Shown one piece after another: positions 1-35,535 of a stretch of 35,535 nt of DNA. The notes beneath the pieces were generated by a model, which was given only the letters and a program-made list of their open reading frames with translations, was not told where the DNA came from and searched no databases. The stretch spans positions 1 through 35,535 of the forward strand of contig JAQXTC010000011.1 in NCBI GenBank assembly GCA_029219285.1, read 5' to 3'. The DNA is from Clostridiaceae bacterium. GTDB lineage: Bacteria; Bacillota; Clostridia; Clostridiales; Clostridiaceae. Numbering within the stretch: the stretch's first letter is position 1; every line of letters begins with the position of its first letter. The position numbers and the translations under genes were made by a program.

Positions 1-1416
<1,416 letters not shown>

Positions 1417-1422
1417 TCAAAA

Positions 1423-4400
1423 TTAGTGTTCGTCATTGAAATCATCTAGTACTAAATCTTCGTGTAACCCATCTATTTCAAAGTTATCAAAATCTTCTTC
1501 TGATTCTGGTTCTTCTTCTGATAATGTATAACTATCATCGGCATCTACAGTTGGTTCTGTTTTCACTTCTTCAGTTCCTTCTATATTAACGCCTAATTCT
1601 TCTATATCATCTTCTGAAAATTCTTTTAATTGAACTTCTTCATGATTTTCATTTAAAACTCTTACATCTAAACATAATGCTTGAAGTTCTTTAATAAGAA
1701 CCTTGAATGATTCAGGTATTCCTGCTTCTGGGATATTTTCTCCCTTAACAATAGCTTCATATGTTTTAACTCTACCAACAACGTCATCTGACTTAACTGT
1801 TAATATTTCTTGTAATGTATGAGCAGCACCATATGCTTCAAGTGCCCAAACTTCCATTTCACCAAATCTTTGACCACCAAATTGAGCTTTTCCTCCAAGT
1901 GGTTGTTGAGTAACTAGTGAATATGGACCTGTTGATCTTGCGTGAATCTTATCGTCAACTAAGTGAGCTAGCTTTAAGATATACATTATACCAACAGTAA
2001 CTTCGTTATCAAATGCCTCACCAGTTCTACCATCATATAATACTGTCTTACCATTAGCATTGTAACCTGCTTTTTCAAGACATTCTGTTATATCATCTTC
2101 AGTTGCACCGTCAAATACTGGAGTAGCTATGTGCCATCCTAATTTGCTTGCAGCCCATCCTAAATGAACTTCTAACACCTGACCGATATTCATACGAGAA
2201 GGAACTCCTAGTGGATTTAAGCATATTTGTAGCGGTCTACCATCTGGTAAGAATGGCATATCTTCTTCAGGAAGTACTCTTGAAATAACACCTTTATTAC
2301 CATGACGTCCAGCCATCTTATCTCCAACAGATATCTTTCTCTTTTGAGCTATATAACATCTTACTAATTCATTTACCCCTGGATTTAAATCATCGCCATT
2401 TTCTCTAGTAAATACTTTAATATCTACTATAATTCCAGCTTCACCATGAGGAACTCTTAGTGATGTATCTCTTACTTCTCTAGCTTTTTCACCGAAGATT
2501 GCTCTTAATAATCTTTCTTCAGCTGTTAATTCAGTTTCTCCCTTTGGTGTTACTTTACCAACAAGGATATCGCCAGATCTAACTTCTGCACCTATTCTAA
2601 TGATACCTCTATCATCAATATCTTTTAGAGCATCTTCACTAACATTAGGAATATCTCTAGTAATTTCTTCTGGTCCTAGTTTAGTATCTCTAGCTTCTGA
2701 TTCATATTCTTCTATATGAATAGATGTAAATACATCTTCTCTTACTAATTCTTCTGAAATAAGCATCGCATCTTCATAGTTGTAACCTTCCCATGTAATG
2801 AAGCCCATTCTTATGTTCTTACCTAATGCGATTTCTCCTAAGTCAGTTGAAGCACCATCTGCTAATACTTGATTTTTAAATACAATTTCACCTTTATCAA
2901 CTATTGGTCTTTGATTTATACAAGTACCTGCATTACTTCTCTTAAACTTAAGCATTTTATAAGTATCAATACCTCCGTCAGAATCTCTTTTGATTCTAAC
3001 TTCATTACCACTTACATATTCAACAACACCAGCATTCTTAGCTTTTGGTAAAACTCCTGAATCTACTGCTGCTTTATACTCAATACCTGTTCCAACAATT
3101 GGTGCTTGTGGTACCAATAATGGAACTGCTTGACGTTGCATGTTTGATCCCATAAGTGCTCTTGATGCATCATCATTTTCAAGGAATGGAATCATAGCTG
3201 TTGCAACAGATACGATTTGTCTTGGAGATACATCCATTAAATCAACATCTTTTGAAGGTACTACAAATATTTCTTCCTTGTTTCTTACAGTTACTTTTTT
3301 ATCAATGAAGTGACCTTCTGCATCTAATGGTTCTTTTGCTTGAGCAACAAGATATTGGTCTTCTTCGTCTGCAGTAAAGTATCTGATTTCATCAGTTACT
3401 CTTCCACTTTCTTTATCAACAATTCTATATGGAGTTTCAATAAATCCATATTCATTTACTTTAGCAAATGTAGCTAAAGAATTAATAAGACCTATGTTAG
3501 GACCTTCTGGTGTTTCGATAGGACACATTCTACCATAATGTGAATGGTGAACGTCTCTAACTTCAAATCCAGCTCTTTCTCTTGATAAACCACCTGGTCC
3601 AAGAGCAGATAATCTTCTCTTATGAGTTAACTCTGAAAGAGGATTGATTTGATCCATGAATTGTGATAATTGTGAGCTACCAAAGAATTCTTTAATAGCT
3701 GCAGCTACTGGTCTTATATTTATTAACATTTGTGGAGTTATTGCTTCTTGGTCTTGAATAGTCATTCTTTCTTTAACTACTCTTTCCATTCTTGACAATC
3801 CAATTCTGAATTGATTTTGTAATAACTCTCCTACAGATCTTAATCTTCTATTTCCTAAATGGTCAATATCATCAACATATCCGATACCATGTGCTAAACC
3901 TAATTCATAGCTGATTGTCGCAAACATATCTTCCTTAATAATATGTTTTGGTACTAACCTAGTTATATTCTTCTTTATTTCTTCTTTGATTGCTTCTTCA
4001 TCTGAGAAGTTATCAAGAATCTCTTTTAATGTAGGATAATGTACTAATTCCTTTATGTGTAGATCAGAGATATCAAAGTTAATATATTTATGTATATCCA
4101 CAAAATTATTACCTATTACTCTTACTACCTTATCATCAACTAATACATCAACAGAATTGATACCAGCATTTTGGATTTCTTCTGCCATTAACCTACTGAT
4201 TTTCCCACCTTTTTCTACCATTATTTCACCAGTAGAAGGATTTACTATATCAGTTGCAGCAACTTGGTTTGCAATTCTTAAGTTAATAGCAAGTTTTTTA
4301 TTAAACTTATATCTACCTACTCTTGATAAATCATATCTCTTTGCATCAAAGAATAATGCATCAATTAATGACATTGCACTATCAACTGTTGGTGGCTCAC

Positions 4401-5127
4401 CTGGTCTTAATCTCTTATAGATTTCAAGTAAAGCTTCTTCTCTAGTTTTTGTATTATCTTTTTCAATTGAAGCTTTAAATCTTTCATCTTCACCAAAGTA
4501 ATCAACTAATTCTTGATCACTTCCAAATCCCATAGCTCTTGCTAGGATTGTTATTGGTAACTTTCTTGTTTTATCGATTCTAACATAAATAATGTCATTT
4601 GAATCTGTTTCGTATTCTAGCCAAGCTCCTCTGTTAGGAATTACTGTAGATGAGAATAATTTCTTACCACTCTTATCTCTACTTAAGCTATAATACACAC
4701 CTGGAGATCTAACTAATTGGCTTACTATAACTCTTTCAGCACCATTAATTACAAAAGTACCTTGTTCAGTCATTAATGGAAAATCTCCCATAAAGACTTC
4801 TTGTTCCTTAATTTCTCCTGTTTCTTCATTTTGTAATCTTACAGACACTTTTAATGGAGCAGCATAAGTAGCATCACGCTCTTTACACTCTTCCACTGAA
4901 TACTTAATATTATCCATATCAAGCTTGTAATCAACGAATTCCAGTTTTAAATTCCCTGTAAAATTAGTTATTGGATTAATGTCGTCAAAAACTTCATGAA
5001 GACCTTCATCTAAAAACCAATCATAAGAATCTAACTGCACTTCGATTAAGTTTGGCATTTCAGTCGCGTCTTTAACTGTAGCAAAACTCATTCTTGTTCT
5101 TTTTCCAACTTGGACAGGATGTACCAT
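1423..5127 (-). CDS. rpoB: RNA polymerase beta subunit
   Basis: This 1234-residue protein is full length for Firmicutes RpoB and forms the catalytic core with RpoC. The rifampicin-binding cluster ([20 protein letters not shown], then [17 protein letters not shown]) is of the sensitive, wild-type kind. [12 protein letters not shown] and the C-terminal [18 protein letters not shown] segment are intact. The ATG at 5127 follows AAGGGGTG. The last 55 or so residues are very acidic (runs of E and D) and extend past the conserved core. The gene has its own promoter at 5288-5316 and a leader of about 150 bases, so it can be transcribed separately from rplJL. Confidence 0.98.
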
Positions 5128-5281
5128 GAATTTTCACCCCTTGTATAAACTAAAATAACCCAAAACAAAACTTCCCTAAGGACTTTTGCTTTCGGAGAGC
5201 ATCATTTTTTTAGTATAACCAGTATTTTATGGGTTATACGTCTTTTAATTTTTATATACTACTCCATATTGAACAGTACAT
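5128..5281 (-). promoter_or_regulatory. rpoB 5' leader with hairpin and alternative pairing
   Basis: The stretch between the predicted rpoB transcription start (about 5281) and its ATG is a leader of about 150 bases. Read on the minus strand, GTATAACC and GGTTATAC form a perfect 8-bp stem with an 11-base loop (5215-5241). The upstream arm also contains ATAACCC, which can instead pair with GGGTTAT near 5156-5162, close to the ribosome binding site. The two pairings exclude each other. No U-run follows the hairpin, so it is not a plain terminator. Function is inferred only. Confidence 0.4.
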
Positions 5282-5287
5282 TCAATG

Positions 5288-5316
5288 ATAATAACACAAC
5301 ATCAAAAAAATGTCAA
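5288..5316 (-). promoter_or_regulatory. sigma-A promoter of rpoB-rpoC
   Basis: On the minus strand TTGACA (5311-5316) is followed after exactly 17 bases by TATTAT (5288-5293). Transcription should begin near 5281. It lies between the rplL terminator and rpoB. Confidence 0.85.
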
Positions 5317-5357
5317 CTAATTAACATAAATATATATCTTTTTAATCATTAGACAAT

Positions 5358-5389
5358 AAAAAAGGTGCTAATAAAATAGCACCTTTTTT
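5358..5389 (-). terminator. Terminator after rplJ-rplL
   Basis: A 13-bp perfect stem (AAAAAAGGTGCTA / TAGCACCTTTTTT) with a 6-base loop begins 18 bases past the rplL stop. Its arms carry A and U runs, so it can act on either strand. It probably sets the L10/L12 messenger apart from rpoBC, with some read-through possible. Confidence 0.85.
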
Positions 5390-5406
5390 GTTTTATCAAA
5401 GTAAAA

Positions 5407-5769
5407 TTACTTTAATTCAGCTTCTGCTCCAACTTCAGCTAACTTAGCTTTCATTTCTTCAGCAGCTTCCTTAGCTACACCTTCTTTAAGAGTCTTAGGA
5501 GCTCCGTCAACTATTTCCTTAGCTTCCTTTAATCCTAAACCAGTTAATTCTCTTACTACCTTGATTACTTTAATCTTGCTAGCACCAGCGTTAGTTAATA
5601 CTACGTCGAATTCGCTCTTTTCTTCAGCAGCACCTGCAGCAGCAGCACCTGCAACTGCTACTGGAGCAGCAGCGCTTACTCCGAATTCTTCTTCGCAAGC
5701 TTTTACTAATTCATTTAATTCTAAAACGCTCATTTCTTTTATAGCTTGAATGATTTCTTCTCTTGTCAT
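5407..5769 (-). CDS. rplL: 50S ribosomal protein L7/L12
   Basis: L7/L12 forms the multimeric ribosome stalk that recruits translation factors. The protein has 120 residues starting [20 protein letters not shown]. An N-terminal dimerisation helix is followed by an Ala/Gly-rich hinge (about residues 35-52) and the C-terminal domain with [17 protein letters not shown] chose the ATG at 5769 because GGAGGTG lies nine bases upstream; a longer reading frame would start at a TTG inside that ribosome binding site. It follows rplJ by 40 bases and shares the L10-controlled transcript. Confidence 0.97.
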
Positions 5770-5809
5770 TTTAAAATGCACCTCCAAAATTTTTAAACAA
5801 ATATTTTAA

Positions 5810-6322
5810 TTATTCAGCTGATTCAGTTGATCCAGCTTCCTTTTGATCTTTTATTGCACTTAATAAGTATGCAAGGTTTGATAATGGAGCCTTGATACTT
5901 CCAAGAAGTTTTGCAATAAGAACTTCTTTTGATGGTATTGAAGCAAGTTGAACAACTTTTTCTGTGTTGAAAACTTCACCTTCAACAATACCTGCTTTTA
6001 ATTCAAGTTTCTTATGGCTCTTTGCAAAGTCATTAAGAATTCTTGCTGGAGCTGTAGCATCTTCATATCCAAATGCTATAGCAACTGGTCCTTCTAAGTA
6101 TTCAACGATACCTTCTAAGCCTAATTCTTTAGCAGCTAATGTTACTAGGGTATTCTTGTATACTCTATATTCTATACCTGCTTCTCTTAAAGTTTTTCTT
6201 AGTTGAGTATCTTCTTCAACAGTAAGACCTTGATAATCGGCTAAAATAACACTTTGTGCTTTTTCTAGCTTTTCCTTAATTTCAGCAACTTTTGCTTCCT
6301 TTAATGTTCTATTTTTGTTCAT
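5810..6322 (-). CDS. rplJ: 50S ribosomal protein L10
   Basis: L10 anchors the L7/L12 dimers on the ribosome, and in many bacteria the L10-L12 complex binds its own leader to limit synthesis. The 170-residue protein begins [19 protein letters not shown] and keeps the family segment [20 protein letters not shown] and the C-terminal L12-binding helix. The ATG at 6322 is favoured because GGAGGTGG lies just upstream; the longer frame uses a GTG within that site. A classic L10 leader and a strong promoter lie immediately upstream, and rplL follows. Confidence 0.97.
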
Positions 6323-6360
6323 TACTGTGTCCACCTCCTCACAGTCTATTAACTGTTTTA

Positions 6361-6475
6361 TTTATTAATAAAGGTCTTCCCGTAGACAAAGGAAGACCTA
6401 TAATAAACTAATAGTTATATCTACCCTCGGCAGGTTGTTATACGTTACGCTTTCGCACCCACTGTCTACGGAATT
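6361..6475 (-). ncRNA. Ribosomal protein L10 leader (rplJ-rplL autoregulation)
   Basis: The minus strand reads CCGTAGACAGTGGGTGC, then CTGCCGAGGG, then TTGTCTACGG, the recognisable L10-leader layout of Firmicutes. The outer 9-bp helix pairs CCGTAGACA (6463-6471) with TGTCTACGG (6380-6388). The 3' arm of that helix also sits in the loop of a competing 9-bp hairpin, AGGTCTTCC/GGAAGACCT (6372-6399), followed by a short U-rich tract (TTTATT). The two folds exclude each other, as expected of an attenuator controlled by L10(L12). Confidence 0.9.
6372..6399 (-). terminator. Attenuator hairpin in the L10 leader
   Basis: A perfect 9-bp stem (AGGTCTTCC / GGAAGACCT) with a 10-base loop is followed by TTTATTAATAAA on the minus strand. 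The U-tract is modest. Its formation would break the outer helix of the L10 leader. Confidence 0.65.
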
Positions 6476-6501
6476 AATATTCATTTTTCACAACGAATTA
6501 G

Positions 6502-6530
6502 ATTATATCATTTAATATTTATTAAGTCAA
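6502..6530 (-). promoter_or_regulatory. sigma-A promoter of rplJ-rplL
   Basis: TTGACT (6525-6530) and a perfect TATAAT (6502-6507) are separated by 17 bases on the minus strand. The -35 box lies directly after the rplA stop codon, so rplJL has its own start in addition to any read-through. Confidence 0.88.
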
Positions 6531-6532
6531 TA

Positions 6533-7222
6533 CTAATCTAAAACTTTTGTTGGGTTTACTTTTGCTCCAGGTCCCATTGTACTTGAAACACTTACTGATT
6601 TAAGGTATTGTCCCTTAGCAGCTGCTGGTTTAGCCTTAACTAAAGCTTCCATTAATGCGTGGAAGTTTTGTTGTAACTTTTCAGCACCGAAAGATTTCTT
6701 ACCGATTGGACAGTGAACAATAGCATTCTTATCTAATCTATATTCAACCTTACCAGCTTTAATTTCATTTACAGCTTTAGCAACATCAAATGTTACTGTA
6801 CCTGATTTTGGGTTTGGCATAAGACCCTTAGGTCCTAAAACTCTACCTATTCTACCTACAACACCCATCATATCTGGAGTTGCAACTACTACATCGTAAT
6901 CGAACCAGTTTTCTGCTTGGATCTTTTGAACTAAATCTTCAGCTCCAACAAAATCTGCTCCTGCAGCTTCCGCTTCTTTAGCTTTTTCTCCTTTAGCAAA
7001 CACTAATACTCTTACAACCTTACCAGTACCGTTTGGTAATACAACAGCACCTCTAACTTGTTGATCAGCATGTCTTGGATCTACACCAAGTCTTGCATGT
7101 AATTCGATAGTTTCATCGAAATTAGCCTTTGCAGTCTTTTCAACTAAGTCTAATGCTTCTGCAGGGCTGTATAAAGTATTCTTATCTATTAACTTTGCAC
7201 TTTCAACATATTTCTTTCCCAT
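6533..7222 (-). CDS. rplA: 50S ribosomal protein L1
   Basis: L1 binds 23S rRNA at the E-site stalk and helps release deacylated tRNA. In bacteria it can also repress its own operon by binding a mimic of its rRNA site. The protein has 229 residues, the usual length, starting [20 protein letters not shown], with the family signature [19 protein letters not shown] and C-terminal [15 protein letters not shown]. The ATG at 7222 follows AAGGAGG. Its start lies just downstream of an L1-site-like hairpin (7237-7263), nearly the same as the one before rplK. Confidence 0.97.
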
Positions 7223-7236
7223 AATAAGCCTCCTTT

Positions 7237-7263
7237 GTGGTAATAACGGTCTTGACCTCCCAC
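7237..7263 (-). promoter_or_regulatory. L1-type hairpin motif before rplA
   Basis: The minus strand reads GTGG-GA-GGTC-AA-GACC-GTTATTA-CCAC: two helices (GTGG/CCAC and GGTC/GACC) around an asymmetric internal loop, just upstream of the rplA ribosome binding site. The same layout lies before rplK. The form resembles L1 RNA targets, which makes it a likely translational repressor site. That role is inferred. Confidence 0.6.
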
Positions 7264-7274
7264 TATATTTTGAA

Positions 7275-7700
7275 TTACTCTTCGATAGTTACTCCCATAC
7301 TTCTAGCTGTACCTTCAACCATGCTCATAGCAGTTTCAAGTGTAGCAGCATTTAAGTCTGGCATCTTCATTTCTGCGATCTTCTTAACTTGTTCCTTAGT
7401 TAACTTACCAACTTTAGTTCTATTCGGAACTCCTGAACCGCTTTCTAATCCTAATTCTTTCTTGATTAGAACTGCAGCTGGAGGAGTCTTTAGTATGAAG
7501 CTAAATGATCTGTCTTGATATACAGTAATAACTACTGGTATTATTAATCCAGCTTTATCAGCAGTTTTAGCGTTAAACTCCTTACAGAATCCCATAATAT
7601 TTACACCATGTTGTCCTAATGCTGGTCCAACTGGTGGTGCTGGTGTTGCCTTTCCTGCAGCAAGTTGAAGTTTAATCATTCCAGTTACTTTCTTTGCCAT
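7275..7700 (-). CDS. rplK: 50S ribosomal protein L11
   Basis: L11 binds the GTPase-associated centre of 23S rRNA and is needed for stringent-response sensing by RelA. The 141-residue protein begins [20 protein letters not shown], with the [20 protein letters not shown] signature and the C-terminal RNA-binding domain ending in the AARSMGV-type helix ([11 protein letters not shown]). The ATG at 7700 follows AGGAGG. It is the first of the rplK-rplA pair and carries an L1-type hairpin just upstream (7720-7751). Confidence 0.98.
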
Positions 7701-7719
7701 TTGTTATTCCTCCTATACT

Positions 7720-7751
7720 GTGGTAATTATCGGACATTTTTGTCCTCCCAC
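7720..7751 (-). promoter_or_regulatory. L1-type hairpin motif before rplK
   Basis: The minus strand reads GTGG-GA-GGACA-AAAA-TGTCC-GATAATTA-CCAC. It has the same two helices and internal loop as the element before rplA, with a slightly longer apical stem. It sits between nusG and the rplK ribosome binding site. E. coli L1 represses by binding upstream of rplK; the same role is inferred here. Confidence 0.65.
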
Positions 7752-7757
7752 TTAATT

Positions 7758-7775
7758 AAAAAAACTAGTTTTTTT
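7758..7775 (-). repeat. Perfect 18-base A/T palindrome between nusG and rplK
   Basis: AAAAAAA-CTAG-TTTTTTT is a perfect palindrome nine bases past the nusG stop. It ends in a U-run on either strand but has almost no G-C pairs, so it would be a weak partial terminator or processing site at most. Confidence 0.4.
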
Positions 7776-7784
7776 AAAATTCTT

Positions 7785-8306
7785 TTAAACTAATTTATCA
7801 ACTTGATTAAAATCTAATTCGGCTAATGTTTCTCTGCCGAACATATCCACTGATGCTTTAATTTTATGCTTTTCAAGATTTATTTCTTGAATAACAGCAA
7901 CAAAGTCTCTAAGTGGTCCTGAGATTACTCTCACGCTTTCTCCTACTTCCAAATCAACATCCATAGGAAGTTCAATTACTCCCATAGATTCTATTTCTTC
8001 TTCAGTAAGTGGCACTGGCTTAGATCCAGGGCCAACAAAGCCTGTCACTCCTCTTGTGTTTCTAACAACATACCAAGATTCGTCTGACATAAACATTTTG
8101 ATTAGCACATATCCAGGAAACTTTTTCTTTAAGGTAACCTTTTGTTTACCATTTTTCTCTTCAACAACTTCTTCCATTGGAATTTGCATATCAACAAATA
8201 AGTCTTGAAGATTTCTATTTTCAACGGTTTTTTCAATGCTAGCCTTAACCTTATTTTCATACCCAGAATAAGTATGTACTACATACCATTTTGCTCTTTC
8301 ACTCAT
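7785..8306 (-). CDS. nusG: Transcription termination/antitermination factor NusG
   Basis: NusG binds RNA polymerase near the clamp and modulates pausing and coupling to translation. The protein has 173 residues. The N-terminal NGN domain (KWYVVHTYSGYENKV to about residue 110) contains the FPGYVLIKM and VRNTRGVTGFVG segments. It is followed by a KOW domain (VRVISGPLRDFVAVIQEI). The start at 8306 has only a weak ribosome binding site (CCGAGTGAAAT) next to a small GGTGA/TCACC hairpin. It follows secE by 32 bases, the standard secE-nusG pair. Confidence 0.97.
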   Translation of the reverse strand: MSERAKWYVVHTYSGYENKVKASIEKTVENRNLQDLFVDMQIPMEEVVEEKNGKQKVTLKKKFPGYVLIKMFMSDESWYVVRNTRGVTGFVGPGSKPVPLTEEEIESMGVIELPMDVDLEVGESVRVISGPLRDFVAVIQEINLEKHKIKASVDMFGRETLAELDFNQVDKLV

Positions 8307-8338
8307 ATTTCACTCGGTGATATTCACCTAAACCTCCC

Positions 8339-8566
8339 TTACTTAAGTTTCAAAATCGCTTCAAAGAGGTTTTGAAAAATGTAATCCAAGCCGCCAACTA
8401 ATATAACATATAAGATGACAACTACAGAAACAGCGATTAATGCTTTCTTTGTTTCAGTTCTTGATGGCCAAGTTATTCTTTTGATTTCAGCCTTAAACTC
8501 TCTAAAAAACTTAGAAATTCCACCTTTTTTAGTGTCTTTTTCTGCACTTATGCTTTTTCCAGCCAT
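8339..8566 (-). CDS. secE: Preprotein translocase subunit SecE
   Basis: SecE clamps SecY in the membrane translocon. The 75-residue protein begins MAGKSISAEKDTKKGG and has the conserved amphipathic region FFREFKAEIKRITWPSRTE, followed by one transmembrane helix (about residues 42-64, ALIAVSVVVILYVILVGGL). This is the short, single-span form typical of Gram-positive bacteria. AAGGATGTG precedes the ATG at 8566. It lies between rpmG and nusG. Confidence 0.96.
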   Translation of the reverse strand: MAGKSISAEKDTKKGGISKFFREFKAEIKRITWPSRTETKKALIAVSVVVILYVILVGGLDYIFQNLFEAILKLK

Positions 8567-8616
8567 TTTATCACATCCTTAAATATTGGTAAGTCTGTGT
8601 CTAAACTAAATTGCAA

Positions 8617-8766
8617 TTATTTAGTTTCTCTATGAAGAGTGTGCTTTTTACAGAATTTACAATACTTTTGCATTTCCATTCTGTCTGGGTTGTTCTTCTT
8701 GTTCTTCATTGAGTTGTAGTTTCTTTGTTTACACTCTGTGCATGCTAAAGTTATCTTTACTCTCAC
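8617..8766 (-). CDS. rpmG: 50S ribosomal protein L33
   Basis: This 49-residue protein reads [20 protein letters not shown] to [10 protein letters not shown]. It has two zinc-ligand pairs, CTEC (residues 9-12) and CKFC (36-39), so it is the zinc-binding (C+) form of L33. The start is GTG at 8764-8766 with GGAGGTG upstream. It stands directly before secE, as in Bacillus (rpmGB-secE-nusG), and is the first gene of the transcript driven from 8857-8885. Confidence 0.95.
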
Positions 8767-8856
8767 GGTCTGCACCTCCAGTTATTCGTTATATATTTGT
8801 AAGAGAAATTCTCTCTTAATCTATTAACTAATTACGTAATTATGAGTTACTTTCTC

Positions 8857-8885
8857 ACATTATCATAAAAGTTACATACTGTCAA
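8857..8885 (-). promoter_or_regulatory. Probable promoter of rpmG-secE-nusG-rplK-rplA
   Basis: A perfect TTGACA (8880-8885) is followed on the minus strand by TAATGT after 17 bases, or by GATAAT (8859-8864) after 15. The -10 is imperfect either way. A small AAGAGA/TCTCTT hairpin lies in the leader at 8801-8817. Confidence 0.65.
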
Positions 8886-8899
8886 TATAGCATTTGAAT

Positions 8900-8933
8900 A
8901 AAGGGCTAGGTGTAAATTTCCACCTAGTCCTTT
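8900..8933 (-). terminator. Terminator after tuf
   Basis: A 13-bp stem with one mismatch (AAAGGACTAGGTG / CACCTAGCCCTTT) and an 8-base loop lies 17 bases past the tuf stop. The U-tract on the minus strand is short. Confidence 0.75.
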
Positions 8934-8949
8934 AATTTCCTTTTTGGCA

Positions 8950-10143
8950 CTATTCAACTATAGAAGTAACAACTCCTGAACCTACTGTTCTTCCACCTTC
9001 TCTGATGGCAAATCTTAATCCTTCGTTCATTGCTACTTGAGTAATCAATTCAACATTCATGTCGATATGATCACCAGGCATTACCATTTCTGTTCCATCT
9101 GGTAATTGAATTGTACCTGTAACGTCAGTTGTTCTAAAGTAGAATTGTGGTCTATATCCATTAAAGAATGGAGTATGTCTTCCACCTTCTTCTTTCTTAA
9201 GAACGTAAACTTGACCTACAAATTTGCTATGTGGATGTACTGATCCTGGCTTAGCTATTACTTGACCTCTTTCGATATCTGTTCTTTGAATACCTCTTAA
9301 AAGAGCTCCGATGTTATCTCCTGCTTGAGCTTCATCTAATAGCTTTCTAAACATTTCAACGCCAGTTACTACTGTCTTTGTTTTTTCTGAACTTAATCCT
9401 ACGATTTCAACTTCATCACCAACATGAAGAGTACCTCTTTCAACTCTACCAGTAGCAACAGTTCCTCTACCAGTAATTGTGAATACATCTTCAATTGGCA
9501 TTAAGAAAGGCTTATCTGTAGGTCTTTCTGGAGTTGGAATATAGCTGTCTACAGCATCCATTAAGTCAACAATACATTTAGTTGCTTCTGGATCTGTTGG
9601 ATTTTCTAATGCTTTAAGAGCTGATCCTGTTATTACTGGAATATCATCACCTGGGAAGTTGTATTCAGTTAATAATTCTCTAACTTCCATTTCAACTAAT
9701 TCTAATAATTCTGGATCATCAACTTGATCAGCCTTATTTAAGAATACTACGATGTAGTCAACACCAACTCTTGATGCTAGTAGAATATGTTCTCTTGTTT
9801 GAGGCATTGGTCCATCAGCTGCTGATACAACTAAGATAGCACCATCCATTTGTGCTGCTCCTGTTATCATATTTTTAACATAGTCAGCATGTCCTGGACA
9901 ATCAACGTGAGCATAGTGTCTATTTTCAGTTTCATACTCAACATGAGCAGTGTTGATTGTAATTCCTCTTTCTTTTTCTTCTGGAGCCTTATCGATTTCA
10001 GCGTAATTAAATGCTTGAGCATATCCCTTCTTTGCTAAAACTGTTGTAATAGCTGCAGTTAATGTTGTCTTACCATGGTCTACGTGACCAATTGTTCCAA
10101 TATTAACATGTGGCTTATTTCTCTCAAATTTTTCTTTTGCCAT
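8950..10143 (-). CDS. tuf: Elongation factor Tu
   Basis: EF-Tu is the GTPase that delivers aminoacyl-tRNA to the ribosome. At 397 residues it is full length. G1 GHVDHGKTT (about 18-26), G3 DCPGHADY (about 80-87), G4 NKAD (about 135-138) and the domain II/III segments ([34 protein letters not shown]) are all present. AAGGAGG lies upstream of the ATG. It follows tRNA-Thr by 62 bases and shares its promoter, so tRNA and tuf are likely co-transcribed. It sits here rather than after fusA. Confidence 0.99.
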
Positions 10144-10205
10144 AATAGATTCCTCCTTACTAATTTTCTTAATAAACTCTGCCTAGCGTTTTGTACATAT
10201 CCTCC

Positions 10206-10281
10206 TGGAGCTCATGATCGGGATTGAACCGACGACCTCCGCCTTACCAAGGCGACGCTCTACCAACTGAGCTACATGAGC
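10206..10281 (-). tRNA. tRNA-Thr (anticodon GGT)
   Basis: This is a 76-base cloverleaf with acceptor GCTCATG/CATGAGC, D-arm GCTCAGTTGGTAGAGC, anticodon loop TTGGTAA (GGT, reading ACC and ACU) and TpsiC arm GGTTCAATCCC. The CCA end is encoded. It lies directly upstream of tuf, an arrangement also known from other bacteria. Confidence 0.97.
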
Positions 10282-10322
10282 ATTGGTATATTAAGGATAT
10301 TTTCTCAATTTACCAATTATTA

Positions 10323-10351
10323 AGTTTACTATTATTGTTTAAATTTGTCAA
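10323..10351 (-). promoter_or_regulatory. sigma-A promoter of tRNA-Thr-tuf
   Basis: TTGACA (10346-10351) and TAAACT (10323-10328) are separated by 17 bases on the minus strand, about 40 bases before tRNA-Thr. Confidence 0.75.
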
Positions 10352-10358
10352 TGAAATT

Positions 10359-11000
10359 TTATTTATTTTTTAAACATTTTTCAAGTTTTCTTTTGACCCT
10401 CTGTAACGCATTATCTATAGACTTTGCATGCCTATCTAAATCACAAGCTATTTCTTGATATGATTTACCATCAAGATAAGATGTAAGCACTTCCAGTTCT
10501 AGGCTTGATAAAACTCTAGAAATCTCTTTTTCAATATGTTCCATCTGTTCTTGGCTTATGACTAATTCTTCAGGGTCTGTTATCTTTAATCCAGCCAAAA
10601 CATCCAAAAGAGTTCTATCTGATTCTTCTTCATATATCGGTTTATTTAAAGAAACATAAGTATTTAACGGAATATGTTTTTGTCTTGTAGCAGTTTTTAT
10701 TGCTGTAATAATTTGTCTTGTAACACATAGCTCTGCAAATGCTCTAAAAGATGACAGTTTATCCGGTTTGAAATCTCTTATAGCCTTATACAAGCCTATC
10801 ATTCCTTCTTGATATATATCTTCTTTATCTGCACCAATCAAAAAGTAGGATTTAGCTTTACCTTTAACAAAGTTCTCATACTTGTTAATAAGATATTCTT
10901 GAGCTCTTGCATTTCCTGCTTTTGCTTCTATTACAACTTCTTCATCTAATTTTTGTTCAAATTCTGAATAATCACCCTTTGAATATCCTTTATTGTACAA
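10359..11000 (-). CDS. sigH: RNA polymerase sigma factor SigH (sporulation, Spo0H type)
   Basis: SigH directs genes of the transition to sporulation. The 213-residue protein has region 2 (NKYENFVKGKAKSYFLIGAD, KEDIYQEGMIGLYKAIRDF), the helix SFRAFAELCVTRQIITAIKT, the stretch RQKHIPLNTYVSLNKPIYEE, and region 4 (LSSLELEVLTSYLDGKSYQE), all characteristic of Spo0H. The start is TTG at 11000 with GGAGGGGG just upstream. It follows yacP, as in Bacillus, but has its own strong promoter at 11038-11067. Confidence 0.95.
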   Translation of the reverse strand: MYNKGYSKGDYSEFEQKLDEEVVIEAKAGNARAQEYLINKYENFVKGKAKSYFLIGADKEDIYQEGMIGLYKAIRDFKPDKLSSFRAFAELCVTRQIITAIKTATRQKHIPLNTYVSLNKPIYEEESDRTLLDVLAGLKITDPEELVISQEQMEHIEKEISRVLSSLELEVLTSYLDGKSYQEIACDLDRHAKSIDNALQRVKRKLEKCLKNK

Positions 11001-11037
11001 TTTTCCCCCTCCGAACTATGCTAAATACATAAAATAA

Positions 11038-11067
11038 ATTATACATTAACAAAAAACTTCAAGTCAA
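11038..11067 (-). promoter_or_regulatory. sigma-A promoter of sigH
   Basis: TTGACT (11062-11067) and TATAAT (11038-11043) are separated by 18 bases on the minus strand. The promoter overlaps the gap after yacP. Confidence 0.82.
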
Positions 11068-11073
11068 TTAATT

Positions 11074-11586
11074 TCAATGGCTCCTACGCATTTCTTCAAG
11101 CTTTCTAAGAATATCCTCATCTAAATTATCTTGCAAATGATTCTTGGTAGAATATTTACTTTTTTCAGTCTTATGTCTTATATTATGCTCTACTTTCATA
11201 ACCTCATTATAGAATTCAATAGAAGACATCCTAACGGCTCCTCTTTGAAATATGGTTTGCTGTTCTAACCAATCAGAAGTAACAACACACACTTCGTATC
11301 TTCTGCCTATTTCATGTACTTCTCTCTCTATATAACTATCAGCTGTTTCACCTGTTTTAGTAAATACTATCAATAAACTTTTATTTATTATTTCTTTATT
11401 CTCAACATTCCCTTGAACTTTATAGCCATCAAAAACAATCACAACTTTACAGTCATTATAAGATGCATAATTGTGCATTATATCTACAAATTTATTTCTT
11501 GCTCCATCAAAACTAGCATTTTTTTCATTCTTTAAATTAGGCCAACTGTTTAAAACATTATAGCCATCAACAAATACTATTTTCAT
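11074..11586 (-). CDS. rae1: NYN-domain ribosome-associated endoribonuclease (YacP/Rae1 family)
   Basis: Bacillus Rae1 (YacP) enters the ribosomal A site and cleaves specific messages. This 170-residue homologue begins MKIVFVDGYNVLNSWPNLK, with the first acidic cluster of the PIN-like NYN fold (VDGYN, D7). VVIVFDGYKVQG and TKTGETADSYIERE follow, with further conserved acidic residues, and VVTSDWLEQQTIFQRGA carries the last. It sits between rlmB and sigH, 12 bases after rlmB, as in Bacillus. The ATG follows GGAGGTTAC. The family is clear; the targets are unknown here. Confidence 0.9.
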   Translation of the reverse strand: MKIVFVDGYNVLNSWPNLKNEKNASFDGARNKFVDIMHNYASYNDCKVVIVFDGYKVQGNVENKEIINKSLLIVFTKTGETADSYIEREVHEIGRRYEVCVVTSDWLEQQTIFQRGAVRMSSIEFYNEVMKVEHNIRHKTEKSKYSTKNHLQDNLDEDILRKLEEMRRSH

Positions 11587-11598
11587 GTAACCTCCAAG

Positions 11599-12381
11599 TT
11601 ACTTTAATCTACCTTTTAAAACCTCATACATCATTATACCACCTGCAACTGATGCATTTAAAGAATTAATTTTACCAACCATTGGTATTCTCACTAATTT
11701 ATCGCATTTTTTTAATGTTAATTTTGAAATTCCTCTTCCTTCACTTCCAATAATCAAAGCACAAGGCCCACTAAAATTAACCTCATAGCTGTATTCTGTA
11801 CCTGCAATATCTGCACCGTATACCCAAACGCCTTCTTCTTTTAATTCATCTAAAACTGTATTTATATTTGTAACCTTAGCAACTTTCACGTGTTCTATAG
11901 CACCTACAGATGATTTATAAACTGTTGATGTTATTCCAACATTTCTTCTCTTAGGAATTATTATTCCATGTGCTCCGCATAATTCAGCTGTTCTTATTAT
12001 AGAACCAAGATTATGAGGATCTTCTATTTCATCTAGAACAATTATAAATGGATCTTCTTGTTTTTCTTTAGCATAATCTAATATATCTTTTACATCACTA
12101 TAGACATAAGGAGTAACTCTTGCTATTACACCTTGATGCACCGAATTATTACTCATAACATCTAATTTTTTTCTGTCTACTTCTTTTATAACAAGTTTCT
12201 TTTCTTTTGCTATTTTTATTATTTCTCTAATAGATCCTTCCATTTGGCCTTTTGATATGTACAAAGCTTCAATAGTTCTATTTCCTTTTACTACTTCCAT
12301 AACTGCATTTCTGCCAATTATTAAGTCTTCTCTATCTTCAATTGTGTTATTTGTTTTTTTGTCAAAATTTTTTTTAGCCAT
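11599..12381 (-). CDS. rlmB: 23S rRNA 2'-O-ribose methyltransferase, TrmH/SpoU family (RlmB-like)
   Basis: This enzyme methylates a guanosine ribose in the 23S peptidyl-transferase region using S-adenosylmethionine. In the 260 residues the N-terminal substrate-binding domain begins IIGRNAVMEVVKGNRTIEAL. The knotted SPOUT domain carries motif 1 DPHNLGSIIRTAELCGAHGI, motif 2 ALIIGSEGRGIS and motif 3 IPMVGKINSLNASVAGGIMM. AGGAGG precedes the ATG. It belongs to the cysS-mrnC-rlmB-rae1 run. Naming as rlmB rests on family and gene order (Bacillus yacO). Confidence 0.92.
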   Translation of the reverse strand: MAKKNFDKKTNNTIEDREDLIIGRNAVMEVVKGNRTIEALYISKGQMEGSIREIIKIAKEKKLVIKEVDRKKLDVMSNNSVHQGVIARVTPYVYSDVKDILDYAKEKQEDPFIIVLDEIEDPHNLGSIIRTAELCGAHGIIIPKRRNVGITSTVYKSSVGAIEHVKVAKVTNINTVLDELKEEGVWVYGADIAGTEYSYEVNFSGPCALIIGSEGRGISKLTLKKCDKLVRIPMVGKINSLNASVAGGIMMYEVLKGRLK

Positions 12382-12395
12382 AAGTCCTCCTAAAT

Positions 12396-12812
12396 TTATT
12401 TAGTTATTATTTCAGTACTCATCTTTAGCACATAATTTAATCTTTCCCTATTCCCAACTAAATACAAGTATCCAACTAACGCTTCAAATCCAGTTGCCAT
12501 TCTATAATCTCTTACATCTGCATTTTTAGGTACAGTAGCCGATTTGGCATTTCTACCTCTCTTGTAGATATATTCTTCTTCCTCTGTTAAATTTTCTTCT
12601 ATTTGATGCATTATAGTTGATTGACTTTTTGCTTTCACAAATTTTATAGCTTCTTTATGAATCTTGTGAGCTGATAAACTGGTGTTATTTGACAACACAT
12701 AATTTCTTATGAAAATTTCATATACAGCATCTCCAACTATAGCTAACTGAAGCGGATTTAATTGTCTTGCTTCTTCTTTTGAAAATTCTCTTATTCTAAG
12801 GTCATCTAACAT
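12396..12812 (-). CDS. mrnC: Mini-ribonuclease III
   Basis: Mini-III is the RNase III catalytic domain without the dsRNA-binding domain; it matures 23S rRNA ends in Bacillus. The 138-residue protein begins MLDDLRIREFSKEEARQLNP. QLAIVGDAVYEIFIRNYVL carries the catalytic acidic pair, and TGFEALVGYLYLVGNRERL matches the second acidic motif. I place the start at 12812, with AAAGGAG eight bases upstream. The longer frame to 12842 would begin inside the hairpin at 12832-12861. It follows cysS directly. Confidence 0.93.
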   Translation of the reverse strand: MLDDLRIREFSKEEARQLNPLQLAIVGDAVYEIFIRNYVLSNNTSLSAHKIHKEAIKFVKAKSQSTIMHQIEENLTEEEEYIYKRGRNAKSATVPKNADVRDYRMATGFEALVGYLYLVGNRERLNYVLKMSTEIITK

Positions 12813-12831
12813 TACTAATTCTCCTTTAAAT

Positions 12832-12861
12832 AAGGGCTGCAAAAATACAATTGCAGCCCTT
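12832..12861 (-). terminator. Hairpin between cysS and mrnC (possible attenuator)
   Basis: An 11-bp perfect stem (AAGGGCTGCAA / TTGCAGCCCTT) with an 8-base loop lies between the cysS stop and the mrnC ribosome binding site. On the transcribed (minus) strand only TT-A-TTT follows; the clean U6 tract is on the plus strand, where no gene needs it. It is more likely a partial attenuator or processing site than a full stop. Confidence 0.55.
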
Positions 12862-12872
12862 TTTTATAAACT

Positions 12873-14270
12873 CTAAGCTTTCTTCCATCTAACACCTTGT
12901 GGTGTATCTTCAAGAACAATTCCTCTAGCTTTTAAATCATCTCTAATTTTATCTGCTAAAGCAAAGTCTCTATTTTTTCTAGCATTTTGTCTTTGTTCTA
13001 TTAATTCTTCTATTTCATTTTCTAAGCTTCCCTTAGTTGTATTTTGAAGCATACCTAAAGGCTTACCTAATTCCCTCATTAACTCTAAAGCTTTTGTTAC
13101 TAATTCTTTAGATGAATCAATAGTTACATTTGTATTTAAATCTTTTGATAATTCAAACAGAACAGTTATAGCATCTGCTGTATTGAAATCATCATCCATT
13201 TTTTCAATGAATTTTTCTCTGTATTTATCTAATGAATCAAGATACTTAATTTCTCCCTCAGTCATCTTTTCAACAGATACCTCTTCTAGAAGATTTTCTA
13301 GATTGTTAATTGTATTGTATAATCTTTCAACTGAAGCTTTAGCTGAATCTAATAGTTCTTTGCTAAAATTAATTTGAATTCTATAATGTGCATTTAACAT
13401 AAAGAATCTAATTACATCTGCTTCATATTCCTTTAATATATCTCTAACTGTAAAGAAATTATTAAGGGACTTAGACATCTTCTTATTGTTAACATTTATA
13501 TACGCAACATGAAGCCAGTAATTAGCAAATGTTTTTCCTGTTAGCGCTTCACTTTGAGCAATTTCATTTTCATGATGTGGAAAAGCTAAATCCATTCCAC
13601 CACCATGAATATCTATTGTATCACCTAAAAGATTTTTCGCCATACATGAACATTCAATATGCCATCCTGGTCTTCCCATTCCCCAAGGACTTTCCCAAGC
13701 TGGTTCTCCTGGTTTTTGAGATTTCCATACTGCAAAATCCATAGGATCTTCTTTTCTCTCATCAACTGTTATTCTAGCACCAGCTTGTAAATCATCAAGA
13801 TTTTGTCCTGATAATTTTCCATAAGAATCAAACTTTTTAGTACTAAAATATACATCACCATCTACTTCGTAAGCATATCCTTTTTCAATCAGTTCACTTA
13901 CAAAATCAATTATAGCTTGAATATATTCTGTAGCTCTAGGATTGGTTGTTGCTCTTTCAATACCTAATCCATCAGCATCTTTATAATACTCAGCAATATA
14001 CTTATCGCCAATTTCCTTTACTGTTGTATGTTCCTCATTTGCTTTACTAATCATTTTATCATCAATATCAGTAAAGTTTTGTACAAAATTAACTTTATAA
14101 CCTCTATACTCAAAGTATCTTCTCATAACATCAAAAACTATAAAAGTTCTTGCATTACCTATATGAAAGAAATTGTACACAGTAGGTCCACATGCATACA
14201 TTTTTATTTCCCCTGGTGTTAGAGGCTTAAATTCTTCTTTTCTTCTAGTTAGAGTATTATATAACTTCAT
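12873..14270 (-). CDS. cysS: Cysteinyl-tRNA synthetase
   Basis: This class I synthetase charges tRNA-Cys. The 465-residue protein begins [20 protein letters not shown]. It has the zinc ligand in [10 protein letters not shown], the HIGH motif as [15 protein letters not shown] and [20 protein letters not shown] (zinc site), and the KMSKS loop ([11 protein letters not shown]). The C-terminal anticodon-binding helices end WKKA. The ATG at 14270 has GGAGG eight bases upstream; a TTG-ATG pair gives one extra codon in the longest frame. It lies 17 bases after proS and is probably co-transcribed from the T-box promoter. Confidence 0.97.
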
Positions 14271-14287
14271 CAATCAATCCTCCTAAA

Positions 14288-16003
14288 CTATTTTAGTTTT
14301 AAATTGTTTTTTTCAAATTCTGCCTTAACCTTACCTAAAACTTCTTCAATCTTAATAACTTCATTATCTCCGCCTGCTCTTAGCTTAAATTCAACAGATT
14401 CTTCATTAATCTTCTTACCAACTGTTACTCTCATTGGAATACCCATAAGTTCAGAATCCTTAAATTTAACTCCAGCTCTTTCATTTCTATCATCAAGTAA
14501 AACTTCTACTCCAAGCTTTTCTAATGATTCATAAATTTCAGTAGCTATTCTCATTTGTTCTTCGTCTTTTATGTTAACTGGTATAACAGATACATGATAT
14601 GGTGCTACTGATAATGGCCATATAATTCCGTTTTCATCATTGTGTTGTTCAATAATTGAAGCCATTGTTCTAGTTACACCTATTCCATAGCATCCCATTA
14701 TAAATGGTTTTTCTTTACCATTTTCATCTATAAACTTAGCATTCATTGCTTCTGAATACTTAGTACCTAATTTAAATATATGACCTACTTCTGTTCCACG
14801 TGAGATAGTTATCTTTTCACCACAAACTGGACATTTTTCTCCTTCTGTTACATTTCTGTAATCTCCAACAACACCTTCGAAATCTCGTCCGTAATTTACG
14901 TTCTTTAAATGATATCCAGTTTCATTAGCGCCAACAACCATGTTGTACATATTCTTAACTTCTTCATCAACTAATAATAAATCAACTTTTAATCCTACTG
15001 GTCCTCCAAAGCCAACTTCACCTCCTGTTGCATTTGTATATTCTTCATAAGACGCCATTATTATATCGCTCTTAGCATCAGCTGCATTAGCAACCTTAAC
15101 TTCATTTACTTCTCTGTCTCCTCTTACAAGAACACCTACAATTTTTCCATCTACATTAAACATTAATAATTTAGCAGTTTTCTTTGAGTCAACATTTAAG
15201 AATTCTGATACTTCATCTATTCCTCTGCTATCTGGAGTTGATACTTTTTCTACTTCTAATAATTCTTCTTTCTCTGCTATATCAGGAATTGCTGCTGCCT
15301 TTTCTATGTTAGCTGCATAATTACAGTGAGTACAGAATACTACATCATCTTCTCCAACTTCTGATTTTACCATAAATTCCATTGAATTCGATCCACCAAT
15401 TGCACCTGAATCAGCTTCAACGCCTTTAGCATCAAGACCACATCTATTAAAGATTCTTACATATGCATCATGCATTTTATCAAATGAAACATCTAATCCT
15501 GCTTGATCCTTATCAAAACTATAAGCATCTTTCATGACGAATTCTCTACTTCTCATAACTCCAAATCTTGGTCTTCTTTCATCTCTATACTTTGTTTGAA
15601 TTTGATAAAGATTTACTGGTAATTGTTTGTATGACTTTATTGTATTTCTTGCAACATCAGTAAATACTTCTTCATGAGTAGGTCCAAGACAAAAATCTCT
15701 ATCATTTCTATCTTTAACTCTAAACATTTCTGCTCCATAAGCATCCCATCTTCCTGATTCTTGCCATAATTCTGCTGGAATCATTGCTGAAGCTAAAAAT
15801 TCTTGAGCTCCTGATGCATTCATTTCTTCTCTAACTATATTTTCTATATTTTTTAATACTTTTAAACCTAAAGGCATATAATTATATACCCCTGATGCCA
15901 TTTTTCTCATCATACCTGATCTAAGCATTAATTTATGACTTGATATTTCAGCTTCTGCTGGAACTTCTCTTAATGTTAAAACTAACATATTTGACATTTT
16001 CAT
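14288..16003 (-). CDS. proS: Prolyl-tRNA synthetase (bacterial type with editing domain)
   Basis: This class II synthetase charges tRNA-Pro. The 571-residue protein begins [20 protein letters not shown]. Class II motif 1 lies in the [20 protein letters not shown] region, motif 2 in [20 protein letters not shown] and motif 3 in [17 protein letters not shown]. The INS editing domain sits in the middle (about residues 225-410), typical of the long bacterial form. I choose ATG 16003 because AGGAGGATG lies seven bases upstream; an upstream in-frame ATG at 16036 lies inside the leader. Expression is controlled by the proline T-box at 16039-16230. Confidence 0.96.
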
Positions 16004-16038
16004 ATATAAACATCCTCCTAAATATTTATTTTTCAATA

Positions 16039-16065
16039 AAAAAAATCCGCCCCTATATTAGGGCG
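16039..16065 (-). terminator. T-box terminator hairpin upstream of proS
   Basis: CGCCC / GGGCG with an A-U extension encloses a short A/T loop and is followed on the minus strand by GATTTTTTTT. It competes with the T-box antiterminator. Confidence 0.88.
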
Positions 16066-16230
16066 AATTATACTCGCGGTACCACCTAAATTTGTTCTCT
16101 AAAATGTTAACGGTATTAAACCGATAGTTGTATCTATAGCTCAAAAGCTGGTTCAAAGTCTGTTGAAAATCTTACAGCCAAGGATTTTCTCTCTGAAAAG
16201 GCGACCTCTACTATTCTTTCTCATCGCATG
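16039..16230 (-). ncRNA. T-box leader of proS, specifier CCA (Pro)
   Basis: The T-box sequence AGGTGGTACCGCG (16075-16087) is present, followed by a CGCCC/GGGCG terminator with eight U residues. Stem I starts near GATGAGAAAG (16216-16225). Its lower helix AAAG/CTTTT and upper helix AGGTC/GACTT bound an internal loop with AATAGTAG on one side and GAACCAG on the other, giving specifier CCA (16149-16151), a proline codon followed by a purine. The TGGT of the T-box fits a tRNA ending ACCA. Uncharged tRNA-Pro should favour the antiterminator and proS (perhaps cysS) transcription. Confidence 0.92.
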
Positions 16231-16263
16231 ACAATATTAAATTTTTTTAAAAATTTTGCTTTC

Positions 16264-16292
16264 ATTATAACGTTTCAGTAAGACTCTGTCAA
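16264..16292 (-). promoter_or_regulatory. sigma-A promoter of the T-box/proS transcript
   Basis: Perfect consensus boxes TTGACA (16287-16292) and TATAAT (16264-16269) are 17 bases apart on the minus strand, just past the ispD stop. Confidence 0.93.
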
Positions 16293-16302
16293 TATTTCCT
16301 TA

Positions 16303-16980
16303 TCAGTTCTCCTTTGCCAAATACTCAGCTATAACAATATCTTCTGGAGTTGTGACCTTAATATTAGTATACTCTCCATCATAAATATATACTTTATGTC
16401 CATAATTCTCTAAAACCATCGTATCATCTGTAACAGAAATATTATCTCTTTTTATTTTTTCATGACACTTCATTATTAAATCATACTTAAAGCTTTGAGG
16501 TGTCTGTATTGCTACTAAATCTGCTCTATTAGGTGTATCTATAGAGAAGCCTTCAGCATTTTTAACCTTAATTGTATCTTTTGGCATCACTCCAGGAGCT
16601 GTTGCTCCATACTCTCTCGCATAACGTATACCATTTAAAATTATATTTTCCGAAACAAAAGGCCTTGCCCCATCATGTACTAATACAACTTCTGAATCTT
16701 TACACTTTTGCAATCCATTATAAACAGAATCTTGTCTTTCTTTACCACCCACTACAATCTCATCAACATTTAAGGCATACTTATCTAATACATTTTCTAT
16801 ACAATATTCAATTTCATCTTTAGGAAGTACAAGTACTACCTTATCAATACTGTTACAATTTAAGAATTTTTTTAATGTGTAGTATAAAATCGGTTTATCA
16901 TTAATATGAATAAATTGTTTACTTACAGCACTGCCCATTCTCTTGCCTTTTCCTCCAGCTAAAACTATAGCAGAAACCAT
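16303..16980 (-). CDS. ispD: 2-C-methyl-D-erythritol 4-phosphate cytidylyltransferase
   Basis: IspD joins CTP to MEP in the non-mevalonate isoprenoid pathway. The 225-residue protein begins [20 protein letters not shown] after the initiator Met, the nucleotidyltransferase loop with its conserved Arg and Lys. It then has [11 protein letters not shown] (metal-binding Asp), GVMPKDTIK, and the C-terminal [16 protein letters not shown] with its conserved aspartates. AAAGGAG precedes the ATG. The yacL stop overlaps its start by one base (TAATG), so the two are translationally coupled. A standalone ispD without fused ispF is normal for Firmicutes. Confidence 0.95.
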
Positions 16981-18083
16981 TATTTATTCTCCTTTTCTTT
17001 TGGTTTTCCAAAAATCATTCTTCCTGCTGATGTTTGAAGTACAGAGGTTACAACAACATCAATTTTATCACCTATATACTTCTTACCACCTTCAACAACA
17101 ATCATTGTTCCGTCATCTAAATATGCTACTCCTTGACTTGATTCCTTACCATCTTTAACTACTTCCACTGTCATTTCTTCACCTGGTATTACAACTGGTT
17201 TTATAGCATTTGATAACTCATTTATATTAAGTACAGGAACTCCTTGCACCTCTGCTACTTTATTTAAGTTATAATCATTTGTTAACACTTTTCCATGCAG
17301 TACTTGAGTTAACTTTAAAAGTTTACTATCAACCTCTTCAATTTTAGGAAAATCTCCTTCCCAAACTTGCGTTTCAATTGCTAATTCTTTTTGAATCTTA
17401 TTTAATATATCAAGTCCTCTTCTACCTCGAACTCTTTTTAAGGAATCAGCTGAATCTGAGATATGTCTAAGTTCATCTAAAACGAAATTTGGTATAATAA
17501 GAGGTCCTTCCACAAATCCAGTTTGACAAATATCAAATATTCTTCCATCTATTATTACTGACGTATCAAGTATTTTAGGCACTGCTTTTACCGATGACTT
17601 TATCTTTTTCTCTCTAACTACACCATTTTTCTTCAAATTTAATAAAATATTTGTTATATCACTTTTCTTTTTTATCATAATATCCATTCCGATTATAGCA
17701 GCAATCAGGTTTAACATAACCACTATAATTGGACCTATAACCTTATTAATATCTAGTATTGGTCTAGATAGAATACTTGTAATTATAAGAGCTATCATTG
17801 CTCCTATAGACCCATAAACAATCTCCCCAACAGTTAACTTTTGTATGTTCTTCTCAATATAATCGATTAAATTTGCAATAGCTGAAGAAATTTTTGGTGC
17901 AAATATATATGAAATAATTCCAAAAATCAAACAAATAAAAATAATAAATAATACCTTACCATAAAACTCAGATAAAAATGCCCAATTATGTACTATGGGA
18001 GTAAAAAATAAAAATTCACTAACTCCATATCCAATAGCAATACCAGCTAATACAAACATACTTCTAATTATCTTGTTAAACAT
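16980..18083 (-). CDS. yacL: Membrane PIN-TRAM domain protein (YacL family)
   Basis: This 367-residue membrane protein has four N-terminal transmembrane segments (about residues 8-27, 40-62, 91-112 and 118-137). A cytoplasmic PIN nuclease-like domain follows (about 172-290), with acidic residues in [29 protein letters not shown] and [16 protein letters not shown]-terminal TRAM RNA-binding domain (about 298-360, [20 protein letters not shown]) ends the protein. The domain order matches Bacillus YacL. Its role is unknown; the PIN and TRAM domains suggest RNA cleavage at the membrane, but this is inference. It starts the yacL-ispD pair. Confidence 0.9.
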
Positions 18084-18161
18084 AACTTCACCTCCTCAAT
18101 TTAAATTATTACCATTTTCATTATAAAAAAATCCAAAAAATGCATATCTATGCACACACAA

Positions 18162-18170
18162 ATTATATCA
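18162..18170 (-). promoter_or_regulatory. Extended -10 promoter of yacL-ispD
   Basis: The minus strand reads TGATATAAT, a TGn-extended perfect -10 box, with no clear -35 at the usual distance. A small palindrome, TGCATA/TATGCA, lies in the leader at about 18141-18154. Confidence 0.55.
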
Positions 18171-18294
18171 TACTAAATATACTACTAAAATAAATATTTA
18201 GTAAATTAAAAGTTTTTTAATTTTTACCCCCTATGAAATAGTTATACTATTGGTTATTATAATCTTATTAGCAAAAAGGATTTATACCCTTATA

Positions 18295-18324
18295 TTGACA
18301 AATGTAACTTTGAATCACTATAAT
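18295..18324 (+). promoter_or_regulatory. sigma-A promoter of the 131-residue Cys-containing protein
   Basis: TTGACA (18295-18300) and TATAAT (18319-18324) are both perfect, with an 18-base spacer. This sits divergent to yacL. Confidence 0.88.
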
Positions 18325-18366
18325 ATAATTAAAATTACACCTTTAAAACACAAAGGAGTGGGACCT

Positions 18367-18762
18367 ATGAAGGATATAATTTATGATGACTTTCAAAACT
18401 CTGTAAACGATTCACTACTTAGACATAAAAGTATTATAGATTTACTTACAAAATACTCTGAATCCAATGCAAGAGTAAGTAGAGCCATTGCAAAAGCAGT
18501 AACAAATTGTGGTTGTATTTCAATAAACGCAAAAAAACAACACTTGCCAGAAGATGAATCCTTAGATAATCTTTCAGAATGCTTAAGTTCACATATAGAA
18601 GGTGAATTGTGCGAAAATTGTCGTGAGGTAATTGAAAGAGAAATGGGAAATAATCTCTTTTATTTAACTTCTCTTTGTAATGAACTTGGAATAAATCTAT
18701 ATGATATTCTTTTAAAAGAGCATGATAGAATTAATACTTTAGGTAAATTCACTTTTAGATAA
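18367..18762 (+). CDS. Conserved clostridial-type protein of unknown function, MazG-like C-terminus
   Basis: The 131-residue protein starts MKDIIYDDFQNSVNDSLLRH at the ATG at 18367, with GGAG eight bases upstream; the frame is open further back but without a ribosome binding site. It is helical and soluble, with no signal peptide. Two Cys pairs stand out: NCGC (about residues 48-51) and CENC (about 82-85). The last third, EMGNNLFYLTSLCNELGINL then YDILLKEHDRI, has the rhythm of MazG-type pyrophosphohydrolase helices (ExxGDxxxxL), but the metal-binding Asp position is Asn. I do not know its function. It is monocistronic, with its own promoter and terminator. Confidence 0.82.
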   Translation: MKDIIYDDFQNSVNDSLLRHKSIIDLLTKYSESNARVSRAIAKAVTNCGCISINAKKQHLPEDESLDNLSECLSSHIEGELCENCREVIEREMGNNLFYLTSLCNELGINLYDILLKEHDRINTLGKFTFR

Positions 18763-18770
18763 AAAATAAA

Positions 18771-18801
18771 TTAGGGATACTATTAAAAGTATCCCTAATT
18801 T
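18771..18801. terminator. Bidirectional terminator between the 131-residue gene and disA
   Basis: An 11-bp stem (TTAGGGATACT / AGTATCCCTAA) with a 6-base loop is followed by TTTTAT on the plus strand. It lies between two convergent genes and probably serves both. Confidence 0.82.
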
Positions 18802-18809
18802 TATAAAAA

Positions 18810-19877
18810 TTATAATTGTTTATTCAAATAAACTTGCTCATTAATTCTTTTTAATCCAGATCTAATCGCTTTTGCTCTTGCTTCTCCAATACCTTCAACT
18901 TTATCTAAGTCTTCTATTTCAGCATCGATAATGCTTGTTAAATCTTTAAATTGATTAATTAGATTTTCTATTACATTTGCAGGTATTCTCGGTACTTTAC
19001 TAAGCATTCTATATCCTTTTGGTGATATCAATGTTTCAACTAATGATTCTGATCCATATCCAATTACTTTGGATATAGCTTCTAAATCTAATAGTTCAGT
19101 TTGTGTTAACTTTTGTATATCTGTATAAACCTCATCAGCTTCATAACCTTCTTTAATATAATCTTTTATTAAAAGAATCCCATCTCTTTCAATATGTTTT
19201 ACAAGTTCATTTAACTGCATGGAAACAAGTCTTCCTTCATTCCCTAATTCCAGTATGTACATTTTTATTTCTTCTACTATTCTCATAACCATTTCTGTTC
19301 TTTGAATAGCTGTTGCTACATCAAACAAAGTAGTTAAATCTTGAAATTCTAATAAATTCAAATTATTAATAACTCTATCTAATACCGCAACGTACTTCTC
19401 TAATGTTTGAATAGCCTGATTAGCTTTTTCTAAAATCACACTACTTTCTCTTAGTACATATCTTATATCACCTTTATATACTGTTATCATGTTTCGTCTT
19501 TGAGAAATAGCAACAACAATATCCCCTGTTTGTTTTGCAACTCTATGAGCTGTTCTATGTCTAGTTCCAGTTTCAAAAGTTGGTATTGAAGCATCAGGTA
19601 ACAATTGGATATTAGCTGATACTATTTTCTTTAAATCTTTACTTACTATAATAGCACCATCCATCTTAGCAAGTTCATATACATACGCTGCAGTATACTC
19701 CGAATTAATAGCAAATCCACCATCTGCCATTTTCATTATTTCATCACTATCACTTAATACTATAAGGCCTCCAGTTTTTGCTCTTAGAATATTTTCAAGA
19801 CCTTCTCTAATAGCTGTTCCTGGACACATAATTTTTAATATCTTTTGTATTTCTACATCCTTTTCTAACCTCATCAT
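18810..19877 (-). CDS. disA: Diadenylate cyclase DisA (DNA integrity scanning, c-di-AMP synthase)
   Basis: DisA makes c-di-AMP from two ATP and in Bacillus scans DNA for lesions. The 355-residue protein has the DAC domain with the catalytic DGA motif (residues 73-75) and RHRTAHR (106-112), both intact. A helical linker follows, then a C-terminal helix-hairpin-helix DNA-binding domain ([20 protein letters not shown]). GAGGTG stands just before two adjacent ATGs (19877 and 19874); either could start. It follows radA by 12 bases, as in most Firmicutes. Confidence 0.97.
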
Positions 19878-19889
19878 CTCACCTCAATT

Positions 19890-21257
19890 CTACAATGCCT
19901 TACTTATAGCTTCTCTTAAATTATTCACTCCAATTACCTTAATGTTTTTATTGGTAATTTTCTCTTTATTTCTAGCAGGCATAATAATATATTCAAACCC
20001 CATTTTTTCAGCTTCATTAGCAAGCCTATCTGCTGATGCAATTGGTCTAATTTCTCCTGTCAGACCGACTTCTCCAATAATCATTACCTTTGGTAATGTT
20101 ATTCCTTTATTTTTAGCACTTGATAATAATGCTAATGCAACACCTAAATCTGCAGTAGTACCATCAATATTTAATCCACCTACAACATTTACATACACAT
20201 CACTATTATAAAAAGGAACTCTAAGTTTCTTTTCTAGTACTGCTAATATCAAACTAACTCTTTGATGATCTATTCCTACTGAAGTTCTCCTTGGCATTGG
20301 TGCATTAGTTTGTGACACCAATGCTTGAACTTCTACAAGTATTGGCCTAGTACCTTCCATTATACCTATTACCACCGAACCTTCTTGATTGAATGTAGTA
20401 TCTTCCAAGAACATTCTTGAAGGATCATAAATTTCAACAAGTCCTTCTTCTCTCATTTCGAAAACTCCTATTTCGCTTGTTGTTCCGAAACGATTTTTCA
20501 TTGTCCTAAGTATTCTAAATTCTTCTGTTCTTTCCCCTTGAAAATACAGAACGGTATCAACCATATGTTCCAATACTCTTGGTCCAGCAAGTTCACCTTG
20601 TTTAGTAACATGTGCAACAATAAACAATGGTAAGTTTCTACTCTTTCCAATTCTCATTAGTTGATTAGAACATTCTCTAACTTGTGAAACACTCCCTGGC
20701 GCTGAAGTTATTCCTTCTTTGAAAATTGTTTGAATTGAATCTATGATAACAAATACTGGTTTTATCTCATCAATATAAACCTCAATGGTATCTAGATTTG
20801 TTTCAGAAACTATATATAAATTATCAGAAGTAACTCCTAACCTGTCACCTCTAATCTTAATTTGTTCTTCTGATTCTTCTCCAGAAACATATAAAACTTT
20901 TCCATATTGCTTAGCTATATTATTAGAAGTTTGAAGAAGAAGTGTGGACTTACCTATTCCTGGATCTCCTGAAATTAATGTTAATGATCCTTTTACTAAT
21001 CCTCCACCTAAAACTCTATCTAATTCTTTTAATTTAGTTTTAAATCTTTCTTTTTCTCCAGACTTAATATCAGTAATTGTTTTAGGCATATTTTCTGGGC
21101 GAATACTTTTACTTATCTTTCCTTTAATAACAGTAGCATCATCTTTAACCTCTTCAACAAAGGTATTCCATGCATTACACGAAGGGCACTTCCCAAGCCA
21201 TTTTGGTGATTCATATCCACATTCTTGACATGTAAAAATTGATTTTATTTTAGCCAT
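19890..21257 (-). CDS. radA: DNA repair protein RadA/Sms
   Basis: RadA is a RecA-like ATPase that promotes branch migration in recombination. The 455-residue protein has an N-terminal zinc finger (CQECGYESPKWLGKCPSC), Walker A GDPGIGKST (about residues 95-103) and the RadA-specific KNRFG motif (MKNRFGTTSEIGVFEM). The C-terminal Lon-protease-like domain contains VNVVGGLNIDGTTADLG. AAAAGGAG precedes the ATG. It is the first gene of a radA-disA pair. In many relatives clpC lies directly upstream; here trxB and a glutaredoxin gene intervene. Confidence 0.97.
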   Translation of the reverse strand: MAKIKSIFTCQECGYESPKWLGKCPSCNAWNTFVEEVKDDATVIKGKISKSIRPENMPKTITDIKSGEKERFKTKLKELDRVLGGGLVKGSLTLISGDPGIGKSTLLLQTSNNIAKQYGKVLYVSGEESEEQIKIRGDRLGVTSDNLYIVSETNLDTIEVYIDEIKPVFVIIDSIQTIFKEGITSAPGSVSQVRECSNQLMRIGKSRNLPLFIVAHVTKQGELAGPRVLEHMVDTVLYFQGERTEEFRILRTMKNRFGTTSEIGVFEMREEGLVEIYDPSRMFLEDTTFNQEGSVVIGIMEGTRPILVEVQALVSQTNAPMPRRTSVGIDHQRVSLILAVLEKKLRVPFYNSDVYVNVVGGLNIDGTTADLGVALALLSSAKNKGITLPKVMIIGEVGLTGEIRPIASADRLANEAEKMGFEYIIMPARNKEKITNKNIKVIGVNNLREAISKAL

Positions 21258-21370
21258 TTTAGACTCCTTTTCTCTACTGATATTGGTTGTTCACCTATTT
21301 TATAATATCACATAATTAATTCGTATTAATAGTAATTATTAAAAATTAATTTACATTAAATATAATCTTC

Positions 21371-21529
21371 TTATAAAATCATTGCCGCTTCTTTATTTTC
21401 ATTCATTTCAATTAATTTCTTATACAATCCAATAGGTGGCTCATCACGTCCTTCTCATTTTAATTCTATCAGTTTTATTAAATTGTAGTCGTCTTTTCGT
21501 GCATTTATTTTTATTTTAATTATCCACAC
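21371..21529 (-). pseudogene. Possible decayed small gene with in-frame TGA
   Basis: The minus-strand frame from GTG (21529) to TAA (21371) has 53 codons and is interrupted by one TGA at codon 25 (21455-21457). The two halves read MWIIKIKINARKDDYNLIKL and, after the stop, EGRDEPPIGLYKKLIEMNE. The composition (charged, with PPIG and KKLIEM) looks like real protein rather than random A/T sequence. There is no good ribosome binding site before the GTG. I do not recognise the family. Chance is not excluded. Confidence 0.35.
21520..21528 (+). promoter_or_regulatory. Perfect DnaA box TTATCCACA
   Basis: A single exact match to the DnaA consensus lies in an intergenic region. One copy alone may be chance, but two more exact copies occur at 35239-35289. 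Confidence 0.35.
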
Positions 21530-21593
21530 TGAAAATTACGAATAATTTTTATCTTTTGCGAAATACTAGAATTAAAAACTAGGAGATGATTCC

Positions 21594-21755
21594 ATGATAA
21601 ATCAAACCACCTTTAGTTCATTAAACATTGAAGGTAAAAATACACTTCATGAAAAAAATGATTATAGATTTGATCAAAGCGCTAATTTATCTAATGATGA
21701 AATATCCAATTATATATTAAATTCTAATATAGAAGACCATAACACTATAAAATAA
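21594..21755 (+). CDS. Small hypothetical protein, 53 residues
   Basis: The ATG at 21594 has AGGAG eight bases upstream, a convincing ribosome binding site. The product begins MINQTTFSSLNIEGKNTLHE and is hydrophilic and rich in Asn, Ser and Asp. It has no Cys, no Trp and no membrane segment. I do not recognise it. It sits alone between the decayed frame and the glutaredoxin gene. No clear sigma-A promoter is visible; GAATA followed by AATACTA loosely resembles a sporulation-sigma promoter, which is weak evidence. Confidence 0.5.
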   Translation: MINQTTFSSLNIEGKNTLHEKNDYRFDQSANLSNDEISNYILNSNIEDHNTIK

Positions 21756-21786
21756 TCCCCAAATAATTATTTTCACATATATTATA

Positions 21787-21815
21787 TTGAAAATGTTTTT
21801 CAAAAGTAATAGTAT
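21787..21815 (+). promoter_or_regulatory. Probable promoter of the glutaredoxin gene
   Basis: TTGAAA (21787-21792) and TAGTAT (21810-21815) are separated by 17 bases, about 40 bases before the ATG. Confidence 0.6.
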
Positions 21816-21855
21816 ATTAATGAATAATAATTATTCCTTAACGGAGGTGTTAATA

Positions 21856-22083
21856 ATGGTAAAAGTTTATACTACTGATTCTTGTCCTTGGTGTGTAAAA
21901 GCTAAAAACTATTTAAAATCTAGAAATGTAAGTTTCGTAGAATTGAATGTAGCTGAAGACATGGAAGCTAGAGAAGAAATGCTAAAAAAGTCTAAGCAAA
22001 TGGGAGTTCCTGTTTTAGACATAAACGGAACAGTTATTATTGGTTTTGATAAGCCTGCTATTGATACAGCTTTAAGTAACTAA
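21856..22083 (+). CDS. Glutaredoxin-like thiol oxidoreductase (CPWC)
   Basis: This 75-residue protein has the thioredoxin fold, MVKVYTTDSCPWCVKAKNYL. The CPWC active site is at residues 10-13, the cis-proline segment is MGVPVLDING and the C-terminus is IIGFDKPAIDTAL, all of NrdH/YruB-type glutaredoxin pattern. I place the start at 21856 with GGAGGTG six bases upstream; the frame extends further back without a ribosome binding site. It faces trxB tail to tail. In clostridia lacking glutathione such small glutaredoxins can be reduced by thioredoxin reductase-like proteins, so a functional pair is likely but inferred. Confidence 0.92.
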   Translation: MVKVYTTDSCPWCVKAKNYLKSRNVSFVELNVAEDMEAREEMLKKSKQMGVPVLDINGTVIIGFDKPAIDTALSN

Positions 22084-22087
22084 TAAT

Positions 22088-22125
22088 AAAAAATGTCTTA
22101 AGAAACCATACTTAAGACATTTTTT
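22088..22125. terminator. Bidirectional terminator between glutaredoxin gene and trxB
   Basis: A 15-bp perfect stem (AAAAAATGTCTTAAG / CTTAAGACATTTTTT) with an 8-base loop sits between two convergent stops. It has U-runs on both strands. Confidence 0.9.
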
Positions 22126-22130
22126 ATGCT

Positions 22131-23060
22131 TTATAATGAATTAATATACTTTTCAGCCTCTAAAGCAGCAATTGTTCCATCTGCTACTGCTGTTGTAATT
22201 TGTCTATACTCTTTATCTCTAACATCACCAGCGGCAAATACTCCTTTTACATTTGTCCTCATATGATCATCGGTAATTATATATCCTTTTTCTGTAAGGT
22301 CTAAATCACCTTTAAATTCATCTGTCTTAGGATCAGTTCCTATGTAACCAAATACAGCATCCATTTTAATTGTTTTTTCTTCACCAGTAATCATGTCTTT
22401 TATAATTGCTTCTTTTACAAAATCATCACCTTGAACATCTATAAGATCTTTATTATAAAGAATTTCAATTTTTTCATTTTGATTTGCTTCTTCAAATACA
22501 GACTTCTCACCTCTAAAGTAATCATACCTTCTTATAATATATACTTTTGATGCAAATCTTGATAAAAATACAGCTTCTTCAAGTGCAGCATTTCCACCAC
22601 CAACAACTCCAACTACTTTATTATCATACATTGCTCCATCGCAAACAGCACAATAATGAATTCCTTTCCCTTCATATCTGCTTTCATTTTTAATTGGTAA
22701 TTTTCTAGGTGTAGCACCAGTAGATATTATTACAGTTTTAGGTTTATAAATATAACTTTCTGTTTCTATTATATTTTTTCCATCTTTAAGACTAACACTC
22801 TCTACTGGATCAAATTCATCTATAACTGCACCCATAACTTCTGCTTGTTCTTGCATCATATCTGCAAGCTTAGAACCCTCTATTTTCTTAAATCCAGGAT
22901 AGTTTTCAATAGTATAACTATTTCTTACTTGACCGCCTACAAAGGCATTCTCTAATAATACCATATCAAGTTTTGCACGTGATGCATATATAGCCGCAGT
23001 AAGACCAGCTGGACCTCCTCCTAAAATAACTAAATCTATTTCTTTAACTTGTTTATTCAA
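22131..23060 (-). CDS. trxB: Thioredoxin reductase (NADPH, FAD)
   Basis: TrxB passes electrons from NADPH through FAD to thioredoxin or glutaredoxin. The 309-residue protein has the FAD loop VILGGGPAGLTAAIYASRA, the redox site CAVCDGAMY (CAVC, two Cys), the NAD(P) loop GVVGGGNAALEEAVFLSR and the C-terminal VFAAGDVRDKEYRQITTAVA. I take TTG at 23060 as start, with AAGGAG eight bases upstream; a longer frame reaches 23081 but overlaps that ribosome binding site. It lies between clpC and the glutaredoxin gene, with its own likely promoter. Confidence 0.94.
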   Translation of the reverse strand: MNKQVKEIDLVILGGGPAGLTAAIYASRAKLDMVLLENAFVGGQVRNSYTIENYPGFKKIEGSKLADMMQEQAEVMGAVIDEFDPVESVSLKDGKNIIETESYIYKPKTVIISTGATPRKLPIKNESRYEGKGIHYCAVCDGAMYDNKVVGVVGGGNAALEEAVFLSRFASKVYIIRRYDYFRGEKSVFEEANQNEKIEILYNKDLIDVQGDDFVKEAIIKDMITGEEKTIKMDAVFGYIGTDPKTDEFKGDLDLTEKGYIITDDHMRTNVKGVFAAGDVRDKEYRQITTAVADGTIAALEAEKYINSL

Positions 23061-23096
23061 AAAATCCACTCCTTGTAGCACTACAAATATTATCTA

Positions 23097-23126
23097 ATTC
23101 TATCATATGATAAGATTAAACAACAA
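23097..23126 (-). promoter_or_regulatory. Probable promoter of trxB
   Basis: TTGTTG (23121-23126) and TAGAAT (23097-23102) are separated by 18 bases on the minus strand, 36 bases ahead of the TTG start. Confidence 0.55.
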
Positions 23127-23154
23127 CAATTATTACTTAATAATATAAATATGA

Positions 23155-23175
23155 GGTAGTTTACAAAAAACTACC
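23155..23175 (-). terminator. Probable terminator after clpC
   Basis: An 8-bp stem (GGTAGTTT / AAACTACC) begins 11 bases past the clpC stop. There is no long U-run on the minus strand, so termination may be partial. Confidence 0.5.
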
Positions 23176-23186
23176 CCGATATCATA

Positions 23187-25643
23187 TTATTTGATTCCTT
23201 CTATTGCTTTTATACTATTAAATTTTAATTTATCTTTATTGACTGAAACTAATAAGCTATCGCCTTTATTAACATTACCTATTAACATTTCTTCACTTAA
23301 TCTGTCTTCCACTTCTTTTATTATTACTCTTCTTAGTGGTCTAGCTCCAAAATTCAAATCAATTCCCTTATCAATCAAGAATTTTTTACTATCATCATTA
23401 AATTGTAAACTGATATTATTTTCTTTTAAACGTTCACCTATAGAATTAAGCATTAAATTTAGTATTGATGACATATTATCTTTAGTTAACTTATGGAATA
23501 CTATTGTCTCATCTAGTCTATTTAAAAATTCAGGTTTAAATGTTTTTTTGAGTTCCTGCATAACATTTTCCTTCATCTTTTCGTATTCACCGTCATCTGT
23601 TGAATCAATTGAAAATCCCATAGACTTTTGCTTTTTAATAGTATGTGCTCCAACATTAGAAGTCATTATAATTATTGTATTTTTAAAATTAACAACTTTG
23701 CCCTTACCATCTGTAAGTCTTCCATCCTCCATAATTTGAAGCAATATATTAAATACATCAGGATGAGCTTTTTCTATTTCATCAAGTAACACAACTGAAT
23801 ATGGTCTTCTTCTTACGGCTTCTGTAAGCTGACCACCTTCTTCGTATCCTACATATCCTGGAGGTGCACCAATTAATCTAGAAACAGTATGTTTTTCCAT
23901 ATACTCAGACATATCTATTCTTATAATACTATTTTCATCTGAAAACATTGCTTCAGCTAAAGCTTTACAAAGTTCAGTTTTTCCAACTCCTGTTGGTCCT
24001 AAAAATATAAAACTTCCTATTGGTCTCTTTGGATCTCTAAGTCCTACTCTTGATCTTCTTACAGCTTGTGCTACAGCCTTTACTGCTTCATTTTGACCTA
24101 TTACTCTCTTATGGAGAGTTTCTTCAAGTTTTAATAATTTATCACTTTCTTTTTGTGTAAGTTTTTCCACAGGAATCTTAGTCCACTCAGCTACAATTTT
24201 AGCTATATTATTTGCGTGTACTGTCAATACTGCATTTGCTCCACCTATACTCCAATTTTCCTTTAATCTTTCAAGTTTGTCTTTAAGTTCTCTTTCACTA
24301 TCTCTAAGAGTAGCTGCTTTTTCAAAATCCTGCATCCTGACAGCTTCCTCTTTTTCTTTTACTACATTATCAATATCTCCCTCAATTTCCTTTAAATCTG
24401 GTGGTACCACAAGATTTTCAATACGTATCTTTGCTGATGCTTCATCCATTAAATCTATAGCCTTATCTGGCATAAATCTATCATTTATATATTTATCAGA
24501 TAGTTCAATAGCTGCATCTAATGCTTCATCTGTTATCTTAACTCCATGATGCTGCTCATATTTAGGTCTTAATCCTTTAAGAATTGCAAGAGTTTCTTCT
24601 TTATCAGGTTCTCCAATTGTTACTGGCTGAAATCTTCTTTCAAGGGCTGAATCTTTCTCTATATACTTTCTATACTCATCAGTAGTAGTTGCTCCAATAC
24701 ATTGAATCTCACCTCTTGCAAGAGCTGGTTTTAATATATTCGATGCATCTATTGCTCCTTCAGCTCCACCTGCACCAACTATAGTATGAATTTCATCAAT
24801 AAAGACAATAACTTCTTTATTATCTTTTAATTCATCCATTACTTTTTTTAATCTTTCTTCAAATTCACCTCTATATTTTGCACCAGCTACCATTGAACTT
24901 AAATCTAAACTCACAACTCTTTTATCCTTTAGATTTTCAGGAATATTTCCTTCAACTATTCTTTGAGCTAATCCTTCAACTACTGCTGTTTTTCCAACTC
25001 CAGGATCTCCTATCAAACATGGATTATTTTTAATTCTTCTACATAAGATTTCTAATACCCTTTGGTTTTCAGCATCTCTTCCTATAACAGGATCTAACTC
25101 ATCATTTCTTGCTGCTTCAGTTAAATCTCTACTGTATTTATCTAATGTTGTTGTTTTTGATTCTTTTTTCTTTTCTTCACTTTGCCCAGCATTTTGATCA
25201 ACAGATTTACCTGATAAAAGTTTCATAATATCTTTATTCAAGCCTGTAAAATCAATGTTAAGTTGATAAAGTATAGTATATGCTACACCTTCTTGTTCTT
25301 TAATTAACGCTAAAAGTAAATGTTCAGGGCTTACATACTTATGATTTAAATTTTTAGCTTCTTCAAAACTTTTATCAAAAACTTTCTTAGTTCTTGGTGT
25401 AAGTAGTAATTCACCTTTAGGCATAGATGATTCTCCATATCCTAAATAATCTTCTATAAAATTCTTTACTACTTTTTCTTCTACTCCATACTTAACCAAT
25501 AAATTTCTGGATTCTCCACCTTCAATTAGCAATCCTAAAAGAATATGTTCTGTTCCTATATATCCATGCTTATATTTTTGCGATTCTTTCTGAGCTTCAA
25601 GAACTACAACTTGTGCTCTCTCAGTAAATTTACCGTATGTCAA
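23187..25643 (-). CDS. clpC: ATP-dependent protease regulatory subunit ClpC
   Basis: ClpC unfolds substrates for ClpP. The protein has about 818 residues. The N-domain starts MTYGKFTERAQ and keeps both glutamates that bind phosphoarginine in Bacillus ClpC (IGTEHILLG and VSPEHLLLA). Then come Walker A1 GDPGVGKT (about 212-219), a UVR/middle domain (RMQDFEKAATLRD), Walker A2 GPTGVGKT, and the C-terminal D2 small domain. TTG at 25643 is the better start (GGAGG eight bases upstream); a GTG at 25652 lies inside the ribosome binding site. It is the last gene of the ctsR operon. Confidence 0.96.
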   Translation of the reverse strand: MTYGKFTERAQVVVLEAQKESQKYKHGYIGTEHILLGLLIEGGESRNLLVKYGVEEKVVKNFIEDYLGYGESSMPKGELLLTPRTKKVFDKSFEEAKNLNHKYVSPEHLLLALIKEQEGVAYTILYQLNIDFTGLNKDIMKLLSGKSVDQNAGQSEEKKKESKTTTLDKYSRDLTEAARNDELDPVIGRDAENQRVLEILCRRIKNNPCLIGDPGVGKTAVVEGLAQRIVEGNIPENLKDKRVVSLDLSSMVAGAKYRGEFEERLKKVMDELKDNKEVIVFIDEIHTIVGAGGAEGAIDASNILKPALARGEIQCIGATTTDEYRKYIEKDSALERRFQPVTIGEPDKEETLAILKGLRPKYEQHHGVKITDEALDAAIELSDKYINDRFMPDKAIDLMDEASAKIRIENLVVPPDLKEIEGDIDNVVKEKEEAVRMQDFEKAATLRDSERELKDKLERLKENWSIGGANAVLTVHANNIAKIVAEWTKIPVEKLTQKESDKLLKLEETLHKRVIGQNEAVKAVAQAVRRSRVGLRDPKRPIGSFIFLGPTGVGKTELCKALAEAMFSDENSIIRIDMSEYMEKHTVSRLIGAPPGYVGYEEGGQLTEAVRRRPYSVVLLDEIEKAHPDVFNILLQIMEDGRLTDGKGKVVNFKNTIIIMTSNVGAHTIKKQKSMGFSIDSTDDGEYEKMKENVMQELKKTFKPEFLNRLDETIVFHKLTKDNMSSILNLMLNSIGERLKENNISLQFNDDSKKFLIDKGIDLNFGARPLRRVIIKEVEDRLSEEMLIGNVNKGDSLLVSVNKDKLKFNSIKAIEGIK

Positions 25644-25666
25644 AACTTTCACCTCCCAATTTATTT

Positions 25667-26683
25667 CTAATCTAATAAAGTTCTCATAACTTTAGCCCTT
25701 TCTATGTCTATATCAAAATCATTAGCTTCTAAATTATTCTTTGTATTAATAAAGGAATCTTTTGTTTTAACCATAATATAATTTAAAATTCTTTTATTGA
25801 TATTTAAAAATCCTAGTTCAGAGCCTAATTTAATATCTGATAATAACTCTAATGCTTCTTTTTCTTTTAAAATTCTAGCATTTTTTAATATTCCATAAGC
25901 TCTATATATCTTATCTTCTAATTGATACTTATGTTCTAACAACATTATTTCTCTACATTTCTTTTCTGCTGATATAATATCGTATATTGTATCCCTCATA
26001 CTTTCAATTATTTGTTTCTCATTAGAACATATTGATGGCTTATTATAAATTTTATATATATTACCAGTAGAATTTAATCTTTCTCCATACAATCCTTCTA
26101 TTACTATTCCCGCTTCATTTAGGCTTTTATCAACATTCTCCATTTCTCCACTTTTAGTTATACCAGGTAAATGTAATATTGCACATACCTTAAACCCAGT
26201 GCCTAAATTTGCAGGATTTGAACTAATATATCCATATCTATCACTAAATGCATATGACATATCTTTACCAATGTAATCATCGACTTTGTTTATATATTCA
26301 TATATATTTTCAAAGTTTAATCCATCTACTATACATTGTATTCTTAGATTTTCTTCCTCATTTATCATTATTGATAATGTTTGGTTTTTATTCACAATAA
26401 ATGCAGACTTATCTTTCCTTTCTATTAATTTATTATTAATAATCTGCATATCTTTATACATTTCAATATTATTTGCATCAATTTCCCAAAGCTTAATAAG
26501 TTCTAAATCATCATCATAAAGCTTGTTTGATATTATGTTAAAAATGTTATCTACATAACTTCTGGCTTCATCATCTTTCATCTTGTCGGTAAACTTATTA
26601 TCATTAAAGTTTCTACCAAGGCTCATTGAAGTATTGATAACAATATCACTAGGATCTAATTCACTCTCCATCCAGTTTCTCAT
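25667..26683 (-). CDS. mcsB: McsB homologue, probably inactive protein-arginine kinase
   Basis: McsB normally phosphorylates arginines to mark proteins for ClpCP. At 338 residues the fold is recognisable: IMINEEENLRIQC, ANLGTG, GLYGE, LEDKIYRAYGILKNARIL. Many catalytic positions are changed. SSRIRLARN is NTSMSLGRN (17-25), losing two arginines; the Cys of CPTNxGTG is Asn (N156); the Arg after GTG is Lys (K165); the Arg before GLYGE is Glu (E196). Of the usual phosphate-binding arginines only that of NLRIQC clearly remains. The frame is intact, so it is conserved as protein, perhaps as a CtsR/ClpC adaptor. It starts 2 bases after mcsA. Confidence 0.88.
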   Translation of the reverse strand: MRNWMESELDPSDIVINTSMSLGRNFNDNKFTDKMKDDEARSYVDNIFNIISNKLYDDDLELIKLWEIDANNIEMYKDMQIINNKLIERKDKSAFIVNKNQTLSIMINEEENLRIQCIVDGLNFENIYEYINKVDDYIGKDMSYAFSDRYGYISSNPANLGTGFKVCAILHLPGITKSGEMENVDKSLNEAGIVIEGLYGERLNSTGNIYKIYNKPSICSNEKQIIESMRDTIYDIISAEKKCREIMLLEHKYQLEDKIYRAYGILKNARILKEKEALELLSDIKLGSELGFLNINKRILNYIMVKTKDSFINTKNNLEANDFDIDIERAKVMRTLLD

Positions 26684-26685
26684 TC

Positions 26686-27198
26686 TTATACTTCCCTCTC
26701 TGAATTTATTGCATTAATTTTATCTCTTATAGTTGCTGCTTTTTCATACTCTTCAGCTATAATATATTTTTGAAGTTCAAGCTTTAAGCTTTTCAGTGTA
26801 TCTTCAACTTTTTCTATAATTTCTGGTTTTGATGGAACCTTACCTGTATAAATGCAATTAGGATTTGATTTTTCTATAATTGGATCTAAATACTCACTAA
26901 AACTTTCATAGCACTTAGGACAACCTAATTTACCTGACTCCTTATACTTAGAATAAGTTGTTCCACACTTTTTACATATAACATCTATCTTAGCTTCAAT
27001 ATTTCTTTCTTGACCAAAATAATCATTCATCATTTTTTCCAAAGAACTCATATCTCCTTGACTCACCATTGTAAAAAATGAATTACTAGACAACTCTTTA
27101 GCACATTGTTCACATAACCATATTTCACTTTTCTTACTATTAACCATTTTTACTAGATGAATTTTAGCTTCATTCTTCTTACATTTTTCACAAAGCAT
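26686..27198 (-). CDS. mcsA: McsA, zinc-binding activator/adaptor of McsB
   Basis: McsA activates McsB and acts as a ClpC adaptor. The 170-residue protein keeps four CxxC pairs: CEKC (3-6), CEQC (29-32), CKKC and CPKC in the middle, which should bind zinc. It ends in a UVR motif (LQKYIIAEEYEKAATIRDKI) of the kind that binds ClpC. The zinc and UVR parts look normal although the partner McsB is divergent. It is the second gene of the operon, 16 bases after ctsR. Confidence 0.95.
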   Translation of the reverse strand: MLCEKCKKNEAKIHLVKMVNSKKSEIWLCEQCAKELSSNSFFTMVSQGDMSSLEKMMNDYFGQERNIEAKIDVICKKCGTTYSKYKESGKLGCPKCYESFSEYLDPIIEKSNPNCIYTGKVPSKPEIIEKVEDTLKSLKLELQKYIIAEEYEKAATIRDKINAINSEREV

Positions 27199-27214
27199 CT
27201 TAATCCTCCCCCCT

Positions 27215-27670
27215 TTAAGATAATATAGCCATTAGCATAGCTTTTAAAACTTCAGCTCTAACTTTGTTCTTGTCTTCTATAGCATTTAAAGTTCTATCAT
27301 TTATAGCCATTTTCATTATTTCTAGTTCTCGTTTAGTTATTAAATCGGATTCATATACTCCTTCTAATACGGAGTTTGCATTATGATAAGTAATTGAATT
27401 ACCAATTGTATCATTAATTAATGTATTTCTTACATCTGCTTTATCATTAGCTAACTGTTTAATTACAATATAGCCTCCTCCACCCCTTCTACTCTCTATT
27501 ACATATCCTTTATCATAGGTGAATCTTGTAGTTAATACATAATTTATTTGAGATGGCGCGCATCTAAACTGATCTGCAAGTTCATTTCTTTGAATTTGTA
27601 CTTGTTGACCACCACTTTCACTAAGCACTTCTTTTATAAAACTTTCTATTATATCTGAAAGTCTTGCCAT
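27215..27670 (-). CDS. ctsR: CtsR, class III stress-gene repressor
   Basis: CtsR represses clp genes and senses heat through its Gly-rich wing. The 151-residue protein begins MARLSDIIESFIKEVLSESG. The winged helix (ELADQFRCAPSQINYVLTTR) carries the wing SRRGGGGYIVIK with four glycines, as in heat-sensing CtsR. AAGGTG precedes the ATG. It heads the ctsR-mcsA-mcsB-clpC operon and should repress it via the operator at 27696-27712. Confidence 0.97.
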   Translation of the reverse strand: MARLSDIIESFIKEVLSESGGQQVQIQRNELADQFRCAPSQINYVLTTRFTYDKGYVIESRRGGGGYIVIKQLANDKADVRNTLINDTIGNSITYHNANSVLEGVYESDLITKRELEIMKMAINDRTLNAIEDKNKVRAEVLKAMLMAILS

Positions 27671-27695
27671 ATTATCACCTTCTTAAACCTTTGTT

Positions 27696-27712
27696 CTTGA
27701 CTTACTTTGACT
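27696..27712 (-). promoter_or_regulatory. CtsR operator
   Basis: On the minus strand AGTCAAA-GTA-AGTCAAG is a direct heptad repeat matching the CtsR consensus (RGTCAAA NNN RGTCAAA) except for the last base. It lies just downstream of the predicted transcription start. Confidence 0.85.
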
Positions 27713-27720
27713 TTATACTT

Positions 27721-27749
27721 ATGGTAATATTAAATATTATTTTTTTCAA
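27721..27749 (-). promoter_or_regulatory. Promoter of the ctsR operon
   Basis: TTGAAA (27744-27749) and TACCAT (27721-27726) are separated by 17 bases on the minus strand. The start would fall near 27714, so the CtsR operator covers the first transcribed bases. Confidence 0.6.
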
Positions 27750-27830
27750 GTAATATTATAACTCATAATGACTAAAAATATAAATTTTGAGCATAATATT
27801 TTTTGTATATTTTTAATTTAGGAGGAATAT

Positions 27831-28481
27831 ATGATAATTAAATGGTTTGGTCATTGCACTTTTTTATTACAAGATTCTTTAGGGCATAGAATTCTAACAG
27901 ATCCTTATAATGATTCTGTTTTTAATAACCTATTGCACTATAATCCATCCATAGTTACCATAAGCCGACCTAACTTTTTATTAGATAATTATTCATCCAA
28001 CATCAAAAATTCAATGATACTTAATTCTGCTTCTATATTTAAAACATCTATTACTACTATATACGGTTTTAAGTCTTTTTGTGATAATAGTAATGGAATT
28101 AAACGCGGTGAAAATATAATTTACAAATACGATTTTGATAATTATGTAATAATTTATCTAGGGTACCTTGGACACATTCCAAACTTTGATTTAACATGTA
28201 AACTTAAAAATTGTGATATTCTATTTATCCCAATAGGAGGACATTTTACTTTAAATACAACTGATGCTATTAATCTTATTAAAATATTATGTCCTAAAAT
28301 AGTAATACCTATGTACTACAGAACATACTATTCCTTACCTTATGTAGATGGATGTAATAAATTTATTTTTAATATGAAAAATATAATAAAATCTTCTACA
28401 AATTCATATGAAATAACAAGTAGTAATCCAGATATGTATCCTTGCACCATTCTATTGCACGAAAATAATATTATAAATTGA
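27831..28481 (+). CDS. Degenerate metallo-beta-lactamase-fold protein (UlaG/YtkL-like), metal site lost
   Basis: The 216-residue protein has the outline of the UlaG-like branch of the family: IKWFGHCTFLLQ, HRILTDPYND, YLGYLGHIPNFD, ILFIPIGGHFTLNTTDAINL, KIVIPMYYRT. The ligand motifs are eroded. Where HxHxDH is expected it reads SRPNFLLD (45-52), the HLGDLGH segment is YLGYLGH, and PMHY is PMYY. Hydrolase activity is therefore unlikely. An intact frame with AGGAGG before the ATG argues for a kept, perhaps binding, function. It stands divergent from ctsR with no clear partner. Confidence 0.82.
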   Translation: MIIKWFGHCTFLLQDSLGHRILTDPYNDSVFNNLLHYNPSIVTISRPNFLLDNYSSNIKNSMILNSASIFKTSITTIYGFKSFCDNSNGIKRGENIIYKYDFDNYVIIYLGYLGHIPNFDLTCKLKNCDILFIPIGGHFTLNTTDAINLIKILCPKIVIPMYYRTYYSLPYVDGCNKFIFNMKNIIKSSTNSYEITSSNPDMYPCTILLHENNIIN

Positions 28482-28484
28482 CAT

Positions 28485-28528
28485 AAAAAAAGATCGTCAA
28501 CAATCGTAACGACCTGGCGACCTCTTTT
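28485..28528 (-). terminator. Terminator after ferredoxin gene
   Basis: GGTCGT/ACGATC forms the core stem on the minus strand, with AAAGAGGTCG/CGATCTTT as an alternative outer pairing, followed by seven U residues. It may also stop the plus-strand gene ending at 28481. Confidence 0.65.
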
Positions 28529-28538
28529 ATTCTTCTTA

Positions 28539-28709
28539 TTATTCTTTTTCTGGAGCTCCTACTGGGCAAACTCCTGCACAACTTCCGCAATCGATACAAG
28601 TATCTGCATCTATAACGAATTGAGTATCTCCTTGGCTGATAGCTCCTACTGGACATTCAGCAGCGCAAGCTCCACAGCTAACACATGAATCACTAATAGC
28701 GTATGCCAT
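28539..28709 (-). CDS. 2[4Fe-4S] clostridial ferredoxin
   Basis: This is a small electron carrier for hydrogenase, pyruvate:ferredoxin oxidoreductase and related enzymes. The 56-residue protein starts MAYAISDSCVSCGACAAECP and has two CxxCxxCxxxCP cluster motifs: Cys 9, 12, 15, 19 and Cys 38, 41, 44, 48. The ATG at 28709 follows AGGAGGTG. Composition (Ala, Cys, Gly, Val rich) and length are those of the classic C. pasteurianum type. It is monocistronic. A 61-codon frame overlapping it on the same strand (28471-28656) is only a shadow. Confidence 0.98.
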   Translation of the reverse strand: MAYAISDSCVSCGACAAECPVGAISQGDTQFVIDADTCIDCGSCAGVCPVGAPEKE

Positions 28710-28750
28710 TAAAAACACCTCCTAATATATCTGTTTATTACACCAAATAC

Positions 28751-28759
28751 ATTTTAACA
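28751..28759 (-). promoter_or_regulatory. Extended -10 promoter of the ferredoxin gene
   Basis: TGTTAAAAT on the minus strand is a TGn-extended -10 box about 40 bases ahead of the start codon; the -35 is poor. Confidence 0.45.
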
Positions 28760-28807
28760 CGTTTGTCTTATAAATTAAAGAACTTTATAAAAATTGGATT
28801 TTGTTCA

Positions 28808-29011
28808 TTATATAGTCATATATCCCATATTTTCTATAGAATCTATTATAGTGTCTAAATCTACAATACTATCATTATAAATTACTTGTACCTCTTTTTT
28901 TTCTATGGATACTTCGCTAGCTATTACTCCTTCATTCATAGATACAGCCCTTTGAATATTTCTTATATCTTTAGACTTGTTAATATTCAAAACTTTTATT
29001 ATAGATTTCAT
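28808..29011 (-). CDS. Small HMA-fold protein lacking the metal-binding CxxC
   Basis: The 67-residue protein has the beta-alpha-beta-beta-alpha-beta pattern of heavy-metal-associated (HMA) domains: IIKVLNINKSKDIRNIQRAV, then GVIASEVSIEKKEVQVIYND, then LDTIIDSIENMGYMTI. The GMxCxxC loop that binds copper is replaced by NINKSKD and the protein has no cysteine at all, so it cannot bind metal in the usual way. AGGAAGGTG precedes the ATG. It lies 15 bases after ricT and is probably the last gene of the tmk-darA-holB-ricT transcript. Its function is unknown. Confidence 0.8.
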   Translation of the reverse strand: MKSIIKVLNINKSKDIRNIQRAVSMNEGVIASEVSIEKKEVQVIYNDSIVDLDTIIDSIENMGYMTI

Positions 29012-29026
29012 TCTTTAGTCACCTTC

Positions 29027-29932
29027 CTATTTCTCGTTAATTAGGTTTTTAATTAACTTCTTATCCTCTTCAGACTCTACTTCTAATCTTATATCCTTAT
29101 CGTCAACAGAATCTTCGTATTCCCCTTTAATTAACTTAATATCTTTAATCTTAAAGTCTTTTAATATTTCGTCGTCTCCAATTTTTAATTTTACCCTAAC
29201 AGATTCTTTTACTATATTATTTAAGACTACATCACCTTTACCATCTTCAGTTTGTACTATTGAACCAACTCTTGGTAATCTCTTTCTTATATCTTCATAT
29301 GTGTTTTGCTCATAGTTTAAGCAACACATAAGCCTTCCACAAATTCCTGAAATTTTAGTAGGATTTAGTGATAAATTCTGTTCTTTTGCCATTTTTATTG
29401 ACACTGAAGCAAAATCACCTAAGAATGAAGAACAACATAAAGTTCTACCACATGGTCCAAGACCACCTATCATCTTAGCTTCATCTCTAACTCCTATTTG
29501 TCTAAGTTCTATTCTAGTTTTAAATATAGTAGCTAAATCTTTAACTAATTCTCTAAAATCTACTCTTCCATCTGCTGTGAAGTAAAATATTACCTTATTA
29601 TTATCAAATGTATATTCAACATCAATAAGTTTCATTTCAAGACCATGTTCTGCAATTTTTTTCATGCATATATCTAATGCATCTTTCTCTTTACTCTTAT
29701 TTTCTTTGTGTTTTGCAATATCTTTATTATCCGCAATTCTCAAAACACATTTTAATGGTGATACAATTTCAGCTTCATCAATTTCTTTAATACCAATTAC
29801 GCATTCACCAAATTCTATTCCTCTTGCTGTTTCTACAACAACATAATCACCTTTATGTATATTTAATTCAGCTGGACTAAAGTAATATACTTTACCTGCT
29901 TTCTTAAATCTTATACCTACGACTTTTATCAT
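29027..29932 (-). CDS. ricT: RicT/YaaT, PSP1-domain regulatory iron-sulfur protein
   Basis: In Bacillus RicT, RicA and RicF form a complex that carries Fe-S clusters and acts with RNase Y on mRNA maturation, affecting sporulation and biofilms. The 301-residue protein starts MIKVVGIRFKKAGKVYYFSP. The PSP1 core has the Cys clusters GPCGRTLCCSSF and SGICGRLMCCLNYE. The best start is ATG 29932, because GGAGGG made by the last holB codons lies seven bases upstream; the two genes are tightly coupled. The C-terminal tail is acidic. Confidence 0.94.
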   Translation of the reverse strand: MIKVVGIRFKKAGKVYYFSPAELNIHKGDYVVVETARGIEFGECVIGIKEIDEAEIVSPLKCVLRIADNKDIAKHKENKSKEKDALDICMKKIAEHGLEMKLIDVEYTFDNNKVIFYFTADGRVDFRELVKDLATIFKTRIELRQIGVRDEAKMIGGLGPCGRTLCCSSFLGDFASVSIKMAKEQNLSLNPTKISGICGRLMCCLNYEQNTYEDIRKRLPRVGSIVQTEDGKGDVVLNNIVKESVRVKLKIGDDEILKDFKIKDIKLIKGEYEDSVDDKDIRLEVESEEDKKLIKNLINEK

Positions 29933-29935
29933 CAA

Positions 29936-30865
29936 TTAACCCTCCAAAAAGCCCATAAGCATCACGCTTATAGTCATTGAATAACTTATATTATTTTTTA
30001 AATTAATTCTTGCTTCTCTGACATGACTTAACATACCATTTAACTTATTATAAGATAGTGACACAGAAAATTCACCTATTTTCTCAATTTTATCCATATT
30101 GATTATTTTATCTTTATCTCTTAATTCTTTATAAACAATAATATCTCTAATGAAAGATGAAAATAAATTAAGTATCTCTTCTTTATCGTCTTTGAACTTT
30201 GTAAACTTAGTTTCATATTCTAAAACAGTATTAGTATTTCTATTTTTTATTTCACTAAATAGACTTACAATTAGTTCTCTTAACTCCTGTAATTTCTGAT
30301 CATTAAGCATTCTTTCAGCTCTTCCTGGAATACCTTCACCATAAGCCAATGATACTAATATTCTTTCATTATCAGTTTCTCCAAGTCTTTTTATATAACT
30401 TATCATTTCATTTTTATTCAATGGAGTTAACTTATAAACCTGACATCTAGATTTAATAGTATCAAGCATCACTTCTAGACTTTCAGTTAATAGTATTACA
30501 AATACTCCTTTAGGAGGCTCTTCAATTGTTTTTAATAAAGCATTTTGAGCCTGAACTGTAAGTTTGTTACCTTCATGAATTATTATTACTTTCTTGTCTC
30601 CTTCATAAGGCTTCTTATTAACTTCTTCAATAATGCTTCTTACTTCATCTACACCAAAAGAAGCTTTTTTAGGTTTATAGTGCATTATATCTACATAATC
30701 TCTATCAACCTCTTTTTCTAATATCTCCATAGCAAATATTCTTGCCATTATACTCTTTCCTATTCCATCAGGACCTACAATTAGGTGAGCATGTGAAAGA
30801 GTATTCTTTTCTGCCCTTTTTTTAAAACCACTTATGATATTTTGATATCCGATAAACTCCTTCAC
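29936..30865 (-). CDS. holB: DNA polymerase III delta' subunit
   Basis: HolB is part of the clamp loader that puts the beta clamp on DNA. The 309-residue protein begins MKEFIGYQNIISGFKKRAEK. It has LIVGPDGIGKSIMAR (Walker A-like), NALLKTIEEPP and the sensor/SRC motif (TIKSRCQVYKL) typical of delta'. The start is GTG at 30865 with GAGGTG upstream. It lies between darA and ricT, as in Bacillus (tmk-yaaQ-yaaR-holB-yaaT), except that yaaR is missing here. Confidence 0.94.
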   Translation of the reverse strand: MKEFIGYQNIISGFKKRAEKNTLSHAHLIVGPDGIGKSIMARIFAMEILEKEVDRDYVDIMHYKPKKASFGVDEVRSIIEEVNKKPYEGDKKVIIIHEGNKLTVQAQNALLKTIEEPPKGVFVILLTESLEVMLDTIKSRCQVYKLTPLNKNEMISYIKRLGETDNERILVSLAYGEGIPGRAERMLNDQKLQELRELIVSLFSEIKNRNTNTVLEYETKFTKFKDDKEEILNLFSSFIRDIIVYKELRDKDKIINMDKIEKIGEFSVSLSYNKLNGMLSHVREARINLKNNISYSMTISVMLMGFLEG

Positions 30866-30882
30866 ATTAGCACCTCACAAAT

Positions 30883-31212
30883 TTATATTCTTATAAATTG
30901 ATCTACATCAATTACAAATACAGTGGCTCCTCCTACTTGAACTTCAACAGGATATTGCATATACATTTCTGAATTTCCTGAGAAAGGCATTGGTGAAGCA
31001 ACTACTTCATTTCTCTTTCGACAAGTATCTTGTATAATTGAAACCACTTCTTTTACTTCGCTTTCTTTAACCCCAATTAATAAAGTCGTATTACCTGACT
31101 TTAAGAACCCCCCTGTTGTGGCAAGCTTAGTTACTCTATACTTTTTTTCTGTTAGTGCATCAACTAAATCTATTGAATCATCATCTTGCACTATAGCTAT
31201 TACCATTTTCAT
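30883..31212 (-). CDS. darA: DarA/YaaQ, PII-like c-di-AMP-binding protein
   Basis: DarA is a trimeric PII-like receptor for c-di-AMP. The 109-residue protein begins MKMVIAIVQDDDSIDLVDAL. YRVTKLATTGGFLKSGNTTL is the family signature that contacts the nucleotide, followed by GVKESEVKEVVSII and the C-terminal GGATVFVIDVDQF. I choose the ATG at 31212, with GGAGGGG six bases upstream; the frame extends six codons further into the ribosome binding site. The partner cyclase disA is in the same window at 18810-19877. Confidence 0.95.
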   Translation of the reverse strand: MKMVIAIVQDDDSIDLVDALTEKKYRVTKLATTGGFLKSGNTTLLIGVKESEVKEVVSIIQDTCRKRNEVVASPMPFSGNSEMYMQYPVEVQVGGATVFVIDVDQFIRI

Positions 31213-31293
31213 AAATATCCCCTCCAGCACTCAATAACTTTACTTATATTTTACCATAAACAATAAATTATTTAATTAAAAATACTTGTTATT

Positions 31294-31923
31294 TTACTTA
31301 ATATGTAACATTATTATCTTTTTAACAGATTCAAAGACTTCCTCAATAGACTTAGATGCATCAATTTTAATTATTCTACCTTTGCTTGTTTCAAAAATTT
31401 CATTATAACCTTCTCTTACTTTTAAATGGAAATCTAATTTTTCCATATCTAGTCTATCAAGCTTTCCAGTTCTATTCTTATTTATTCTCTCTAATCCTAT
31501 TTCAGGGTCTATATCAAATAATATTGAAAGATTTGGCATATATTCATCAATAGCAAATTCATTTATTTTCATTATTTCATCTATACCTAGTCCTCTAGCA
31601 TAACCTTGGTAAGCTAATGATGAATCAATAAATCTATCACATAAAACTATCTTTCCATCCTTTAATGCCGGAATAATTTTTTCCACTAAGTGTTGTCTTC
31701 TTGCTGCTGCATAAAGTAATGCTTCTGTTCTACCATCCATTTCAGTATTATTTGCATCTAATATTATTTCTCTAATTTTTTCAGAGATCTTTATTCCACC
31801 AGGTTCTCTTGTCTTTATTACATCTTTTCCTGATTCAATCATCCAATTATATATCATTTCTAAAATTGTACTTTTTCCGGAACCTTCTCCACCTTCAAAT
31901 ACAATAAAACATCCCTTTTGCAT
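31294..31923 (-). CDS. tmk: Thymidylate kinase
   Basis: This enzyme phosphorylates dTMP to dTDP. The 209-residue protein has the P-loop [11 protein letters not shown] (about residues 9-19), KTREPGG, the LID region [12 protein letters not shown], and the signature [18 protein letters not shown]. All are intact. AGAGGTAG precedes the ATG. It starts the tmk-darA-holB-ricT run, with a TGn-extended -10 box upstream. Confidence 0.97.
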
Positions 31924-31961
31924 AAATTTCTACCTCTTTCTTGATTTTTATTACCATTGCT

Positions 31962-31970
31962 ATTATAACA
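31962..31970 (-). promoter_or_regulatory. Extended -10 promoter of tmk-darA-holB-ricT
   Basis: TGTTATAAT on the minus strand is a perfect -10 box with the TGn extension; no good -35 is seen. Confidence 0.55.
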
Positions 31971-32063
31971 TTTAAAATCAATATAAATTACTTTTAGATA
32001 TATAAATATTTTCATGAATAATAGCTAAAGATAATAGTAATCATACATATGGAGGAAATATAT

Positions 32064-33215
32064 ATGAAACAAGAAATGATATCATTTTTATCAACTATTC
32101 AAAATGAAATAGAAGACTTATGCAAGTTTTTATATTTTAATCCAGAAGAAAGCTATAAAGAAGAAAAATCTTCAGAATATATTTGCAAACTTATTAAAAA
32201 GTATGATTTTAATATAAAAAAGAACTATTTAGATATTCCTAATGCATTTTATGCATCTAAAGGTGAAGGTTATCCAAAAATCTGCTTTTTATGTGAGTAT
32301 GATGCAATTAAAGGTGAAGGCCATATTACTGGACATAATGCATTATCAACAATCTCTGTTGCTGCTTCCATAGCCCTTGGTAATGAAATTCCAAAGATTG
32401 GAGGCACCGTTATATTAATAGGGTGTCCTGGTGAATATTTAGGTGGCACAAAAGCTATTATGGTTAAACAAGGCACTTTTGATGATATAGATGTAGTAAT
32501 GGAATGTCATCCTGATATTACAACTGCTGAAAGTGGAACATCCTCAGCCATAATTCCTCTATGCATAAAATTCACTGGCAATAGTGGACTTAGTTTTCTA
32601 AACAAAGGATGTTATACATCATTAGATGCTATATTGTTAACTTTTAATATCCTTAATTCATTAATGAAAGGTTTTCCTAAAGACGTAGAAGTAAACTCAA
32701 TCTTATCCAAAGGTGGATATACTCCTCTATTAGTACCTTTAGAATCAGAAGCACAATTTTATATAAGAGCTAAAGAAACTGATATTGCTGAACTTGCTGA
32801 AAAAAAATTACGAGATATTGCAAAATATGTTTCTAACTTAACACATATATCAAATTCAATATCACTTTATGAGCCTCCTAATGAGGAACTTATTACTAAT
32901 AGAACTTTAGATAGATTATTCAGTCACAACTTAAAGGAAAATGGAATAATACATATTGATGGTGCCAAAAATATTAGTGCTGGTTTAAGTATTGGTGTTG
33001 TTAGTCGAAAAGTACCTTGCATTCACCCTTATATATCAATTGTTGATGATAACTCAATACAATATGGTACGCGTGATTTTGCAGCTGCTACTATAAGTAA
33101 ATTTGCTTTAAGTCAAATAAATAAAGCTGCTCTTTCTTTGGCTTCTACTGCAATAGATTTAATTGAAAAAGAAAACTTACTTTTAGAAATAAAAAAAGAA
33201 TTCTATAATAAATAA
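32064..33215 (+). CDS. M20 amidohydrolase-like protein (AbgB/PM20D2 type), altered metal ligands
   Basis: The 383-residue protein begins MKQEMISFLSTIQNEIEDLC and follows the M20D layout: FLCEYDAIKGEGHITGHN (75-92), a Gly-rich GCPGEYLGGTKA (120-131), VVMECHPD (145-151), a lid domain, and a C-terminal VPCIHPYISI. In the family the first motif is normally GHACGHN, whose Cys binds metal; here it is Thr89. The catalytic Glu-Glu of GTPAEEGGGGK is Glu-Tyr. The histidines remain. It may be weak or inactive as a peptidase. I choose the ATG at 32064 (GGAGG upstream); an earlier ATG overlaps that site. Confidence 0.82.
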   Translation: MKQEMISFLSTIQNEIEDLCKFLYFNPEESYKEEKSSEYICKLIKKYDFNIKKNYLDIPNAFYASKGEGYPKICFLCEYDAIKGEGHITGHNALSTISVAASIALGNEIPKIGGTVILIGCPGEYLGGTKAIMVKQGTFDDIDVVMECHPDITTAESGTSSAIIPLCIKFTGNSGLSFLNKGCYTSLDAILLTFNILNSLMKGFPKDVEVNSILSKGGYTPLLVPLESEAQFYIRAKETDIAELAEKKLRDIAKYVSNLTHISNSISLYEPPNEELITNRTLDRLFSHNLKENGIIHIDGAKNISAGLSIGVVSRKVPCIHPYISIVDDNSIQYGTRDFAAATISKFALSQINKAALSLASTAIDLIEKENLLLEIKKEFYNK

Positions 33216-33245
33216 TAGAACAAGTCTTCTTGTTCTATTTTTATT
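33215..33245 (+). terminator. Terminator after the M20-like gene
   Basis: ATAGAACAAG / CTTGTTCTAT, a perfect 10-bp stem with a TCTT loop, is followed by TTTTTATTTTT. Confidence 0.88.
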
Positions 33246-33302
33246 TTTAAAATTATTATATAATAAATAGTATATGAAAAAATATTCCTGGAGGTTAGTT
33301 GG

Positions 33303-34244
33303 ATGATACAAATATACAAAAGCATAAATGAGCATGATCCAAAATTAAGACTTATAGAAAATATAGAACCTGGTTGTTGGATAAATATAGTAGCACCTTC
33401 AGATGAAGAATTAATATTAATTTCAAAAAAGACAGGTGTATCTTTAGATTTCTTAAAAGCACCATTAGATGATGCAGAAACTTCACGTATAGATATTGAG
33501 GAAGATCATATCCTTGTAATTGTGGATATTCCTTTTACTGAAATGGAAGACAACTCATTAACTTATGATACTTATCCTCTAGCAATAATTCATACTGAAA
33601 CTGAATTAATAACAATATGCTTGAAAAATAGTAAAGTACTTACTGATTTTATTCACGGAAAAATTAAATCTTTTTTCACTTTTAAAAAGTCTAGATTTAT
33701 TCTACAAATACTAAATAGAATCTCTACATATTATCTTTTATATCTACGCCAAATTGATAAAAAAAGCTTAATGATAGAAAAAAGACTTCATAAGTCCATG
33801 AAAAATAGAGAACTTATTCAACTTCATTCATTAGAAAAATCATTGGTATATTTCTCTACTTCATTAAAAGCTAATGAAATCACTTTAGAAAAAATGCTTA
33901 AACTTGAAATTATGCAAAAATATGAAGATGATAAAGATGTACTAGAAGATGTAATCATCGAAAATAAGCAAGCAATAGAGATGACTGAAATTTATAGTAA
34001 CATTTTATCTAGTACAATGGATTTCTTTGCTTCAGTTATATCCAATAATCTTAATATAGTTATGAAAGTTTTAGCTTCCGTTACTATTTTAATGTCTATA
34101 CCAACAATAATATCTGGTATATTTGGAATGAATGTAGCCTTGCCATTTCAAGATAGCCCATATGGATTTGCTATGGTAATGTTTGGTACTATTGCTATAT
34201 GTATAATCTCTGCAATTCTGTTATATAAAAATGATATGTTCTAA
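33303..34244 (+). CDS. corA: CorA-family divalent cation transporter
   Basis: The 313-residue protein has a long cytoplasmic, largely helical N-terminal part and two C-terminal transmembrane helices (about residues 250-273 and 285-306). The CorA signature is IFGMNVALPF, with GMN at about 275-277. It ends KNDMF, a short basic tail as expected in this family. Substrate is Mg2+ in characterised relatives; other divalent ions are possible. GGAGG lies eight bases before the ATG. The gene has its own terminator and is probably monocistronic. Confidence 0.93.
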   Translation: MIQIYKSINEHDPKLRLIENIEPGCWINIVAPSDEELILISKKTGVSLDFLKAPLDDAETSRIDIEEDHILVIVDIPFTEMEDNSLTYDTYPLAIIHTETELITICLKNSKVLTDFIHGKIKSFFTFKKSRFILQILNRISTYYLLYLRQIDKKSLMIEKRLHKSMKNRELIQLHSLEKSLVYFSTSLKANEITLEKMLKLEIMQKYEDDKDVLEDVIIENKQAIEMTEIYSNILSSTMDFFASVISNNLNIVMKVLASVTILMSIPTIISGIFGMNVALPFQDSPYGFAMVMFGTIAICIISAILLYKNDMF

Positions 34245-34285
34245 TTAACAAAAATAATATAACTTCATATACTGTATTAGAATCC

Positions 34286-34311
34286 AAAGAGAGCTTAAGC
34301 TCTCTTTTTTT
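34286..34311 (+). terminator. Terminator after corA
   Basis: A perfect inverted repeat, AAAGAGAGC-TTAA-GCTCTCTTT (34286-34307), followed by a T-run. The ribosome binding site of the next gene follows at once. Confidence 0.85.
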
Positions 34312-34323
34312 AGGAGGTTTTTT

Positions 34324-35238
34324 ATGTTAAAGGGGAAAACTTTAAAACTCGGTTCAACAATAGGTATAGTTGCTCCTGCATCACCAGAAGATTCGAAAAC
34401 TATAGATGATAAAATCAATTCCTTTTTATCTTTAGGCTTTAATGTAAAATTAGGCAATCACATTTATGACAGATATGGCTATCTAGCTGGTAGTGATTAT
34501 AATAGAGCTTTAGATATTAATAATATGTTTATTGATGATGAAGTAGATGGAATTGTATGCTTTAGAGGTGGTTATGGTTCCATAAGAGCTCTTCCATATA
34601 TAGATTTGCAGGCAATAAAAAAGCATCCGAAATTCTTCTGTGGTTATAGTGATATTACTATTCTCTTAAATTATTTTGCTAAACATGGCTTAATAACTTT
34701 TCATGGACCAATGATAAATTCAAATTTTAATGATAAAGTTACTTTAGATTATTTTTTAAAAGTCACTTCAACTAACTGTAAATTGACTTATAATTTAAAC
34801 AAATTTAATAATATTTCATTTATTAACAAAAACTCATTCTCCGGTAAACTAGTAGGAGGAAACCTATCCGTCATATGTTCTTCTATAGGCACAGAATTTG
34901 AAGTAAATACTGATAATTCTATACTATTAATTGAAGATGTTTCAGAAGTCCCCTATTCTATAGATCGAATGCTAACTAAATTAATCTATTGTGGTAAGTT
35001 TGATAAATGTAATGGGATAATATTAGGTGAATTCACAGATTGTGCACTAAAAGATTATTCTAGAAGTTTAACCTTAGAAGAATTGTTTATTGATAGACTT
35101 AAGCCTTTAAATATACCAATAATTAATGGTTTTCCTTTTGGTCATGATTATCCAAATGTAATAATGCCTCTTGGTGTAGAAGCTAAGTTTCAGGCTAGAA
35201 ATAATGTTATTAACATTATGGAGAATTGTTTAACATAG
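34324..35238 (+). CDS. LD-carboxypeptidase, family S66
   Basis: S66 enzymes trim the terminal D-Ala from murein tetrapeptides in the cytoplasm during recycling; relatives (MccF) cleave microcin C. The 304-residue protein starts MLKGKTLKLGSTIGIVAPAS. It has the nucleophile Ser109 in FFCGYSDITIL, the oxyanion region CFRGGYGSIRALPYID, and the catalytic Glu and His of the family in LLIEDVSEVPYSIDRML and FPFGHDYPN. All look intact. AGGAGG precedes the ATG. No signal peptide, as expected. Whether it acts on murein or another peptide cannot be told from sequence. Confidence 0.93.
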   Translation: MLKGKTLKLGSTIGIVAPASPEDSKTIDDKINSFLSLGFNVKLGNHIYDRYGYLAGSDYNRALDINNMFIDDEVDGIVCFRGGYGSIRALPYIDLQAIKKHPKFFCGYSDITILLNYFAKHGLITFHGPMINSNFNDKVTLDYFLKVTSTNCKLTYNLNKFNNISFINKNSFSGKLVGGNLSVICSSIGTEFEVNTDNSILLIEDVSEVPYSIDRMLTKLIYCGKFDKCNGIILGEFTDCALKDYSRSLTLEELFIDRLKPLNIPIINGFPFGHDYPNVIMPLGVEAKFQARNNVINIMENCLT

Positions 35239-35289
35239 TTATCCACATTTTTTTCTCATTTTAATTTTAAATTTTTTTTCTGTGGATAA
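35239..35289. promoter_or_regulatory. Pair of inverted perfect DnaA boxes
   Basis: TTATCCACA (35239-35247) and TGTGGATAA (35281-35289) are exact consensus DnaA boxes facing each other across 33 bases of nearly pure A/T. They lie between the stop of the LD-carboxypeptidase gene and the tRNA/rRNA terminator. Confidence 0.6.
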
Positions 35290-35332
35290 AATTGAGGATT
35301 ATTATAATAATTTTTTATTTTTAACAAATAAA

Positions 35333-35362
35333 AAAACCTTAGAATATTAATTCTAAGGTTTT
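35333..35362 (-). terminator. Terminator of the rRNA-tRNA transcript
   Basis: An 11-bp stem (AACCTTAGAAT / ATTCTAAGGTT) with an ATTA-type loop, followed on the minus strand by TTTTTTATTTG. It ends the operon containing 5S rRNA, tRNA-Phe and tRNA-Cys. Confidence 0.85.
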
Positions 35363-35363
35363 A

Positions 35364-35437
<74 letters not shown>

Positions 35438-35442
35438 ATACC

Positions 35443-35518
<76 letters not shown>

Positions 35519-35523
35519 ACATT

Positions 35524-35535
35524 ACCTGGCAACGT
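35524..35535 (-). rRNA. rrf: 5S ribosomal RNA, 3' end only (partial)
   Basis: The last bases on the minus strand read ACGTTGCCAGGT, the 3' end of Firmicutes 5S rRNA (normally GTAGGACGTTGCCAGGC). Only about 12 bases lie in the window. An rRNA operon should continue beyond the right edge. Confidence 0.7.

Follow-up and report, generated by a model that had tools for sequence, protein, structure and literature searches.

The window analysed here, the 35,535-nucleotide stretch at positions 1 to 35,535 of contig JAQXTC010000011.1 from a Clostridiaceae bacterium (assembly GCA_029219285.1), carries the operon ctsR-mcsA-mcsB-clpC on its minus strand (Table 1). Among bacterial protein arginine kinases McsB is the model case, a single protein in which the kinase, adaptor and CtsR-stripping roles are hard to separate. 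An earlier reading of the sequence alone had proposed that the McsB of this operon has lost most of its kinase active site, and its description of the locus was borne out: the mcsB frame is open and full length, and CtsR, ClpC and McsA, the last with eight cysteines in four CxxC pairs and a UVR motif, look normal.

Table 1. Genes, active-site codons and regulatory elements of the operon region, in window coordinates
Feature	Position	Strand	Basis
mcsB, catalytically degenerate McsB, 338 aa	25667..26683	-	open frame, alignment, profile and structure matches
Codon Ser19 instead of Arg (6fh1 R32)	26627..26629	-	alignment
Codon Ser21 instead of Arg (6fh1 R34)	26621..26623	-	alignment
Codon Glu109, Glu of NEE retained (6fh1 E124)	26357..26359	-	alignment
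Codon Arg114, Arg of RIQ retained (6fh1 R129)	26342..26344	-	alignment
Codons 146-152, loop equivalent to S. aureus McsB Y147-Y153 docking McsA	26228..26248	-	alignment
Codon Asn156 instead of essential Cys (6fh1 C171; S. aureus C157)	26216..26218	-	alignment
Codon Lys165 instead of Arg (6fh1 R180)	26189..26191	-	alignment
Codon Glu196 instead of Arg (6fh1 R211)	26096..26098	-	alignment
Codon Glu201, Glu of YGE retained (6fh1 E216)	26081..26083	-	alignment
mcsA, eight Cys in four CxxC pairs and UVR	26686..27198	-	profile matches, alignment
ctsR repressor, Arg62 and tetraglycine wing kept	27215..27670	-	profile match, alignment
Direct repeat resembling a CtsR box (2 mismatches), 25 bases ahead of ctsR	27696..27712	-	place and conservation
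clpC unfoldase, both pArg-pocket glutamates kept	23187..25652	-	profile match, alignment
Thioredoxin-reductase gene, between clpC and radA	22131-23081	-	TIGR01292 above cut-off
Glutaredoxin-family gene, between clpC and radA	21787-22083	+	profile match

Active site and fold of the window McsB

Active-site positions are given in the chain numbering of Geobacillus stearothermophilus McsB (PDB 6fh1). Alignment to this structure upheld the five proposed substitutions, those of R32, R34, C171, R180 and R211, so that five of the eight core residues are replaced and three are kept. Phmmer alignments to 6fh1, 6tv6, 8wtb and 8gqd gave the same residue pairing, and the conserved arginines and cysteine have therefore not been displaced to other positions of the protein. 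Further changes relative to 6fh1 affect His95 (Gln80), His127 (Asn112) and Thr173 (Ala158). The allosteric R341 is changed as well (Ile325), which tells little because this position is variable in intact McsB too. In all, the cysteine and most of the arginines are lost, and both acidic residues and one arginine remain. The McsB residues are taken to have counterparts among those of arginine kinases. In one study, the cysteine of S. aureus McsB is described as essential, and four arginines of the cluster as guiding ADP/ATP in an arginine kinase (PMC12467219).

Over its full length, the protein has the sequence and fold of the McsB family. PF00217 matches it with an E value of 1.2e-49, and an AF2 model built from 36 sequences (mean pLDDT 90.2) finds its best Foldseek matches in 6fh1 and 6tv6, with TM values of 0.92-0.94 by query length and an rmsd of about 2. 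Five NCBIfam protein-arginine-kinase models also match, all below their cut-offs, the nearest with 328.8 vs 385 bits. A second McsB, which the sequence-only reading had advised seeking, was not found, this McsB being the sole PF00217 match in the genome (96.5% complete). Judged by sequence, there is strong support for regarding the window McsB as a pseudokinase.

Spread through the family and fate of the YwlE-type phosphatase

Of the 206 family genomes surveyed, 68 belong to the window's genus (g1), whose members are inferred to include C. vincentii, C. uliginosum, C. sardiniense, C. paraputrificum, C. beijerinckii and C. chromiireducens. A PF00217 match turned up in 156 genomes, all of which were examined: 153 gave full or near-full sequences, G060 two contig-end pieces, G204 a contig-end fragment, and G200 a broken fragment with a stop. 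With intactness defined by the eight core residues, McsB was intact in 106 genomes (counting G204, in which all four visible core residues are canonical), degenerate in 50, and not found in 50. The core scores are sharply split, either eight of eight or at most six, with none at seven (the G204 fragment aside). All 41 g1 genomes carrying McsB have a degenerate core and make up the degenerate set together with G100, G101, G180, G196-G199, G201 and the G200 fragment; outside g1, 106 of 115 McsB keep all eight residues (G204 included). The pseudokinase assignment, originally made for one protein, thus extends with strong support from alignment to the whole genus.

McsB was not found in the other 27 g1 genomes, and the window McsB used as a query recovered the same 41 of 68. 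CtsR is kept in 22 of these 27 (three of the remaining five have a completeness of 78-84%), and at all 22 loci clpC directly follows ctsR, both mcsA and mcsB being missing from the stretch; McsA, looked for near ctsR-clpC in these 22 loci, was not found. For g1, both the second query and the ctsR-clpC junctions thus support absence; outside g1, absence is supported by the PF00217 search plus the lack of a tblastn match beside ClpC in ten such loci, some survey genomes being incomplete. A control panel of 14 known genomes, B. subtilis included, gave a PF00217 signal in none and a CtsR signal in L. lactis only; B. subtilis has both McsB and CtsR. In genus g5 (G071-G087), seventeen genomes gave no match to McsB, CtsR or the YwlE pattern, and ClpC was found in all four tested. 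At locus L325 (G200:C66), PF00217 matches no more than a fragment interrupted by an in-frame TAA, and an open McsA-like frame nearby has kept six of the eight cysteines; here McsB seems to be breaking up ahead of McsA. Neither an inactive McsB nor a loss of McsB in Clostridium was reported in the titles and abstract starts among the matches listed from the open-licence PMC literature.

The kinase site appears to have been lost repeatedly. R32 and R34 are lost and C171, R180, R211 and E216 kept in the McsB of G065 (C. uliginosum, by inferred name), and R32 and R34 are kept and C171, R180, R211 and R129 lost in that of G037. Because no single event accounts for both patterns, the site would have broken at least twice inside g1, provided that lost residues were not regained. 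Further core losses are found in g10, g33 and g43; within g33, G180 is degenerate and G179, from the same genus, intact. On a ClpC and CtsR tree of 188 rows, whose supports are soft because a quick method and a simple model were used, eight changes between intact and not intact are needed. The first FastTree tree had given only two supported contrasts; for its extension, the ClpC of 15 hand-picked McsB-less genomes (including 4 of the 17 of g5) was sought, of which 13 matched and 11 were added.

To follow the eraser of the mark, LMWPc (PF01451) proteins were classed by their P-loop, the YwlE type being C-x-x-N-T-C-R-S, with a Thr after Asn that we take to confer arginine specificity. A single amino acid is reported to decide this specificity (PMC5506225). 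Curated models were rejected as a means of separating YwlE from other LMW phosphatases, since the NCBIfam matches of two YwlE-type proteins all fell below cut-off and bore other names, and the class is accordingly defined by the P-loop alone. The corresponding DNA pattern gave 106 matches in the 206 genomes and none for the reversed-pattern control; 105 of these lie inside PF01451 matches, the one outside (G031) was left uncounted, and eight inspected variants (C[AS]GNTCRS) were added. On this count, a YwlE-type P-loop occurs in all 106 intact genomes, in 5 of the 50 degenerate ones and in 2 of the 50 in which McsB was not found (Fisher p 7e-51 with kinship ignored); with kinship taken into account, six of six independent supported contrasts agree on the association with McsB state (p 0.031). 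In genomes without the pattern, P-loop variants were read for a part, the remaining PF01451 scores being low, and proved to be arsenate-reductase-like (CVHNSCRS), NICRS, or odd (G066). YwlE had also been named in the sequence-only reading as something to look for: the pattern search of the window genome (96.5% complete) gave no match, and its sole PF01451 match has the P-loop CVHNSCRSQMAE, with arsenate reductases as its best NCBIfam matches, below cut-off.

Seven non-intact genomes have a YwlE-type P-loop (L200-L206). Six of them, G016, G017, G024, G030, G055 and G064, fall within one g1 subclade and carry CTA or CTV instead of CTG, and G020 stands apart. These seven phosphatases without an intact McsB are possibly orphaned or retargeted. 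Because loss of the YwlE P-loop accompanies loss of the kinase site, phosphoarginine itself seems to be gone, arginine-phosphate signalling having been lost rather than supplied by a substitute kinase. The earlier suggestion that another kinase supplies the mark is contradicted by the same counts, with a YwlE-type P-loop in 7 of 100 non-intact vs 106 of 106 intact genomes.

Constraint on McsB and its operon partners

Purifying selection on degenerate mcsB is indicated by omega values of 0.105-0.229 in five close pairs (four from g1, one from g10), of which three remain after a dS filter of 0.1-2, with a median of 0.178; intact pairs have a median of 0.08 (23 of 24 pairs with dS 0.1-2), all frames beginning at the upstream stop and including a few non-coding codons. 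The degenerate values are about 1.3 to 3 times the intact median, so that part of the pattern reflects relaxed constraint. Of the 41 g1 McsB, which share only 30 to 52% identity with the window protein, 40 have open, full-length frames, and the remaining one is divided between contig ends. With its catalytic residues lost, its fold kept and its gene under purifying selection, the window McsB has the attributes of a pseudokinase.

The erosion is unevenly distributed. Among the 54 sites that hardly vary in intact McsB, the 41 g1 rows (excluding one half of the split gene) show 21 still conserved and 23 strongly eroded, most of the latter within active-site motifs. Mean entropy rises from 1.14 to 1.65 in the phosphotransferase C-lobe, vs 1.74 (intact) and 1.73 (g1) in the dimerization domain, with approximate domain borders; only this contrast between parts is meaningful because the sets differ in breadth (one genus vs many). 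Over the lid loop the value climbs from 0.95 to 1.92 bits. In S. aureus McsB, the loop Y147-Y153 is reported to dock the zinc finger of McsA (PMC12467219), and R262-E277 is a published interface pair. The docking stretch, residues 144-153 of the window McsB, moves from rank 55 of 222 ten-residue windows in the intact set to rank 1 in g1, being the most conserved ten residues of the pseudokinase phosphotransferase domain, and also loosens slightly (0.79 to 0.98 bits, with 82 of the 222 loosening no more). At the positions of the interface pair (R261 and E276 here), Arg is found in 39 of 41 g1 McsB (Lys in two) and Glu in all 41, and another published contact, at position 270, is variable in both sets alike. 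A search for a shared switch residue that might mark a new function yielded only one weak Leu/Ile switch, and the idea was rejected.

The eight McsA cysteines are kept in 41 of 41 g1 rows (Cys6 in 40). The McsA N-terminus also matches that of ClpE (PDB 29hb, whole-sequence E 4.8e-5), and the two proteins may for this reason share a zinc-finger domain. The earlier idea that McsB now serves as a structural adaptor with McsA gains indirect support from the retained docking loop, interface pair, McsA cysteines and dimerization domain.

Since the single CtsR-box match in the whole window, with two mismatches, is no more than chance provides (mean 0.71), the evidence for it lies in its place and its conservation in relatives: 42 of the 45 degenerate loci have a box with at most two mismatches before ctsR, as do 30 of the 33 intact loci and 20 of the 22 without McsB, vs 8 of 2000 shuffles. 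A search of the window's own genome revealed two further boxes, before a ClpB gene and an HSP20 gene (one match for the reversed-pattern control). Next to the tetraglycine of the CtsR wing, residue 67 (27470-27472) differs between the groups: 26 of the 33 intact rows have Cys there, and 28 of the 41 g1 pseudokinase rows have His; in the 22 rows without mcsA and mcsB it is Tyr (14) or Cys (8).

The two ClpC glutamates that bind phosphoarginine, to which the sequence-only reading had drawn attention, are kept as described, and as a clue to a living mark they proved uninformative. E32, E106 and K85 are invariant in 104 intact, 50 degenerate and 22 absent rows (two loci gave no ClpC), with some neighbouring residues looser in the absence of McsA and McsB (T81 in 13 of 22, E94 in 2 of 22). 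The pockets are also reported to hold the ClpC resting state (PMC12583610). Because the glutamates are kept in 22 of 22 genomes without mcsA and mcsB and have this second published role, they are not diagnostic. The reductase and glutaredoxin genes beside clpC were likewise set aside as evidence of a redox function: trxB comes after clpC in 10 of the 13 named relatives, and likewise in 13 of the 22 loci without mcsA and mcsB (some loci being short), and is therefore a habit of the genus independent of McsB.

Possible roles of the McsA-McsB pair

On balance, McsB is probably a pseudokinase in a genus that has abandoned arginine phosphorylation, with McsA and McsB persisting as a non-catalytic pair, most likely as a thiol/zinc switch on CtsR. 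Briefly, reduced McsA would hold McsB and oxidised McsA would let it go, whereupon the released McsB would strip CtsR from its operator; removal of CtsR would activate clpC and, probably, clpB together with the small heat-shock gene, all without catalysis, and heat induction would rest on the thermosensor of CtsR itself. This mechanism, inferred by analogy, follows the thiol-stress branch described for B. subtilis, where oxidised McsA frees McsB and CtsR is stripped from DNA independently of the kinase (PMC5506225). The same three proteins and the operator are found here, with the redox or zinc cysteines of McsA and the docking loop of McsB kept (CtsR is missing from 5 of 50 degenerate genomes), but B. 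subtilis McsB is a kinase too, and the kinase branch of the window appears to be gone. In C. beijerinckii, ferulic acid is reported to induce genes orthologous to the clpC operon (PMC4406174).

The window protein shares family, fold, two-domain architecture, operon and McsA partner with the McsB arginine kinases of Bacillus, Geobacillus and Staphylococcus (6fh1, 6tv6, 8gqd), from which it differs in its replaced core residues, its scores below the NCBIfam cut-offs and a genome without a YwlE-type P-loop. It likewise resembles bacterial serine/threonine pseudokinases, in which catalytic residues are lost and the fold is kept and conserved, but its fold is of the phosphagen-kinase type, and a review of these pseudokinases sets arginine kinases aside (PMC12599244). 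CtsR also works alone in systems without McsA and McsB, as in the 22 g1 loci, whereas the window keeps both genes; the L. lactis control genome gave a CtsR signal and no PF00217 signal, and some low-GC Gram-positives are reported to have neither McsA nor McsB (PMC5506225).

A close rival, considered possible though unlikely, is that the pseudokinase pair acts mainly on ClpC, as an adaptor, tether or inhibitor at its N-domain, CtsR being incidental. Its closeness stems from the five degenerate genomes without CtsR (G100, G101, G196, G199 and G200), because of which CtsR cannot be the sole partner; 16 of 106 intact genomes likewise have no CtsR. Degenerate McsB in a genome without CtsR is found at loci L099 and L100 (G100, G101) and L322 and L323 (G196, G199). 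In L099 and L100, mcsA and clpC lie beside mcsB, and with CtsR missing from these genomes the operon partner can only be ClpC. The ClpC N-domain contact sites are intact, and MecA, another ClpC adaptor, was sought as a replacement and rejected, being found in 0 of 68 g1 genomes (the control was positive in B. subtilis and L. lactis). However, all 41 g1 genomes with McsB have CtsR, 22 have ClpC without McsA and McsB, and in B. subtilis the ClpC adaptor function of McsB is reported to require kinase activity (PMC5506225).

That McsB is a functionless, decaying remnant heading for deletion is more doubtful still. Such decay would agree with the clean loss of mcsA and mcsB from 22 g1 genomes, with the nesting of two of these, G016 and G017, among degenerate relatives on the tree, with the raised omega, and, outside g1, with the stop-bearing fragment of G200. 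Yet omega stays well below 1, the g1 frames remain open despite their divergence, erosion is centred on the active site, and the McsA cysteines and McsB docking loop are kept.

It is very improbable that McsB is still a kinase of altered chemistry, acting through lysines or relaxed residues. Both acidic residues and Arg114 remain in the window McsB, and the five arginine positions hold Arg or Lys at three positions in 22 of 41 g1 sequences, at four in five, and at all five in one. Of 203 scored cells at the arginine positions, 91 hold Lys and 22 still Arg, and with so many arginines replaced by lysine, anions may still be bound to some extent. Against continued catalysis, the replacing residues vary within g1, the cysteine position and lid loop are eroded, and YwlE is mostly gone. 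Supply of phosphoarginine by an unrelated kinase, with McsB merely helping, is hardly tenable: phosphoarginine is reported in Mycolicibacterium, for which no McsB homolog is known (PMC9604228), but the window genome offers neither a YwlE-type P-loop nor a second PF00217 match, and the ClpC pocket glutamates are not diagnostic.

Returning to the non-catalytic pair, the chances appear evenly balanced that the whole genus dismantled phosphoarginine signalling in several independent steps, with the kinase inactive or deleted and YwlE mostly lost, most lineages retaining the inactive kinase and the zinc-finger protein McsA as a dedicated, catalysis-free redox sensor on the heat-shock repressor CtsR and forming a clade of phosphagen-kinase-fold pseudokinases. 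Proteins matching protein-arginine-kinase models across the genus are probably not kinases, and phosphoarginine proteomics in the genus is predicted to come up empty. Evolution seems to have separated the kinase role of McsB from its other roles here. One family offers kinase-free McsA-McsB pairs (C. beijerinckii and relatives), pair-less relatives and intact relatives, and because all three states occur within it, a non-catalytic role of McsA-McsB should be directly testable.
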